From positions 124,001 to 188,000 of the forward strand of contig CALSSE010000019.1 of NCBI GenBank assembly GCA_943788935.1: a stretch of 64,000 nt of DNA, given 5' to 3'. This document shows positions 1 through 64,000 of this stretch, in pieces. Source of the DNA: an uncultured bacterium (GTDB lineage Bacteria; Myxococcota_A; Bradymonadia; UBA7976; VGTA01). Under the pieces are notes generated by a model, which made no database searches, had not been told where the DNA came from, and saw only the letters and a list, made by a program, of their open reading frames with translations. The position numbers and the translations under genes were made by a program. How positions within the stretch are numbered: the first letter of the stretch is position 1; the number at the start of each line of letters is the position of its first letter.

Positions 1-1
1 A

Positions 2-253
2 GCTCTCGTTGGAGTCTCGGGAATCTCTGTGGGTGATCTCCCTACGATGGTTGGAGCTGCGTTCTCTTTCACGTTAACTCGTGGCATGCTCAATCAACTT
101 ATTATCGGTGCAGGGATCTTACCGAATGCTCTTCGGTGGTTACCGGAGAGAGATCGACTCTATCTTGTTGATGGAGCTCTGAAGAGTGTCACTGAATATG
201 AAGGCGCCGATCCCTACCTCGATGTCTTGAGGATTGTGCAAACTTTCCAGTAG
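2..253 (+). CDS. C-terminal end of an unknown protein (5' end outside window)
   Basis: The frame is open to the left edge of the window and stops at TAG 251-253, so about 83 residues of a longer protein are visible. A GTG at 29 is an internal codon, not a convincing start, because no ribosome binding site precedes it. The end of the protein contains short beta-strand-like segments (DRLYLVDGALKSV, DVLRIVQTFQ) of the kind seen at the end of beta-propeller or secreted repeat proteins. That resemblance is weak, and no family is assigned. Confidence 0.55.
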   Translation, partial: ALVGVSGISVGDLPTMVGAAFSFTLTRGMLNQLIIGAGILPNALRWLPERDRLYLVDGALKSVTEYEGADPYLDVLRIVQTFQ

Positions 254-290
254 AATGAGCAGAGAGAATGAGCAGAGAGAATGAGCAGAG
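252..290. repeat. Three perfect 13-bp tandem repeats, intergenic
   Basis: The unit agaatgagcagag occurs three times head to tail directly after the stop codon of the upstream gene. The 13-bp length is not a multiple of three, which fits a non-coding position. The rest of the gap to the next gene (291-370) shows nothing recognisable. Confidence 0.9.
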
Positions 291-370
291 ATTGACTCAG
301 TTGCACCTTTTCTCCATACTAGAGCATCATCACAAATATAGACAACGCTTAATCTAGATATGGTGTTCGG

Positions 371-2314
371 ATGAAGATGTTCAAGTGGCCAAGCTTAGTA
401 TTGCTGTATGGCGCAGCCACTTGGGGCTGTGAGTCAAAGTTAAAGCCAAATATAGAGGCAGGGGTCACTTTGAGTGAACCCCAGCAAGAGGCCCCTGAGC
501 CCCGTGAAAGCGTGAGCGTCTCTCCGATGTTGAGACCTCCCAGTGAACCGGAGATCTGTGAGTCGCGTAGCGGATATGTACCGCCGATGGTGATCAGGAG
601 GCTCACTCGAGCCGAGTACCGAAACACAGCCCGCTCTTTGATCGGAGTAGATGTCGCTGATCTCGTGGGAGGCTTTCCACCAGAAGAAGAGGTCAACGGC
701 TTCGATAACCAGTCAAAGTCACTGCAAGTCAGCGCTCTCCACGTAGAGCAGTTTTTAGAGGCGTCTGAGCGTTTAGCAGACATCGTAGTCAATCGCTTTG
801 AGACCTTGAGCCCCTGCGTGCCAATCAATGATGAGGCCGATCGATGTATCAGCAGCTTTATTAAAGACTTCGGTCTAAAAGCTTGGCGGAGACCGCTGAG
901 TGAGTCAGAGGTCAGTAGACTACTCGGTCTTTATCGAGCTGGAGTCGAGGGAGCGAAGGAAGATCTGAGAGCTCCTCAAGCGTACCTCTTTGGGGAGTTA
1001 GACCCCGTGAGCGATGGAATAAGTCTTGTGGTGAGCGCGCTACTTCAATCACCACATTTCTTATACCGCGTTGAGATCGGTTCTGAGGCCGTTGGTGCTT
1101 ATGTTAATGACCCAGAGCGAGAAGAGGGTGATATTAAGCGTCTGTCTGACTACGAGCTGGCTAGCCGTCTATCGTATCTATTGTGGAAAGATATGCCCGA
1201 TGATCAACTCTTTAGCGCAGCCGCCGCAGGTCAACTGAATGATCCAGAGGTCTTAATCTCTCAAGCGGAGCGGATGTTGCTCGACCCTAAAGCCTCTGAG
1301 GGTCTATGGAGTTTCTTCGAGCAGTGGCTAGCGATTGATGAGGTCGCTGATATCGATAAAGATCAGAGTATATTCCCTACCTATAATAACGACCTCAACG
1401 CTTTATTGGAGACTGAAGCGAGGTTGTTTATTGAAGATATAGTCTTTGAGCAGAGAGACCTAAGAAGACTTTTCAACAGCCCACAAACCTTCATTAACGC
1501 TCGATTAGCGTCTCATTATGCGAGAGGTGGAGAAGGCGCAGAGAGAGGCCCTACCGAGGTAGTACTCTCTGAAGAATGGGCCTTTAATGTCGATCCAAAA
1601 CTCAGTGAAGAGGAGCGAAGGGCATCATATTCAGTGATTCCTAACGGCGATAGTTTTCAGCGGGTAGACCTGAACCCTCAGCGTCGCTCAGGGCTGCTCA
1701 CTCGGGGAGCAGTATTAGCGCTCACCACCAAGCCAAATATGGGTGATCCTGTTCATCGCGGACTTTATATTCGTGAGCGCTTATTATGTACACCTCTTCC
1801 ACCCCCTCCCCCAGATATTGTCGTCATCGCTCCTGACCCTGATCCTACGCTCACTACCCGAGAACAATTTGGGGTTCATAGCAGTGAGCCTGCTTGTGAG
1901 GGATGTCACAAGCTCGTCGATCCTCTAGGTTTTGGCTTAGAGAGTTTTGATCCGATGGGACGTTTTCGTACTCTAGAAAACGGAAAGCCGATCGATGATA
2001 GCGGAGAAATCATCAGTACCCTTGATATCGATGGAACTTTCGTTGGGAGTCAGGCTCTTGGGCAGAGACTCGCTGAGAGTGAACAAGTTCAACGCTGTGT
2101 AGTACTCAATCTCATGAGATATGCTCACGGTCGCTCTGAGAGCCCAGGAGAGCTCTGTGATATCGACTCTCATTATGGGCAGTTCCAGAGCTCGGGTTAT
2201 GACTTTCTCACATTACTGAGGTCGATCATCAGCTCTCCAGCATTCTCACGACTACATATTGACCGTGCTCTAACCACCGCCCAAGACGCTATGTCACAGA
2301 GGAGCGGAGAGTGA
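371..2314 (+). CDS. DUF1592/DUF1588/DUF1585 family lipoprotein with one CxxCH motif
   Basis: This 647-residue protein has the domain string found in secreted proteins of Planctomycetes and Myxococcota. It contains a DUF1587-like segment (about 72-140, RRLTRAEYRNTARSLIG), DUF1595-like (about 170-230), DUF1592-like (about 255-385, SRLSYLLWKDMPDDQL), DUF1588-like (about 440-545, RSGLLTRGAVLALTTKP) and DUF1585-like (about 560-635). A lipobox-like ATWGC ends at Cys20, suggesting a lipoprotein. CEGCH at 509-513 is a c-type heme motif of the kind usual in this family. The function of the family is not established; an extracellular redox role is inferred from the heme motif and the cytochrome gene downstream. 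Its stop codon overlaps the start of the DUF1552 gene, so the two are probably co-translated. Confidence 0.88.
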   Translation: MKMFKWPSLVLLYGAATWGCESKLKPNIEAGVTLSEPQQEAPEPRESVSVSPMLRPPSEPEICESRSGYVPPMVIRRLTRAEYRNTARSLIGVDVADLVGGFPPEEEVNGFDNQSKSLQVSALHVEQFLEASERLADIVVNRFETLSPCVPINDEADRCISSFIKDFGLKAWRRPLSESEVSRLLGLYRAGVEGAKEDLRAPQAYLFGELDPVSDGISLVVSALLQSPHFLYRVEIGSEAVGAYVNDPEREEGDIKRLSDYELASRLSYLLWKDMPDDQLFSAAAAGQLNDPEVLISQAERMLLDPKASEGLWSFFEQWLAIDEVADIDKDQSIFPTYNNDLNALLETEARLFIEDIVFEQRDLRRLFNSPQTFINARLASHYARGGEGAERGPTEVVLSEEWAFNVDPKLSEEERRASYSVIPNGDSFQRVDLNPQRRSGLLTRGAVLALTTKPNMGDPVHRGLYIRERLLCTPLPPPPPDIVVIAPDPDPTLTTREQFGVHSSEPACEGCHKLVDPLGFGLESFDPMGRFRTLENGKPIDDSGEIISTLDIDGTFVGSQALGQRLAESEQVQRCVVLNLMRYAHGRSESPGELCDIDSHYGQFQSSGYDFLTLLRSIISSPAFSRLHIDRALTTAQDAMSQRSGE

Positions 2315-3726
2315 CCATCATGAGACATAAGCCAAACCAGCGATTCCACTCCAAAGCCTCTCCATCTCGAAGACGGTTCCTTGAATATATTGGCGCAGGT
2401 GTAGGCGCAGGATCCTTGGGAGGACTCCCTCTCCCCCTGTTTTCGAGCCTTCCTACTAGCTTTGCTCAAGTAGGAGAAGCTAGTGAGAGGCGAGCTCCGC
2501 AGAGACTTCTTCTCTTTTATACCCCTAACGGCACTAAAAAAGAGCTATGGAGGCCCTCTCATGAGCCTGGCGTCCTCACCGACCTTGGACCGATCTTGAG
2601 CGCTCTCGCGCCTCACAAGAACAAGATCAATCTATTTGATGGAGTCGATCTCAAAGCAGCGCTCGAGGGTCCAGGAGGTCCACATCAAAGAGGGATGGCT
2701 AGCCTATTTTCTGGAGCGGTGATCACCGAGGGAGACTTTGTGGGCGGTGATGGTCGTAAAGCAGGATGGGGTGGAGGCGTCACCGTTGATCAATTTATCG
2801 CCCAATATATTGGCGCTGAGACTCCATTTCGGAGTCTAGAGCTCGGAGTGCGAGTCGTCGAAAATATGCCTCGAGGGAGGGTTTCTTATGGTGGGGCGAA
2901 TATGCCGCTCCCACCCGAGAATAACCCGAGTCAAGTGTATCAACGACTCTTCTCAGGAGCCAATGAGCCGGAAGCGCTCACTCGACGTCGGTTGCGTCGG
3001 CGGCAATCAGCGCTTGATTCAGTCCTCGAAGACTTTAGGCGATTAGAGGGAAAACTCGACACCCGCGATCGGGCCAAACTACAGCAGCATGCCCAAAGTT
3101 TACGCGAACTTGAGCGGAGGTTAGCGATCAGTGGAAGTGGCAGTGGCTTATGTCAAACTCAGAGTCCTCCAATGATCAGTGAAATCATGAGTGAGAGCTC
3201 TTTCAATGAGGTCGCGAGACAGCAAGTTGATCTAATGGTGAGCGCTCTCGCCTGTGATCAAACAAGAGTGGGTAGTCTACAGTGCTCAACCGCTGTGAAT
3301 GCCTGTCGGTTCAGCTTTTTGGAGCCGAGCGTTTCTAGCGAGGGGCATTCTCTCTCTCACGCTGGTGACAGTAACGAGGGAATGCAACCAGATTGGGAGC
3401 GAAACCTCACTTGGTATGCCGAGCTATTCGCGTATTTAATCGCTCAGCTTGATGCTATTCCTGAGGGGAATGGAACACTCCTCGACAATACTGTGGTGCT
3501 TTGGGGTAATGAGATTAGTCGCGGTAATACCCACGATCTAACCGATATCCCCTTCGTTATGGCGGGTGGAGCAGGTGGGGCTTTGAGAACAGGTCAATAT
3601 CTTAACTATCAAGGGATCGCCCATAATCAACTCTTATTAAGTTTGATTCACGCGTTTGGGATAGAGGCATCGACCTTTGGAGCGGAGCATTTAAATAATG
3701 GTACTCTTAGCGAAATCCTCACCTAA
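2311..3726 (+). CDS. DUF1552 domain protein with Tat-type signal
   Basis: The protein is about 471 residues and begins with a twin-arginine-like motif (SRRRFL, 19-24) followed by a glycine-rich hydrophobic stretch, so Tat export is likely. The body matches the DUF1552 family, which commonly sits next to DUF1592 proteins; typical segments are LLFYTPNGTKKELWRP near the N-terminus and NTVVLWGNEISRGNTH near the C-terminus. The reaction is unknown. GTG at 2311 overlaps the upstream stop and has AGGAG six bases before it. ATG at 2320 is an equally possible start with GGAGA upstream. The next gene starts 29 bp before this one ends, giving a three-gene overlapping operon. Confidence 0.88.
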   Translation: MTIMRHKPNQRFHSKASPSRRRFLEYIGAGVGAGSLGGLPLPLFSSLPTSFAQVGEASERRAPQRLLLFYTPNGTKKELWRPSHEPGVLTDLGPILSALAPHKNKINLFDGVDLKAALEGPGGPHQRGMASLFSGAVITEGDFVGGDGRKAGWGGGVTVDQFIAQYIGAETPFRSLELGVRVVENMPRGRVSYGGANMPLPPENNPSQVYQRLFSGANEPEALTRRRLRRRQSALDSVLEDFRRLEGKLDTRDRAKLQQHAQSLRELERRLAISGSGSGLCQTQSPPMISEIMSESSFNEVARQQVDLMVSALACDQTRVGSLQCSTAVNACRFSFLEPSVSSEGHSLSHAGDSNEGMQPDWERNLTWYAELFAYLIAQLDAIPEGNGTLLDNTVVLWGNEISRGNTHDLTDIPFVMAGGAGGALRTGQYLNYQGIAHNQLLLSLIHAFGIEASTFGAEHLNNGTLSEILT

Positions 3727-5269
3727 AGTTAGACTATTTGTTATCGATGACCTGCCAAAGAGGTGCCCGTTTCAGCTCTTCCGATCTGTCTCATGGTGGC
3801 TGGTGGTTGTCATATTAAGTGGGGGATGTCAGGAGAAAGCTGACCAAGGGGAGGCTAATTCAAAAGAGACCCAAGGAGGAGTGATCGCTCTCAGCGCTGG
3901 GGCTGAGGGGCTCAGTATTGAACAGCTGCTCGATCCCAAGACTTGTCAAGCATGCCACCCCACTCATTATGCGGAATGGCGAGCGAGCGTACACGCCTCC
4001 GCCGCTGAAGACCCAGTGTTCAGAGCCTTGAATCGTCTAGGGCAAGAGGAGACTCAAGGGGAGTTAGGCTCTTTCTGTGTACAATGTCATGCGCCTGTCG
4101 CTCTCGCTTTAGGGGAGACAGAAGATGGGCTCAACCTCAATGAGGTTCCGGAGCGATCTCAAGGGGTAACGTGCGCATTTTGCCACCAAATAGAGTCGGT
4201 TCAAGGGACCCATAATAATCCACTCCTGTGGGCCAATGATGGTCTGATGAGAGGGGGGGTTATAAAGCCGAAGTCCAATAGCGCTCATAGATCAACGTAT
4301 AGCCCACTGCTCGATGGTCGCCAGAGAGAATCATCTTCTCTGTGTGGGTCATGTCATGACATTGTGACACCGACCGATGTTCATTTAGAGAGGACGTTTT
4401 GGGAGTGGTCACAGAGTATCTATGCTTCTGAGGAGAGCTCTCAACAGAGCACTTGCGGTGATTGTCATCTACCCTCTCGACGAGTGAGTCAATCTACCAA
4501 TACCGAGCAGAGGGAGCTCAGCGCTAGTGGAGAGGTGTATCATGACCATCTCATGCCCGCAGTCGATTTAACGCATAACCCCGCTCATGGTGAGCCACTC
4601 ATCGCTCTCAACGGGAGGACGCTCCGAGCAGAGGTAGAGAACGAGCTTAACATCACTCTCTTGAGTGAGATCTGTGGAGAGGTGGGGGTGAGTGGAGGCG
4701 GAGAGTTTGAGCTCTATCTAGAGAACGTGAGCGCGGGTCATCGATTCCCTAGTGGGGCAGCTCTCGATCGACGGCTGTGGGTAGAGGTTACCGCTTATGA
4801 CTCAGCCGGTGAGGAGCTTTTCGCTAGCGGTCGGGTCGCCCCTGGTCAGCCTGCCGTTGAGGCTCAGAATGATGATGAGACGATGTGGCTCTTTAGAGAC
4901 ACTGCTTATGACGTAGCAGGAGAAGAGACGCATTTATTTTGGAATATATCCTCTGTGAACCGGTTGACCCTGCCTCCCTCAAAACCTCTATGGCTCCCAT
5001 CAACGCCGAGTGATGAAGAATCTCATGTACTTAAGAGATATCGTTTTGGTACAGAGCGTCCCATCTATGAGCTGCGCCTTCGAGTATTTTTACGTCCTAT
5101 TGGTCTAGAGCTGCTCAATCAGCTAGTAGATAAAGGTTATTTAGCCGCCGAGATCATTGAAGAGATGCCTACCTTTGAGCTCTCCGCAGCGGGTCGTTCA
5201 TGGCGAGTTGATGAGACCGAACCTAGGGCGACTCTCAGTGGACGCGAGCTCCTCTGTACCCCATTATAG
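3698..5269 (+). CDS. Secreted pentaheme cytochrome c-like lipoprotein
   Basis: The 523-residue protein has five CxxCH heme-attachment motifs at 83-87 (CQACH), 127-131 (CVQCH), 159-163 (CAFCH), 216-220 (CGSCH) and 253-257 (CGDCH). The arrangement (TCQACHPTHYAEWRAS, GVTCAFCHQI) resembles the cytochrome c554/c' type of multiheme domain. The C-terminal half (about 310-520) is heme-free and probably beta-rich. A hydrophobic segment with a lipobox-like LSGGC near residue 46 suggests membrane anchoring after export. The start at 3698 lies inside the preceding DUF1552 gene. Electron transfer with the heme-motif protein upstream is inferred from the operon. Substrate unknown. Confidence 0.85.
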   Translation: MVLLAKSSPKVRLFVIDDLPKRCPFQLFRSVSWWLVVVILSGGCQEKADQGEANSKETQGGVIALSAGAEGLSIEQLLDPKTCQACHPTHYAEWRASVHASAAEDPVFRALNRLGQEETQGELGSFCVQCHAPVALALGETEDGLNLNEVPERSQGVTCAFCHQIESVQGTHNNPLLWANDGLMRGGVIKPKSNSAHRSTYSPLLDGRQRESSSLCGSCHDIVTPTDVHLERTFWEWSQSIYASEESSQQSTCGDCHLPSRRVSQSTNTEQRELSASGEVYHDHLMPAVDLTHNPAHGEPLIALNGRTLRAEVENELNITLLSEICGEVGVSGGGEFELYLENVSAGHRFPSGAALDRRLWVEVTAYDSAGEELFASGRVAPGQPAVEAQNDDETMWLFRDTAYDVAGEETHLFWNISSVNRLTLPPSKPLWLPSTPSDEESHVLKRYRFGTERPIYELRLRVFLRPIGLELLNQLVDKGYLAAEIIEEMPTFELSAAGRSWRVDETEPRATLSGRELLCTPL

Positions 5270-5385
5270 GTATAGGATGAGTTTAGTTGATGAACGAGGG
5301 CTGATTTAAGGCGTTTCCTTTGTTAGCCTATGAGAGACGCTCAAGGATTGAGCATCATCTAGCGCGTAGACCCAAGGAGGGCGAT

Positions 5386-7905
5386 ATGCATCATCTGCTT
5401 ATGTTTCAGCGACATTACCTATTTTTTATTATTCTACTCCCCTTCATGGCGGGGGGGGAGGTCTTTATGGCCTCCTCAGCCTTAGCCGAAGCAGGCGCAC
5501 CGCAAGAGCAACGTCGACTCGCTGTTCTCGATTTTCGGGATCAAGCCTCTCTCCCTTTATTCGAGCGATCAGCGTTAGCAGACAGTGTTCGAGGAGCGGC
5601 TCTTAACACACCGCTGATGGTGATGACTAAAGATAATATGATCGCTCTCTTACCCCCTGATACTGATCTTGAGTCGTGTGTCGATGATTGTGAAGTAGAG
5701 GTCGGGCGTACCTTGGGTGCTCACTATATCATCACTGGGATTATTGGTCGGATAGAGGGGCGACTACAGCTCCTGTTGCGCCTCTACGAGACGCGTACGG
5801 GGAGTCTTCGAGGGCAAGCCACACTTAACGCCACCAGTGTAGGTGCTTTACAACCACAAGTCAGACGAGCCGCTCTACGGATGCTAACCGAGCTCTCACC
5901 CTCACTTAATCGGGTGCTCAAAGATCAACGAACGCTTCTCTTTGTAAGGCTTAAACCTAAAAACGCTGTCGTCAAACTAGACGGTTTTCTAATCCCCACC
6001 AATCAACGGAAATCGGTCTCGGGTGGCTTCATTATTCCACTTAAGCCGGGTCAACATAAAGTCAGCGCTAAGGCGAGAGGTTTTGTTGATAAACGTGTAC
6101 GAGTCTCGGTGAGGGAAGGAGAACCGGTAGAAGCGGATCTGCGCTTGTACAAGAGAAGTCGAAAACGAGAGTGTTACACCGGTGATTGTGAAGCAGATGT
6201 CTTTGTTTTCACTAAGCCCGCAGGCGCTAAAATATACATTGATGGGGTCTCTACGGGCCTCGTCACCAAGCCGAGCAGCATGAACCCTAAACTCGGCTCT
6301 GTTGCCCTTCGAGTCTCTCCGGGGAAACATTGGATCAGCGCAAAGAAGTCTCCCTTTGATGAAGCCTCACGACAGATTAAAGTCTCACCGGGAGATCTAT
6401 ATAATGGTTTTAGAGATTCTCCGCTCACTCTGAGGCGGGCGAGGGGCTCTCTCTCTATTCGCAGTGAGCCTAGCGGAGCATTGGTGAGACTTAATGGTCA
6501 AATTATTGGCAAGACTCCGCTAAAGAAAAAGAATGTGTATGCTCGCCCTTACTGGGTGGAGCTCATCTCGGAGGGGTTTCAGAGCAGGGAAGAATTAGTG
6601 ATGGTTAGCAGCGGACGTACCAAGACGTTGAAGTGGGATCTCACCTCTAGCACCGCTCAACTAGAGATGACCGTGAAGTACCGGTCCTCTCCAGTAAGCG
6701 GAGCCTCTGTGTGGCTCGATGACCAAAAGTTAGGAGAGACTGACGCTGATGGATCTCTACGCCTCAAAGAAGTCATGACCGGTGATCATCTCTTGCAAGT
6801 CAAACATCCCCTCTATGTTGCCGAGGGTGAGTCGATCACTCTCCAACCTGGTCAATCGGTTAAGCGAACTTTTAGGATGCGTGGGGCTTTTGGTTATATC
6901 AGCGTAGACACTTCTGAGTTAAAGGAAGCGACGAGGCAATGGACAGTGCATCAAAGCGGTCAAGCTCTTACTGTAGATGAGGTCGATCATGAGTTAGTCG
7001 TATTGTGGGGCGGTGTAAATATAGGAGCTGAGTCACTACAAAAGGTCAAGGTCAGCGCTGGCCGAAGATGGCTACAAGTGAGACCTCCGAGCGGTGCAGA
7101 GTCAGTGTTCGCTCCTTCATCACAGCGTATAGAGGTCAGAGCTGGAGCGGTGGTCAAAGTGAAGCCGGTGTGGAGACGTCATCGAGCTAGACTTACGCTC
7201 TCTTCGGGTGACGTCAGGAGTGAAGTCTTCATCGATGGGGAGCGTGTGGGCTATACGCCTTTGGCTCGAACTCTAGATACAGGTCCTCACACTATAGAAT
7301 TGAAAGCTGATGAGTATACACCATATCGTAAGCTCATTTGGCTCACCCAAGCAGGGACAAAGAGTGAGGTCGACTTCGAGAAGAGGACAACCTTAGAGGT
7401 GAGTTGTTCACCTTTGAAGGGCCTGATTCAAGTTGATGGGTTAGAGGTCGGGGTCTCTCCTCAGAGTTTAGATATTCAGCCTGGCTCTCATTTGATCAGT
7501 TGCCTCGCTAAAGGGGCAGAAGTACAACGAGAGATAGAGCTCTCGCCCGGTCAACAGCTCACTCAGCGCTTAACCATCTCAGACAATCTCTTAGGGGCTG
7601 CCTTTCGGCGTCGTAAGGCGTGGCGTCAAGCCTCTGTTGTGACTGGGGTGAGCGCTTCCATCATACTCGCAGCAGGAATAACTACGCTCACGATGTCATT
7701 GCCGGGGGCTCTTCAAGAGAGAGATCAGGCACAGTCTCGATGGGTCAATACTCTAAATCCCCAGCTGAGAGCTCAATATGCTAATGAATGGGCGCAGAGA
7801 GATACCGACGCGAAAAATATGAATCTCTTAGGATGGGGGTTGGCTGGAGCAGGTCTCAGTCTTGGCATAAGTTCAGCCATCACATGGTGGTATCATCGAA
7901 ACTGA
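5386..7905 (+). CDS. PEGA-repeat protein with N-terminal TolB/CsgG-like domain
   Basis: This 839-residue secreted or periplasmic protein starts at ATG 5386, preceded by AGGAGG seven bases upstream; a longer TTG frame from 5320 is not supported. A signal peptide covers roughly 1-35. Residues about 40-170 look like the small N-terminal domain common in myxobacterial PEGA proteins (RRLAVLDFRDQ, GAHYIITGIIGRIEG). Several PEGA-type repeats follow, with signatures such as AKIYIDGVSTGLV, ALVRLNGQIIGKTPL, EVFIDGERVGYTPL and LIQVDGLEVGVSP. Two hydrophobic helices lie near the C-terminus. PEGA domains are surface-binding beta modules of uncertain ligand. A role in envelope structure is inferred, not shown. 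Confidence 0.82.
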   Translation: MHHLLMFQRHYLFFIILLPFMAGGEVFMASSALAEAGAPQEQRRLAVLDFRDQASLPLFERSALADSVRGAALNTPLMVMTKDNMIALLPPDTDLESCVDDCEVEVGRTLGAHYIITGIIGRIEGRLQLLLRLYETRTGSLRGQATLNATSVGALQPQVRRAALRMLTELSPSLNRVLKDQRTLLFVRLKPKNAVVKLDGFLIPTNQRKSVSGGFIIPLKPGQHKVSAKARGFVDKRVRVSVREGEPVEADLRLYKRSRKRECYTGDCEADVFVFTKPAGAKIYIDGVSTGLVTKPSSMNPKLGSVALRVSPGKHWISAKKSPFDEASRQIKVSPGDLYNGFRDSPLTLRRARGSLSIRSEPSGALVRLNGQIIGKTPLKKKNVYARPYWVELISEGFQSREELVMVSSGRTKTLKWDLTSSTAQLEMTVKYRSSPVSGASVWLDDQKLGETDADGSLRLKEVMTGDHLLQVKHPLYVAEGESITLQPGQSVKRTFRMRGAFGYISVDTSELKEATRQWTVHQSGQALTVDEVDHELVVLWGGVNIGAESLQKVKVSAGRRWLQVRPPSGAESVFAPSSQRIEVRAGAVVKVKPVWRRHRARLTLSSGDVRSEVFIDGERVGYTPLARTLDTGPHTIELKADEYTPYRKLIWLTQAGTKSEVDFEKRTTLEVSCSPLKGLIQVDGLEVGVSPQSLDIQPGSHLISCLAKGAEVQREIELSPGQQLTQRLTISDNLLGAAFRRRKAWRQASVVTGVSASIILAAGITTLTMSLPGALQERDQAQSRWVNTLNPQLRAQYANEWAQRDTDAKNMNLLGWGLAGAGLSLGISSAITWWYHRN

Positions 7906-7929
7906 ACCGATGATTAGAGAGGAATAACC

Positions 7930-9840
7930 ATGGCTAAACACGGGGAAGTGAAGAGTGCGTGGAGAGGGTGGAGTGTGTGGAGTCTATGGAGGTCCTGTAG
8001 GAGTCACGGGGGAGGTCTTCTAGAGATTGATCCAAGAAGCCTAGGGGTATTTCGTATATATTTTGGAGTTTTATGTATTGTTGATATATGGTTGCACCTC
8101 CCACAGCTCAGCTCTATATACAGCGATAATGGTCTATTCTCATCGGCGGTGACCCTCTCCCTGATGGAACCGAATGAATCCTATCCCCTGAGTCTTCTCT
8201 ATACATTTCATTCACCCCCTCTCATCTCTCTTTTTTGTCTTAGTACCCTGGCCTCTGCTCTCTCGTTTACGATAGGCTATCGAACGAGATTCTTTCAAGT
8301 CATCACCGCTCTAGGAATGATCAGCATCCATAATCGTCAACGGGCGATCATGGGAGGCTTTGACCTCCATAATGTATGGTGGTTGTGGACACTCTGTCTC
8401 CCGTTGGGTCGCCGATGGAGTTTAGATGCTCTTTTGAAGAGCTGGGGAGCTCCTGATCTGGAGGAGCGGTCGCTCAATCGTCATCGTCGAGGTGATAACC
8501 GCCCCTATTTGAGTCTGGCTAAAGTGGGGATCACTCTCACCATTTTCTGTGTGTATAGCATGCATGAACTGATACGGTCAGTTCCGTATTGGTTCGTGAT
8601 CACTCCGCTCGTGATCATTCCCCTTTGTCTCAGTCCTATTGTACGCCTTTGGCCTTATCGAATCGCCTTGATTGGCTTATTTATTTTTAACTTTATAGTG
8701 AGTCTTAAAGGGAATGAAGACCTCAACGCTTTGTGGATGATGGGGGGGCTATCACTCTTAATCCGCGCTGAAGAGTGGTCCATACTTTCACGATGGTTCA
8801 AGCCCAACAGTGAGCCCATCACTATCTATTACGACAGCGATTGCGGAGTATGTCATGCCTGTGCTCGGCTCGCAGCGCGACTCGATCGATATAATCTCTT
8901 GTCATGGCGCGGTCGGAGTCGACCTGTAGACTATCCTGCAGAGATGTCACCCCAAGTCTTTGAGCAGCTGCGAGAGCAAACGATTATCGTCCATAGAGAT
9001 GAAGACTTGAGTCAGGTCTGGACGCATCATCGGGCGGTGGGAGAGATCTTTAAGAGGTTGCCTCTGATGACCCCTATAGGGTGGATCGCGATCTCTATGA
9101 GATCATGGGGATATCGACTATATTCGGCGTTTGCGGCTCGTAGGCATCGGGTGAGCCGATGGCTTGGTTTTGGACTCTGCGGAATCAACCCTCAGGGCAG
9201 AATGCAGGGATATACTGCGGAGGAGAGTGGAGCCTATGAAGAATATTGGCAGGCAGAGCTCAATGGGCCTCAGCGGCTCTGGCAGAGAGTGACGACTACA
9301 CTCTCAGAGACTTACTATCTGATGTTACTCATTGTTTTTGTCATTACGGTGCTCGGATCATTCGCTCATCATCAAGAGAGAGTGGATCATAAGCCTCAAT
9401 GGGCGAGGCACCTGTTAGCCTATTTTCAAGTTCATCAACCCGAGCTATTTCAAGTAGATGAGCGAAGATCAAGTAAGGATCAAGTCGTCTTACTTGCTCA
9501 GCTCAATGATGGGAGAGAGTTCGAATTATCTGTAGCGCCTTCAAGTCAGCGGGGGCTCCCTCATAAAAAAAAATATTGGGGCTTTTATGAGGAGCGCTTG
9601 ATGTTTAAGCTACTGCACAACACTGAGGTCTTTTGGCCCTTGGTGATAGATTGGATTAAGCGACCGATTCAACGCTTCCAACTCAGCCCCCAAGATCAAG
9701 TCCAAGAGCTGATTTTACTCCAAAGGCGACGAGGGGTTAATCCTCAACTCGATCATGGAACAGAGACATCGCAGACAATACACTCAGCAGTGATTCGCTC
9801 TTGGTCTAGAGGCGAGACTGGCATGAGCTCACCTAATTGA
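7930..9840 (+). CDS. HTTM-domain membrane protein fused to a DCC (DUF393) thiol-disulfide domain
   Basis: The N-terminal half (about 30-290) has several membrane helices and matches the HTTM family (SLGVFRIYFGVLCIVDIWLH, TIGYRTRF), distantly related to vitamin K-dependent gamma-carboxylase. It is followed by a DCC/DUF393 domain (about 296-410) beginning PITIYYDSDCGVCHAC, with the redox pair Cys305 and Cys308. A further membrane helix lies near 470-485, with a soluble tail after it. AGAGGAAT precedes ATG 7930. The fusion suggests a membrane redox role. The gene is 24 bp downstream of the PEGA gene and may share its transcript. Substrate unknown. Confidence 0.8.
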   Translation: MAKHGEVKSAWRGWSVWSLWRSCRSHGGGLLEIDPRSLGVFRIYFGVLCIVDIWLHLPQLSSIYSDNGLFSSAVTLSLMEPNESYPLSLLYTFHSPPLISLFCLSTLASALSFTIGYRTRFFQVITALGMISIHNRQRAIMGGFDLHNVWWLWTLCLPLGRRWSLDALLKSWGAPDLEERSLNRHRRGDNRPYLSLAKVGITLTIFCVYSMHELIRSVPYWFVITPLVIIPLCLSPIVRLWPYRIALIGLFIFNFIVSLKGNEDLNALWMMGGLSLLIRAEEWSILSRWFKPNSEPITIYYDSDCGVCHACARLAARLDRYNLLSWRGRSRPVDYPAEMSPQVFEQLREQTIIVHRDEDLSQVWTHHRAVGEIFKRLPLMTPIGWIAISMRSWGYRLYSAFAARRHRVSRWLGFGLCGINPQGRMQGYTAEESGAYEEYWQAELNGPQRLWQRVTTTLSETYYLMLLIVFVITVLGSFAHHQERVDHKPQWARHLLAYFQVHQPELFQVDERRSSKDQVVLLAQLNDGREFELSVAPSSQRGLPHKKKYWGFYEERLMFKLLHNTEVFWPLVIDWIKRPIQRFQLSPQDQVQELILLQRRRGVNPQLDHGTETSQTIHSAVIRSWSRGETGMSSPN

Positions 9841-9895
9841 CACCCCGAGCGTCATAACGCTCTACACAACGATAGATCATCGGAAACGAGGTAAG

Positions 9896-10597
9896 ATGAA
9901 TAAGGTCTTTGAAGATGCTCAGAGCGCGATCAGCGGGCTCTCTGATGGCATGACACTCCTTGTAGGCGGCTTTGGACTCTCCGGAAATCCTGAGAATCTC
10001 ATCAGCGCTGTGCATTCGGCGGGTGTGAAGCGTCTCAGATTGGTGAGTAATAACGCCGGTACTGATGGTCGTGGCTTAGGGGTGCTCCTAGAGGCCCGTC
10101 AGGTCTCCCATATGACCGGCTCATATGTAGGTGAAAATAAAGAGTTCGAGCGACAGTTCTTGTCGGGAGAACTCGAGGTTGAGCTGTGCCCACAAGGTAC
10201 ACTTGCTGAGCGGTTGAGGGCTGCAGGTGCCGGAATTCCCGCCTTTTACACGCCTACGGGGGTAGGGACTCTACGCGCAGATGGTAAAGAGACTCGCCTC
10301 TTTGATGACAGAGAATACTTACTTGAAGAAGCGTTGAGTGGTGATTTCGGATTAGTCAAAGCATGGAAGGGGGATACACATGGTAACTTGGTATTCCGAA
10401 AGACCTCTAGAAACTTTAATCCGCTCGTCGCAAAAGCCGCCAAGATCACTATCGCTGAAGTTGAAGAGTTAGTCCCTGCAGGTGAGCTAGATCCCGACGA
10501 GATTCATTTACCGGGTATTTATGTACAGCGGGTCTTACAAGGTCAAAATTACAAGAAATGGATCGAGCAACGTACGGTCCGAACCCGTGAAAGCTGA
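9896..10597 (+). CDS. scoA: 3-oxoacid CoA-transferase subunit A
   Basis: The 233-residue protein is the alpha subunit of a family I CoA-transferase, which moves CoA from succinyl-CoA to acetoacetate or a related 3-oxo acid in ketone-body and short-chain acid catabolism. The glycine-rich motif [13 protein letters not shown] near residue 22 is diagnostic and length is typical. The start has GAGGTAAG just upstream. The beta subunit begins 13 bp after the stop, so the two form an operon. The exact acyl acceptor (acetoacetate versus 3-oxoadipate) cannot be read from sequence alone. Confidence 0.92.
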
Positions 10598-10610
10598 GAG
10601 GAGAGAGTTG

Positions 10611-11267
10611 ATGACACTCACTAGAGATCAAATTTGTAAAAGAGTCGCTCAAGAGCTTGAAGATGGTCAGTACGTCAATCTAGGCATAGGAATGCCAACC
10701 TTGGTAGCGAATTTCGTTCCTGAAGGCGTGGAGGTCGTCCTCCAAAGTGAAAATGGTCTTTTAGGGATCGGCGCCTTTCCTTTTGAAGGCGAAGAAGACC
10801 CTGACCTCATCAACGCCGGTAAGCAGACAGTGACGACGATACCGGGCTCATCTTTCTTTGATAGCGCAGAGAGCTTCGCTATGATTAGAGGCGGTCACAT
10901 CGATCTAGCGATTCTCGGAGCGATGGAGGTCAGCGCCTATGGCGATCTCGCCAACTGGATGATCCCTGGGAAGATGGTCAAGGGGATGGGCGGAGCGATG
11001 GATTTGGTCAATGGCGCGAAGCGAGTCATCGTGACCATGACCCAACGTAACAAATCGGGTCAGTCTAAGCTAGTTGAGACTTGCTCTCTTCCGCTCACCG
11101 GAGTGCGCTGCGTAGACGCGATTATCACAGACCTAGCGGTCATTGAGGTGACTGAAAGCGGTCTACTGATCAAAGAATTAGCGCCGGGAGTTACGAGAGA
11201 AGATTTTAGCGAAGCCTGTGAGGCGACCCACACTTTTGCCGATGACTTGAGCCAGATCAGAGTGTAG
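10611..11267 (+). CDS. scoB: 3-oxoacid CoA-transferase subunit B
   Basis: This 218-residue beta subunit carries the SENGLLGIG motif. Glu47 is the expected catalytic glutamate that forms the covalent CoA-thioester intermediate. ATG 10611 follows AGAGGAGAG and gives a normal-length N-terminus ([16 protein letters not shown]). The in-frame ATG at 10521 lies inside scoA and would add 30 unrelated residues. The [15 protein letters not shown] region is typical of the family. Works as a heteromeric enzyme with the subunit encoded immediately upstream. Confidence 0.93.
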
Positions 11268-11336
11268 AGGCTTTATCTACTTCGGTGAGTGTGGTATGCA
11301 CTCTCTATTATCTATTCGCCTATCGAAGAGAGGCCT

Positions 11337-12245
11337 ATGTCAACACACCGTCCGCTCCCCATCAGCGCTAATAAAAATGATGAGGTGCTCAAAGAGCTTG
11401 GGACTGTACTTAACGAGGCTCGAGGCACTCGTGATGTCTCTATTAAAACCCAGCAAGAGCTCACGGGCCTTAACGTAGAGCTTAAGCAGATCTCACAACG
11501 GCAGATTATGCTTGAGCGTCGCTCAATGTTTAATTCTGCTGTGGCCTACGTGATCTTTGTGCTCTTAATTTTCTCCGGTCTTTATCTCAACTTTAACGCT
11601 AAAGTCTCTACTTTTGACGCTAAACTTGAGAGTAAGAAGCGAGATATCGCCGAGCTCAATCGACAGGTCACAGACCTGAAAAGAGATCTTGGTAAATGGG
11701 AGCAGTGGGAGCGAGAGCTCTTAGAATTTGAGAGATTGGTTCGCGAAGACAACAAAGAGGAGGCCGTGAGACGCTTTGGTTCTTTAAGGACCTTATCCTT
11801 CGCTGGTTTATTAGAAGAGCTCATCGTCAAGTTCAAAGGCGAAGTCGCTCGTGAAAAATATGAGCGTGGCGTTCAAGCCTACGATCAGAAGAGCTTCTCC
11901 CAGGCTGATAAGCTCTTTGAGAATTCGATCACCTATGATGAGGCGCCCCCTTACCTCGGAGATCTACTCTACTACCAAGGGATGTGTGCATTACGACTAG
12001 AAGATTATGAGCGAGCCACCGAGCTTTTGACTAAAGCTCAGACTTTTAAGCATCAGCGAAAGATCAGAGCTAATATCGATTATCATCTCGCCCGTGCCGC
12101 TGATATGAAAGGCGAGAAGTCAACTGCACGTCGACTATATTATCGATTCTATTTGCGTTATCGACACTCTGAGAAACACCGAGCATCACGAGCTAAAAGG
12201 CGTTATGAGCAGCTCGATAAGATTCGTTCAAGAGGGCGACGCTGA
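11337..12245 (+). CDS. Membrane-anchored coiled-coil protein with TPR-like C-terminus
   Basis: The protein is 302 residues when started at ATG 11337 (GAGAGG just upstream). The N-terminal region is soluble, with one transmembrane helix at about 62-82 (VAYVIFVLLIFSGLYLNF). A charged coiled coil follows at about 85-160 (KRDIAELNRQVTDLKRDLG). Residues about 180-290 form two or three TPR-like helix pairs (YERGVQAYDQKSFSQADKLF, DLLYYQGMCALRLEDYERAT). Such proteins are usually scaffolds. No enzymatic motif is visible and no specific family is recognised. Confidence 0.75.
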   Translation: MSTHRPLPISANKNDEVLKELGTVLNEARGTRDVSIKTQQELTGLNVELKQISQRQIMLERRSMFNSAVAYVIFVLLIFSGLYLNFNAKVSTFDAKLESKKRDIAELNRQVTDLKRDLGKWEQWERELLEFERLVREDNKEEAVRRFGSLRTLSFAGLLEELIVKFKGEVAREKYERGVQAYDQKSFSQADKLFENSITYDEAPPYLGDLLYYQGMCALRLEDYERATELLTKAQTFKHQRKIRANIDYHLARAADMKGEKSTARRLYYRFYLRYRHSEKHRASRAKRRYEQLDKIRSRGRR

Positions 12246-12260
12246 TCTATGTCAGGCGCT

Positions 12261-12280
12261 CGATCATATTTGACTGATCG
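12261..12280. terminator. Small hairpin between convergent genes
   Basis: CGATCA at 12261-12266 pairs with TGATCG at 12275-12280 around an 8-nt loop, in the short gap between the convergent TPR-protein gene and nadK. It may act as a two-way terminator, but the stem is short and there is no long T tract on either strand. Confidence 0.3.
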
Positions 12281-12288
12281 TTGCTTGA

Positions 12289-13101
12289 TCACCAATTAAG
12301 TCTCTCCTTCAAGTTTCGGAAGAAGTATTGAGGCTCGAAGGCGACGAGCAGGGTAGGTGACTCCGCCTGCTTGATAATGACTTCATCGCCTTCTTCGATC
12401 ATATGTGGAGGATGACCGTCGATAATCATCATCAGATCATTGGGTCGACAGTGGTGTACCTTGACGCTCAGCTCAGCCTCTCCCGGCAGGATGATCGCCC
12501 GACTGCTAAAGCGATACTCATTGAGGGGGTTGGCGATGATGCAACTCACACCCGGAGTCACTAGAGGCGCTCCGGTACTCATCAAGTAGGCGGTTGATCC
12601 GGTGGGGGTGCCGACGATTAAACCATCTCCACGAGCGGTATGGATAAAGTGGTTATCTACACTTAAACTGAGCTCATTCATGTGAATCACGCCCTTAAAC
12701 ACGACCTCATTGATACACCTCCAACTCCCCAGAGAGTGATCTCCCGCTACGCTACGATGTGTCACTTGCATCGCTAAACGCTCTTCAATGAAATAGCGTT
12801 GATCGAGTACTCTTGAGACTACGCTCTCTAACTCTTCTCGATCACATTGAGTGAGGAAACCTATCCGACCGAAATTAACAGCGAGAGTTGGCGCATGCGG
12901 ATAAGCGCTACTTGCTCTTAGGACAGTCCCATCTCCACCGAGAGCGAGAACGAGATCGACATCTTTATGTCCGGGTCCCTCGACGAGTTTAATCTGATGA
13001 GGAGAGAGGAGGGCTACTAACTCTTGGCGAGGATAGGGCTGCTCATCGCCTCGAGTAATCAGAGCGATCCGCTTTATAGACTTGAGTGGAGGTGACTGCA
13101 T
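12289..13101 (-). CDS. nadK: NAD kinase
   Basis: The 270-residue protein phosphorylates NAD to NADP using ATP or polyphosphate. The GGDGT motif is at 55-59 of the chosen start, followed by NFGRIGFL, the INEVV motif and GDGLIVGTPTGSTAY, all characteristic of bacterial NadK. The ATG at 13101 is chosen; a TTG at 13119 would add six residues and has no better ribosome site. The gene is convergent with the upstream plus-strand block and stands alone, separated from the MATE gene by about 160 bp. Confidence 0.95.
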   Translation of the reverse strand: MQSPPLKSIKRIALITRGDEQPYPRQELVALLSPHQIKLVEGPGHKDVDLVLALGGDGTVLRASSAYPHAPTLAVNFGRIGFLTQCDREELESVVSRVLDQRYFIEERLAMQVTHRSVAGDHSLGSWRCINEVVFKGVIHMNELSLSVDNHFIHTARGDGLIVGTPTGSTAYLMSTGAPLVTPGVSCIIANPLNEYRFSSRAIILPGEAELSVKVHHCRPNDLMMIIDGHPPHMIEEGDEVIIKQAESPTLLVAFEPQYFFRNLKERLNW

Positions 13102-13265
13102 GGGGAGCTTCTCTTTCAAGTGATTAGCACCTTTTGCGACAATGTTGAATCGATCTTATTTCACTAGCGGGTGATACGTCAGTAGAGGGTACGTCAGTAC
13201 GCTAGATCATTAAGCGCTATAGATGACTACTAGATCTCATCATAGTTATCTCTATTATCCAAACA

Positions 13266-14723
13266 CTACTTTCCAAGCTTAATCGCCAACGGAGCGAGGG
13301 TGATAGACCGGATCAACATAAACAGCAGAAAGCTCATCCATAAGCCATGGTTCCCATAGATGGGTAGCAAGAGACATAGAGCGATGATCAAACCAACGCT
13401 AGAGATGATCATCCCTCTCATCATCCTTCCGCTCGCTACAGCGCCAATCATCACTCCATCAAGAAGGAAACAGGGAGCAGAGGCCAGAGGTGAGAGAATC
13501 GCCCATGGGAGATACATTAACGCCTCATCAATCACTGAACTGTGGTGAGTGAGGAGTCTCAAGACCTGAGCCCCTCCTAAGAAATAGATCAAAGAGATCA
13601 CCGCAGCTGCTCCCATTGTCAACTCCATACCGGCTCGAAGGGACTCTCGATACCCATGGAGATTTTTAGCACCTAAGCGTTCACCGACGATGACCTCAGC
13701 TCCATGAGCGAAACCATCTAGAGTGAATGACTGTAGAGACTGTAAATGTAATAGGAGGGCATTAGCAGAGAGAGTCAACGGACCAAATCGTGCGCTCAGA
13801 GCATTGATAAGACCAAAACTAGTCAAAAGGAGACAGGTCCTCACCCAGAGATGAAAGTTGAGTGAGAGGAGTGTAAGCCAAGCAACCTTATCTTTCATGG
13901 CCCGCTTAAAGGATATCCACGGGAGAGGAGGGCAATATCTCCACCAAATACGATGTCCCCAATAAGCGCAGGTGATCCACTGTGAAGCAGCGCTAGCAGC
14001 GCCGATTCCCACCACCCCATACAGATTCCCCCACCATACACTCAGCAGGGTATTTAGGGTGTTCAAGCTCAGCTGCATCCACAGCGCGCTCTTGGCTCGC
14101 CCCATACCGAGTAGCCATCCTAAGAGCGCATAATTCATAAGCACTGCTGGTCCTCCACACACCCTGGCTCTGAAATAACTAACCCCAATCATGGTCAACT
14201 GAGCTTGTTCCCGATCCGCCGAGGATAGAGAGTCAGCCCCAACCATAAAACTTAGAATATATGGAGAAGCGATATCCCCAAGCGTGATCACGACGATCCC
14301 TCCAATAAGTCCAATGAAGAGAGGTCTAGCGAGGAGGGGTCTCATGCTCTCTAGGTCGCCTCTCCCTCTCGCTTGGGAGATTAAGCCCGTGGTCCCCATT
14401 CGCAAGAAGCCAAAACTCCAATACAGTAGATCAAATAACCAACTCCCTAAGGCGACTGCCCCTAGGGCCGCTGGAGTGCCGACCCTTCCTACAATCGCGG
14501 TGTCAATAAGACCTAGGACGGGAACTGATAAACCGCTGATCATAGCTGGCCAACTCAGATGCCACATTCTCTTCCGTGTCTCATTGAGCGATGCATTTGA
14601 CGATGTGTCAGAGGACGATGTGTCAGAGGACGATGTGTCAGAGGACGATGTGTCAGAGGACGATGTGTCAGAGGACGATGTATCCGATGAACTATCTAAC
14701 GATCTATTAGATTGAGAAGCCAT
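13266..14723 (-). CDS. MATE-family efflux transporter with Ser/Asp repeat N-terminus
   Basis: The 485-residue protein has about twelve predicted membrane helices and matches the DinF-like branch of the MATE family (SGLSVPVLGLIDTAIVGRVG, TTGLISQARGRGD). These transporters export organic cations or other toxic compounds using ion gradients. The first 50 residues are unusual. They are a hydrophilic tail made of repeated SSDTS units encoded by six 15-bp tandem copies, placed before the first helix. The tail is probably cytoplasmic and dispensable for the fold. Substrate not predictable. Confidence 0.88.
   Translation of the reverse strand: MASQSNRSLDSSSDTSSSDTSSSDTSSSDTSSSDTSSSDTSSNASLNETRKRMWHLSWPAMISGLSVPVLGLIDTAIVGRVGTPAALGAVALGSWLFDLLYWSFGFLRMGTTGLISQARGRGDLESMRPLLARPLFIGLIGGIVVITLGDIASPYILSFMVGADSLSSADREQAQLTMIGVSYFRARVCGGPAVLMNYALLGWLLGMGRAKSALWMQLSLNTLNTLLSVWWGNLYGVVGIGAASAASQWITCAYWGHRIWWRYCPPLPWISFKRAMKDKVAWLTLLSLNFHLWVRTCLLLTSFGLINALSARFGPLTLSANALLLHLQSLQSFTLDGFAHGAEVIVGERLGAKNLHGYRESLRAGMELTMGAAAVISLIYFLGGAQVLRLLTHHSSVIDEALMYLPWAILSPLASAPCFLLDGVMIGAVASGRMMRGMIISSVGLIIALCLLLPIYGNHGLWMSFLLFMLIRSITLAPLAIKLGK
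14599..14688. repeat. Six 15-bp tandem repeats coding SSDTS in the MATE gene
   Basis: The unit gacgatgtgtcagag is repeated head to tail, nearly perfect apart from the last copy. It lies in the 5' coding part of the minus-strand MATE gene and preserves its frame. Copy-number change would alter only the length of the acidic/serine tail. Confidence 0.95.
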
Positions 14724-14861
14724 GTTCTTATCTTTGTCTTATCTTGAAAAACGACTGAATGAGGAGCTTGCGAGGTCTCCTAAGAATAGTTAGCCTATCA
14801 GAGTCCCAAAAAGCAGATTAAAAGCCTCTTTACCAGAGCCCATTTCTATTGGAGAAAAGTT

Positions 14862-15614
14862 ATGTCAGCGATCAACTTAAGGCTGTCTCGCCTCCTCTCA
14901 TTATCACTCCTCACGCTCACACTCAACATCGGCTGTGACCAAGTTGAAGACCAAGTGTCGATGATGGGTGAGGCGGGAGAGAGTATGTCCTCAGGCGATG
15001 ACCTCCAACCTCTCCCCGAACCGATTGAAGGCTGTAATGGCCCGATGGTAGAAGATCGAGAGTCACCATTGAGGGCAGAGAGCCAAGATGAGTGTGTTAC
15101 CTGTGAAGGGGCGCCTACGCCAGACTTTATATTGGAAGACCTCAGCCCAACAAGCTGCGGTTATCGAAGGCATTATGGGCTAGATCAGTTCATGGGTCGT
15201 TTCACTTTTGTAGTCTTGCTTCGCTCAACATGTGGTTATTGCCATGCTCAGCTTGAGAAACTTGAACAGCTTCGCTTTGAGCTGTTAACCATGGGACATG
15301 AGCTCCAATTAGTAGTGATCAACCAAAGAGGGACCGCAGAGAACGTTGAGCTGCTCTCTCAGAGGACTCAGGCGCCGATCTTACAAGATGTTGAGTCAGT
15401 GATGGCTTGGGAGGCCATGTCAAGCCCTGACCCTGAAGAGGCCGACGCGCTGATCGGTGGAGATAAAGATGATATGTACATCTACAATGAGCGTGGAGAG
15501 CTGTGGCGATTCCTCGATGATGACGACCCAACCCATAAGCTCAATTTAAGCACTCCGGAAGGCTATACTTATCTCAAGGAGACTCTGATCGAAGGTTTTA
15601 GCCAGTCAGAGTAA
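14862..15614 (+). CDS. Thioredoxin-like lipoprotein with CGYC motif
   Basis: This 250-residue protein has a lipoprotein signal ending at a Cys near position 25 (LTLNIGC) and a spacer of about 70 residues. A thioredoxin/redoxin-like domain follows, with CGYC at 124-127 (FTFVVLLRSTCGYCHAQL). It probably acts outside the cytoplasmic membrane in thiol-disulfide exchange. The usual cis-proline region is not clear and a long acidic loop (about 185-215) interrupts the fold, so function is uncertain. GGAG precedes ATG 14862. The gene is convergent with the aldolase gene, with 24 bp between stops. Confidence 0.75.
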   Translation: MSAINLRLSRLLSLSLLTLTLNIGCDQVEDQVSMMGEAGESMSSGDDLQPLPEPIEGCNGPMVEDRESPLRAESQDECVTCEGAPTPDFILEDLSPTSCGYRRHYGLDQFMGRFTFVVLLRSTCGYCHAQLEKLEQLRFELLTMGHELQLVVINQRGTAENVELLSQRTQAPILQDVESVMAWEAMSSPDPEEADALIGGDKDDMYIYNERGELWRFLDDDDPTHKLNLSTPEGYTYLKETLIEGFSQSE

Positions 15615-15638
15615 GCGACAAGGGATCAAGCGACCGAT

Positions 15639-16703
15639 CTAAGCGATGGTGATCGATGAGTCAAGATAGACATCTTGAACGCGGTTAATCAATTCTATGC
15701 CTTCAGCGGTTGGGCGCTGGAAAGCTTTTCGGCCAAGGATAAGACCCATACCACCGGCTCTCTTATTGATAATTGCGGTCTTCACAGCGTCGCTGAGATC
15801 GCTCTCTCCACCCGAGGCGCCACCTGAGCTTATTAGACCGACTCGACCCATGTAGCAGTTGGCGAGTTGATATCGACAGAGATCAATAGGATGCTCACTC
15901 GTCAACTCATCATAGATCCGAGGATCAGTCTTTCCATGACCCATGGATAAATACCCACGGTTTCCATAGCTTAGCTTCTGCTTTATGATATCAGCCTTAA
16001 TGGTAACCCCAATGTGGTTCGCTTGACCAGCGAGATCGGTCGCGTCGTGGTTATCTTGGTCATCACGTTTAAAGTCATTATTGCGGAGATAGCACCACAA
16101 AATGGTAAACATACCTAGCTCATGAGCTCTCTCAAAAGCCTCAGAGACCTCCATAATTTGACGACGACTATCTGGGCTCCCAAAGTATACGGTGGCTCCA
16201 ACACCGACAGCGCCCATATCAAATGCTTGATTCACTCTAGCGAACATGACTTGATCATGCTGATTAGGGTAAGAGAGCAGCTCATTATGGTTGAGTTTCA
16301 CGATGTAAGGGATCTTATGAGCAAATTTACGAGCGGTCATCGCCAAAACGCCAAGAGTTGAGGCGACACCGTTGCAACCTGACTCAACGGCGAATTCTAC
16401 GATCGCAGCGGGGTCAAAATAGCTTGGGTTTTTTGCAAAAGAGGCACCAGCTGCGTGTTCGATTCCTTGGTCGACAGGGAAAATAGAGGTGTAGCCTGTT
16501 CCCCCGAGTCGTCCATGATTAAGAAGAGTTTGTAGGTTACGGAGTACAGGGATAGGGCGATCGCTATCACGCCAAACTCGATCGATAATGTCTCCGCCAG
16601 GGAGATGGAGTTGATCTTGAGGGATCGTCTGTGAGCTATGACCTAAATAGTAATCAGCTTCTGCGCCTAGGAGCTCGGCGATTGACTGGTTTTGAATGGA
16701 CAT
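15639..16703 (-). CDS. fbaB: Class I fructose-bisphosphate aldolase (DhnA/FbaB type)
   Basis: The protein is about 354 residues and catalyses reversible cleavage of fructose 1,6-bisphosphate to DHAP and glyceraldehyde 3-phosphate through a lysine Schiff base. Family segments include [17 protein letters not shown] near residue 80, [15 protein letters not shown] near 135, [19 protein letters not shown] near 235 and the phosphate-binding [13 protein letters not shown] near 295. ATG 16703 (AAAGGA upstream) is preferred to the adjoining GTG 16706. It is a single gene, with about 240 bp free on its upstream side where its promoter must lie. Confidence 0.92.
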
Positions 16704-16942
16704 CACTAGTTCCTTTTACAGTGTCTCTTATGAGCGAACTCATAGAGGTCAGTCGAGTGTGCGTGTGAGGTGCTCAATGGCACCTATAGGGTGAGTGTAG
16801 GAAAACCGATTTGTTATTTTATTTCAAGCGTTACGAAAACTTATACGGCCCATTAAAGTAAGGGCTTCAAGTAGGCTATGACTGCATAGCCTCAGATCAC
16901 GAACCAGTGTTTATGAAATAAATCTGACCAGAGACGCTCAGT

Positions 16943-18649
16943 TTAAGGGCAAATCCCATATTGATCTTGCTCAGCGAAGCTATCAGGGCACACTGTTTCA
17001 CAAGAATATGGCGCTGCTGCTATCGCGTTAGGATCACATAACTGACCACAAATACTCGCTTCTTCATTGAAAGAGATACACAAGCCGGAAGTACAACCAT
17101 AAGTGCCTAAACTAGAGCAATCTTCACCAGGTCCAATAGGTCCATCCCACATGCACCCCCATCCTTGAGGGGTATTATCTTCTATGTAAAGAGAGCAATG
17201 AGAACCATTTAATACACAGTTATCTGGTGTTGCTTCACAATTTTCTGGTTGAGTGACTCCGCACAGACCAAAAGTTAAGAAACGCTGTTGCTTATGTAGT
17301 TCATCATCAGCTGTCCATTGTAGTTCTATCTCATAGAGAAGACCTGCTTGAGGCGCTTGTAAAGGAATAAAACCAAAGCTCACTCCATCAATATTAATGG
17401 GGGTTGAGTCGAACTCGATAGGGACCTCAATCCGGTCTCCCTGACTTGAATATTCAAAGAGTTTGACTTGGGGATTTGAGACTAAACCTTCGGTTATACT
17501 GACGCTCCAAGGTACTCTGCCGAAGTAATTGGCATCCTTGACCATTGATAGCGGGTTTTCCCCAGGGGGAGGGAAAGAGAGAACTTGAGGTGTAGCGTTG
17601 GGCTGAAGACCTTCTTGTATCTGCCAACAGTTTGCTCGTCCACGACCTCCTATGAGGAGAGCGGTGACTCGAGGAGACAGTAGACGTAATCTGAGACTAA
17701 GTGTCTCACTCAACAATTGATTAAACCGTGTCTGACCAAATATATTTTGCAGGGCTGTGTAAAAAGACCATTGACCGACGAGAGTGACACGATTAGGAAG
17801 ATTAAACGCTTCTGCCCTAATCGCTGAATAGCATTGACTCTGCTCATTGAAAGTACTTGTTCCATCTCGGTTGACGATATCATGGGCTAGAGCGCATTCC
17901 TTAAGAGTCGCGGTGGTATCGATCGTGACTTCACCGAGGCCTAAATGTCTTCGATATACGTTCAAGAGGTCTTCAAAGTCAGTATAACCACGCTGATGGT
18001 AAGAGCCGACTTGACAGGTCTCTCGATCTCCGCTCCAAGGGAGTGGTCTGTCCATCTCATACTTGTCTGCCCAGTCGGAGCAGAGCTGATCTCTACTGAT
18101 CCTTACCGACTGAAGACATTCCTGGTTGACCGTATCAAAAATCACACAATTCCTTTGAGGGAGGAGATCTTGAATAGGTGTATCAACATAGATCTCACCG
18201 GCCATCTCACCGGCCATCTCACCGGCCATCTCACCGGTCATCTCACCGGCCATCTCGCCGAATGGATCGGCGAGAGGAGGGAGGGAAGGCTGTCGATCGT
18301 CAAAGTCATGAGTCGGCGAAGAGATTGAGCTGACAACTATGGATAAATTGTCAGAGAGACTAGAGTCCGACCCACCATTCATGTCCCCTGCGACTGTCTC
18401 TTCTCCTGCAACCGATCCCGCGCTCATGACTTCACTGCCAGCGACCTCACTGCCAGCGACCTCACTGCCAGCGACTTCACTGCCAGCGACTTCACTGCCA
18501 GCGACTTCACTCATATCAGGGTTAAGGAGTCCCTCATTGTTCTGCTCTAGAGCATTAGGAGAAATATCTATGCTCATAGAGCAGCTCACTACGAGAGAGC
18601 ACAGGCTGATCATAATTAAATAGATGGGACGATGAGGATTCAACTTCAT
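16943..18649 (-). CDS. Cys-rich secreted lipoprotein with two Val/Ala-Gly-Glu repeat tracts
   Basis: The 568-residue protein starts at ATG 18649 (AAGG upstream), giving a lipoprotein signal with LVVSC at 19-23. A longer frame to 18757 adds 36 residues without a signal and is rejected. Residues about 38-65 are SEVAG repeats and about 130-155 are GEMA repeats, each encoded by tandem DNA repeats. The middle (about 235-380) starts with a segment like the first helix of CAP/SCP domains (LLNVYRRHLGLGEVTIDTTA, then ECALAHDIV), but the rest is too divergent to be sure. The C-terminal 100 residues are Cys-rich. Probably surface exposed; function unknown. Confidence 0.75.
   Translation of the reverse strand: MKLNPHRPIYLIMISLCSLVVSCSMSIDISPNALEQNNEGLLNPDMSEVAGSEVAGSEVAGSEVAGSEVAGSEVMSAGSVAGEETVAGDMNGGSDSSLSDNLSIVVSSISSPTHDFDDRQPSLPPLADPFGEMAGEMTGEMAGEMAGEMAGEIYVDTPIQDLLPQRNCVIFDTVNQECLQSVRISRDQLCSDWADKYEMDRPLPWSGDRETCQVGSYHQRGYTDFEDLLNVYRRHLGLGEVTIDTTATLKECALAHDIVNRDGTSTFNEQSQCYSAIRAEAFNLPNRVTLVGQWSFYTALQNIFGQTRFNQLLSETLSLRLRLLSPRVTALLIGGRGRANCWQIQEGLQPNATPQVLSFPPPGENPLSMVKDANYFGRVPWSVSITEGLVSNPQVKLFEYSSQGDRIEVPIEFDSTPINIDGVSFGFIPLQAPQAGLLYEIELQWTADDELHKQQRFLTFGLCGVTQPENCEATPDNCVLNGSHCSLYIEDNTPQGWGCMWDGPIGPGEDCSSLGTYGCTSGLCISFNEEASICGQLCDPNAIAAAPYSCETVCPDSFAEQDQYGICP
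18191..18262. repeat. Six 12-bp tandem repeats coding GEMA units
   Basis: The unit catctcaccggc (minus-strand coding GEMA) is repeated with only single-base variants. It keeps the lipoprotein reading frame. Confidence 0.92.
18431..18505. repeat. Five 15-bp tandem repeats coding SEVAG units
   Basis: The unit ttcactgccagcgac is repeated five times, followed by a partial copy. The first base alternates between t and c. It is the second, independent repeat tract in the same lipoprotein gene. Confidence 0.93.
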
Positions 18650-18833
18650 TGAAGGACCTTTATGTGCATCATTATGATGAGTGAAAGAGTCAAGTATTTG
18701 CTTATGATTGAGGGTACTCATGAGAGAGACTCTGTTTCCTATACAAATCCTCTTCACAAGATAATCACTTAAACGCTATAAAGAGACAATCAATTCATTG
18801 ACAGACATATCCAGTCTTAAAGGAGACTCATCA

Positions 18834-19979
18834 ATGCAAATAAACAAAGCCCTATCTACTTTCTCTCTTCTCGTTGGGGGAATTTTCATACTCACTCCTT
18901 CTTTTGTGTTAGCGCAAGACATGCCAGCCGCTAAGCCTGCGGCTGCGCCAGCCGCTCAGCCGGCAGCAGCGCCAGCCGCTAAGCCTGTAGCGGCGCCAGC
19001 CGCTAAACCGGCAGCAGCGCCAGCTGCTAAGCCGGCAGCAGCGCCAGCCACTAAGCCGGCAGCAGCGCCAACCGCTAAGCCGGCAACGGCACCAGCTGCT
19101 AAGCCGGCAGCGGCACCAGCTGCTAAGCCGGCAGCAGCACCAGCTGCTAAGCCTACTGAAGATAAGGCTAAGGGTACTGTAACGACTGAAGTCACTCCCA
19201 AAGAGACACTTTTGGAAAGGGCTAAAGTGGCCGCTCGAGCTGCAGCTGAGAAGACTAAGGCAGCCGCTAAGGTGGCAGCTGAGAAGACTAAGGCAGCCGC
19301 TAAGGTGGCAGCTGAGAAGGCTAAGGCAGCCGCTAAGGTGGTCGGTGAGAAGTCATCAGAAGCGCTTAAGGCAGCTAAAGAGGCAGGGATGAAAGCGGTC
19401 GAGGCGGTTAAGCAACGAGTCGGTGGTGATGAGGCTGCTACACCTCTAACGAATACCAAGACTCAAGGTGTACCTGCGCTCGCCGCTAAATCTGCAGTGC
19501 CTCAAGTTATTTTCAAGACCTCCCATGGTGACTTTGTTATAGAGCTTAATCCTGCGAAGGCTCCTAACACAGTTAAGAATTTCCTCGGTTATGTTGATTC
19601 TGGTTATTACAGTGGGACTGTCTTCCACAGAGTTATCTCGAGTTTTATGATTCAAGGGGGTGGTTTTAACACTGAGATGAGTAAAAAACCTACCAAGGCA
19701 CCGATCGCTCTTGAGTCTAAAGCAGGTCTCTCTAACCTTAGAGGAACGGTCGCGATGGCGAGGACTAGTAACCCAAATAGCGCTACCAGCCAATTCTTTG
19801 TCAACGTTGTGAACAATCGTAATCTTGACAGCTATGGTGGTGGCTACGCAGTCTTTGGTAAAGTGATTTCAGGTATGGAAACCATCGATAAAATTCGCGC
19901 AGTACGTACCACTACTCGCTCCGGTCATCGTGATGTACCGGTTGAGAATGTGGTTATCAAGAGCGCAGAGAGGCTATAA
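18834..19979 (+). CDS. Secreted cyclophilin-type peptidyl-prolyl isomerase with Ala/Pro/Lys repeats
   Basis: The protein has 381 residues from ATG 18834, preceded by AAAGGAGA. A signal peptide ends near residue 28 (SFVLAQ). Residues about 31-105 are a PAAKPAAA-type repeat, and about 130-185 are alanine/lysine helix repeats (AAEKTKAAAKV). The C-terminal domain (about 222-381) is a cyclophilin with FHRVI, IQGGGF, VAMAR and SQFFVNV motifs, so it should catalyse proline isomerisation in periplasmic protein folding. The repeats resemble histone-like cell-wall or DNA-binding tails; here they may tether the enzyme to envelope polymers (inference). Confidence 0.9.
   Translation: MQINKALSTFSLLVGGIFILTPSFVLAQDMPAAKPAAAPAAQPAAAPAAKPVAAPAAKPAAAPAAKPAAAPATKPAAAPTAKPATAPAAKPAAAPAAKPAAAPAAKPTEDKAKGTVTTEVTPKETLLERAKVAARAAAEKTKAAAKVAAEKTKAAAKVAAEKAKAAAKVVGEKSSEALKAAKEAGMKAVEAVKQRVGGDEAATPLTNTKTQGVPALAAKSAVPQVIFKTSHGDFVIELNPAKAPNTVKNFLGYVDSGYYSGTVFHRVISSFMIQGGGFNTEMSKKPTKAPIALESKAGLSNLRGTVAMARTSNPNSATSQFFVNVVNNRNLDSYGGGYAVFGKVISGMETIDKIRAVRTTTRSGHRDVPVENVVIKSAERL
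18924..19150. repeat. About nine 24-bp repeats coding PAAKPAAA, followed by 33-bp repeats
   Basis: Imperfect 24-bp units run from 18924 to about 19150. A second set of 33-bp units coding AAEKTKAAAKV follows at about 19234-19340. Both keep the cyclophilin gene in frame. They also leave a long open frame on the opposite strand, which is an artefact. Confidence 0.88.
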
Positions 19980-19981
19980 GG

Positions 19982-20007
19982 CCCTCATCCCGATCAGAGG
20001 CTGAGGG
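19982..20007. terminator. Possible hairpin after the cyclophilin gene
   Basis: CCCTCA at 19982-19987 pairs with TGAGGG at 20002-20007, three bases after the stop codon and within the 161-bp convergent gap before dctM. No T run follows directly. A later seven-T run at about 20101-20107 lies between two copies of agctctgatcag. Confidence 0.3.
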
Positions 20008-20140
20008 TGATATTCCCCCTCATCTCTTTTCAAGCTACGATGTGTTGGGATCATTGGCTAAGTGATCAACTCTGTTCAGCTCTGATCAGCTCCTATAGTC
20101 TTTTTTTAGCTCTGATCAGTAGTCTTCAGCTCGAAGTTGA

Positions 20141-21735
<1,595 letters not shown>

Positions 21736-21739
<4 letters not shown>

Positions 21740-22641
21740 TGTAGTTCCTCCTCGATATCTTGCTTCTGAGGATCTCTTAAACTCCACAGCCCATAGGCGA
21801 AACTACGAAGAGTGATTAAGCTAAAGGAGACAACGCCCGAGAAGAGGATCACCCAGGCGGGGATCCCTGTCGCTGGTCTTGACTCTCCACTAGAGAAGCT
21901 CCCCTTGTCTCCAAAGACACTAGAGATAAGCGAGAGAGATATATAGGCAGAGAACATCGCGGTGGCGATAAGCCCAATCGGCCTAATATAAGGTTGAGCT
22001 TTGGCGGGGATCAAGCCTGATAAAGCGCTGATTTGTATGTGTTTGTTCTTATAAGTTGCCATGCTCGCCCCTAAGAAGGCGACCCAGGCTAACAGAATGA
22101 GAGAGAGCTCTTGACTCCAAATATAATCTTGAGGGAGGGAGAGACAGCCTCGAATGACCAAGAGGGTAAGAACGACATTGATCACTCGCTCAATCCCTGC
22201 CGCTCTCATGGTGATCAATCCACCAATAAAAAGAGCCAATATGGAGCAGACAAAGCGGCTGGGCACTTGATAAACGAAGAGGGAACCTAGCAAACCGCCT
22301 ATGCTCCATAGCGCCCCATTAACGAGTGCTCGACGGAGGTTGCCTTCTTCTCCTCTATGCAATGATGCATAGACTGCCCACCCAAAGAAAAAAGGGAGGA
22401 CGATGAGCAGAACAACAGGGATGAGCTTAGTCTCTAAGCCCGCTCGCTGTTCGCTGAGAAGACCAAAGCCGCTCATTAAGGAGGCGAATGGCTCGCTCTG
22501 CTGCCCTTTGAGAGATCGAAAAACGATGTCAAGGCAGACCGAGGTGGTCATTAACATCGCGGCGACAGTGACGACTCTTTGCTCGAGTGAGTAAACTAGA
22601 GCATCGATACGCTTAAAGAGAGAAACAGAGTGATCACTCAA
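21736..22641 (-). CDS. dctQ: TRAP transporter small permease (DctQ), extended form
   Basis: The protein has about 301 residues from TTG 22641, which sits 11 nt after the dctP stop with AAGAGAGG upstream. Longer frames would overlap dctP. The DctQ signature lies in the second half (about 165-215, WSQELSLILLAWVAFLGASM, then NKHIQISAL). Typical DctQ proteins have about 160-220 residues and four helices; this one has about 8 hydrophobic segments and an extra N-terminal region of three to four helices. DctQ binds DctM and is needed for transport, so the extension may belong to a TatT-associated subtype. Confidence 0.82.
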
Positions 22642-22652
22642 GATGGCCTCTC

Positions 22653-23645
22653 TTATTTCATCGCTTCGATGAGCTTCTTGCCTAAGGCGCTCGCCTTCTT
22701 CGCTCTTATGGTCCACACTTTGGCGGTCGCTTTCTTAAAGACGTCTCGCTCAGTGGGGGTAAGCTCACAGACCTTAACCTCTTGGTTATCAAAGTTCTTC
22801 ATGAGGAGCGGCTCAAGTTTACGAACCATTTTGCGGCCCTTCTTCTCTAGCTTCATACCATTGGTACGAACGATCTTCTGTTGCTCAGGCGTGAGTCCAT
22901 CAAACCATTCTTTGTTCATGATAATCAAGGCAGGCTGATAGATGTGGCGAGTATTGGTAAAGTATTTGATCGCTTGGTTCCATCCAAGTGCTTGAGTGAT
23001 GATGGGCGTGTTATCGAAGCCATTGACGACCCCTGTCTGCAGTGAAGATAATACCTCACCCACGGAGATGGTGACCGGACTTGCTCCAAGCGCGCGATAA
23101 GTCTCAACATGGACTTCACTCTCTTGAGATCTCATCTTCATCGCTTTCAAATCCGCTGGGGTCTTGATGCATTTATCCTTGGTCGCAAAAGAGCGATACC
23201 CATTCTCGGAATACATTAAGAGGGTCATTCCCTTCTCATTGAGCAGCGCCTCCACAGTAGGGCGTACCTCATCGAGGACACGATCAGCGGTCTTGAGATC
23301 GGGGAAAGCATAGGGAAGCTCGAGGATGTCCATATCAGGCACAATGGTCGATAGCGCTCCGGTGGAGACGCCTCCCATCTGAAGAGAGCCCTTATACACT
23401 TGACGAACAATACTCTGCTCGTCACCTTTGAGTCCATTGAGATAGACGCGAGGCATAAGCTCTTTTTTGCTCTCCTTGCGCACCTTACTCTTAAACTTGT
23501 TGAGCAAGGCTGCCCATGGTGTGCCATCAGGAGCGATCGTAGCGATCTTAAACTTTACTGGATCGGCGAAGCTGATCGCTGAGAGAGAGATGCTGATAAG
23601 ACTGACCGCCAAGAGGCGGAGTATGAAGGTGGATTTGCTAGACAT
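22653..23645 (-). CDS. dctP: TRAP transporter substrate-binding protein (DctP)
   Basis: The 330-residue periplasmic receptor has a clear signal peptide (1-27, ending ISFADP). DctP-family motifs follow: FKIATIAPDGTPWA at the mature N-terminus, MGGVSTGALSTIVPDM near 93, LELPYAFPD, and MKMRSQESEVHVETYRALGA near 168, which carries the arginine expected to bind a carboxylate. It captures a small organic acid and delivers it to DctQM. The ligand cannot be named from sequence. It lies between tatT and dctQ in one transcriptional unit. Confidence 0.93.
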   Translation of the reverse strand: MSSKSTFILRLLAVSLISISLSAISFADPVKFKIATIAPDGTPWAALLNKFKSKVRKESKKELMPRVYLNGLKGDEQSIVRQVYKGSLQMGGVSTGALSTIVPDMDILELPYAFPDLKTADRVLDEVRPTVEALLNEKGMTLLMYSENGYRSFATKDKCIKTPADLKAMKMRSQESEVHVETYRALGASPVTISVGEVLSSLQTGVVNGFDNTPIITQALGWNQAIKYFTNTRHIYQPALIIMNKEWFDGLTPEQQKIVRTNGMKLEKKGRKMVRKLEPLLMKNFDNQEVKVCELTPTERDVFKKATAKVWTIRAKKASALGKKLIEAMK

Positions 23646-23774
23646 ATTGTAGCCTTAGGTAAGAGAGGGAGGTCAGTTTAGAGAGACCAAAGATTGAAGA
23701 GAGACCAGAGATGATCAACTCTAAGTGTTTACATCATCTGTGAGCTCAATTGATTCAATCGAGCTCAACAGAGA

Positions 23775-24668
23775 TCAAAAGAAATCTTCAATGTTACTGA
23801 GCATCTTTTTAGCGATGCGTTGAGCATTGGTATTCTCGATCTTTAGTTCAGGGATCTTAGTAGCATCAGCCTCCATAACCTTATTTAATAGCGACTTAAA
23901 GAGCTCCTCATTTTGGGTTTTAGCAGCAAAGTACTGCGCCTTTAAGACGTAAGTGTCTAGATAGTCTGGGCTGATCTCGATCGCCTTGTCAAAGCTCTGA
24001 CCTGACTTGGTGATATCTCCACCAGGTATCTTCGCCTCATAAACCCCAAAGTAGCGATGAGGTGCCCCATGGAAGAAGGTCTCATCGAGAGAGAGCACCT
24101 GCTCCATGGTTGACTTGATGCGACCCTTATTACCAAGAGTGACTACGATGCCTTGGATAAGGCTCCATTTTCCGAGGTTTGTAGCATACCAATAGAGGCT
24201 ATCGATCCCCTCTTTCTTGACTGTCTTGACCGCCTTCTCCCATTTTTCATCAGCTTCGATCATCTTCTTGAAGTCACCATTTTGGAGAAAAATCGCTCGC
24301 TCACCAGCCTTCATTCCTTTGCTATACCATGCCTCCATCTTCTCTTCAGCATCGTCGACCCAACGATCATGGACGTGAGCCATAAAGTAATATCCATACA
24401 CGAGCTTTAGAGGGATGACCGCCTTTGAGGGATCTTGCTTAGCAGCCTCTTCCCATTTAGCGATCGCTTGCTCTGCTTTTGCCCTCTCTCCACGGGACTT
24501 CCATAGCTCATCAGCTTCTTTGAGTAGAGGTGTGGCGTCTCCTTTGACCTCACCGACCTCCATCTTTTGGGAGAGAGTCGTTGGGGTCGCCCCACATCCC
24601 GCCAAGAGCATCAAAATAAGAGTAAGTTGAGAGATCATCTTGATCTGTTTCAGATTGTTTTTTCTCAT
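23775..24668 (-). CDS. TRAP-associated TatT-family TPR lipoprotein
   Basis: This 297-residue lipoprotein (LMLLAGC near residue 25) matches the TatT component found with some TRAP transporters, first described in Treponema. The match is based on the helical TPR-like repeat body and segments such as VYGYYFMAHVHD, LYWYATNLGKW and YFGVYEAKIPGGD. TatT forms a trimer with pores that docks the DctP-type receptor and may help hydrophobic ligands reach it. It is the first gene of the minus-strand TRAP cluster, 129 bp ahead of dctP. Its presence suggests a lipophilic acid substrate (inference). Confidence 0.85.
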   Translation of the reverse strand: MRKNNLKQIKMISQLTLILMLLAGCGATPTTLSQKMEVGEVKGDATPLLKEADELWKSRGERAKAEQAIAKWEEAAKQDPSKAVIPLKLVYGYYFMAHVHDRWVDDAEEKMEAWYSKGMKAGERAIFLQNGDFKKMIEADEKWEKAVKTVKKEGIDSLYWYATNLGKWSLIQGIVVTLGNKGRIKSTMEQVLSLDETFFHGAPHRYFGVYEAKIPGGDITKSGQSFDKAIEISPDYLDTYVLKAQYFAAKTQNEELFKSLLNKVMEADATKIPELKIENTNAQRIAKKMLSNIEDFF

Positions 24669-24967
24669 GATTTGGTATCCACTAGAGTGTCGTTAAATGG
24701 CATGGTTGATGCGGGTGAAAATCCAACATCAGGCTAGAATACTGCTTATCTTTTAGGTGAGATAAGCGAGTTAAACAGGTTTAACCCATTTATAAGCAGG
24801 TGTAAAAGATCAATCGACACTGAAGAGAAGTTTATGTCTCAAACCGATGTCTTAAACTGATGTCTCAAGTTCACTTCTTAATTATAATGAAGGGAAGATT
24901 GAGCTGTGTAAGGGGTGGAGTTAGGGGCCTTCGTTAGAGAGCTTATGATGGCTGTAAAGGATCCCTA
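24669..24967. other. Intergenic region upstream of tatT
   Basis: About 300 bp between the TRAP cluster and the M1 peptidase gene. It must hold the promoter of tatT on the minus strand. I see AT-rich stretches near 24740-24830 and an internal repetition of aagcaggt/aacaggt-like words. There is no gene, RNA or confident promoter. Confidence 0.5.
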
Positions 24968-25011
24968 ATCTACTCTTGATCTACTCTTGATCTACTCTTG
25001 ATCTACTCTTG
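24968..25011. repeat. Four perfect 11-bp tandem repeats, intergenic
   Basis: The unit atctactcttg is repeated four times, ending three bases from the stop codon of the M1 peptidase gene. The unit length is not a multiple of three, consistent with its place outside the coding frame. Confidence 0.95.
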
Positions 25012-25013
25012 AT

Positions 25014-27203
25014 CTATGGTTTCTGATTACTAGGAGCAGGAGAAGGGGACTTTTGAGCCTCTTCCATCATCAACGCATCTAGCAACAAACCGGCGCTCTC
25101 CAATATTAAAGCAGTCTTTGGGTCTTCACGCTTGATCTCCCTTCCTGCTTCTTTGAGGAGGTCACTAGGCTGGGCGTTGGGGTCGGAGAGAACTCGACCG
25201 GCAACTCTCGCCCAGCGCGCTACCTTAGGGTCTTCAGCCATTAGGTCAGAGAGGAGCTCGGTGAGGGCTGCATAGTCAACTCGACTTTGATCTAGCTTTC
25301 CGGTACGCAGCGCATGTTCAATGAGCTCAGCGAGAGCATCTACCCCACGATGATTAAGCCATCTACGGAGCTCGGGGTCGAGCTGAGCCATCCCGATATC
25401 ACCCATCATAATCTTCATTGTTCGATAGAGGCTCACCGCCTCGATATCTTCATCGCCATGTCTCTCGTCGAGCCAACGCGTAGTGAGCGCTTGAACCGCT
25501 TGACGGGTTTTTGGTTGAGAGGATAGAGCCGCTCTGAGAGCGTCACCCGTAGCGACCCTAAAAGTATATTGCTGATAATAATCGCTTAGAGCTTGATGAA
25601 GCTGGTTAGCGCCCAAGAGGTCCCTCAGTGACCAAAAGAAGAGAGCGCCTTTACCATAAACGATCGCTCCATAATCGAGTAAACCCTCAAAGGCAGATGT
25701 CGGCTGATCGACAGCTTGGTCCTCCATGCCGGTGAGGCGAGCGAGATGGTAATTGAGTCTCATCATCATGTCGATTTGACGCTGAGTCGCAGCTGGCCCC
25801 CGAGTACGTGCGAAGTGGGCCGCTGCGCTGTAGTTCGCCAAAGCTTCATCAACAAATGGATGTCTTCGGCTATCGCTGCCAACGACCGCGTTCCACCATT
25901 GATGAGCGACCTCATGAGCGATCACAAAGTCTCTACTTTCTTGCATGAAGTCTTGGGCAATATTAAGTGTATCTGAGGACCTCTTATGATGAGAGTGTCT
26001 CTTGGATTGATCACCGTTAGAGCCTCCATGTTTTTGGTGAGAATCTGCTCGAAAGTGTCCTAAACCTTGAGCGCTATCATAAATCATTGAGGCGATAGTA
26101 ATGAGCCCAGGAAACTCAACGCCCCCTGCGCCTCCAATCAGTGGAGATTCAGCAATCTCTAGCTCTTTATATGGATAAGGTCCAAAGATCGCTTCAAAAG
26201 TCTGGAGAGCGCTCATCACTTCATTGAGCGCTGGTATATTATTCATTTGGTGGCGTCGGGAGACTAGGCTACGGACCTTAATATCACCCACTTGCGAGCT
26301 GGCTTCTGTATATTCTTTAGAGGCTTGAATACTGAACTCCCTTACCCCCGCTGCCGCGAATCGAGAGCGGCGTAGACGACCTCGTCGAGCGCTCTCGACC
26401 TCGACGCCAGTGGTCCCCACCAAGGCATCACTTGAGGTGGTTAGAGAGACATCATAATGAGCGATATCGAAGTAGCTCCGGTCACCTATATGTTCGCTAG
26501 GAGTGATGTCCCACCCCTGATCATCATAAGCGACTAAAATAGGATACCAAAGCGCCATACTCACAATCCCATCGCCTTGACTAAATACCCCATATCCTCC
26601 TTGTGGTTTATGTTGGTGTACTAGGGTCTGGAGGAGGTCCTCTAGTTTTAGCTCAGATGCCTTCACTTGAGGGGGAAGTGGATATAAACTCCCTTTGAAG
26701 GACAGGGTGACCTTAGTTCGCTCCCCTGGAGCGAGTGAAGTGTGGAGGGGAACAACTAAGACCTCTCTCGCCAGGCGATCATGTTGCACTAGAGTGCCAT
26801 TCACCTGCACTTCAGTGATCAGAAGCCTCCGTTCAGAGGGGGCGGAGAGTTCTTTTGAGTTGGGATACAAAAGGAAATTGAGCTGACGGAGTGTGTCACG
26901 CTCAAGGTTCACATACTCTAGCTCTAGCTCTCCTTTATAGATAAAGAGGTCGAGATCGAGCTCTACATCCATACGATATTTAGGCGCATTTTGTAAACTC
27001 GGGTGTTCTCTCGCGTGAGGTCGTAGGCTATGCTCAATCAACTCTTGAGTAGACAGAGGCGCATCGTTTATAGAGGGAGCGATGGGGAGAGCGTGGGCGC
27101 TATCATTAAGTATTAATGAGGCTAGACCGCCGCATACAATAAATGATCCAAGGGCCGCTAAGTTAAGCAGGGCTCGCTTGTGATCTGGTGATGGGGGGTG
27201 CAT
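25014..27203 (-). CDS. M1-family zinc metallopeptidase, exported
   Basis: The 729-residue protein starts at ATG 27203, with GGAGG six bases before it; ATG 27257 lacks such a site. A signal or N-terminal membrane segment lies at about 10-37. The zinc motif HEVAH at 430-434, followed 18 residues later by Glu453 (VDEALANY), defines the M1 aminopeptidase (gluzincin) fold. The exopeptidase motif is represented by the GGAGGVEFPGL region near 350, close to the GAMEN position; GGVEF replaces the common GAMEN. A His-rich insertion lies at about 380-405. Probably degrades peptides outside the cytoplasm. Confidence 0.9.
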   Translation of the reverse strand: MHPPSPDHKRALLNLAALGSFIVCGGLASLILNDSAHALPIAPSINDAPLSTQELIEHSLRPHAREHPSLQNAPKYRMDVELDLDLFIYKGELELEYVNLERDTLRQLNFLLYPNSKELSAPSERRLLITEVQVNGTLVQHDRLAREVLVVPLHTSLAPGERTKVTLSFKGSLYPLPPQVKASELKLEDLLQTLVHQHKPQGGYGVFSQGDGIVSMALWYPILVAYDDQGWDITPSEHIGDRSYFDIAHYDVSLTTSSDALVGTTGVEVESARRGRLRRSRFAAAGVREFSIQASKEYTEASSQVGDIKVRSLVSRRHQMNNIPALNEVMSALQTFEAIFGPYPYKELEIAESPLIGGAGGVEFPGLITIASMIYDSAQGLGHFRADSHQKHGGSNGDQSKRHSHHKRSSDTLNIAQDFMQESRDFVIAHEVAHQWWNAVVGSDSRRHPFVDEALANYSAAAHFARTRGPAATQRQIDMMMRLNYHLARLTGMEDQAVDQPTSAFEGLLDYGAIVYGKGALFFWSLRDLLGANQLHQALSDYYQQYTFRVATGDALRAALSSQPKTRQAVQALTTRWLDERHGDEDIEAVSLYRTMKIMMGDIGMAQLDPELRRWLNHRGVDALAELIEHALRTGKLDQSRVDYAALTELLSDLMAEDPKVARWARVAGRVLSDPNAQPSDLLKEAGREIKREDPKTALILESAGLLLDALMMEEAQKSPSPAPSNQKP

Positions 27204-27338
27204 AGGTATCCTCCACTGATCAGTTGATATCAATCGCCATGGGTTTATGATGTTCATGGCGAGATAAACAGCTCTTTGATGTGAAGTATTCCCCTAAGAT
27301 AGATTACCTCACGCCTCTTCTTTACTCATTGAAGAGTT

Positions 27339-28061
27339 TTACTCTCCTCTAGGCTTCGCTTTGCGGAGTCGCTTATTAAAAGGTAAACCGGTCGGGCCAA
27401 CCTTTAGTCGCTCCGTTTGCTTGAGGTCTACCCCCATCGTCTTAAGAATTTTAAGCGCCACATCAAGTGACTCCATATCGGGCTTATAATGACCACTAGA
27501 GTTGGAGATCGATAAGAGTTGTCCTTGATCTAGTACAAGCTCGCCAGCGGCTAAGACAGGAGCCCCTGCGAGGAGTGACGAGTGATGAATGAACCCATAG
27601 CGCTGATCAAAACAAACCCATAAGAGACCATCTATGCTGATCACATAAATCGCTTTTCCCGTTCGATTGGCGTTGGACTTGTCGTCAAGATGTGCGTCGA
27701 GGGGCTCTCCTCGGTGATCGATGAGTAGCCCATCTCTGACCGAGACACTTAAGCTCTCTCGTTCTTTAGGGCTGAAATACTTCACACCGAGCGACTGCTC
27801 GCCTCGATATTTCGATAGGAGCGTATAGCGTGTATATCTGAACTTCTGTTGAGCGATATAAGGAGATTGATTCGACCCGCTCTCTGCTGATCCATTCCCC
27901 TTTATAGAGGTTTGGCCTGAGCGTTTGGCCGAGTCGCTCCCTCCACAGCCTGTAGCGAGGAGAATAAAACTAAGAGCTGCTTGGATCCATAAAGAGCTTG
28001 GACGCCACCTGGCATAAGTCATCGAAGATAATCTTTGAGGTAAGAGGGTTAAGATAGACAT
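27339..28061 (-). CDS. Lipoprotein resembling the C-terminal domain of plant IQM proteins
   Basis: The 240-residue protein has a lipoprotein signal with LLATGC near residue 39. Residues about 85-235 contain VKYFSPKERESLSVSVRDG, an IYVISIDGLLWV strand pair, FIHHSSLLAGAPVLAAGELV and ISNSSGHYKP. From memory these align in order with the conserved non-IQ part of plant IQM calmodulin-binding proteins (KYL-PKERE, FQHSSFL-GG-T-AAGRLV, SGHYHPTEENF). No catalytic role is known for that region. The protein lacks an IQ motif. The gene is 9 bp downstream of the 5'-nucleotidase-like gene and probably co-transcribed. Confidence 0.65.
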   Translation of the reverse strand: MSILTLLPQRLSSMTYARWRPSSLWIQAALSFILLATGCGGSDSAKRSGQTSIKGNGSAESGSNQSPYIAQQKFRYTRYTLLSKYRGEQSLGVKYFSPKERESLSVSVRDGLLIDHRGEPLDAHLDDKSNANRTGKAIYVISIDGLLWVCFDQRYGFIHHSSLLAGAPVLAAGELVLDQGQLLSISNSSGHYKPDMESLDVALKILKTMGVDLKQTERLKVGPTGLPFNKRLRKAKPRGE

Positions 28062-28070
28062 CTCTTTATT

Positions 28071-29792
28071 TCATCGTCTCTGAAGTATGATTCGACCTGT
28101 CTTAGGAGCCTCGACAGGGGTTTTCTTCTTAATGGTCTCCATAAAAAGAACTCGGAGAGGGATCGCGGTATCTTGATGTGGGAGCTCACTTAACAAGCGA
28201 CAACAGCTCCCGCCTCCTGACATATAACTATTCATAGCGACTTTATACTGTTTAAGAGGATTGAGAGGCGCTCCGCCAAAGAGGACCTTGAGACTCTCTA
28301 AAGCGAACTGTCCATCAGCCTTCATATCAATGGTGATCTTTAGCTCTCGTGAGACTTGAAGCCGACTGGTGCCTCCCTCAAAATTAGCGCGGAGTAAGTC
28401 TAGGACTTGAGCGCCGGTCAAAGACATCACAGCCAAGGTGTTCTCAAAGGGCATCACTTGGTAGAGATGTCCAACATTGATTTCGCCGGCGCCGATATCG
28501 TTACGAAAGCCGAAGGTGTTATGTAGCGCAAAGTCAGCTTTACTGACCGCTCTCATCTCATCACAAAAGAGATTGGGTAAGGGACCATCTAAAGAGCGAG
28601 AGCTAGACTGTGGATCAGCGTCTACGGTACGGTTAAGAGCCTGTTTAGCCTCTCCGATGACTTCATCCATCTTGACGCTCACTTCTTTGGTGATCTCGGA
28701 GATGAGGCTTGAAATCTCAGGAACATCACGCACTTTATCAGCCCAAAGCTCAATTAATGTACCGGTGATTTCTGCTTCTTCTCCCTCTGCCTGTATGTTA
28801 ATCACAATGCGATTCACATGCTCAAGGTGCTCTCCGCTTTGAGCGATGAGACTGCCGCCGGTTGGTGCCCATAACTCATCAAAGGCGGCATGTGCATGCC
28901 CTCCCAGAACTAAGTCAACTCCCGCTTCTCGGGCGATGAGAATGTCGCCAGGATAAGCCTCATCCTCAGGAGGAGGAACATAACTAGAAGCGGTCACTCG
29001 ACGTCGAGAGACGCTAGGTCCGATCCCGCAGTGAGTGAGGGCGATCACCACATCAGCACCGGCAGCTCTTAACGCCTTTACATGTGGCTTAGCAGCCTCT
29101 ACTTCATGAACAAATCGAAGGTGCGAGACGTGAGCAGGGAGAGTCGCTGTGCTCGTCTCATGAGTGGAGAGACCGACGACGCCAACTTTTACGCCTCCTC
29201 GCTCAAAGAGCGCCCAAGGTTGAGCGTAATCAACAGGTGCCCCATCGGAGAGTCGCTGGATATTAGAGGCGAGTAGCGGGAACTCTGCCTGCTTCGCTAG
29301 TGCGATGAGGTTGGGCTCCCCAAAATCATATTCGTGGTTGCCGATCGCGCTCGCCGCATAGCCCATAGCGTTCATGATCGTGACTACTGAACGACCCTTG
29401 CTCAGCGTTCCTTCAGGCGCGCCCTGGAAAAAGTCTCCTGAGTCCAAGAGAAGGTAAGGTCCTCTCTCCTGCTGAACGACCGAGGCTAGCGCTGCGAAAC
29501 CGCCAATTTTCCTCTTGGGGTTCGCTTTGTTCCACCGAGCTTCATGAGGGAGAATGTAGCCATGAATGTCAGAGGTGTGATAGATCACCAACTGCCGACC
29601 CTGTCGAGTTGCCGTCTCTTCTTGTAGTACGCTAAGAGACTCTCCATGGGCTTGTGTATGCCCGGTTAGGAAAGAAATTGACGTAGAAGAGAGGCTAAAA
29701 GCGAGGGCTATAAGAGTTAGCGAAGACACTCTCTCGCTGCAGATCAGCGATGACATACGACGGGTAAGGAGGATCATAGCTCGCTTCTCCAT
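28071..29792 (-). CDS. 5'-nucleotidase / UshA-family metallophosphoesterase
   Basis: The 573-residue exported protein has a hydrophobic N-terminal segment. Its two-metal phosphoesterase domain has IYHTSDIHGYI, LLDSGDFFQGAPEG, IGNHEYDFG, LTHCGIG and LVLGGHAHA. The C-terminal 5'-nucleotidase domain begins near residue 375 (LFCDEMRAV, FRNDIGAGEINVGHLYQVMPFEN). Members hydrolyse extracellular nucleotides or UDP-sugars to nucleosides that can be taken up. It starts 5 bp after the greA stop, so a greA-led operon is likely. Exact substrate undetermined. Confidence 0.9.
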   Translation of the reverse strand: MEKRAMILLTRRMSSLICSERVSSLTLIALAFSLSSTSISFLTGHTQAHGESLSVLQEETATRQGRQLVIYHTSDIHGYILPHEARWNKANPKRKIGGFAALASVVQQERGPYLLLDSGDFFQGAPEGTLSKGRSVVTIMNAMGYAASAIGNHEYDFGEPNLIALAKQAEFPLLASNIQRLSDGAPVDYAQPWALFERGGVKVGVVGLSTHETSTATLPAHVSHLRFVHEVEAAKPHVKALRAAGADVVIALTHCGIGPSVSRRRVTASSYVPPPEDEAYPGDILIAREAGVDLVLGGHAHAAFDELWAPTGGSLIAQSGEHLEHVNRIVINIQAEGEEAEITGTLIELWADKVRDVPEISSLISEITKEVSVKMDEVIGEAKQALNRTVDADPQSSSRSLDGPLPNLFCDEMRAVSKADFALHNTFGFRNDIGAGEINVGHLYQVMPFENTLAVMSLTGAQVLDLLRANFEGGTSRLQVSRELKITIDMKADGQFALESLKVLFGGAPLNPLKQYKVAMNSYMSGGGSCCRLLSELPHQDTAIPLRVLFMETIKKKTPVEAPKTGRIILQRR

Positions 29793-29797
29793 AGGCT

Positions 29798-30274
29798 CTA
29801 GTTTGGAAGTCTAATCTCGAGGATCTCGATATCTATCTCACCTGAACCAATCATCACCTCTACGATATCTCCGACCTCACGACCTAATAGTGGTTTGATG
29901 ATGGGAGCGGTCGCTGAGATACGCTTCTCTTTCAGGTCAGCCTCAAGCTCGCTGACGATTTGATACTCAGAGATCTTCTCAGTATTTAAGTTTTCGAATT
30001 TGATGATTAAACCGAAATAAACACGATCAGTGTTCAAGTTCTTTACATCGACAACGTCTGCTCTCCCGAGGTGGTCTTCATAGAGTCGGATTTGAGCTTC
30101 GAGCATCCCCTGCTTCTCTTTGGCTGCATCGTAATCCGCATTCTCGCGAAGGTCACCATGAGAGGCTGCTTCTTCTAAATCATCAGCGACCTCTCGTCGT
30201 CCTCTTCCTTTAAGATCTTCTAATTTTGACATTAGTCGATCGTATCCTTCTTGTGTGATCTTGACACGCTCCAT
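29798..30274 (-). CDS. greA: Transcription elongation factor GreA
   Basis: The 158-residue protein starts at ATG 30274 with GAGGAG eight bases upstream; the upstream 13 codons of the open frame are rejected. It has the N-terminal coiled coil with DLEEAASHGDLRENADYDAAKE, which carries the acidic tip residues that help RNA polymerase cleave backtracked RNA. The C-terminal FKBP-like domain (GREVGDIVEV) follows. It acts in the cytoplasm on stalled transcription complexes. It heads a likely operon with the nucleotidase and the IQM-like lipoprotein gene. Confidence 0.96.
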   Translation of the reverse strand: MERVKITQEGYDRLMSKLEDLKGRGRREVADDLEEAASHGDLRENADYDAAKEKQGMLEAQIRLYEDHLGRADVVDVKNLNTDRVYFGLIIKFENLNTEKISEYQIVSELEADLKEKRISATAPIIKPLLGREVGDIVEVMIGSGEIDIEILEIRLPN

Positions 30275-30486
30275 CTGCAATACTCCTCGTTGTGGTGAAG
30301 CCCACCCGTACAATGTTCAAACTGATCAACGCCACCGTTAGCGTTTCCTTCACAGGATGAATTTAAGACAGCCCTTTATAAAACGAGAGCTGTTAACATC
30401 GCTTGTCTATGTTGATCATCTCTAGGCTGATCACCATTGAGGACTTTGTCAACCTCATCTATGAGATTCATTATTCCATTGAGCGG

Positions 30487-31440
30487 TCATCTTAACAGCG
30501 ACAGCCAAATGAAGATCTGATCCGCTTGAAGCATAAGAACCTCGAAAGCGGCTAGACAGAGGAAAGGACCAAAGGGCATCACTAACATCACCCGCCCCTC
30601 TTCATATAGCCCTGATTCACCAAAGCGCTCATCGAGCTCTGCCGAGGTCATCGTGAGCAGGTTACCCCGTCCGGTTACTTTACTAAAGGCGATTGCTAGT
30701 GTAGCAGCGATGATCCCTTGAATAGCGGCGGCAAATAGAACCCAAGGTAAGATCTTCCATCCTAAAAAACCTCCAATAAAGGCGAGGAGTTTAGCGTCTC
30801 CTAAACCCATCGCCTCTCTTTTATACATTAAGTATCCTAGCCAACGAATAGCGAGGATAAATCCGTAACCCAGCACCAAACCAAAGAGGTGGTCTAATGG
30901 AGCCAACACAGGGATGAAAAAAGCGCCTAGGGCTAGCCAGCTCAGAGACAGGCTGATCTCATCTGGAACAAAGGTATAGCGTAAGTCGATGAGGGTCACG
31001 GCAATTAAGCCACAAGCGAAGACGGTGTACCATAACCAGAGCGCCGCGGCACTTAATAAGACGCTCACCTCATCGACCCACAGATCAGGTTGACTGAAGG
31101 TCGGCCAAAGATATTGATGAGCAAGGCTGATCGACCACAGAGCGGCGATACATTCTATAAGAGGATATTGAGCGCTGATAGGCGTAGAACACTGTGCACA
31201 ACGGCCTCTTAGGAAGAGGTAAGAGAGGAGGGGGATATTCTCATACCAACGGATTTTATGGCCGCAACTTGGACAAGATGAAGCGGGATAGACCACACTC
31301 ATATCCATTGGAATTCGATAGACAAGGACGTTGGTAAAACTCCCCAGACAAGCCCCAAAGGCGAAAGTGAAGAGAATAAAATAGAGCATAAATGGATGCT
31401 CCCAGAGAGAGGGAGCACCTTCGGTGATCAGGGTGATCAT
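30487..31440 (-). CDS. pilD: Prepilin peptidase / N-methyltransferase (A24A)
   Basis: The 317-residue membrane enzyme cleaves and methylates type IV prepilins and type II secretion pseudopilins. The N-terminal domain has GSFTNVLVYRIP and the zinc-type tetracysteine motif CPSC...CAQC. The catalytic aspartates are in VTLIDLRY and GLGDAKLL. About eight membrane helices. Its ATG overlaps the stop of the upstream glycosyltransferase-like gene (ATGA at 31437-31440), which implies coupled translation. No pilin or assembly gene is in the window, so substrates are encoded elsewhere. Confidence 0.93.
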   Translation of the reverse strand: MITLITEGAPSLWEHPFMLYFILFTFAFGACLGSFTNVLVYRIPMDMSVVYPASSCPSCGHKIRWYENIPLLSYLFLRGRCAQCSTPISAQYPLIECIAALWSISLAHQYLWPTFSQPDLWVDEVSVLLSAAALWLWYTVFACGLIAVTLIDLRYTFVPDEISLSLSWLALGAFFIPVLAPLDHLFGLVLGYGFILAIRWLGYLMYKREAMGLGDAKLLAFIGGFLGWKILPWVLFAAAIQGIIAATLAIAFSKVTGRGNLLTMTSAELDERFGESGLYEEGRVMLVMPFGPFLCLAAFEVLMLQADQIFIWLSLLR

Positions 31441-34319
31441 CGAACGCTTACCTTACCCAAGATCGCCCGATTATCTTTACCTTTTATCTTCTTGTCAGTG
31501 TTCATTATTTTCATTCTCTTTTTACCTCGATAAAGACCAGCGAAGAAGGTAAAACTCGCCGGTTTGATACTTCTTTTAACGGTAATATGATGAGTGTCGA
31601 TGATCAAATCATCTTTGCGCCAGTCCTCGGTTGGATAGACTCCTAAGACCGGCTCATGATCAGCGTGAATCCGTTGACCAGGAGCATCGATATGAATAAA
31701 GACTTTCCAATGGCTCCTCACCCGCCTCTCTGCCTTCCAAAAGAGGTCTATCTTTACAGGAGCCCCCGGTCTTGGCTGAGCGGGAGTGAGTCTCCAAGCG
31801 ATGAGCTTTATCTTATTCTCAAAGTTAATCGGCTTTTTGAGGGTCTGAACATTCTCAGGGAGCTCGTCGATGACCGCATTCTTTATAGGGTTAAGGTCTC
31901 GTTCACCCTCGAGAAGTTGATTTGTCGCCAACAGCAGCTCATGATGACGGTCATCTAGAATGGGGAGGTGTTCTCCGGTTTTTACTCTGAATTCACCGTT
32001 GGCTCGCGAGAGCTGATCACGCCCAATAATAAAAAATTGGCGCTTATCTGCTGTCGCTCTCTCTTCAAATTGAGTTCTCTTTAACTTATCAATCTCATTG
32101 AGGTAATAGGACTGCTCAGCCTCTTTCACGAGGTAAAGATTTAGCTCTTCTCCCTCGCTCATCTTCTCTTGATAGCCTCGAATCACACCTTGATGGCTCA
32201 ATTGAGCGCTCAGGCCTCGCGGTAGAGAGAGTTGGGTGAAGAATAAGCAGCCTGCGACCCAAGAGCCTATTATGACCCCTTGTCGCCATTGAAGGCCTTT
32301 GGGTGTCAATAGAGCGGCGAGAAAGCGCATGGTCACTCTTCGGATCTTCTCTGCAAATAAAGAGTTCTCCGCAGAGGAGTAGAGCCACCTCGAGATGATT
32401 AATAGTGTACTGAGGCCAATGATCACCGTCAAATGGATGACAACCACCCACAGATAGTTAGGTTGGTGGGTTTGTGTGGACTCCATCAGCGGAGTGAGGG
32501 GCCTCATAAATATCCAAATTGGGAGACGTGTTAGATAATGTGGAGTGATCACCAACCAAGAGAGACAAAAAGCTAACTCCACGTCTAGGCGCCTCCACCA
32601 CCGACTCTTATCTCTCTCCACGCCAACTCTCCACAGAACCCATAGTGAATAGTAGCTCAAAGCGGCGACGATGATCATCAGACAGCCTACTCGAAGAGAG
32701 GGGGTGACGCCGCTCCAAAAAGGCGCGTTGACAAAGCTGTTCCCTACAACCCATCGAGGAATGATCCGGGTAAGATGAGGTATCGTCGCCGCTAAAGCGG
32801 CGAGTATCGCGATTCCCATGATTACCGGATGATGTCTCGGTGTCGGGGGCGCGCTGAACAGCTCTCTGAACCAACCCCAAACTCGTGACATCGCTTTAGT
32901 CTGAAAACTGATCAAGATGATCACTCCCATGAGAGTGAGGTACCTCACAAATCGCCACAGAGAGACCCCACTTGAGAAGTCACTGAGTAAACCCTCTGCT
33001 TTATCTCCAGTGATGGCTCCAATCAGTAAGGTTGGCTCACGCTTAAGGTCTCCATCGATCAAGAGCCAAAAGAAGATGACACAGAGAACGTACAAGATCG
33101 GGGGGTGATGAGAAGAGCGCCATTCTCCTAAAAATAGGGCACCAGCGATAGCGATGGGTGGCGATAAAATGAGCGCAGCTCCCCCCCAATAGCCACCGCT
33201 CGGTGAGAGCAGGGCAAAAGAGAAGAAGGCGAGGACAAAGAACGACAAGAGAGAGGCTCCATATCGATGCTCGATAAGTGAAGATCCTCGTTCTCTAGAT
33301 TCAATAGGGGACTCATCTGCCCTCCTCAATATAAAGGCTAAGACAGGGAGTAAGGCTCCAATGGGAAAGAGGCCAAACCCGATGAGATGCAGGGCTCTTT
33401 GAAAGCCATTCCACTCGGAGTAGTCATAGACTTGAGTGAGCGGATCAATGGTAACGAAGAGCTGCCAGGCACCTATGTTATCAGGCTTCTTTATCCAACT
33501 TCGCCATGCATATATCGCTAGTACTATGAGCACTGGAGCGAGATAACAGCATGATTGATAGACCCTCTCCTTTAAAGTTTGCCTTGAGTCATTGACGCTA
33601 AACCAAGCGATTAAAGGGAGTAGCAGTCCCATGATCCCCAATGAACCAGCGCTGAGGATAAGCAATGAGCTCCCTAGGGCCCGCCAAGCGCTCGAGCGCA
33701 AATCAATGCCAGCGCGCCAATAACAGAGCGCTGCTCCTGAACAAGCGAGGGCCCCAACACCACCTGCGTTGAGACCATGGCGACTCATCAAACTAAAAGC
33801 AGGAGTAATGAGGAGGAGAGCGATGCTTAAAACCGCGGAGAGTCTACCCTTCCATTCTCTCATCAGAGAATAGAGAGCCATCAAATTAATGGCCGCTAAT
33901 AACAGTGATGGTAACCTCAAAGAGAGCTCTGAGCTCATCCAAGAGGATGAGTGAAACACGTAAACACTGATCATGGAGGGCCACCAGCCCATAGAGAGTT
34001 CACCTACCGCTCGCGCTTGATCAACGCCAGTGGGTGCGTGAACTTGCAGCCAGGTCTCATGACTCCACATCCACTCAATCAGTCGAGCATGCATTGACTC
34101 CCAGCTCTCCCAAACCCCTAGATTATAGGAGCTCATACAGAGAAATAAGAAGCATAAGATCCCGACAAATAGAGACTCTACAGGTCGGGAACTCTTGTGG
34201 GGTAAACCTCTGTCAGTGACGACTTGATCAGCGGTTTCCTCAAGGACGACTTGATCAGCTACTTCCATTGCTTCTTCAACCGCTGTCCCCTTGACCTCAA
34301 GTTGAACGGGCTCGCTCAT
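31437..34319 (-). CDS. GT39 (ArnT/PMT-like) integral membrane glycosyltransferase-like protein
   Basis: The 960-residue protein has a hydrophilic N-terminus of about 45 residues and more than a dozen membrane helices. Its first periplasmic loop looks like GT39 enzymes (ESMHARLIEWMWSHETWLQV, then WWPSMISVYVF), although the DE/DD-type catalytic acid of this loop is not obvious. The C-terminal about 125 residues form a soluble beta domain (WRLTPAQPRPGAPVKIDLFW). Members transfer sugars from polyprenyl phosphates to lipids or proteins on the outer side of the membrane. GGAGGAGAGG precedes the ATG. Coupled to pilD by ATGA; specific acceptor unknown. Confidence 0.75.
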   Translation of the reverse strand: MSEPVQLEVKGTAVEEAMEVADQVVLEETADQVVTDRGLPHKSSRPVESLFVGILCFLFLCMSSYNLGVWESWESMHARLIEWMWSHETWLQVHAPTGVDQARAVGELSMGWWPSMISVYVFHSSSWMSSELSLRLPSLLLAAINLMALYSLMREWKGRLSAVLSIALLLITPAFSLMSRHGLNAGGVGALACSGAALCYWRAGIDLRSSAWRALGSSLLILSAGSLGIMGLLLPLIAWFSVNDSRQTLKERVYQSCCYLAPVLIVLAIYAWRSWIKKPDNIGAWQLFVTIDPLTQVYDYSEWNGFQRALHLIGFGLFPIGALLPVLAFILRRADESPIESRERGSSLIEHRYGASLLSFFVLAFFSFALLSPSGGYWGGAALILSPPIAIAGALFLGEWRSSHHPPILYVLCVIFFWLLIDGDLKREPTLLIGAITGDKAEGLLSDFSSGVSLWRFVRYLTLMGVIILISFQTKAMSRVWGWFRELFSAPPTPRHHPVIMGIAILAALAATIPHLTRIIPRWVVGNSFVNAPFWSGVTPSLRVGCLMIIVAALSYYSLWVLWRVGVERDKSRWWRRLDVELAFCLSWLVITPHYLTRLPIWIFMRPLTPLMESTQTHQPNYLWVVVIHLTVIIGLSTLLIISRWLYSSAENSLFAEKIRRVTMRFLAALLTPKGLQWRQGVIIGSWVAGCLFFTQLSLPRGLSAQLSHQGVIRGYQEKMSEGEELNLYLVKEAEQSYYLNEIDKLKRTQFEERATADKRQFFIIGRDQLSRANGEFRVKTGEHLPILDDRHHELLLATNQLLEGERDLNPIKNAVIDELPENVQTLKKPINFENKIKLIAWRLTPAQPRPGAPVKIDLFWKAERRVRSHWKVFIHIDAPGQRIHADHEPVLGVYPTEDWRKDDLIIDTHHITVKRSIKPASFTFFAGLYRGKKRMKIMNTDKKIKGKDNRAILGKVSVR

Positions 34320-34362
34320 GGCCTCTCCTCCGGATCTGCTGGGTATTTAATCTGCTGAGCGT

Positions 34363-36045
34363 TTATTGCTCTGACTTTCTGAGAACGCTGAGGCGCTCTG
34401 AGCGCCCCGGTGCGATAGATACCCAACGCATAAGACGTTGGCGGTTTGCGCTCAAGACCCAACCGACCGGCGCGCTATTTGGTGGGCGGTCTTCATCTTC
34501 GCTAGTCAACATCCCACGGCTGAGAGGATGGCTCACCAAAACCGTCCTCACTTGACGATCGAGGTTTTTAATCGAGACCTCAATCTGCTCAAACAGGAAG
34601 GGAGCTCCAAGAGAGTCTCGCTCGAGGGTATCGATTCTACTCTCCGACTGTTGTTCTGTTTCACTCGCATGCTCATCCCTTGTCTCTGCTTCGAGAACCT
34701 CATCATCAGAGGAGTCATCAGAGGAGTCATCAGGGGAGTCATCAGGGGAGTCAGTTTGATGCTCCTCGGGGGCGTTTTGATGAGGACTGATGAGCACACT
34801 CGCCTCAAGGGGAGCGAAGAGCCCAAAACTCATAGAGAGAGGCTCACCGAGGAGGAGAGGTCCTATAGGGTTGGAGCCGATCCATTCATCTCCAACAAAA
34901 CGATGAATGATACCATCTCCAATCGGGAGTAAAGTATCGAGTGACCCAGCGCCAATGACCATCACTTGTGGTTGATCGCTAGAGAGGTCAAGCTCCAAGG
35001 TCAGATTAATGCTCGCTTGATCAGAGAAGAGACGACAGAGATCTGCCCAAGGACTATGTAAACCTTGAGCGATACTTAAGTCTCCCATTGTTGAGCGTTG
35101 GCTCTCTATATGTAGGCTCTGATAAGCAGGATAGTTAAGGACAGGGAATCCCTCAGCTACCGGCGGGTAAAGTGAAAACTCAGCCTTACAAGATCGCCAA
35201 GTCTCTTGGGTCGTTTGAAGGTAGCGAGCGGAGAGATCAAGATGAACTCTAGCCTCTACCCTTGGCTTCGTCCCGCTCTTCTCAAATAGCTCTTCATCCA
35301 CTCGCGCTTGATACACAGGGAGCCATCCCGCTTGGGGCAAACGATAACTCAGCTCTAGCTGATATTCATATTCTTTGTCTACGCAGAGCTCAATCAAGAC
35401 TTGACGACTAGGGAGGGCCGATGATGAGTTAATCACGTTTCTCTGCTGTATCTTAGAGAGAGCCTCATTGAGAGAGTGATGGTGCAGCGCTCGGTCATGA
35501 AGAGTGTCTTCGAGTAAAGAGAGTCCTTCTCGCCATTCATCGATCTCTAACTCATGACATGATCGGGCTTGAGTGATCCACTCTAAGAGAAGCCTGCCCG
35601 CTTGCTGTACACCTCGCTCAGCTCTGCCAATAGACAGCTCTAGTTCTTGGATGACCTGCTGTTGAGTATCTCTTGATGAGAGTGTGGTCTGTGGAGCACT
35701 CGAGGAGCCTGACTCTCGTTCATTAGTGCTTACTGAAGTGGTTGGACGTGGCTCAATGTTATCATCTCTGAAGGTAATCTTCGAAGAGATGACACCGCGA
35801 GATCCTTCTAAAATCGTGAGTCGAAAAGAAGACTCTGCTGCTGTGTCATCAATATCACCCAATGATACCCAAGATGTACCTTCACCTAATGAGAGGGTCA
35901 CTTTTTTACGAACTTCAACGGCGTTACGATGAAACTTGATATGAGTCTTAGGCTGAGGTTGGAAAACCCGATTGTTTACAGCTGGGGAATCGTCATGAGA
36001 GAGAGACTGAGGGTTCCCTCCTGAAGATAGACTTGATTGGTTCAC
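34363..36045 (-). CDS. DUF4139 / MuiA-like protein, second of a coupled pair
   Basis: The 560-residue protein has no signal peptide. The N-terminal part (about 40-110) looks like the beta-rich start of MuiA-type proteins (VEVRKKVTLSLGEGTSWVSL). A helical segment lies at about 125-200, and a central DUF4139-like region contains SYRLPQAGWLPVYQARVDE near 230 and HLDLSARYLQTTQETWRSC. A Ser/Asp repeat (DDSPDDSSDD) interrupts the end region near 435. DUF4139 proteins are of unknown biochemical function. The GTG start at 36045 overlaps the stop of the upstream related gene (GTGA), so the two products are made together and may form a hetero-complex. Confidence 0.7.
   Translation of the reverse strand: MNQSSLSSGGNPQSLSHDDSPAVNNRVFQPQPKTHIKFHRNAVEVRKKVTLSLGEGTSWVSLGDIDDTAAESSFRLTILEGSRGVISSKITFRDDNIEPRPTTSVSTNERESGSSSAPQTTLSSRDTQQQVIQELELSIGRAERGVQQAGRLLLEWITQARSCHELEIDEWREGLSLLEDTLHDRALHHHSLNEALSKIQQRNVINSSSALPSRQVLIELCVDKEYEYQLELSYRLPQAGWLPVYQARVDEELFEKSGTKPRVEARVHLDLSARYLQTTQETWRSCKAEFSLYPPVAEGFPVLNYPAYQSLHIESQRSTMGDLSIAQGLHSPWADLCRLFSDQASINLTLELDLSSDQPQVMVIGAGSLDTLLPIGDGIIHRFVGDEWIGSNPIGPLLLGEPLSMSFGLFAPLEASVLISPHQNAPEEHQTDSPDDSPDDSSDDSSDDEVLEAETRDEHASETEQQSESRIDTLERDSLGAPFLFEQIEVSIKNLDRQVRTVLVSHPLSRGMLTSEDEDRPPNSAPVGWVLSANRQRLMRWVSIAPGRSERLSVLRKSEQ
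34703..34750. repeat. Four 12-bp repeats coding DDS(P/S)
   Basis: The unit tcatcagaggag, with a/g variants at one position, is repeated four times inside the minus-strand DUF4139-like gene and keeps its frame. Confidence 0.92.
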
Positions 36046-37751
36046 CTCGACACCTCTTGACTTTGCGATAGCGTGGACATCATCTGCTCAAGCTGCTTTA
36101 AAGCGCCTACACCAAGCGGTTGGAGCTCAATTTCATCGATCAGTGTAGAACCATCTATAGTCATGACCCCGATTCGACAGACATGGGTCAGGTGTGAGGT
36201 AAAGCGTAAGCCGTGATCTCCTCGAGTCACGATGACCTCTTCCGCTTCTCCAAGCTCAAAACTAATAATATGATGGCGCTCATGTTGTGGAGAACCCTGC
36301 CGAGACAGACCTTTGATGATGAGCGACCATGGAGGAGCGGTCTCACTTTTAATGCCTAATAGCTCCTCTAGAAAAGGCGATAAGGGAGGGAGGCATAGCT
36401 TAAGTTTTCGCTGACCTCGCAGCGCACTCTCTTTGCCTGAAACTAACGCAGGAGGGTATCGATATTGGATATACTCTGTAAAATAACCGACCTCTAATGC
36501 ATCAGCGTTATCAATGTCTGTGCGCGCATCATCACTTGAATATACTCTATGATCCGAGCTCTGTATTCTCTCTCTCTCTCCTTCAAAATCTCGAAGCGTT
36601 CTCGACATAAGCATAACGCTCTCAAAGCAAACGCTTGGGCGGCTCTGACCCTCACCTTTATACAGGTCAGCGAGAGAGATATAACTCTCTCTACTTTGAT
36701 TCTCTCTATGGTGGAGATGATGAGTGGAGAGGAGACAGTCATCGATCCACTCGATTTTGACCTCTTCTTCTGGTGACTGAGTCGCTTTTGAGCCTTTTAC
36801 TAATCCTAGAAGGCCGTCTGAGTTTAAGTAAGAGAATACGCTTAACCTACCCATATCACCATGGAGTGAGAGCTGTACAGAGGGCGTCCAATGAGCACTT
36901 GATAAGACCAATCGAAGCCACACCCCTCCGGTCTTTTTATCATTGAGTGAAGCAGCAGATAAGGAGCTTAACTCTTCGACTGGGCTGATGCCTTTAGGCT
37001 TGACTGAGTCGATCCAACCACCATGTAAAGAGGGGGGAATGGGAGACTGACCAGGCTCTTCTCCTCGCTGAAAATAAAGGCAGAGTACTCTCTCTATATT
37101 AGGAGAGAGAGGCTCAGAGGAGTGAGCGGTTTTAGAGGGTTGAGACGTCTGTGAAAGGGAGCTGTCAATCTCTACTTTTGGTTCTCGCTCAATCTCATCT
37201 CCCCAACGTCTCTCTAGTGAGTTCAGCGTCTCGGTGATCAATAGTCTTCGCTTGATATCTACTACTGATTGTGGAGATTCTTGATCATATTTCGCTCTCT
37301 CAGAGGAGATCGTTTGGACTGTACGAGAGCGTATCTCTTTAGGCAGAAGGTCGGTTTTAAGGGTATGATCGATCTCTAGCTCTGCGCCGAGATCTGAAGT
37401 TAATGTCTGATGACTCTCTGTAATTTTAGGTCTTGAGCTAAGTTTTGGTGGGGGTAAAGAGAGAGGCTTTACAGGGTCAGTCTCATTAATCGCCGCTTTA
37501 GATCGTTCTAGAACATCTCGGTCAATCCATTCGAGATGAAGCATCGACAGTTGTGGACAGAGAACCTTGAGGGAACGTCGCTCTGAGTCGCTCAAAGCCC
37601 CTAGTGAGATCCCCCAGGCCTCTGTAGACCGAGGGTGAGCCCTCTGTTGGTGTTCATGCCTCACTCTAGGTTTCGCCAAGAGTAATACTTCAGCACAGTC
37701 TCTGTAAGCTCTCACTGTTTTAAGTGAGATATCGCATTCACACAGCTCCAC
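36042..37751 (-). CDS. DUF4139 / MuiA-like protein, first of a coupled pair
   Basis: The 569-residue protein starts at GTG 37751 with GGAG seven bases upstream. It has the N-terminal pattern of MuiA-type proteins (ISLKTVRAYRDCAEVLLLAKP) and a central part (VRLVLSS-type beta strands, SAHWTPSVQLSLHG) equivalent to the DUF4139 core. About 200 residues of charged, probably disordered sequence lie between. No signal peptide or catalytic motif is visible. Similar architecture to the downstream partner suggests an old duplication. Family assignment is by recalled motif similarity and is less sure than for the partner. Confidence 0.6.
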   Translation of the reverse strand: MELCECDISLKTVRAYRDCAEVLLLAKPRVRHEHQQRAHPRSTEAWGISLGALSDSERRSLKVLCPQLSMLHLEWIDRDVLERSKAAINETDPVKPLSLPPPKLSSRPKITESHQTLTSDLGAELEIDHTLKTDLLPKEIRSRTVQTISSERAKYDQESPQSVVDIKRRLLITETLNSLERRWGDEIEREPKVEIDSSLSQTSQPSKTAHSSEPLSPNIERVLCLYFQRGEEPGQSPIPPSLHGGWIDSVKPKGISPVEELSSLSAASLNDKKTGGVWLRLVLSSAHWTPSVQLSLHGDMGRLSVFSYLNSDGLLGLVKGSKATQSPEEEVKIEWIDDCLLSTHHLHHRENQSRESYISLADLYKGEGQSRPSVCFESVMLMSRTLRDFEGERERIQSSDHRVYSSDDARTDIDNADALEVGYFTEYIQYRYPPALVSGKESALRGQRKLKLCLPPLSPFLEELLGIKSETAPPWSLIIKGLSRQGSPQHERHHIISFELGEAEEVIVTRGDHGLRFTSHLTHVCRIGVMTIDGSTLIDEIELQPLGVGALKQLEQMMSTLSQSQEVSR

Positions 37752-37877
37752 TGCTCACTCCAAGGTTATGGGAAGGCCTTAACGTATCAGCACCGAACAT
37801 GCTCTGATCATTAGGGACAGTAAAGTAAACATAGATGGGCTTGCTTCAGACAGACTTTTAGTCTTTCTAGATGATAA

Positions 37878-38408
37878 TCAGTCTCTAGAGGCTTCAATAC
37901 TTACAGAGGCAGGCTCAGGGCGAAAGAGTCTTCCTTCGAAGCGTCCATAAATATTCCACCACTCCGGATTTACATCTAATTTCTTAGGTGTAGCCGGTCT
38001 GATGCGCTCCTCAATATTTTTAATATCGCTCTCCCACTGACTAATACTCTCTAGAACTCCCAGAATACTTCGGCCTGCTCTAGTTCTTGTGTCTAACTCT
38101 TCTTCGACACTAAACAAGGTCACTCGTCTGAGTGACCCCGAAATGAGCGCACGAAGCATACGAAGACTGCGGGTGAGACAGTCTAGTCGGGCGATAATAA
38201 ATCCGAGTTCAGGGTTCTCTTGACAGCGGTTCAGAGCTCGTTTAAGCCCCGAGTTTTGCTTCAAATCTGCGACATGTTGGGTGTCCTTAATAATTTCAAC
38301 AAGCTCTAGATTATGACGCATTGCATACACTTGAATCTGCTCAAGCTGCGCTTCAGTTGAGAGAGAGTCTTTGCCACCATACTGACATAAATAGGCGATT
38401 ACTTTCAT
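37878..38408 (-). CDS. Serine recombinase (resolvase N-terminal) domain protein lacking key residues
   Basis: The 176-residue protein starts at ATG 38408 with GAGGA upstream. It follows the resolvase catalytic-domain pattern: AYLCQYGGKDSLSTEAQLEQI, then YAMRHNLELVEII, IARLDCLTRSLRML, LFSVEEELDTRTRAGR and VLESISQWESDI. The nucleophile motif normally written YxRVS is YLCQY here, so the catalytic Ser is missing. The usual DRLxR is DCLTR. No DNA-binding zinc ribbon or large C-terminal domain follows. It is probably inactive for strand exchange and may be a regulator or a decaying gene. There are no flanking mobile element ends. Confidence 0.72.
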   Translation of the reverse strand: MKVIAYLCQYGGKDSLSTEAQLEQIQVYAMRHNLELVEIIKDTQHVADLKQNSGLKRALNRCQENPELGFIIARLDCLTRSLRMLRALISGSLRRVTLFSVEEELDTRTRAGRSILGVLESISQWESDIKNIEERIRPATPKKLDVNPEWWNIYGRFEGRLFRPEPASVSIEASRD

Positions 38409-38600
38409 TAGAGTCCTCACTATATATTAGAGACACATTACACTAGTTACTATCACAGCCCACTTCAGAAAACCATGCCAAATACACATCGGTCTTATCT
38501 GTTTGAGTAGGTTTTATCTAAAGGACGGCTGTGAATTTGATGAGGTTGATGAACGCTTAAGGAGAAGGTGTCGATGGGCGATTAAGTTGCTCTTCATTAC

Positions 38601-39575
38601 CTATGACGACGTGATTCGCCGATCTACTTTAATCTTTTCTTTAAGTGACTCCAGCAGAGCTAGAGTCTGTTGGTGTTTTTCTTGGCTTGAGTACGTCGAT
38701 TCTGAAGTCAGCAAGTCGGGTATATCGTCTACAATCCCAGCTCTTTTCAAGACAACTCTAGTGTCGATCAGGAACAAGGGCAGTGATTGATGTGTCCCTA
38801 GAGTGAGAGGACCCTCTGCGGTCTCGATCTGAAGATGTTGCTCACGCTTAACGCCCTCTCCCCGACGCTCTTCAATCCGAATGAGGTATGAATCATTATC
38901 AAACAGTGGGGATGTCTTAGCTCGATGGCTGGCTGACTGAAGAGTGATCGAGATATGATAATCAGAGACGCTGCCTTGATTGATATGATAACTTACCTCT
39001 GCAGAACTGACGCTGAGGGCTCCAAACACATCCACTGCTTTATAGAGTCTGCCATAGGTTAATAATCCCCACCGCTCAGCTCTCGCAGCCTCTTCAATCC
39101 ATCGGTATAAGCTGCCAGTAAAACGACTATGATAGAGAGAGAGCGATGAGGGTAGAGAGCTCAGTTGACGCTTTAACTCTACATGTCTTGAAGTGATCGT
39201 CCCAATGCATTCGATGTGCAACAATCGATCGACAGACTTCGATAACTCAAAGAGTCTTAGACCCTCATCAAGGCTATCGGTGAGTGGGAACTCTACACAT
39301 ACATGTCTATCTTTTTCCAACGCTGCTCTAGCCTGTGCTGCGTGTCTTTGGCTCTCCGAGCAAATAAACACCAAAGGAGCATCGCAGCGAGTGAGGAGGT
39401 CATCGCTATCGTTAAAATGGTTGACCTCAATGTCTAGCGACTCTTGTTCTAGCCATTGGTAGAGCTCCCTTGATCTTAGGGTGGCTACCGATGCTGATTT
39501 TATGCCGAGAGCGCTGAGCGCTTTTAGCCTAGATCTCGTCGCTCGACCAAAGCCTATTAGTCCGACGGAGCTCAT
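38601..39575 (-). CDS. Gfo/Idh/MocA-family oxidoreductase, biliverdin reductase-like
   Basis: The 324-residue protein has an N-terminal Rossmann fold (VGLIGFGRATRSRLKAL) that binds NAD(P), then the family segment HVCVEFPLTDSLDEGLRLFEL. In place of the usual EKP motif it has EFP. This and the order of later segments (RLLHIECIG, FTGSLYRW, VFGALSVSSAEV, IEERRGEGVKRE) remind me of biliverdin reductase A, where EYP occupies the same place. The match is recalled, not computed. Substrate therefore open: a bilin or a sugar-like compound. No heme oxygenase or phytochrome gene is in the window. Confidence 0.75.
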   Translation of the reverse strand: MSSVGLIGFGRATRSRLKALSALGIKSASVATLRSRELYQWLEQESLDIEVNHFNDSDDLLTRCDAPLVFICSESQRHAAQARAALEKDRHVCVEFPLTDSLDEGLRLFELSKSVDRLLHIECIGTITSRHVELKRQLSSLPSSLSLYHSRFTGSLYRWIEEAARAERWGLLTYGRLYKAVDVFGALSVSSAEVSYHINQGSVSDYHISITLQSASHRAKTSPLFDNDSYLIRIEERRGEGVKREQHLQIETAEGPLTLGTHQSLPLFLIDTRVVLKRAGIVDDIPDLLTSESTYSSQEKHQQTLALLESLKEKIKVDRRITSS

Positions 39576-39604
39576 CGTCGCTGAGTCATTAAAGACGTCA
39601 ATGA

Positions 39605-39844
39605 TTAGTCCCGTTGGCCGTAGAGCTTGATCCCATCACTGGTCTCCTCAATGAAAGATGTGTTCCCTGACGATTGATCATCTTCCCCTATTTTACAAGC
39701 GTTGGGTGTACCGGCTTCATCGCAAGGACAGTAGTTGCCTACCCCGCCACAAGAGCCTTTGAGAGGTCGACCGGTGAACATTACACCTAAAGCCATGATG
39801 AACATCATCGTACCGAATACCGCTACAGTGGCTAAGATTGTCAT
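39605..39844 (-). CDS. Small NqrM-like membrane protein
   Basis: The 79-residue protein starts at ATG 39844 with AAGGGA upstream. One transmembrane helix (about 2-24) is followed by GRPLKGSCGG, then a CPC pair and a fourth Cys (NACKIG). This order (helix, GSCGG, CxC, C) is that of NqrM/DUF539, needed to mature the iron centre of the Na+-translocating NADH:quinone reductase. The rest of the tail is variable. No nqr genes lie in the window, so it either serves an Nqr encoded elsewhere or another iron-sulfur protein. Confidence 0.68.
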   Translation of the reverse strand: MTILATVAVFGTMMFIMALGVMFTGRPLKGSCGGVGNYCPCDEAGTPNACKIGEDDQSSGNTSFIEETSDGIKLYGQRD

Positions 39845-39959
39845 ATCTATGTCCCTTAAAGTGACTTGTGGTTTGTGAATGTATACTTGTCGATTTTTTA
39901 GCAGATTGCAAGTCAGTCTTGGTCGGTAGAGTAGAGCATAACCTCTCACCATTCATCTT

Positions 39960-40928
39960 TTAATCAACAGCTCCCTGTATGCTTCTTTGGAGCTTGATCA
40001 GAGTACGACTTATGTGATCAGCTAACTCAGGATAGGACTTGACCCATTGACTGTGTAAATAAAATACAGCGTCCACACTTTGGGTGTTGAGATGATCTTT
40101 GAGTAATCGTGGGTATACATTTTTATGAACCGCGACTTGACGATATAGGACTCTCGGTACACCCGCTTGATTTATAGGGAACTGGAAGGCAGGGTCCGTC
40201 AGGTTGATGAGTCTCAGCGATCCACCGAGGTCGTCATGAGTACGAATCATTACTCCTTGAGCGAGCGCATTCACTACAAGTAGACATTGAGGTCTATTGA
40301 TGCTGGTGAGCCTCTTGAGAGCCTCTTCTCCATCTTCTTCTAACTCTCTCAGTGCTCCGTATCTCTCTGGGTTTAGTTTCTTGATCAACGCCCAGGTGAT
40401 AAAGGTTCCCGTTCCATAAGAGCCTGTAAGAATGCGGGTATCAGGATCGACTTTGGAGAATTTTTGGGCCTTAACATGTCGATTACACACCATTTGGAGG
40501 TGTTCTTGATAGAGCGGGAGCACTCGATCTATTTTACCGATCATTTCGGGTTTTTCAAAGAGATACACTGCGACAGCATCATCTTGGGCGATGATCGCGT
40601 CACACTGCGGTTCATCGTGATGGATACGCCCAAGGTTCTCCCAAGAACCCTTAGTCTCAACCAATGAGACGGTCACGTCTTGAGAGATTGCTTTAGCGAT
40701 GACTTGACCGACCCGATAATAGTGACCCGTTGGGCTTCCTGTACACACTCTCAATATGGGTTTCTTTGCCCATGCCTCATGGTTTGTGGACAGCAGAGAG
40801 GGAGCTGTTGTAGTGAGTATCAGCCCTAATAGACAAACACCGGAGCAAAGCGGATGGGGGGTAAGACCAAAAATTAGTTTTAAGGCATTGGCTAGGATAG
40901 CGTCTATTCTAGTGTAGGGAGCGTTCAT
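39960..40928 (-). CDS. TAXI-family TRAP solute-binding protein
   Basis: The protein has about 322 residues from ATG 40928, which gives a plausible N-terminal signal ending near residue 55. Longer starts at 41036 (ATG) and 41042 (TTG) cannot be excluded since none has a clear ribosome site. The mature part resembles TAXI receptors (LRVCTGSPTGHYYRVGQVIA, DAIIAQDDAVAVYLF, ILTGSYGTGTFITW). These usually deliver glutamate-like or other organic acids to a fused DctQM permease, which is not adjacent here. It could be an orphan receptor or a sensor-linked binding protein. Confidence 0.75.
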   Translation of the reverse strand: MNAPYTRIDAILANALKLIFGLTPHPLCSGVCLLGLILTTTAPSLLSTNHEAWAKKPILRVCTGSPTGHYYRVGQVIAKAISQDVTVSLVETKGSWENLGRIHHDEPQCDAIIAQDDAVAVYLFEKPEMIGKIDRVLPLYQEHLQMVCNRHVKAQKFSKVDPDTRILTGSYGTGTFITWALIKKLNPERYGALRELEEDGEEALKRLTSINRPQCLLVVNALAQGVMIRTHDDLGGSLRLINLTDPAFQFPINQAGVPRVLYRQVAVHKNVYPRLLKDHLNTQSVDAVFYLHSQWVKSYPELADHISRTLIKLQRSIQGAVD

Positions 40929-41259
40929 TGAGTGAATATCTAGCCTAATGAATGAGGGATTAACCCATGGGTGAAAGCTCTTCGAACCAAGTTGTTCCAT
41001 CATCAATGATGGGATAAACGTAGCTCTTAAATCCATCGACAAAAGAAGCAGTCAAGGCATTATATGCGCCAGAAATCATTACTCTGCTCACCATTTGCAC
41101 TTTCTTAACGATGTGTAGCTAACTACAACCTAAGAGAATATCTTCAAAAGCCTAGTAGAAGCCACCGCGGTGATCAAGTAAAAGATTCACTCCTGACCTC
41201 TAGCGTTAAATCAATAGACTTGTGTACTCTTTTTATCACGGACCCACCTTGGATATCCG
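40929..41259. other. Intergenic region between the TAXI gene and the FloA-cluster end
   Basis: About 330 bp, part of which may be the true 5' coding end of the TAXI gene if a start at 41034-41042 is used. No other gene is supported. It should include the promoter of the TAXI gene on the minus strand and the transcription end of the FloA cluster; I could not assign either. Confidence 0.45.
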
Positions 41260-42876
41260 TTATCTAACGAGAGATTTTGGTCTACCAACAAGGAGATCAG
41301 CGAGGACGATAGCAGCGATGAGATCATCTCTTGAGCTCTCTTCGATCGGGATTGCTTCTTGAGAGTCCCATGAAGTGTGATCATAGTGATACGTCTCGGC
41401 GGCCTTAAGCACTTTGGCAACCTGCGAGGGCGCTTGCTGAGCGGTGTGAGCGAAGGTCACCCAGCGCATATCATCAGGGAGGACGAGAGAGCGATCGCTT
41501 TCAATGATCTGCTGAGTATGATTTTTTACCGCAGCCCATTGACCTCTAGTGAGCGTCAAGCCCATTATCGCTGATAAAGGCTCATCCCGCCATGCCTTCC
41601 AACTTGTCTCTTGGAGACGCTCCAACCACGCCTTGATTTCGGGAACAATCAAACCCAAAGGAAAGGGAATCAATTTACCATTTTTGACTTTAATTTTTAG
41701 CTCATTACCCACATGTTGTCGCCACATAACCTCTAAATTGTCAGCTTCGCGCCGGTAACCATTTAGACGTAGTGTCTCAAACGAGACTTCGAGGATAAGA
41801 AGTGGTGGAGGGGTCTTCGTTTGCAGTTGTGGTTTACCGACTTCGGAGCCAACTGTGACTAAGCTAGAGCTTTCCCAACCATGGATGATTTCTACCTCTT
41901 CGATTAACGCGATTGTCGCTGTAGGCCCATAACGCTTGGTCATTAAATGAGCAGCTAATAGTTTGTCAGCCCATACGTTAAGGCTCGCCTCAACTCTCCA
42001 TTGCAGAGTTCGCCGATGAGCTGATGGTAAATGAACTGCTCGATCCCCTCCTCTCCAAGTATGCCACTCAGCAGACCAATCAGGATAGAGTTGAGCGAGC
42101 AAGTTGGGAGTCTCTCGACCAAATAAGGGCCACAGAGAGGGCTCATCTAAATGATCGAGGTCCACAAAGTAAAAGCTGATGCGGTGGCCGAGCTTCTTTT
42201 GTAGCTCATGGCGATGAACCTGCGCTTGGAGTGGTAAGGGAATGACTTGAGGTTTAGTCACCTGTCGACTCGCGTATCGGTTAGCGACAAAGGGGGCGAT
42301 ATCATGCTGAAGAAGCATGTGGGCCTCAAGTAGCCTCTTCGGAGCGGGTAAGTAGCTAAATATAGTATGGATTGCTGAGAGAGCCTCGAGTAGCTGTTGG
42401 ACCTCTCTCTTGGTAATATTTAGCTGCTCTATAACCTCATTGTTGACAGACTCATTAAGTTTTGCCTCGAGGGTACGAGTCGTTGCAGAGAGCTCCCTGA
42501 CCTCAATCTCTTGTTCTGAGATGAGCGCATTCAACGCAGGAAAATGTTGATAGATGATATCTTCATAACTTAAGGATGAGCTCTTAATCTCCCTCAAGTA
42601 CACTCGCGCGTCTTCAAGTTTGTCGGTAACAAAGTGTAAAATACTTGTCGCTTGCTCATCAGTCAGGAGCTCTTCTTCAGCCCAAGCATAAAGATCACCA
42701 TCTGCCACTTCTATCGCTTTAGAATCACTATCCCCTTCTCCTTCTCCTTCTCTTCTTAAAGCCTCAGGCACCTGATCACCTGTCGCGACTTTTTGATAGA
42801 GCCGGAAAACCAAGTTGAGGACGAAGATAATGATGACAATGTTGTCCCCAGAGAATAGATCTAAGACATCGTTCAC
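41260..42876 (-). CDS. Unknown membrane-anchored coiled-coil protein, last gene of the FloA cluster
   Basis: The 538-residue protein is not recognised. One N-terminal membrane helix (about 12-30, NIVIIIFVLNLVFRLY) is followed by an acidic linker. A helical, partly coiled-coil region lies at about 90-165 (LSATTRTLEAKLNESVNNEV), and a soluble domain of more than 330 residues is rich in Trp and Leu (WRGGDRAVHLPSAHRRTLQW, EVEIIHGWESSS). GTG 42876 overlaps the stop of the 94-residue gene (GTGA), so synthesis is coupled. With NfeD and FloA upstream, a role in membrane-microdomain organisation is inferred. Confidence 0.7.
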   Translation of the reverse strand: MNDVLDLFSGDNIVIIIFVLNLVFRLYQKVATGDQVPEALRREGEGEGDSDSKAIEVADGDLYAWAEEELLTDEQATSILHFVTDKLEDARVYLREIKSSSLSYEDIIYQHFPALNALISEQEIEVRELSATTRTLEAKLNESVNNEVIEQLNITKREVQQLLEALSAIHTIFSYLPAPKRLLEAHMLLQHDIAPFVANRYASRQVTKPQVIPLPLQAQVHRHELQKKLGHRISFYFVDLDHLDEPSLWPLFGRETPNLLAQLYPDWSAEWHTWRGGDRAVHLPSAHRRTLQWRVEASLNVWADKLLAAHLMTKRYGPTATIALIEEVEIIHGWESSSLVTVGSEVGKPQLQTKTPPPLLILEVSFETLRLNGYRREADNLEVMWRQHVGNELKIKVKNGKLIPFPLGLIVPEIKAWLERLQETSWKAWRDEPLSAIMGLTLTRGQWAAVKNHTQQIIESDRSLVLPDDMRWVTFAHTAQQAPSQVAKVLKAAETYHYDHTSWDSQEAIPIEESSRDDLIAAIVLADLLVGRPKSLVR

Positions 42877-43157
42877 GATTGATCCTCTTCTTCGGCTAAG
42901 TCAGGCGTGGCTAAGTGATGTGCTGCTAAGTCAGGCGTGGCTGGCTGATCAGCTGCAGATGAACCTCTCTGAAGAGGAGCAGTTTGTGTCGACTCTCTTT
43001 GTTCACTCAGGGTCTCTCTATCAAGCCGATGGGCGGTCTCCACTCTCTGCTTCTGTATTCTCATCATACGTAAACCAAGAGGCTCGCCAAGCACTTCAGA
43101 TAGCACTAATCGGCGTCCAGCATTATTGAGAGTAGGGAGGAGCTTAGAGAGAGACAT
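42873..43157 (-). CDS. Unknown 94-residue protein between FloA and the coiled-coil protein
   Basis: The small soluble protein has a basic N-terminal half (LLPTLNNAGRRLVLSEVLG-EPLGLRMMRIQKQR) and a variable, Ala/Pro/Asp-rich end with a duplicated ATPDLA segment. No family is recognised. It is supported by position. ATG 43157 lies 3 nt after the floA stop, its ribosome site (AAGGAAAA) overlaps the end of floA, and its stop overlaps the start of the next gene. A small regulatory or adaptor subunit is possible. Confidence 0.65.
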   Translation of the reverse strand: MSLSKLLPTLNNAGRRLVLSEVLGEPLGLRMMRIQKQRVETAHRLDRETLSEQRESTQTAPLQRGSSAADQPATPDLAAHHLATPDLAEEEDQS

Positions 43158-43160
43158 TGA

Positions 43161-44120
43161 TCATTTTCCTTCTGGATTTGAGATCTTTGATCGCATGTCG
43201 GTGTCGGCTTCGATGTTCTTCATCTGCAGGTAATCCATGTAACCGATATTTCCATTTAAAAGAGCGGTCGCGATCGCTTTGGGGACCTCTGCTTCGGCGA
43301 TCACTACTGAAGCTCTCGCCTCTTGGACACGCGCTTTATTCTCTTGCTCGGTAGCTACCGCTTCAGCGCGACGACTCTCTGCACGAGCTTGGGCGATGTT
43401 CTTGTCAGCTTCAGCCTGATCCATCTGCAGCTTAGCCCCGATATTTTGGCCAACGTCAACATCAGCGATATCGATGGATAGGATCTCGAAGGCGGTCCCC
43501 GAGTCTAGACCCTTACTGATCACCTCTTTGGAGATGCGATCAGGATTCTCCAAGACGAGTTTGTGTGTACGTGAAGAGCCGATAGTGGTCACGATACCTT
43601 CACCGACGCGGGCAACGATGGTGTCTTCACCCGCGCCCCCAACGAGCCGTTCAATGTTAGCTCGAACCGTGATTCGACTGAGGACGATCAGCTGGATACC
43701 GTCTCCGGCTACCGCTGCGACCTTAGGGGTTTGGATCACCCTAGGGTTTACGCTCATCCGCACCGCTTCGAGGACATCACGACCTGCTAGGTCAATGGCG
43801 GTCGCCCGATCGAAGTTAAGGTCGATTCCCGCCTTTTGGGCAGAGATGAGTGCTTTCACCACACGCTCCACATCACCACCGGCCAGGTAGTGTGCCTCGA
43901 GCAGTTCAAGATTCAAATTAAGACCCGCCTTGACAGCGTTGATCATAGGATCAACCACTGACTTTGGATCCACCCGTCGGAGACGCATAGCGATCAACTG
44001 ACCTATACCTACGCGCGCATTGGAGAGGTTGGCTGAGATCCATAGCCCAACAGGAACAAAGTAGAAGAAGATGTATAAGACGAAGAGGGCACTCACCCCG
44101 ATGATTAACTCAAAGTTCAT
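43161..44120 (-). CDS. floA: Flotillin-like protein FloA
   Basis: The 319-residue protein has an N-terminal hydrophobic hairpin (about 5-30) and the PHB/SPFH-like body typical of FloA ([27 protein letters not shown] in outline, [34 protein letters not shown]). Its C-terminal helical domain ([20 protein letters not shown]) mediates oligomerisation. FloA forms membrane foci that organise functional membrane microdomains. It lies 144 bp after the nfeD stop and directly before two unknown genes, in the usual NfeD-FloA order. Confidence 0.95.
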
Positions 44121-44264
44121 TACTTGATTACTCCTTATTTTTCGAAGAACGCTGCGTTTTCTTCACAGCACTTTCAGATATTTTTAGATGGTTTATGAGT
44201 TTTTCTAACCTATTGTTGTAAACTCTAATGTGGCAGTTGTCACTTGCCATTAATTTTCAAGATC

Positions 44265-45869
44265 TCAAATTTCTCTCAGCGCGATCACAGCTATGCGACT
44301 CCCGCTACACTCCACAACCTCTACGGGCTGACCAGGTTCTAGATATTCATCTCGACTAATGACATCATAGATTTCACCGTCAAAATCTACCTTTCCTGAT
44401 AGCCTCAGCGGGGTCTTTGTCGTCCCTCTTTGTCCTATGCTAATAGAGAGATCAATCGCTGACCCATCATCGATATCCTCATTAGATTTCTGAGTCGGAT
44501 CATGATTGATCTCCTCTTTGAGCACTAACCATGAGCCGAAACTTGAACGAGGTAGATATTTGGCGATGATCGTAAGGAGAATCATAGATATTACTAATGA
44601 ATAGACGAAGGTCTGAGTCGGTCCTTCGAATAAGCCATAATCCCACATTTGACCATCGGGAAGCTCCCCCATTGAGGTCACAAGTCCCCCTGCGAGGCAA
44701 AGAATTCCCAAGATGCCCGCGATCCCAAATCCAGGGATGATAAAGAGTTCAGCAGCTAAAAGTATTATCCCTAAGATAATCAACAGTAACTCCTCAGATC
44801 CTGCCAATCCAGCGACTTTATGACCCAAGAAGAAAGTGATCAACGAGAAGAAGCCCAGGATCCCTGCGAAGCCAATGCCCGGTGTATAGAGTTCAATCAT
44901 AATCCCTAGCATTCCCACCGACATCAAGAGACCACTCAGTGTGGGATCGGTCACTGCACGGGCGATAGACTCTGACCATGACTCTTCACTTCGTGAGATC
45001 TGACCAGGATTTAATCCGAGTGTCTTGTAGAGCTCAGCAGGAGAGTCTATCGTTGCGTTCGATATTCCCCATTTTTCAGCATTAGTGTTAGTGAGAGTCA
45101 ACAATTTCCCCTTTACACTGACCGAAGATACAACTTTATCTGCGTCGACCATCGCTTCAGCGACATCACCATCACGACCATTGGCTTCGGCTGTCGCTCG
45201 CATCTCAGAGCGGAAGTAGCTGACCATCTTCTCGCCCACCGCTTTGGCTTGGCCTTTATCAACCTGTATGGGAGTCGCTGCGCCCATTGTTGAGCCAGGA
45301 CTAAAGACGATATAATCAGTGGCATAGCTTATAAGAGCACCTGCGCTGATCGCTCGCCGATAGACATAAGCTAGGGTTGGGCGACCCTCGGTGAGTAATA
45401 AGTCTCGGATTTTAATCGCTGCGTCGACTCGACCTCCGAGAGTATCGATCTCCAAGATAATAATTTCAGCTTCAGGGTGTTCGCTCAACGCTCGCTCTAT
45501 GTAGGGAGGAATCCCTAAGTCGATTGTTCCATGAATAGGGATCACCAAGGCGGGACCGTCGATCACTGGCAGTGGCTTCGCTACAAAAGGCTTATAGGGT
45601 GAGATTGATTCAGCGCTCTGATCTTCATCATTACTTCCCTTGTCTCCCGCTTTTCCCTTGTCTCTCGCTTTTCCCTTGTCTCCCGCTTTTCCCTTGTCTC
45701 CCGCTTTTCCCTTGTCTGTTGTCTTTATTGAACCTGCATCTTGGGCTTGATCACTTGTTTGAGCTAATTCTTGAGCTAACGAAGCGTCCGTGCACAACAT
45801 AAACAGAGTCAAGGTCAGCGATGCACACTTGACTAGATTCGCTAATAGGTTGCTTTTAGTGGGATTCAT
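44265..45869 (-). CDS. NfeD-family membrane protein with ClpP-like serine protease domain
   Basis: The 534-residue long-form NfeD starts at ATG 45869 with GGAG six bases upstream. A signal peptide ends near 32, followed by a Lys/Gly/Asp repeat. A ClpP-class (STOPP) protease domain lies at about 90-280, with LEIDTLGGRVDAA and RRAISAGALISYATDYI; Ser in ISAGAL is the likely nucleophile. Several membrane helices (about 300-440) and a C-terminal OB-fold NfeD domain (GKVDFDGEIYDVISRDEYLEPG) follow. These proteins partner FloA/stomatins and cleave hydrophobic substrates. Confidence 0.92.
   Translation of the reverse strand: MNPTKSNLLANLVKCASLTLTLFMLCTDASLAQELAQTSDQAQDAGSIKTTDKGKAGDKGKAGDKGKARDKGKAGDKGSNDEDQSAESISPYKPFVAKPLPVIDGPALVIPIHGTIDLGIPPYIERALSEHPEAEIIILEIDTLGGRVDAAIKIRDLLLTEGRPTLAYVYRRAISAGALISYATDYIVFSPGSTMGAATPIQVDKGQAKAVGEKMVSYFRSEMRATAEANGRDGDVAEAMVDADKVVSSVSVKGKLLTLTNTNAEKWGISNATIDSPAELYKTLGLNPGQISRSEESWSESIARAVTDPTLSGLLMSVGMLGIMIELYTPGIGFAGILGFFSLITFFLGHKVAGLAGSEELLLIILGIILLAAELFIIPGFGIAGILGILCLAGGLVTSMGELPDGQMWDYGLFEGPTQTFVYSLVISMILLTIIAKYLPRSSFGSWLVLKEEINHDPTQKSNEDIDDGSAIDLSISIGQRGTTKTPLRLSGKVDFDGEIYDVISRDEYLEPGQPVEVVECSGSRIAVIALREI
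45635..45717. repeat. Four and a half 18-bp repeats coding KGKAGD
   Basis: The unit ttcccttgtctcccgctt is repeated with one variant copy (A/R exchange), inside the post-signal linker of the NfeD gene. In frame. Confidence 0.93.
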
Positions 45870-46145
45870 CACATCTCCGAGGTTAAGGATGTTGGTCAAC
45901 TGCTTAAGCTCAGTCTGAATTGATAAGCTAACAGTGACTATGATTTAGCACTTCTCACTGAATATCGCTAACGAACAGAGTTAGAGAGAGATTCCCTATC
46001 CTCATATTCCTCTACTTCACATTCGTTACAAAGGGTCTCACGATCACATTATAAAATATAAAACCAAGAGTCGCTTGATCTTCGGGTGGTGATTGATCAA
46101 CCTATAAAGAGTTACACAGTCGTTAGCACTTAAAACAGAGGGTAT

Positions 46146-47435
46146 ATGCTTGATCAAGATCAAGAATCATTGGTGGTCGGTGGACGATACCATTTGATTC
46201 GTCAGATTGGCGTCGGCGGAACAAGCAGAGTCTATGAGGCGATCCACCACCTCACTCAAGAGAGAGTCGCGATTAAAGTGATCCCTCTTCAAACAGTAAA
46301 GAGCGACACCCGTACTGTAGCGAGATTTCTTCGGGAGGCAAAGCTGTCTCAAGAGGTCACTCATGATGGGATCGTGAAGGTATTAGATGCGTGGATCGAG
46401 AAAGATGAGCGCTGTTGTCTAGTCATGGAGCTTCTAAATGGGGTCAGCTTAAGAGCAGCGCTTCGAGCAGGAGAGGTCACTCGGCTACAGGTGACGAGTT
46501 GGATATCGAACATTTTAGAGGCTCTTGAGGTCGCTCACCGCGCGGGAGTCATTCATCGAGACCTTAAACCCGAGAATATCTTTATCCATCTCCCTCTAAG
46601 AGAAGAGAAAGATACGATGATCTCATCGGAACAGTATTATTTTGATGAGCATTCAGGTCAAATGGTGCTGATCGAAAACACTGACTTCGACTTAAATAAT
46701 ACAACCTCTGAGGTGACTGAGGAGCAAGTCATTGGTCACCCCCGAGACTTTTATCGTTGTCTCAATGAGAGAAGCTCTGATGTTCAGATTAAAATTCTTG
46801 ACTTTGGACTTAGCAGAACGCTGATGGAGCCCTCTATTACTCAGTCGGGTCATTTTGTAGGAACCCCTTGGTATATGAGCCCTGAGCAAGTTTTATCGCC
46901 CAAAACATGCACTTCACAGACTGACCTTTGGTCGGTTGGGGTTATCCTCTATGAGGCACTCTGCGATGGTGTTCCTTTTCAAGGAGCTAATTTACCAGCT
47001 GTGTGTCTATCTATCAGTGAAGACGAGGTAAACCTTTCAAACATTAACAACATCTATCCTCTCGCAGTAGATCTCTGTAGTTGTATTCTTAGATGTTTAG
47101 AGAGGGATCTCTCCAAAAGGTTTCGGAGCGCAGCGACCCTTAAGTACGATCTAGACGCCGCACTTGCACAGTTTGCGAGCTGCGAGATCTCCCAAGACCC
47201 TATCGAGAGTCAACTTTACCCCACTCCCTCCACCATGACTTCGGAAGCGGTCTCAGAAAAGAAGGCTTCAATTCCTCCTGTCTTGTTAAATACTTCTCAT
47301 TCACCTGTGGATGACTCTCTCTTGTCTAGGGATGATGGGGATGACTCTCTCTTTCTGGGGATGACTCTCTCTTGTCTGAGGATGACTCTGTCTTGTCTGA
47401 GGATGACTCTCTCTTGTCTGCGGATGACTCTCTAA
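46146..47435 (+). CDS. Hanks-type Ser/Thr protein kinase, frameshifted at its 3' end
   Basis: The kinase domain (about 16-320) has a glycine loop GVGGTSRVYEA, the ATP-binding lysine in VAIKVIPL, HRDLKPEN with Asp139, DFGLSR with Asp219, and GTPWYMSPEQ. HRD and DFG are 80 residues apart instead of the usual 18 or so, because of an insertion of about 60 residues in the catalytic loop. After the domain the frame enters a 21-bp repeat array where one copy is a base short, and the frame ends at 47435 with a string of MTLSCLR repeats. The intended product almost surely continues in the frame ending at 47893 (about 582 residues). GAGGGTAT precedes ATG 46146. Confidence 0.9.
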   Translation: MLDQDQESLVVGGRYHLIRQIGVGGTSRVYEAIHHLTQERVAIKVIPLQTVKSDTRTVARFLREAKLSQEVTHDGIVKVLDAWIEKDERCCLVMELLNGVSLRAALRAGEVTRLQVTSWISNILEALEVAHRAGVIHRDLKPENIFIHLPLREEKDTMISSEQYYFDEHSGQMVLIENTDFDLNNTTSEVTEEQVIGHPRDFYRCLNERSSDVQIKILDFGLSRTLMEPSITQSGHFVGTPWYMSPEQVLSPKTCTSQTDLWSVGVILYEALCDGVPFQGANLPAVCLSISEDEVNLSNINNIYPLAVDLCSCILRCLERDLSKRFRSAATLKYDLDAALAQFASCEISQDPIESQLYPTPSTMTSEAVSEKKASIPPVLLNTSHSPVDDSLLSRDDGDDSLFLGMTLSCLRMTLSCLRMTLSCLRMTL

Positions 47436-47440
47436 AATCA
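47310..47440. repeat. 21-bp tandem repeats with a 20-bp copy in the kinase gene
   Basis: Units beginning gatgactct start at 47310, 47340, 47360, 47381, 47402 and 47423. All complete copies are 21 bp (coding DDSLLSx) except 47340-47359, which is 20 bp because ttgtct has become tttct. A 9-bp partial unit sits at 47331-47339. The short copy moves the reading frame. Confidence 0.93.
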
Positions 47441-47893
47441 AGCCTCATGGATGACATACCAAAAACGCTGAAGTTAACCTCTGATGCGATTCAAGTAAGT
47501 CTACAAGAGTTGATAGAGATCGATGGAGGCCTTTACCCTGAGTTCGAAGATGTTTTATCTTCAGAGATCGCTGATCAACCTACTCTTGTGACTCAGAGAC
47601 GATCACCCTTCTCTGCAGATCAAATCCATGTTGAGGAAGAGCCAGTAGTTGATACTCAGCAGAGCGCTTCTCAAAGTTTAGATCATCATACTTTTCATCC
47701 CCACGCTTTTGAAGTTTTACATCAAGTGCCCAGGTTCGATGAGTTCAACACAGAGTCGACGAAGATTCCATCTGTGCGTAGTCAAAAAAAATCCCGAGAG
47801 GGTCGTAAAGAAGGTGATCACTGGCTTGTAATCAGCTTATTTATCTTTGGAATCGGTGTCGGTCTACTCGTTCGAGCTTTCAAGTTATTGTAA
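47372..47893 (+). CDS. C-terminal part of the kinase gene in the shifted frame
   Basis: This frame continues the DDSLLSx repeat encoded before the frameshift and then about 140 residues of acidic linker. It ends in a transmembrane helix (WLVISLFIFGIGVGLLVRAF) three residues from the end. It has no ribosome site of its own near 47372. It is therefore best read as the lost C-terminus of the kinase, which would be anchored to the membrane by its tail. Whether the break is real, programmed or a sequencing error cannot be told here. Confidence 0.75.
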   Translation: MSEDDSVLSEDDSLLSADDSLKSSLMDDIPKTLKLTSDAIQVSLQELIEIDGGLYPEFEDVLSSEIADQPTLVTQRRSPFSADQIHVEEEPVVDTQQSASQSLDHHTFHPHAFEVLHQVPRFDEFNTESTKIPSVRSQKKSREGRKEGDHWLVISLFIFGIGVGLLVRAFKLL

Positions 47894-48014
47894 AGTGACT
47901 TGTCTCTTGATGTGTGACTTGTCTTTTGATTGATTTGTCACTTGTTCCTTGATTTGTCACTTGATCTCTATGATGTGTGAGGTGTTCCTTAATTTGTGAG
48001 TTATCTTTAATTTT
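47894..48014. repeat. Degenerate 17-20 bp repeats, intergenic
   Basis: Words such as tgacttgtc, tgatttgtcacttg and gtgtgaggtg recur about six times between the kinase gene and the aldo/keto reductase gene. The units are imperfect and of unequal length. Confidence 0.6.
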
Positions 48015-48032
48015 ATGTCTTATGGAGTATTT

Positions 48033-48998
48033 ATGTCAGAGAGATCAACTTTAACCCCAACGAAGACTGAGCGATATATCGGACAACTACCGCTCGCAGT
48101 GGGTCCAATCGCCTATGGATTCTGGAGATTCAGTGGTTCAAGTATAGCGGTGGCTCGAAATAAAGTAGAGACTGCTCTGTCTTTAGGAATGAACCTCTTT
48201 GATCATGCAGATATCTATGGGGTTGATGGAGATGGCGCCTTTGGAGACGCTGAGGCTCTCTTTGGTGAGGTCCTCAAAGAGGCGCCTCAGATCAGAGATC
48301 AAGCGTTGATCGCTACTAAAGGAGGGATCGTCCTCGGTCGGCCTTATGATTCAAGTGAGGGGTACCTCATCGAGGCAGTGGAGCGCTCTCTACGGAGACT
48401 TAACATCGAGAGTATAGATCTTTATCAGATCCATCGACCTGATTTCTTAACCCATCCTGCCCAGCTCGCTGATACTCTAGAGGGCCTTAGAGCGTCTGGT
48501 AAAATCAAAGAGGTAGGCGTATCAAACTTCACTGTCGCTCAGACTAGAGCACTTCAGGCTCATCTCAGCTTTCCTCTCGTCACGAGTCAGCCTGAGTGGA
48601 GCTGTTGGTCACATCAGGCTTTAAGAGATGGTACTCTCGATTATTGTATGGAAGCAACGGTCACCCCATTAGGGTGGAGCCCTCTCGGTGGAGGCAAGCT
48701 CGCGGCTAGCGCTGAGCAGGTCTCTGCACTTCTCTCTGATGGTCAACTCAATGAGGATCAAGCGAGACGACTCTCCTCAACACTCGTCGTCTTAGATCGC
48801 ATCGCCCTTGAGCGAGAAGTGAGTCGCGCTGCGGTCGCTATCGCTTGGACTATGGCTCATCCCGCTGCGGTGATCCCCATCATCGGTACCCAAAACCTTG
48901 AGCGGATGGCAGATTGCGCTCAAGCGGCTGATGTGGTCTTTACTCGTGAAGAGTGGAATGAAGTCTTGATCGCTGCTCAAGGTTACCCTCTACCCTAG
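48033..48998 (+). CDS. Aldo/keto reductase (YdhF-like)
   Basis: The 321-residue cytoplasmic NADPH-dependent reductase starts at ATG 48033 with GGAG five bases upstream; an ATG at 48015 adds six residues with no site. The AKR barrel signatures are present: NLFDHADIYG with the catalytic Asp/Tyr, ATKGGI with Lys, SIDLYQIHRPD with His, VGVSNF, and VIPIIGTQNLERM for cofactor phosphate binding. Reduces aldehydes or ketones; natural substrate unknown. The next gene starts 5 bp after its stop. Confidence 0.92.
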   Translation: MSERSTLTPTKTERYIGQLPLAVGPIAYGFWRFSGSSIAVARNKVETALSLGMNLFDHADIYGVDGDGAFGDAEALFGEVLKEAPQIRDQALIATKGGIVLGRPYDSSEGYLIEAVERSLRRLNIESIDLYQIHRPDFLTHPAQLADTLEGLRASGKIKEVGVSNFTVAQTRALQAHLSFPLVTSQPEWSCWSHQALRDGTLDYCMEATVTPLGWSPLGGGKLAASAEQVSALLSDGQLNEDQARRLSSTLVVLDRIALEREVSRAAVAIAWTMAHPAAVIPIIGTQNLERMADCAQAADVVFTREEWNEVLIAAQGYPLP

Positions 48999-49003
48999 TA
49001 GGT

Positions 49004-50170
49004 ATGATTATGCTTTATTTTACTCTTCGCCGAGATCAGAGACGAATGATTAACCTCAGTGGTAAACATCGTTCTCTACTTCAAGTTAAGTTTTGGTTCG
49101 CGGACCTCATCGCTTTACTTCTCAGGCCTTTCTCTGCGCTGATGACCCTCTCTGCGCTGATGACCCTCTCTGCGCTGATGACCCTCTCTTTAGCTCAAAC
49201 ATCAGCCCCTGCCTATGCTGCTCCTAATGATCTTTTTGGTATCACCCCTCTCGATGACGAGAGTTTCGCTGAGAGCTTTACCTTAGTTGCTCGTTTGAGT
49301 GATGATGGCTACCTCTTGGTGCAAGCGATGGTGATGAATGGTGGGTTTGGAGACGAGAAGCCCGCTTGTCGAATCCTTCATGTTCCTTCGAAGACAAAGG
49401 GGGTGAACGAGGTTGATCGCGATGGAGATTGGGGGTTCTCTAAAGCGAGTGGAACGTTGACCGTGGGGAGCTGTACCCTGAGAGAGACCGCCCGAGGAGC
49501 GTATTGGAAAGCGCGAACTGACACTCTCAGCGTAGAGCTGTCTCTCAACGGCTCGAAGGGGCCACGCTCAATCTCATCGATGAACGCTTCATTTGATGAT
49601 AAACGATTTTTCAATAATGAGCTGATTATCCCTTGGGCAAAGGTCACAGGTCAATTAAAGACTCAAGCAGGGCATCAAGAGATTCGAGGTTATGGAACAG
49701 TTAATCATACTCGTTCTACTGCCCTCCCTCCTCAAGTCGCTCACCGCTGGTTAAAAGTATATGCCTTCCCGATGAAAGTGAATCAAGGGCGCGAGGCTAC
49801 AGCACAGGAGGGTTTATTGGTGGAGATGAGACAGACCAATGACACCCCTTCTCGCTCGATTGGGTGGGTATGGTCAAAGTCTCAAAAGCAACCTCGTCCT
49901 GTGAGTCCCAAGCAATTATCTCTCTCTTCTCGGTGGGCAAAGACAGCGCTAAAAGTGGGTGATACTCTCAAGAGCTCTGATGGCGGGTCAGTGTATACAG
50001 TAAGCGCGTTGAGAAGCGTATATACATACGAGCCTATTAAAGCCTATGGCCTCTTGGGGAGAGTCCTCAAACGTTGGATCGGTGACCCTATCAACGTGAC
50101 TTCACTCGTCGAACTCAGTGGACCACGGGGGAAGCTGCGGGGTCTAGTAGAGCAGATCACGTTTAGATGA
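49004..50170 (+). CDS. Exported protein, possibly lipocalin-like (AttH/CrtC-Svf1 type)
   Basis: The 388-residue protein has a long N-terminal region with a hydrophobic signal containing three identical six-residue units (ALMTLS), ending near AYAAPND (about 73). The mature part is beta-rich. Segments such as LVARLSDDGYLLVQAMVMN, IRGYGTVNHTRSTALPP and WLKVYAFPM recall two-domain lipocalin-like proteins of the AttH / CrtC / Svf1 group, where a GYG-DH motif is conserved. This is a tentative fold-level call; no enzyme activity is assigned. The gene is closely packed between the reductase and an outer-membrane protein gene. Confidence 0.6.
   Translation: MIMLYFTLRRDQRRMINLSGKHRSLLQVKFWFADLIALLLRPFSALMTLSALMTLSALMTLSLAQTSAPAYAAPNDLFGITPLDDESFAESFTLVARLSDDGYLLVQAMVMNGGFGDEKPACRILHVPSKTKGVNEVDRDGDWGFSKASGTLTVGSCTLRETARGAYWKARTDTLSVELSLNGSKGPRSISSMNASFDDKRFFNNELIIPWAKVTGQLKTQAGHQEIRGYGTVNHTRSTALPPQVAHRWLKVYAFPMKVNQGREATAQEGLLVEMRQTNDTPSRSIGWVWSKSQKQPRPVSPKQLSLSSRWAKTALKVGDTLKSSDGGSVYTVSALRSVYTYEPIKAYGLLGRVLKRWIGDPINVTSLVELSGPRGKLRGLVEQITFR
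49131..49184. repeat. Three perfect 18-bp repeats inside a signal peptide
   Basis: The unit tctctgcgctgatgaccc is repeated three times and codes ALMTLS in the hydrophobic core of the signal sequence. Copy number would change signal-peptide length directly. Confidence 0.93.
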
Positions 50171-50188
50171 AGAGGCCGTATACCGCCT

Positions 50189-51544
50189 ATGATGACGACT
50201 TTAATGACGCCTGAGACGTCTTCACTGATGCTCTCTACTTTGTTCAGTCGAGGGGTGATGATTTCATTCCTATTATCGATAGGGATGAGGTGTGAGTCCC
50301 TCTGGGCAGAGATGATCCCTACAGCCGATCAGGCGGGGAGGGCAGAAACCAATGAGAGCCCTACTCATTCCACTACACCGGTCTCTAAAGAGTCATTATG
50401 GCGCTTCGCTCCTCTGCCGAGCATCGCTTACAATATTGAGAGAGGTGTAGGCTATGGTGCCTACCTTACAGCTTTCAAAAAGAAGACGCTACCCGAGGGA
50501 GTACGCGGGGTACGCTACGAATACTCGCTCAGCGCCTCTTTGTTTCAAACCACAGGCGGATATAAATATCATAAACTCTTATTTGACGCTCCCTATCTGA
50601 GCGCGGAGCGTTTAAGATTCCAAGGGATATTGGGCTATGAGTCTCAAGATACGAGTTGGTACTCTGGCGTGGGTGACATCTCCACTCTGATCTCTCCACT
50701 GGTTGAGGAGGGTCATTATCTTCATCCCTTACGTAGCGTGTGGTTTATGCCTAGCCTCACTCAGCCTCTCCCCTCTGTTTCCCCTGCGCTCAATATCTCT
50801 CTTGGTTGGATAGGGCGCTATGCCATGGTGGAGATGCCTGCACAAGCGGTGATCACTCAAGAGAATCCACGAGGGTCAGAAGGAGGCTTCTTATCTTCTT
50901 TACAAGGGAGTGTATCCTGGGATAACCGAGATCGAGAACCTGATACTCAGCGAGGAGTATGGACTGAACTCTCGATTCGAGGAGCTCACGGGGTTATTGG
51001 TTCAGATTGGTCATATTGGGCGATTAATGTTACTCATCGTCACTACCTCAAGCTATCTCAAGCGCCTTGGTTGGTGTTTGCCTATCGTCTTGGGCTCGAT
51101 TGGCAGCTTGGGGAGCCCCCCTTTTTCCAAAGAGGAGTAATGGGCGGGGTGCAGTGGACAGAATTAGGAGGTAACTCAGCGCTACGAGGCTATAAGTTCG
51201 GACGCTTTAGAGGTGACCGATCACTGTACTTTGGCCAAGAGCTTAGGTATCGCTACTGGCGATTTTATTTTAAACAGCGCCCTATAGACCTATTGGTAAC
51301 TCCAATCATTGATCTCGGTATCATTCAGGGGCGAGATGAGTCAAGGAGCCCTCAAGCAGCGATGAGTAGAGATCATTGGCTATGGGGGAGCGTTGGGATG
51401 GGAGGCAGGGCTGTCTATGATCAAGGATTCGTAGTGAGAGTTGACGTAATGTGGGCTCTTGAGAGAGTTCAAGACACACCTGTTTCGCCTGTGAAGAGAC
51501 GTGCTCAGCTAGGGGTTTTCGCCATGACCGGACATTCATTTTGA
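50189..51544 (+). CDS. Omp85-family (BamA/TamA-like) outer-membrane barrel protein
   Basis: The 451-residue protein has an N-terminal export signal (about 1-45) and a long series of amphipathic beta strands typical of the surface-antigen/Omp85 barrel (SIAYNIERGVGYGAYLTAF, GSVSWDNRDREPDTQRGVW, SALRGYKFGRFRGDRSL). The LRGY-GRFRGD motif is the conserved barrel loop. No POTRA domains precede the barrel, so it is a short, barrel-only relative. A role in export or insertion of outer-membrane components is inferred from the family. It lies 18 bp after the preceding exported-protein gene. Confidence 0.82.
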   Translation: MMTTLMTPETSSLMLSTLFSRGVMISFLLSIGMRCESLWAEMIPTADQAGRAETNESPTHSTTPVSKESLWRFAPLPSIAYNIERGVGYGAYLTAFKKKTLPEGVRGVRYEYSLSASLFQTTGGYKYHKLLFDAPYLSAERLRFQGILGYESQDTSWYSGVGDISTLISPLVEEGHYLHPLRSVWFMPSLTQPLPSVSPALNISLGWIGRYAMVEMPAQAVITQENPRGSEGGFLSSLQGSVSWDNRDREPDTQRGVWTELSIRGAHGVIGSDWSYWAINVTHRHYLKLSQAPWLVFAYRLGLDWQLGEPPFFQRGVMGGVQWTELGGNSALRGYKFGRFRGDRSLYFGQELRYRYWRFYFKQRPIDLLVTPIIDLGIIQGRDESRSPQAAMSRDHWLWGSVGMGGRAVYDQGFVVRVDVMWALERVQDTPVSPVKRRAQLGVFAMTGHSF

Positions 51545-51630
51545 TAAAACTTCGCAACTCAGTAGACTGCTACACACATCTATAGGAAGTGAGTTTTCAC
51601 AACGTATACTTCGGGTTGAAAGGTAGATCG

Positions 51631-54483
51631 ATGAGCAATGAGGACGAGGTCACAAGACAGTGGCCAACGATAGATAAGCGAATGCATCGATTGAACACAT
51701 ACGCAATGACCCTATCTCTGAGCGTTTTTTTGTTCTCCTGCCATGAGCCAAGTCAGAGCCATCCTGACACATCTCAACAAGCCAAGGTGAACGCTGAAGT
51801 CCATCTAGAGACATCAGAGAAGAGCGTCATCTATGGTGAAGATACTCGTCAAGATTTCTATGAAGTTCAGAACCCCTCCCTCGTCCAAAAGGCGCAGCAG
51901 TCTATTATGGCGATGTTTGATCGTCAGAGTCTGAACACCTCAGGATCGGGTGAAGTCACCGTCTTAGGAGGGACCCTCAGTCAACGCTATGGTTTGTGCC
52001 AAGACCAACGGTATCGGTCTCAGCCAGCTGCTTCTAGTTGCTCGGCGACTTTGATTGATGAAGATATCATTGTGACCGCCGGTCACTGCGTAGAGACCCA
52101 GAATGAGTGTGAAACTAAGCGTTTTGTTCTTGGGTACCATATGGAGGGCCCTAACAGTCTCGCTACCATTAGTAGCGATCAAGTATTCTCCTGCCAAGAG
52201 CTTATACTCTCTGTCAACACACTCGCGCTTGATTATGCTTTTATCAAACTTGACCGAGCTGTAGATCCTTCAATCGGTGAACCCTCAGCAGTGATGCTGT
52301 CAAGTGAGCCGCTCTCTGTGAATGACCCGCTCGTAATGATTGGTTTTCCGAGTGGTTTACCCCTCAAAGTAGACGCAGGCGGTTTTGTCAGTGATCCCCG
52401 AGCGAGCAGTCCGCCGTTGAATTACTTTCGCGCCACAGTAGACGCCTTTGGAGGTAACTCAGGTTCGGGTGTGTTTAATCAACAAGGCGAGCAAGTGGGG
52501 ATCTTAGTTCGAGGAGAGACAGATTATGTCCAGCGCGGCGGCTGCACAGTGGTAAACGAGTTAAGTCTCGACCGTGGCCCAGGAGAAGAAGCTGAAGAGA
52601 TCACCTATTTATCACGTGCGTTGAGCGCTCTCTGTGACAGCGGATATCCTAGTGAGAGGCTCTGTGGACAAACTTTACGAGGTCTCTGCTTCGACTGTCA
52701 GCAAGACAGCGATTGTCTAGAGGGCTATCGTTGCGGTCGTTTCACTCAATACCCAGAGGCACCGACTTTTTGCGCGCCTAGCTGTAGCGATGCCGAGGGC
52801 TGTCCTGATGGACATCAATGTATTCAAGGTCAGTGTACGCCGGCCGAAACTAGAGATTGTGAGGGTAACACGGTAATCGCTGTCGACAGCTGTGGACGAA
52901 CGCTCGGAGAAGTTGAGCAATGCTCTGATGCATTCTATTGTCGTCGAGGAGCCTGTCTGCTCGCGTCTGCGGGCGACAGTTGCGACAACGCGACCCCGCT
53001 AGAGATCATGAGTCAAGAGCAGAGAGGTTCATTGCAAGAAGGGTATACGAACACTAGTGAAGGCTCATGTGGTGGAGGTGGACCGGAGGTGTTCTATCGG
53101 CTCGACTTGGATCAGCCGAATCGACTGATCGCCACCGCGAGAGGATTTGATACGGTCCTCTATTTGAGATCAGCCTGTGATCAGAATAGTGAGTTAGCTT
53201 GTGTAGATGACTCGAGACCTCCCGGTCGATATGGCTCTCAAATCGATACTCGGCTTGACCCCGGTACATACTATCTCGCATTAGACAGTTACAATCCTCA
53301 AGAGACGGGTGATTTTAGTCTTGGGCTTGAGCTTTGTCCAAGAGTCTGTGAACAAGGAGAGACGAGATGTGCCGGGGCGTCAGGGATAGAGCGATGTGAA
53401 ATGAATAGAGAGGGATGTATCGCTTGGGGAGAGGCCGAGTCATGTTCAGGAGAAGCGGCCTGTCAAGAGGGGGTCTGTGTCGCTGCCGCAGAGGGTGATA
53501 GTTGCGAGACAGCAGAGTCGCTTGATGTGAGCGAAAACACCTCTGTAAATATTACAGGGGTCATCGATCAATCCTACACTTTAAGAGTAGGGAGTCGCTG
53601 CTCAACCGAAGAGACTCGTGATCGGTTCTACACCTTCGATGTCGATCAAGAATCTCGCTTGGAGTTGATCTCTATCGGTGAAGGGGTCTCTGCCTTGTCT
53701 CTCTATCAAGACTGTCCTAGCGGGCCTAATTCAGGTCTTGAACTCTCTTGTGTACCGGGAGTTGACAACGAGCTTCGTCTCGATAGCGTACTCGCTTCTG
53801 GACGCTACACCGTCGTAGTGAGTAGTGATGATATCGCTGACTATGAACTCTCTCTATCGCTCAGCGCAAATTGTATTGATGAGTGTGACATGAGCCTACC
53901 ACCCTATTGCGACGAGCGGGAAGGGGTCAGTGGAGATCCTGAGGAATTTGTAGTCGCTTGTCTTGTAGGAATGAGCGGATGTTCTGAGCTCACAGTCGCT
54001 GATGAATGTAGTGGGAGGGTATGTGCCGGCGGTGCTTGTCAGGAAGAGTGCTTTGACTCCTGTGAACTAGGAGAGCGTGAATGTGTCGATCGCGACACAG
54101 TGATCGCTTGCGTCGCAGATGAACGTGGCTGTTTATTTTGGGAGCCAATAGAGAGCTGTGGAGACGATGAAGTTTGCGTAGGTCAGGGCCAATGTGAAGA
54201 GGTTGATAGTGATTGGGGGATGGGGGTTGGTGGCATAGAGGCTGGCGACATGGAGGCCATAGATGAGGGGGGACTTGAGGCTGGAGACGGAGGGGATAGT
54301 CCTTCTATCAGAGAGGGCTGGGAGGGGTATCCCGGACCTAAGGAGGTCTTCCTCCCCAAGCGCACTCGTGGAGGGTGTCAACAAGGGCCCGGAGAGTCTC
54401 CATTTTCTACTCTTTTAATACTCTTCGCGATGTCTTTCATCACGGTGTCCAACTCTAAGAGAAATCAACGAAGAGAGAGTTAA
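51631..54483 (+). CDS. Secreted trypsin-like serine protease with two PPC-type domains and sorting tail
   Basis: The protein has about 950 residues from ATG 51631. A lipoprotein-like signal lies near 25-45 (LSVFLFSC). The S1 domain (about 100-330) has His152 (VTAGHC), Asp201 (LDYAFIKL) and Ser277 (GGNSGSG), a complete triad. Cys-rich modules follow (CQQDSDCLEGYRCG, CPDGHQC), then two beta domains of the pre-peptidase C-terminal type (VFYRLDLDQPN..., FYTFDVDQES...). A final GGC motif, hydrophobic helix and basic end (KRNQRRES) match the layout of MYXO-CTERM tails. It probably acts at the cell surface. Confidence 0.88.
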   Translation: MSNEDEVTRQWPTIDKRMHRLNTYAMTLSLSVFLFSCHEPSQSHPDTSQQAKVNAEVHLETSEKSVIYGEDTRQDFYEVQNPSLVQKAQQSIMAMFDRQSLNTSGSGEVTVLGGTLSQRYGLCQDQRYRSQPAASSCSATLIDEDIIVTAGHCVETQNECETKRFVLGYHMEGPNSLATISSDQVFSCQELILSVNTLALDYAFIKLDRAVDPSIGEPSAVMLSSEPLSVNDPLVMIGFPSGLPLKVDAGGFVSDPRASSPPLNYFRATVDAFGGNSGSGVFNQQGEQVGILVRGETDYVQRGGCTVVNELSLDRGPGEEAEEITYLSRALSALCDSGYPSERLCGQTLRGLCFDCQQDSDCLEGYRCGRFTQYPEAPTFCAPSCSDAEGCPDGHQCIQGQCTPAETRDCEGNTVIAVDSCGRTLGEVEQCSDAFYCRRGACLLASAGDSCDNATPLEIMSQEQRGSLQEGYTNTSEGSCGGGGPEVFYRLDLDQPNRLIATARGFDTVLYLRSACDQNSELACVDDSRPPGRYGSQIDTRLDPGTYYLALDSYNPQETGDFSLGLELCPRVCEQGETRCAGASGIERCEMNREGCIAWGEAESCSGEAACQEGVCVAAAEGDSCETAESLDVSENTSVNITGVIDQSYTLRVGSRCSTEETRDRFYTFDVDQESRLELISIGEGVSALSLYQDCPSGPNSGLELSCVPGVDNELRLDSVLASGRYTVVVSSDDIADYELSLSLSANCIDECDMSLPPYCDEREGVSGDPEEFVVACLVGMSGCSELTVADECSGRVCAGGACQEECFDSCELGERECVDRDTVIACVADERGCLFWEPIESCGDDEVCVGQGQCEEVDSDWGMGVGGIEAGDMEAIDEGGLEAGDGGDSPSIREGWEGYPGPKEVFLPKRTRGGCQQGPGESPFSTLLILFAMSFITVSNSKRNQRRES

Positions 54484-54510
54484 GCACGTCTGTCTCTTCT
54501 TGAATGTTCT

Positions 54511-54574
54511 CACTGCATAAGCCTCACTGCATAAGCCTCACTGCATAAGCCTCACTGCATAAGCCTCACTGCAT
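54511..54574. repeat. Four and a half 14-bp tandem repeats, intergenic
   Basis: The unit cactgcataagcct is perfect in four copies plus 8 bp, between the protease gene and aspS. The unit length is not a multiple of three. The remaining 160 bp up to aspS should hold its promoter; I see no confident match. Confidence 0.95.
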
Positions 54575-54734
54575 AGAGTTTAATGAACGCTGTTATCTCA
54601 CTTATCTCGATCAAGCCTAGACCATCTTGAGAGAGTTTGATATATCGCTGATCATTATCACATTTCTCAACTCATCATGGTGATGAAGCACGCGCTTACA
54701 TACGATTGATTAGGTCCATAGAAGAGGAGTCGTC

Positions 54735-56561
54735 ATGGAGTTCCTGACAGAGCTTAAGAGAACACATCACAACGGCGCGTTACGCGGCAGCGACGAGGGG
54801 GCAGAGGTCGTCTTAATGGGATGGGTACAGGCCCGCCGTGACCATGGCGGATGCACTTTCATCGATCTTCGAGATCGCGATGGGATCACCCAGCTTCGGT
54901 TTGACCCCACAATCAATGAAGCGGCCTATGAGATCTCTACACAATCTCGCCCCGAATATGTAATCGGAATTCGGGGTACAGTAGAGAGTCGTGGGTCGAA
55001 TATTAATGATAAAATCCCCACTGGTGAGATCGAGATCGCTGTACATCAGGCGACGATCTTTAATGCTGCCGAGACGCCTCCATTTCCTATCCGAGATGAA
55101 GTAGACTGCGGTGAGCTGCTGAGGCTCAAATATCGCTTTCTCGACTTAAGACGAGCTCCTCTGCAAGAGGCGATGAAGGTACGCTCCAATACTAATATGG
55201 CAGTGCGTAACTACCTAGTAGATAACGGATTCTATGAGTTCGAGACCCCGATTCTCACTAAGGCGACTCCTGAAGGAGCCCGAGACTACTTGGTCCCTAG
55301 TCGTGTGCACCCCGGCTCATATTATGCGCTCCCTCAGAGTCCGCAGATCTTCAAGCAGCTATTTATGGTGTCAGGCTATGACAAATACTTTCAGATCTGC
55401 CGTTGCTTCCGTGATGAGGACTTAAGAGCAGACCGTCAGCCTGAATTCACCCAAATCGACATCGAGATGTCCTTCGTGACCCCCGAGGAGGTGTTCTCCG
55501 TAGTCGAGGGGATGCTGAGTTCGATTTTCAAGAAGGTCAAAGGGATTGATATCCCTATTCCTTTCCCTCGAATGGCTTATCAAGAGGCTATGGATCGCTT
55601 CGGCTCAGATAAGCCGGATACTCGCTTTGGACTTGAGCTGTGTGACGTCTCTGAACTCGTCGCAGACTGCGGCTTTGGTGTGTTTAGTGGGGCTGTCTCT
55701 AACGGAGGGTCAGTGCGAGGGATCAGACTCCCTCAGTCATCACTCACTCGTAAGCAGATCGATAGCTTTGCTAAGGTTGTCGCTGAATATGGTGCTAAGG
55801 GTCTAGCGTGGTGTAAGATCAAAGAGGATGGCTCTTGGCAATCTACCTTTGGTAAGTTCCTTGATGAGGAGACGAGAGCACAGATGACAGCTAAACTCGG
55901 CCTTGAGGTTGGCGATATCGCCTTTTTCGTTGCCGATAAGAACAAAGTTGTTTACGCCGCTCTTGGGGCCTTACGTCAGCACATAGCCAATCTCCTTGGG
56001 ATGATCTCTGCGGATGATTATAACTTCCTATGGGTCGTTGATTTCCCCTCTTTTGAATATGATGATGAAGAGGGTCGGTACTATGCGATGCATCACCCCT
56101 TCACCTCTCCAATGGACGCGGATATCCCTCTCATGGAGAGCGACCCCAATTCGGTGAGAGCGAAAGCTTATGATGTCGTGCTCAACGGCTATGAGTTGGG
56201 TGGAGGGAGCATCCGTATTCACCAACAAGATGTTCAAGAGCAGATGTTCAAAACCCTCGGCCTATCTGAGCAAGAGTCGCGCTCTAAGTTCGGATTTCTC
56301 CTCGATGCGCTCTCTTACGGGACTCCACCCCACGGAGGGATCGCTTTAGGGATGGACCGCTTGGTTATGCTCCTTCTCGGCACTCAAAATATTCGTGACG
56401 TTATCGCTTTCCCTAAGACGATGAAGGCAAGCTGTACCATGACTGGCGCCCCTTCATTGGTGCCGATGGATCAACTCGACGAAGTTCACATCACCGCTGT
56501 GAGAAAGAAGAAGCAAGAGACAGAAGAGGCCGCTGCTACCGATGATGAAGGAGAGCTCTAA
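54735..56561 (+). CDS. aspS: Aspartyl-tRNA synthetase
   Basis: The 608-residue class II synthetase attaches aspartate to tRNA-Asp. The N-terminal anticodon-binding OB fold includes [22 protein letters not shown] in outline. The class II core has [28 protein letters not shown] in outline, [18 protein letters not shown], the bacterial GAD insertion and motif 3 [15 protein letters not shown]. The C-terminus carries a short acidic extension ([12 protein letters not shown]). GAGGAG precedes ATG 54735. Whether it is discriminating or also charges tRNA-Asn cannot be settled here. Confidence 0.96.
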
Positions 56562-56569
56562 ATCACTCG

Positions 56570-56649
56570 AATCCCCAGAGGGTCTCATGCTACGATAAAT
56601 TCGCAAGTTTTGGAGCGATGTTGTTACTATGAGACACCTCGAGGGGATT
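56570..56649. promoter_or_regulatory. Long imperfect inverted repeat overlapping the ribosome site of the next gene
   Basis: The left arm at 56570-56588 (AATCCCC, AGAGG, GTCTCAT) is nearly the reverse complement of the right arm at 56629-56649 (ATGAGAC, ACCTCGA, GGGGATT), around a 40-nt spacer. The right arm contains GAGGGG, ten bases before ATG 56657. In RNA the hairpin could end aspS transcripts or mask the start of the phospholipase-like gene. Confidence 0.65.
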
Positions 56650-56656
56650 GTGAGCT

Positions 56657-58258
56657 ATGGACTGTGTGAGACAGCGTTTAAGTTTAGAGTGCTTGGGCTC
56701 CATCTCACTGCGTCATCCGCTGTCTATGATCATGATGTCTGTAGTGACATCTATGTTGATGCAGGTCATGACCACGAGTAGTGAGGCTTGCGGGGTTAAT
56801 GCTCACTTGTGGATCACTGATTCAGCGATCTGTCAACTCCCACAAGCCACGAGAACAAGAGCGCTGTTTGAAGATCAGCGTCGTGTTGATTTGACCCGCT
56901 TAGGGTCAGCGTTTCCTGATTCAGGATACGCCATTAATCACGAATATGGAGAGGTCGCTCATTGGTATCCTTTTATTCAGGCCTATATTGAGAGTTTTCA
57001 TGATCGTCATGGCGCAGAAGAGCGAGAGTGGTCTATCGAGGCCTATGATGAAGTCGCTTTTATCATGGGGGTCGCTGCTCATGGCTATGAAGATGAACTC
57101 TTTGATACTCAATTTTTGAGATGGGTCAGCCAAGAGGATGACAGGGGACAGGACCTTATTGATCCAGCGGTTGACCTCTTGCTCATTCACGAGGGTCATA
57201 CCGAGCTTCTCCCCCCCTTAGAATTCCCGCTTGAGAGCGCAGTGGAGGCGCTGCAGCGATCAGGGGTTGAGGTGAGCTCGGGTGATGTCCAAGCAGGTGT
57301 CTCTCGAGTGCATCAATTCGCTCTCGGCCTATCTCAAACTCCTGAAGCGCTCACTTCGCTAGTGGAGAGAGATGCCCCGCTGATCCCATGGACAACGAGG
57401 CACTATCTCAATCGTGAGATTAGTGGAAGCCTCGCCCATGAGCCTCAACGAGTCGCCTCACTCCTTGACACGATCTATCGGAGACTCGCCGGTGAAGAGG
57501 TGGCGGAGTCAGTGATCTCTAGTGTAGACCCAAGCGCTCCAAGAACCCTTGATCGAGCAGGGGTAGCGCTTAGAGATGAATCGCGTTGGATCAGCCTTTA
57601 CTTTAACACGGCAGTGATGACTCAGAGTGTTCTTGACTCACTCTCACTCTCCACGGTTGAGGGTCAGAACGTGAGCTTTGAATCTCGGAGCACTCGTTGG
57701 GGAGGAGGTGATGGCTATACCCGTATTATAGAGCTCTCTCCTTATGATCTCCCTGATTCATCCACGCTCCGTTTAGAACTGAGTTCAGGTATTGAGCTGA
57801 TCAATGGCGAGGTGACCAGAGGAGCTCAAGAGTATCTCATCGAGATCTGCGCCCAAGATCGCTGTAACTCCCCTGAGCTTCCTGAGCTGATGTGGGGTGG
57901 TCGACAGCGAGGGTGCTGGGTCAGGGAGGCCCTTGACTTAGGGATGGCTGACCAAGAGATGAACCATGTGAGTATGATTGATCTAGGGATGGTCGACTCA
58001 GAGGTGAATGATATAAGTATGACTGATCTTGAGGGTTCTGATCTTGAGGATTCTGATCTTGAGGGTTCTGATCCGTCTGTAGGGCAGTCCAATGATCAGT
58101 CTCTTGGCGGTCAAGAGAGCGCTAGCGCTGCTTCAATTCAAAGCGGATGTAACGCTTCCTCAAGTAAAGGTTCAGATAGGATTTTCTTCGTCTTTTGTTT
58201 GGGTATTGGGATCACATTGACTAGGCTCAAGGACAGGTTTTTACCTCAAAGAGCATGA
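56657..58258 (+). CDS. Exported zinc-dependent phospholipase C-like protein
   Basis: The 533-residue protein has an N-terminal hydrophobic signal (about 22-46). Residues about 48-190 match the zinc-dependent phospholipase C / S1-P1 nuclease-like fold, with CGVNAHLWITDSAI, GSAFPDSGY, the HEYGEVAHWYPF helix and IMGVAAHGYEDELFD, all histidine/aspartate-rich metal motifs. The region 330-415 is beta-rich. Two kinds of acidic repeats (LEGSD/LEDSD) precede a Cys-Ser segment, a hydrophobic helix and a basic end, again like a MYXO-CTERM tail. It is likely to be surface-located; lipase activity is inferred. Confidence 0.75.
   Translation: MDCVRQRLSLECLGSISLRHPLSMIMMSVVTSMLMQVMTTSSEACGVNAHLWITDSAICQLPQATRTRALFEDQRRVDLTRLGSAFPDSGYAINHEYGEVAHWYPFIQAYIESFHDRHGAEEREWSIEAYDEVAFIMGVAAHGYEDELFDTQFLRWVSQEDDRGQDLIDPAVDLLLIHEGHTELLPPLEFPLESAVEALQRSGVEVSSGDVQAGVSRVHQFALGLSQTPEALTSLVERDAPLIPWTTRHYLNREISGSLAHEPQRVASLLDTIYRRLAGEEVAESVISSVDPSAPRTLDRAGVALRDESRWISLYFNTAVMTQSVLDSLSLSTVEGQNVSFESRSTRWGGGDGYTRIIELSPYDLPDSSTLRLELSSGIELINGEVTRGAQEYLIEICAQDRCNSPELPELMWGGRQRGCWVREALDLGMADQEMNHVSMIDLGMVDSEVNDISMTDLEGSDLEDSDLEGSDPSVGQSNDQSLGGQESASAASIQSGCNASSSKGSDRIFFVFCLGIGITLTRLKDRFLPQRA
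58024..58068. repeat. Three 15-bp repeats coding LEGSD/LEDSD
   Basis: The unit gatcttgagggttct (one copy gga for ggg) is in frame within the phospholipase-like gene. A looser 54-57 bp duplication (DLGMVD, DLGMAD type) precedes it. Confidence 0.88.
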
Positions 58259-58377
58259 GTTTCTAGCATCGCTCTTGATTCAGAGCGCGTTCGCGTTATC
58301 TTAGAGGCCAACATTGTAGAAGTCGTGAGAGATTCACTCACCGCCGAATATCAATCAGATCACAAGGAGAGTCAGAC

Positions 58378-58932
58378 ATGGATGAGATTTATGAAGACCT
58401 AACGAGCAGTTTTGAGCAGATCTACACGGCCCTTCGTCGTGATCTATCTAGGGTCAGGACGGGTCGAGCGAGCGCTTCTATCCTCGATGGTGTAAAGGTG
58501 GACTACTATGGGTCACCTACAGAGATCTCTCAGGTCGCTGCGATTCAGATCCCTGAGGCGAGGATGATCACGATCAAGCCGTGGGAGGCTAACCTCCTCA
58601 AGGATGTCGAAAGAGCCATCATCAACGCGAGTTTAGGCCTAGCCCCCTCGAGTGATGGAACGATCATTCGTATATCAGTTCCCCCGCTCACCGAAGAGCG
58701 TCGGCGTGATCTCGCCAAGCAAGTCACTCAAATAGGTGAGCAAGCGAAGGTCTCGGCGCGTAATCATCGTCGTGATGCGAACACCATGCTCAAAGAGATG
58801 CAGAAAGATGGCGACCTCAGCGAAGATGAGCTACAGCGGGGGCTGAAGGTCGTGCAAGGTCACACCGACGCCGCCATGGGTGCCATCGACTCGATCATCG
58901 AGAAGAAGCAGGAAGAGATCGCTGAGGTATAA
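58378..58932 (+). CDS. frr: Ribosome recycling factor
   Basis: The 184-residue protein splits post-termination ribosomes together with EF-G. It has the normal RRF length and signatures: LRRDLSRVRTGRASASILDG, the beta domain (VDYYGSPTEISQVAAIQIPE) and EERRRDLAKQVTQIGEQAKV in the long helical bundle. AAGGAGA lies upstream of ATG 58378. The usual neighbours pyrH, tsf and rpsB are absent from the window, so frr stands apart from its common cluster. Confidence 0.97.
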   Translation: MDEIYEDLTSSFEQIYTALRRDLSRVRTGRASASILDGVKVDYYGSPTEISQVAAIQIPEARMITIKPWEANLLKDVERAIINASLGLAPSSDGTIIRISVPPLTEERRRDLAKQVTQIGEQAKVSARNHRRDANTMLKEMQKDGDLSEDELQRGLKVVQGHTDAAMGAIDSIIEKKQEEIAEV

Positions 58933-58979
58933 GAGGAGAGGCCTAAGTACATCTATACACTTGATCCATCGGCTTGGCT

Positions 58980-59822
58980 ATGAACCCATTATTTGCTCAT
59001 TTTAGCAGAGCTTTCAAAGACTGCTCTCCTTTTCTCCTCGCCACCCAACAGAACCAACCTCAGCTAGAGCTTTCTCCGTTAGGGGTAAGTATCACTAAGC
59101 GGGGTGAGGTCATAGATCCTCAGTTGAGATCGAATGGAGACTTCTTACACCTACTACAGAGCTTAGATCGACTCACCTTTGGTCCTTTAGAGATGACTAT
59201 GCCCAAGTGGGTCTCTTATGATGCGGGGATCATGCCCTCGGGGATCTTTGGCTTTTGTAGCGAGACTGCGCTATTAGAGTCTTGGGTGAAGAGAGCGATG
59301 CAAGTCCCAGATGACTACGAGGGGAAGGTCCCTCTCACTCAAATGATCGCCATTCCCACTCCAGAACCTGGCTCTTGGTACTTGCACACCCTGTCTTCAC
59401 TCAACCAAGTCTGTATGGGAGCGGCGGCACCCGCAAATCTCATCATCTTGACCCTCACCTTGGGGGTGAGAGTGTTTAGGATGAAGCGTTTATATTCATC
59501 GACTCAGTGGCGATCAAGTCGGTTAGGGATTTATGTTGGGATGGGTCCTCTAGAGATCATCACCGCCTATACATACAATCACTCGGTCAAACAATCAGTG
59601 ACGTGGCGATTAGATATCCACCGCTCGCTCATCGAAGCCGCGCTGATCAACGATGGAGCTTCCGTTGCTGCTCGTCCGGCGACTCACATGATAGACGTCG
59701 ATGATACTGAGACTCTTAAACGCATGCAGACCGAGATCGAGTCAGGCATTAAATATTATATCGTTGGCAGACCGAGCACTCGGGGAAGTATTGTCCAAGT
59801 ACCCGTGAGGAGAATAGAATGA
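58980..59822 (+). CDS. Unknown protein, paralogue of the next gene
   Basis: The 280-residue soluble protein is not recognised. It starts at ATG 58980 (an in-frame TTG two codons earlier is possible). It shares a block order with the gene at 59863: LTFGPLEMTMPKWVSYDAG-IMPSGIFGF near 60, IAIPTPEPGSWY near 125, STQWRSSRLGIYVGMGPLEI near 178. Conserved Trp, Gly and Pro suggest a common alpha/beta fold. No signal peptide or catalytic motif is seen. Close spacing after frr (47 bp) may mean co-transcription. Confidence 0.75.
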   Translation: MNPLFAHFSRAFKDCSPFLLATQQNQPQLELSPLGVSITKRGEVIDPQLRSNGDFLHLLQSLDRLTFGPLEMTMPKWVSYDAGIMPSGIFGFCSETALLESWVKRAMQVPDDYEGKVPLTQMIAIPTPEPGSWYLHTLSSLNQVCMGAAAPANLIILTLTLGVRVFRMKRLYSSTQWRSSRLGIYVGMGPLEIITAYTYNHSVKQSVTWRLDIHRSLIEAALINDGASVAARPATHMIDVDDTETLKRMQTEIESGIKYYIVGRPSTRGSIVQVPVRRIE

Positions 59823-59862
59823 GTGGAGCAGTAATGAGGAGAGTAGTAATGAGGAGAGCAGT
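59823..59862 (+). promoter_or_regulatory. Repeated ribosome-binding sites and a 10-codon leader ORF
   Basis: Two 15-bp units (gcagtaatgaggaga, gtagtaatgaggaga) give repeated GAGGAGA sites. An ORF from ATG 59834, preceded by GGAG, codes MRRVVMRRAV and ends with TGA 59864-59866, overlapping ATG 59863 of the next gene. This could couple translation of the downstream paralogue. Confidence 0.5.
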
Positions 59863-60723
59863 ATGACTCCTGAAGAGTATATCTCCGCTCATCCTACGCT
59901 GCAGGGACTCGAACCTTATTTGGTCGCTGCGCCATACAACAGAGTTCACTTTGATCTCACACCATATGGACTACATATCCCCGCTCAGAATATAATAGAC
60001 CCCACCCACTCTAGTTCGGAGCGATTCTGTGACTTACTGTTGAAGCTTGACTCCATTACCTTCGGACCCGAGGGGATGCCCATGGATAAGTGGGTTTTTT
60101 ATGATATCTGTTATATGCCCGGCTCGGTTTTTGGCTTTGGGATCCGTGCCTCACGAGCGCCAGCCGAGCTGCGAGAGCTCTTTAATGTAGAACAAGGGGA
60201 TGATATCCTTATCCCATTAGCCATGTATGGAGCGATCCCTATGGCTAAGCCTGGAGCTTGGATGGGTCATAATTTATGCTCGATCGGGAAGAGGATCTCA
60301 TTTAGAGATGTCCGCGGTCTAGGTACTCTCTCCAAAGTGCTTGGCTTAAAGTCTGTGAACGCGGTGTCTTTCTTTGGGGCTACTCAGTGGAGCTCTATCG
60401 CCCTTAATGTTCATGTTAAGTTCGGTCCTTTAGAGCTCTATACCGCGTTCACGCCCGCGCACTCGGAGAGTCATACTCTCACTTACGGGTTTGAGTGTAA
60501 TGATCAAGCTCTTTTGGCTGCCGCAGGGCATCCTGAATACGCCTTTGAGCGATCAAGTCCTGAACTGTGGATCAGGCCGGGTGATGAAGAGGCGATGATC
60601 GATCTTCAAGATCGTCTCGAGGCCGGAGAGCGCTTTTGTATCCCGACCGCGCCTCGGCGAGTTCATAACCAACCTCATGAGGTCCCTGTTTCGTCAGTTT
60701 TCGACCAATATGATCTCCCTTAG
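59863..60723 (+). CDS. Unknown protein, paralogue of the preceding gene
   Basis: The 286-residue soluble protein begins with EEYISAHPTLQGLEPYLVAAP. Blocks shared with the upstream gene are ITFGPEGMPMDKWVFYD and YMPGSVFGFG near 67-90, GAIPMAKPGAWMGHN near 127, and ATQWSSIALNVHVKFGPLEL near 170-200. Overall identity looks low, so the duplication is old. GAGGAG lies six bases before ATG 59863. Function unknown; a two-component complex of the paralogues is a reasonable guess. Confidence 0.78.
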   Translation: MTPEEYISAHPTLQGLEPYLVAAPYNRVHFDLTPYGLHIPAQNIIDPTHSSSERFCDLLLKLDSITFGPEGMPMDKWVFYDICYMPGSVFGFGIRASRAPAELRELFNVEQGDDILIPLAMYGAIPMAKPGAWMGHNLCSIGKRISFRDVRGLGTLSKVLGLKSVNAVSFFGATQWSSIALNVHVKFGPLELYTAFTPAHSESHTLTYGFECNDQALLAAAGHPEYAFERSSPELWIRPGDEEAMIDLQDRLEAGERFCIPTAPRRVHNQPHEVPVSSVFDQYDLP

Positions 60724-60732
60724 TCGCGTGAA

Positions 60733-60757
60733 CAGATCTAATAAAATCTGCTTTTTA
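60733..60757 (+). terminator. Weak hairpin plus T run after the paralogue pair
   Basis: CAGAT (60733-60737) pairs with ATCTG (60746-60750), followed by ctttttagg. The 5-bp stem is short, so this is only a possible intrinsic terminator. Confidence 0.3.
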
Positions 60758-60829
60758 GGCAGTTAATAAAACCTTATTTACATCAACCCCTGTCTAATTG
60801 ATGCAGAGTCATCGATGGAGTTGGCCTTA

Positions 60830-62017
60830 ATGAAATATATTTGGATAATCGCATTCACTTTATGCGCCTCGTCAGCTTGTGAACCCCTCGCGCTCTCTGC
60901 CGATGATATCGCCGATCAGCAGCCTCGGTTTATCGCTGATCAGCTTTCTGAGGTTCAGCCGGGTGTCACCGACTTGAGAGTGATGTCTTGGAACGTTAAA
61001 TACGGCGCTAAGCGTCAACCGTTTTGGTTTGATTGTTGGGGCGATCAAGTCTCGATCCCCGCGGATGAAGTGGAGTCTAATATGGAGTCACTCTACGCGC
61101 TGATTAAAGAAGCTGACCCAGATATCTTAATGGTGCAGGAGATCGAGCTTCACAGTCGACGGAGCGCTTACTATGATATGATCCAAGGCGTACTTAATCA
61201 GACTGATCTGAACTATGGCGCCTATTATGAGACTTGGAATAGTCGATATGTTCCCTCGGAGGGGCTCGGTCGAATGAGTTTAGGTAACGCGATTTTCAGC
61301 AAATATCCGATCACTAAATCAGAGAAGATTATGCAAGCAGATCGTCGTGACCTCGACCCTTTAACAAAGGCTTTTTACCTACATAGAGCGATCGGTCGAG
61401 CAGAGATACAGCTCTCTGAGGAACTCTCTATCGCCGCCTATGTTGTCCACACTGCCGCTTATGATCAAGATGCAACCGAGACCGAAGCGGGTACTAAACA
61501 AAAGCAAATTGAGCAGATCTATGAGGTAGTGTCGGGAGAGTCGCTCCCTTTTATATTGGGTGGAGATCTCAACGAACTTCCTCCTACTGCAGCACGTAGC
61601 GAGGGTTTCGCTGATGAGCGGACTCAGCCGGTCTGTGGTGAAGATTTCGAGCACCCTCCCTATACTCCAGAGATTATGTCTCCACTTTATGAAGCTTTAA
61701 AGCCTTGGATCACTCTAGAGAGATATGGTGCTTCAGAGGTTGAGCAGTCTCGCTACTACACTCACACCGTACTTGGGACAGAAGAGGTGAATGAGTCTGG
61801 AGCGCCAGGCGATTGGAATCGCACGCTCGATTATCTCTTCGCTTCCTCCGATACAGCGTGGGTCGAGGGAACCACCGATGTCTTGCAGTATCATGGACAA
61901 GAGGTCGGTTATGCCGACTCGTCCGGAGGTCTTCCTCTAGCCTGGTCTCTAGAAAGTGACCCAATAAGCCTCAGCGATCATGCGCCGGTCTTTGGAATAT
62001 GGGAGGTTCAGCCATGA
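60830..62017 (+). CDS. Endonuclease/exonuclease/phosphatase-family lipoprotein
   Basis: The 395-residue protein starts at ATG 60830 with GGAG eight bases upstream. A lipoprotein signal has ASSAC near residue 17. The EEP fold is clear: LRVMSWNVKYG at the first strand, ADPDILMVQEIEL carrying the metal-binding Glu, FILGGDLNELPP with the Asp/Asn pair, and the C-terminal SDHAPVFGIWE with the catalytic His. Members cleave phosphodiesters (DNA, nucleotides, phospholipids). With an outer location, an extracellular nuclease or sphingomyelinase-like role is possible. Its stop overlaps the next start (ATGA). Confidence 0.88.
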   Translation: MKYIWIIAFTLCASSACEPLALSADDIADQQPRFIADQLSEVQPGVTDLRVMSWNVKYGAKRQPFWFDCWGDQVSIPADEVESNMESLYALIKEADPDILMVQEIELHSRRSAYYDMIQGVLNQTDLNYGAYYETWNSRYVPSEGLGRMSLGNAIFSKYPITKSEKIMQADRRDLDPLTKAFYLHRAIGRAEIQLSEELSIAAYVVHTAAYDQDATETEAGTKQKQIEQIYEVVSGESLPFILGGDLNELPPTAARSEGFADERTQPVCGEDFEHPPYTPEIMSPLYEALKPWITLERYGASEVEQSRYYTHTVLGTEEVNESGAPGDWNRTLDYLFASSDTAWVEGTTDVLQYHGQEVGYADSSGGLPLAWSLESDPISLSDHAPVFGIWEVQP

Positions 62018-63243
62018 GCGCTCAATATGACTATCCTTATACATCATCCCTTACGCTATGTATCACGCTATGTATCACTCTCTTTTGTAGCTTCTGTTTA
62101 AGCTCATCTGCATATGCCCAAACGGTGAGCGCGCCTCAAGCAGGAGCCACCACAACAAAAGCAGGGCGAGAGCTAAATGAGAAGAGTCTGGTTAAGAAAG
62201 AGGGTGAGCAACCCGAGACGCCCTCTGCTGATCAAGCGACGCCCTCTGTTGATCAAGCGACGCCCTCTGCTGATCAAGCGACGCCCTCTGCTGATCAAGC
62301 GACGCCCTCTGCTGATCCTGTTGAGGCTGAAAAGAGTGAGCGCTCTCCCGAACAGCGAGATGTCGGAGCTGTAGAGGATTCCTCAAAGACAAAGACCCCC
62401 CCTCAACCTCCTATTCGAGCGCGAGGGTTTGGTCGTCTAGCCCAACGCGACAGCGCTCTCCAGCCAAAATCAGGATCATGGTCGATCGGCCTCTTCAATC
62501 CACTCAAGATCCAGCTTAATGACCAATGGGCTCTCGAGTCGCATCCATTGGTAGCGCTAGCCAGCTCTCCTCATCTCAAGTTGTGGCATCATTGGTGGTC
62601 GAACCAGCAAGTCAGCGTGCAGGGTCTCTACGGCTTCACTACGCCCTTATGGTCTTTGCAGCAATCGCCTCCTTGGGGATTAGCGGGTTATTTCTCTCCT
62701 TCATGTCAAGTGAGTGAAGAGGAGCCTGGTCGCGCTCCAAGATCATGCCAACGCCCTGGCTTTGATGTGGCGCCGATCTTTGGAGCGAGAGTGAGCGGAC
62801 GACAAGGGAGTGGAGTATGGACGATACAAGGAGACCTCACGGCAGGCCTAATGATCACAGGAGAGCGCCCTGCGCCTCTTGACACTTATGCGCCTTTAGA
62901 GATGGCCTTCACGCCTACAACAAACCATTATCGGGCTCATGTAGGCTTCTCTTACGCGCAATCTGTCGTCAGATCTTTGAGCGTTAAGCTAGAGGCTGAC
63001 CTCTACACTGTCGGTCAACCGAATGAGGAGCTCTCACCGCCCAAGTCTCCGGTTACGGTGTCGTCTCAGCTCAGTTTTGACTGGGCCATGAGTCAACACC
63101 TCTCTATCACTTTAGGGGTGATCGCTTGGTTATCCGACCAGAGAGCCTTTGAACTCGTCGAGGATGGAAGTGGTTTCGTGAGCAAAGAGCAAGTGATGAG
63201 CATCGACCTCTTCCCCACCTTTGATCTAATGTGGCACTATTAG
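62014..63243 (+). CDS. Exported protein of unknown family with TPSADQA repeats
   Basis: The 409-residue protein starts at ATG 62014 (GGGAGG upstream), overlapping the stop of the EEP gene. A signal peptide (about 10-36, SFCLSSSAYAQT) contains a duplicated LCIT unit. Residues about 69-102 are TPS(A/V)DQA repeats. The remaining about 270 residues contain alternating hydrophobic strands and end in an aromatic residue (LMWHY), as outer-membrane beta barrels often do. No family was recognised. Coupling to the EEP lipoprotein suggests they work together at the outer membrane. Confidence 0.7.
   Translation: MSAQYDYPYTSSLTLCITLCITLFCSFCLSSSAYAQTVSAPQAGATTTKAGRELNEKSLVKKEGEQPETPSADQATPSVDQATPSADQATPSADQATPSADPVEAEKSERSPEQRDVGAVEDSSKTKTPPQPPIRARGFGRLAQRDSALQPKSGSWSIGLFNPLKIQLNDQWALESHPLVALASSPHLKLWHHWWSNQQVSVQGLYGFTTPLWSLQQSPPWGLAGYFSPSCQVSEEEPGRAPRSCQRPGFDVAPIFGARVSGRQGSGVWTIQGDLTAGLMITGERPAPLDTYAPLEMAFTPTTNHYRAHVGFSYAQSVVRSLSVKLEADLYTVGQPNEELSPPKSPVTVSSQLSFDWAMSQHLSITLGVIAWLSDQRAFELVEDGSGFVSKEQVMSIDLFPTFDLMWHY
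62218..62320. repeat. Five 21-bp repeats coding TPSADQA
   Basis: Units start at 62218, 62239, 62260, 62281 and 62302. They are nearly perfect (one copy has GTT for GCT) and in frame with the exported-protein gene. Confidence 0.94.
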
Positions 63244-63492
63244 TCTTTGCTGCATAAGCAGGAGTTAATTTTTTCAGGCAGTTAGGTAACATGGACCCAT
63301 TAAGTCGCGCTTTATACAACCGACTTACACTGCGCCTTGCCTAAAAACTTAATCAATACAATACTTTATGCGTGATTGCGGACTCCGCCTGCCGAGATTT
63401 TGCTCCTCGAATACGATTAATCAAAGGTCTGATACCTTGTTAAATTTTAATTTAAAAGTGATCATGGCTTAATCAAAAGAAAAGGAAATTGA
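63244..63492. other. AT-rich intergenic region near the right edge
   Basis: A roughly 250-bp gap between convergent genes, visibly richer in A/T than the rest of the window. It has a T run (63269-63275) near a short CTGC/GCAG palindrome after the upstream stop, perhaps a terminator. Nothing else recognised. Confidence 0.5.
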
Positions 63493-63999
63493 TTATAAAG
63501 ACTCAAGAATGTCAGTCATGAACTTCAGCACATGTACTTCGTCATTTTTCCACGCATCATTCTCATCTGTAAGGGTATCTTGTATATCGGTTACAGTCTT
63601 GCATTCATCCTCTCCCTTTTCCTCTAAACAGCGTTGATAGAACGGTTCTGAATGGCCAGGATGATGTAGCATCTTTCCTTTTATTTGATCGTCTGAGAGC
63701 ATCCCTAGCTCCTCACAAGTATAGTCCTTAACCGGTGTGGTAATGACCATTGGTGGAGCATTTGAATCCAAGTGATCTAGAAAATGCACGATCCGCATCA
63801 ACTCCTGTCCTTGTGGGTCGTTGGTCAAGAAATCAACATTGGCCTGCAAAGCAGTATTGTAACCAGTGGTTTCATCATCAGAGGCGAGTCGTTCCCACAG
63901 AGCAAATGGATCACACTCATCCATTTCTCGCTGAAAAATGACTAACTCTGGCCACAAAAAAGAAGCCCCCGTTACCTGTGAGTTTGTATGACCAAACAC
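63493..63999 (-). CDS. Partial protein, perhaps the end of an alpha/beta hydrolase-like protein
   Basis: 168 residues are visible. The frame remains open to the window edge, so the N-terminus lies outside. There are few clues. NAPPMVITTPVKDYTCEELG and KMLHHPGHSEPFYQRCLEEKG resemble the late strand and final His region of secreted alpha/beta hydrolases, with several Cys that could form disulfides. No nucleophile motif is in view. The call is weak, and an unrelated secreted protein is possible. Confidence 0.5.
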   Translation of the reverse strand: MFGHTNSQVTGASFLWPELVIFQREMDECDPFALWERLASDDETTGYNTALQANVDFLTNDPQGQELMRIVHFLDHLDSNAPPMVITTPVKDYTCEELGMLSDDQIKGKMLHHPGHSEPFYQRCLEEKGEDECKTVTDIQDTLTDENDAWKNDEVHVLKFMTDILESL

Positions 64000-64000
64000 C

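Follow-up and report, generated by a model that had tools for sequence, protein, structure and literature searches.

A Ser/Thr kinase gene with a C-terminal membrane anchor is frame-broken by a one-nucleotide-short unit in a coding minisatellite

Satellites residing within the genes of prokaryotes are known to prefer unit lengths divisible by three (PMC6749651). In the phase-variable simple-sequence loci of Neisseria and Campylobacter, a repeat tract located inside an ORF is associated with a break in the reading frame (PMC5084427, PMC6321876), and among the frameshifted alleles of pe_pgrs-type genes repeat variation is mostly in frame, with a minority of changes breaking the frame (PMC12817950). 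A part of the differences reported for pe_pgrs genes represents assembly errors (PMC12817950), and assemblies are weak in repeats (PMC6868369, PMC12817950). The locus described here, which lies within a window comprising 64,000 nt of contiguous DNA from an uncultured bacterium, shares with the Neisseria and Campylobacter loci a repeat tract carrying a frame break inside an ORF, and its genome shares with the pe_pgrs genes the predominance of in-frame repeats over frame-breaking ones. The encoded protein, in turn, resembles the PknB, StkP and PknA kinases (PF00069), with which it has in common a kinase domain bearing all core motifs and, as seen in the intact relatives of the gene, anchoring to the membrane by a single helix. 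Two features define the catalytic portion of the locus:

46146-47435, + strand: Ser/Thr protein kinase ORF of 429 aa, with an intact kinase domain, a linker, and out-of-frame MTLSCLR repeats at its end (Pfam PF00069; 58% identity to the orthologue in a congener).
46590-46781, + strand: insert of about 64 residues between HRDLKPEN and DFG (alignment with the congener; kinase matches are split in two around it).

The match of this ORF to PF00069 (E=1.6e-51) scores 175.7 bits against a curated cut-off of 31.7, and its translation contains the motifs VAIK, HRDLKPEN, DFG and SPEQ. The best relatives of solved structure are Ser/Thr kinases from bacteria, among them StkP, PknA and PknB. The insert is also present, in diverged form, in the congener, and the corresponding ORF of a genome from the same family (G002) has only about 14 residues at this position. 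After a series of MTLSCLR repeats the ORF terminates at a TAA codon at 47433. Kinases that carry repeats were also sought in the literature on Myxococcota, with no relevant result.

The MTLSCLR peptide results from the reading of a tandem repeat in a frame other than the one in which the repeat begins. The array and its irregular member, both read directly from the DNA, are as follows:

47309-47433, + strand: coding minisatellite of 21-nt units, encoding DDSLLSE in the gene's own frame (absent at the congener's site).
47339-47358, + strand: frame-breaking 20-nt unit, GGATGACTCTCTCTTTCTGG (18-nt perfect repeats lie 20 nt apart).

The array opens with a 21-nt unit (47309-47329), which is followed by a 9-nt partial unit, GGATGATGG (47330-47338), that is likewise irregular, yet in frame. 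On the 3′ side of the 20-nt unit there are three further 21-nt units (47359-47379, 47380-47400 and 47401-47421) and a partial unit extending to 47433. Tandem Repeats Finder (TRF) describes the whole as 4.6 copies of a 21-nt unit with 93% match, 1% indel and a score of 162. The kinase frame encodes DDSLLS repeats up to the 20-nt unit, beyond which the same peptide repeat is carried onward by the -1 frame. Relative to its neighbours, the short unit exhibits two differences, namely the missing base and an A-to-G change close by. Perfect 18-nt repeats occupy 47336-47353 and 47356-47373, such that TGGGGATGACTCTCTCTT recurs perfectly at an offset of 20 nt. An earlier note on this DNA had described a single 20-bp copy among 21-bp units at 47340-47359, which is the same unit shifted by one base. 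Searches of the genome itself and of viral contigs revealed no further copies of the array DNA in either. A separate, degenerate repeat of 19-23 nt occurs at 47895-47980, between the end of the tail ORF and an aldo/keto reductase-like gene.

The frame that takes over from the kinase frame within the array remains open to the end of the gene and contains the following:

47345-47893, + strand: remainder of the kinase gene in the -1 frame, comprising the rest of the array, the linker and the C-terminal anchor (E=3e-19 to residues 439-618 of the congener ORF, in the same order).
47825-47881, + strand: C-terminal transmembrane helix, LVISLFIFGIGVGLLVRAF (hydropathy; the end is conserved in the congener).

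Both frames are open over 91 nt (47345-47435). The tail finishes in WLVISLFIFGIGVGLLVRAFKLL, for which the best 19-residue hydropathy value is 2.37, and the congener has nearly the same last 20 residues, ISLFIFGIxVGLLxRAFKLL. The resumption of the DDSLLSx repeat in a second frame that ends in a transmembrane helix, as the earlier note had proposed, is thus borne out by the extent of this frame and by its hydropathy, as is the termination of the 429-aa kinase ORF in MTLSCLR repeats. Domain searches with the tail frame returned no known domain; the kinase and tail frames were searched separately.

Comparison with relatives establishes that 46146-47435 and 47345-47893 constitute one gene for a tail-anchored kinase, frame-broken by a unit that is 1 nt short. 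In the congener (G001, contig CAKZRU010000150.1, an uncultured Myxococcales MAG), the syntenic orthologue is a single ORF of 618 aa with the same C-terminal anchor; it is 58% identical to the kinase ORF over 363 aa, and the downstream gene order is the same over about 14 kb. In the same-family genome, the equivalent is again a single ORF; it encodes at least 664 aa and has a hydrophobic segment at the C-terminus. The proposal in the earlier note that kinase and anchor are one protein split by the loss of 1 nt therefore holds. A scan of genome contigs for a second genome of the species returned the congener only. The 21-nt array was not found at the orthologous site in the congener, whose linker contains two 18-nt repeats of another sequence (L006:1370-1410, minus strand), and the linker of the same-family ORF (L007 ORF 1-1992) carries a third, unrelated repeat, ALHSA. 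The presence of unrelated repeats in the linkers of three genomes, with the anchor retained in each, suggests that this linker is a recurrent site of repeat birth. Moreover, the fully open tail frame and the conserved anchor argue that the break is young.

These comparisons are consistent with the following course of events. The intact gene would encode a tail-anchored Ser/Thr kinase composed of a cytoplasmic kinase domain, a variable linker and one C-terminal membrane helix. In the present lineage, the linker appears to have gained a young 21-nt coding minisatellite, within which one local duplication may have added a net 20 nt instead of 21, shifting everything that follows into the -1 frame. 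As sequenced, the gene would give rise to a kinase that is soluble, ends in a short MTLSCLR tail and does not include the anchor. The kinase would thereby be released from the membrane and, if the break is real, the intact catalytic motifs suggest that location rather than catalysis would have been lost.

How commonly arrays of this kind are broken was surveyed in 1.99 Mb (L026-L085 and L108-L147) of the source genome (G000; 5.95 Mb in 31 contigs), in which arrays were located by TRF, their coding state was assigned by HMM classification and frame changes were inspected by hand. Several same-strand frame changes flagged by the HMM were discarded as normal transitions from one gene to the next, with the array lying between them, and three ambiguous cases (C15:83158, C17:584253 and C5:68050) are not included in the count of frame breaks. 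Array density in the source genome is very high, at 295 per Mb overall and 134 per Mb for arrays with 3 or more copies and a match of at least 90%; the corresponding values for the congener, also high, are 189 and 57 per Mb. Small samples (40-100 kb apiece) from four further genomes within the same order or class contained no arrays in the latter category, and a fifth genome (G010) had 50 per Mb. Unit length is divisible by three in 245 of the 252 arrays contained in a single open frame, as compared with 59 of 158 non-coding arrays. The far higher share of triplet units in genes than in non-coding DNA suggests that arrays arise everywhere and that selection keeps the genic ones in frame.

In approximately 11 of about 256 coding arrays in the sample, including that of the kinase, small indels produce a net break of the frame, which corresponds to 11 breaks in about 35.8 kb of array, or about 0.3 per kb. 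Non-triplet indels in non-coding arrays number 8 in about 5.7 kb, or about 1.4 per kb, which is roughly four times the coding rate; the kinase array, misfiled as non-coding by the script, is excluded from the 5.7-kb figure. When coding arrays are grouped by length, frame breaks per kb amount to 0.58 (60-100 nt), 0.22 (100-200 nt) and 0.56 (more than 200 nt). Outside arrays, about three convincing frame breaks were found in about 0.97 Mb of coding sequence within the first 1.19 Mb, an approximate number read from the HMM candidates. These three (C17:187124, C17:311831 and C17:122011, one of them in an aminotransferase-like gene) provide a rough background rate.

Among the other broken arrays, that at C17:455678-455765 (L068) interrupts the ORF of a secreted Cys-rich protein with two 12-nt and five identical 13-nt units (TGATGAGGCAAGG), and the remainder of the protein, which has a hydrophobic segment at its C-terminus, lies in another frame. 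As copy number of a 13-nt unit would set the frame, this locus is a better contingency candidate than the kinase gene. In nine more coding arrays (C10:184021, C10:226658, C10:323705, C15:50023, C15:126619, C17:395885, C17:548786, C5:116872 and C19:63676) the frame is broken by one or a few off-length units, with the odd unit at C15:126619, of 11 nt, occurring twice in succession. These nine lie mostly in linkers of proteins that resemble lipoproteins, secreted proteins or membrane-anchored proteins.

Several readings of the break in the kinase gene assign it a function. A break that precisely separates an intact catalytic domain from an intact anchor, in a genome with many young arrays, is what would be expected of an array that toggles the kinase between anchored and soluble forms, and slippage loss of the odd 20-nt unit would indeed restore the frame. 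However, because the unit is 3 x 7 nt, the gain or loss of whole units can never shift the frame, and after loss of the odd unit there would be no route back. The orthologues are without such an array, and the prevalence of triplet units among genic but not non-coding arrays also speaks against a switch. The on/off contingency switch raised in the earlier note is accordingly not borne out, and we consider it quite unlikely. Programmed -1 ribosomal frameshifting within the array, which would yield soluble and anchored kinase from one mRNA, accords with the position of the tail in the -1 frame and with the 91 nt over which both frames are open. A scan of these 91 nt, however, revealed no X XXY YYZ heptamer, the best sites offering 3 of 6 re-pairing positions, and the orthologues do not need such a mechanism; this reading is the most improbable of all. 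Slightly less remote, though still very unlikely, is the existence of two working genes, in which the soluble kinase would be accompanied by a small membrane protein, perhaps still able to bind it, that is translated from the ATG at 47447 when ribosomes reinitiate past the TAA at 47433. The tail is intact and this ATG lies 11 nt past the kinase stop codon, but the sequence upstream of it (CTAAAATCAAGCCTC) contains nothing resembling a Shine-Dalgarno element, and the tail has no known domain.

The choice that matters more is between a real, recent and unprogrammed mutation inside the coding minisatellite, to which we give about an even chance, and a base lost from the consensus by sequencing or assembly error, which we rate somewhat below it as a serious but less probable explanation. 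Were the latter true, the cell would have a full-length unit and one tail-anchored kinase, as the intact and conserved tail frame and anchor would lead one to expect. Errors of this kind are documented for tandem repeats and for repeat-rich bacterial genes (PMC6868369, PMC12817950); the frame breaks of this assembly cluster in repeat arrays, at a density far above that of unique coding sequence, and in the interior of the 546-nt array at C5:116872 several single-base indels lie close together, a pattern that errors would produce. Against an error, the kinase array measures about 95-125 nt, which is within the span of one read, and the missing base lies outside any homopolymer run. Furthermore, the loss of a lone base leaves the A-to-G change unexplained, such that two changes would be needed unless the unit had already been substituted, whereas a single duplication at an offset of 20 nt accounts for both differences; we regard this as an argument, rather than proof, in favour of a real chance mutation. 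The higher rate of non-triplet indels in non-coding than in coding arrays is likewise expected if most of these changes are real and are selected against in genes, and the similar density of frame breaks in arrays of 60-100 nt and of more than 200 nt indicates that shorter arrays are affected as well as very long ones. The excess of frame breaks in arrays as such fits either higher mutation or poorer consensus.

If the break is a real mutation, the locus represents a natural experiment on a membrane kinase that has lost its anchor. On its own, a frame-broken repeat in a kinase gene matters little: the locus is ordinary, and the wider feature is the abundance of minisatellites at the level of the genus. 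Where a genome is rich in minisatellites, a few percent of the genes that contain repeats may look split, and annotation and claims of phase variation need to be checked beforehand against the reads. A more far-reaching idea is that mutation of coding minisatellites is so frequent in this genus that, at any given moment, several percent of the genes containing repeats have a broken frame, with surface and signalling proteins, this kinase included, thus being present in the population in both an anchored and a released (or an on and an off) state; we think this unlikely.

Relative to the known systems, the locus stands apart in several respects. The pe_pgrs comparison involves other genes, and the kinase locus has been seen in one genome of its species. 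The array was also considered, and rejected, as a simple-sequence contingency locus, a class in which the unit is not divisible by three: its units are 21 nt with a single 20-nt exception, and, in contrast to the loci of Neisseria and Campylobacter (PMC5084427, PMC6321876), whole-unit slippage would occur without a switch of frame. The kinase itself differs from PknB and StkP in being without a PASTA domain, its score of 218.1 bits to the PASTA-kinase equivalog NF033483 falling below the cut-off of 450. It differs further in having about 64 residues inserted between the HRDLKPEN and DFG motifs, and in the placement of its anchor at the extreme C-terminus, with almost nothing past it.
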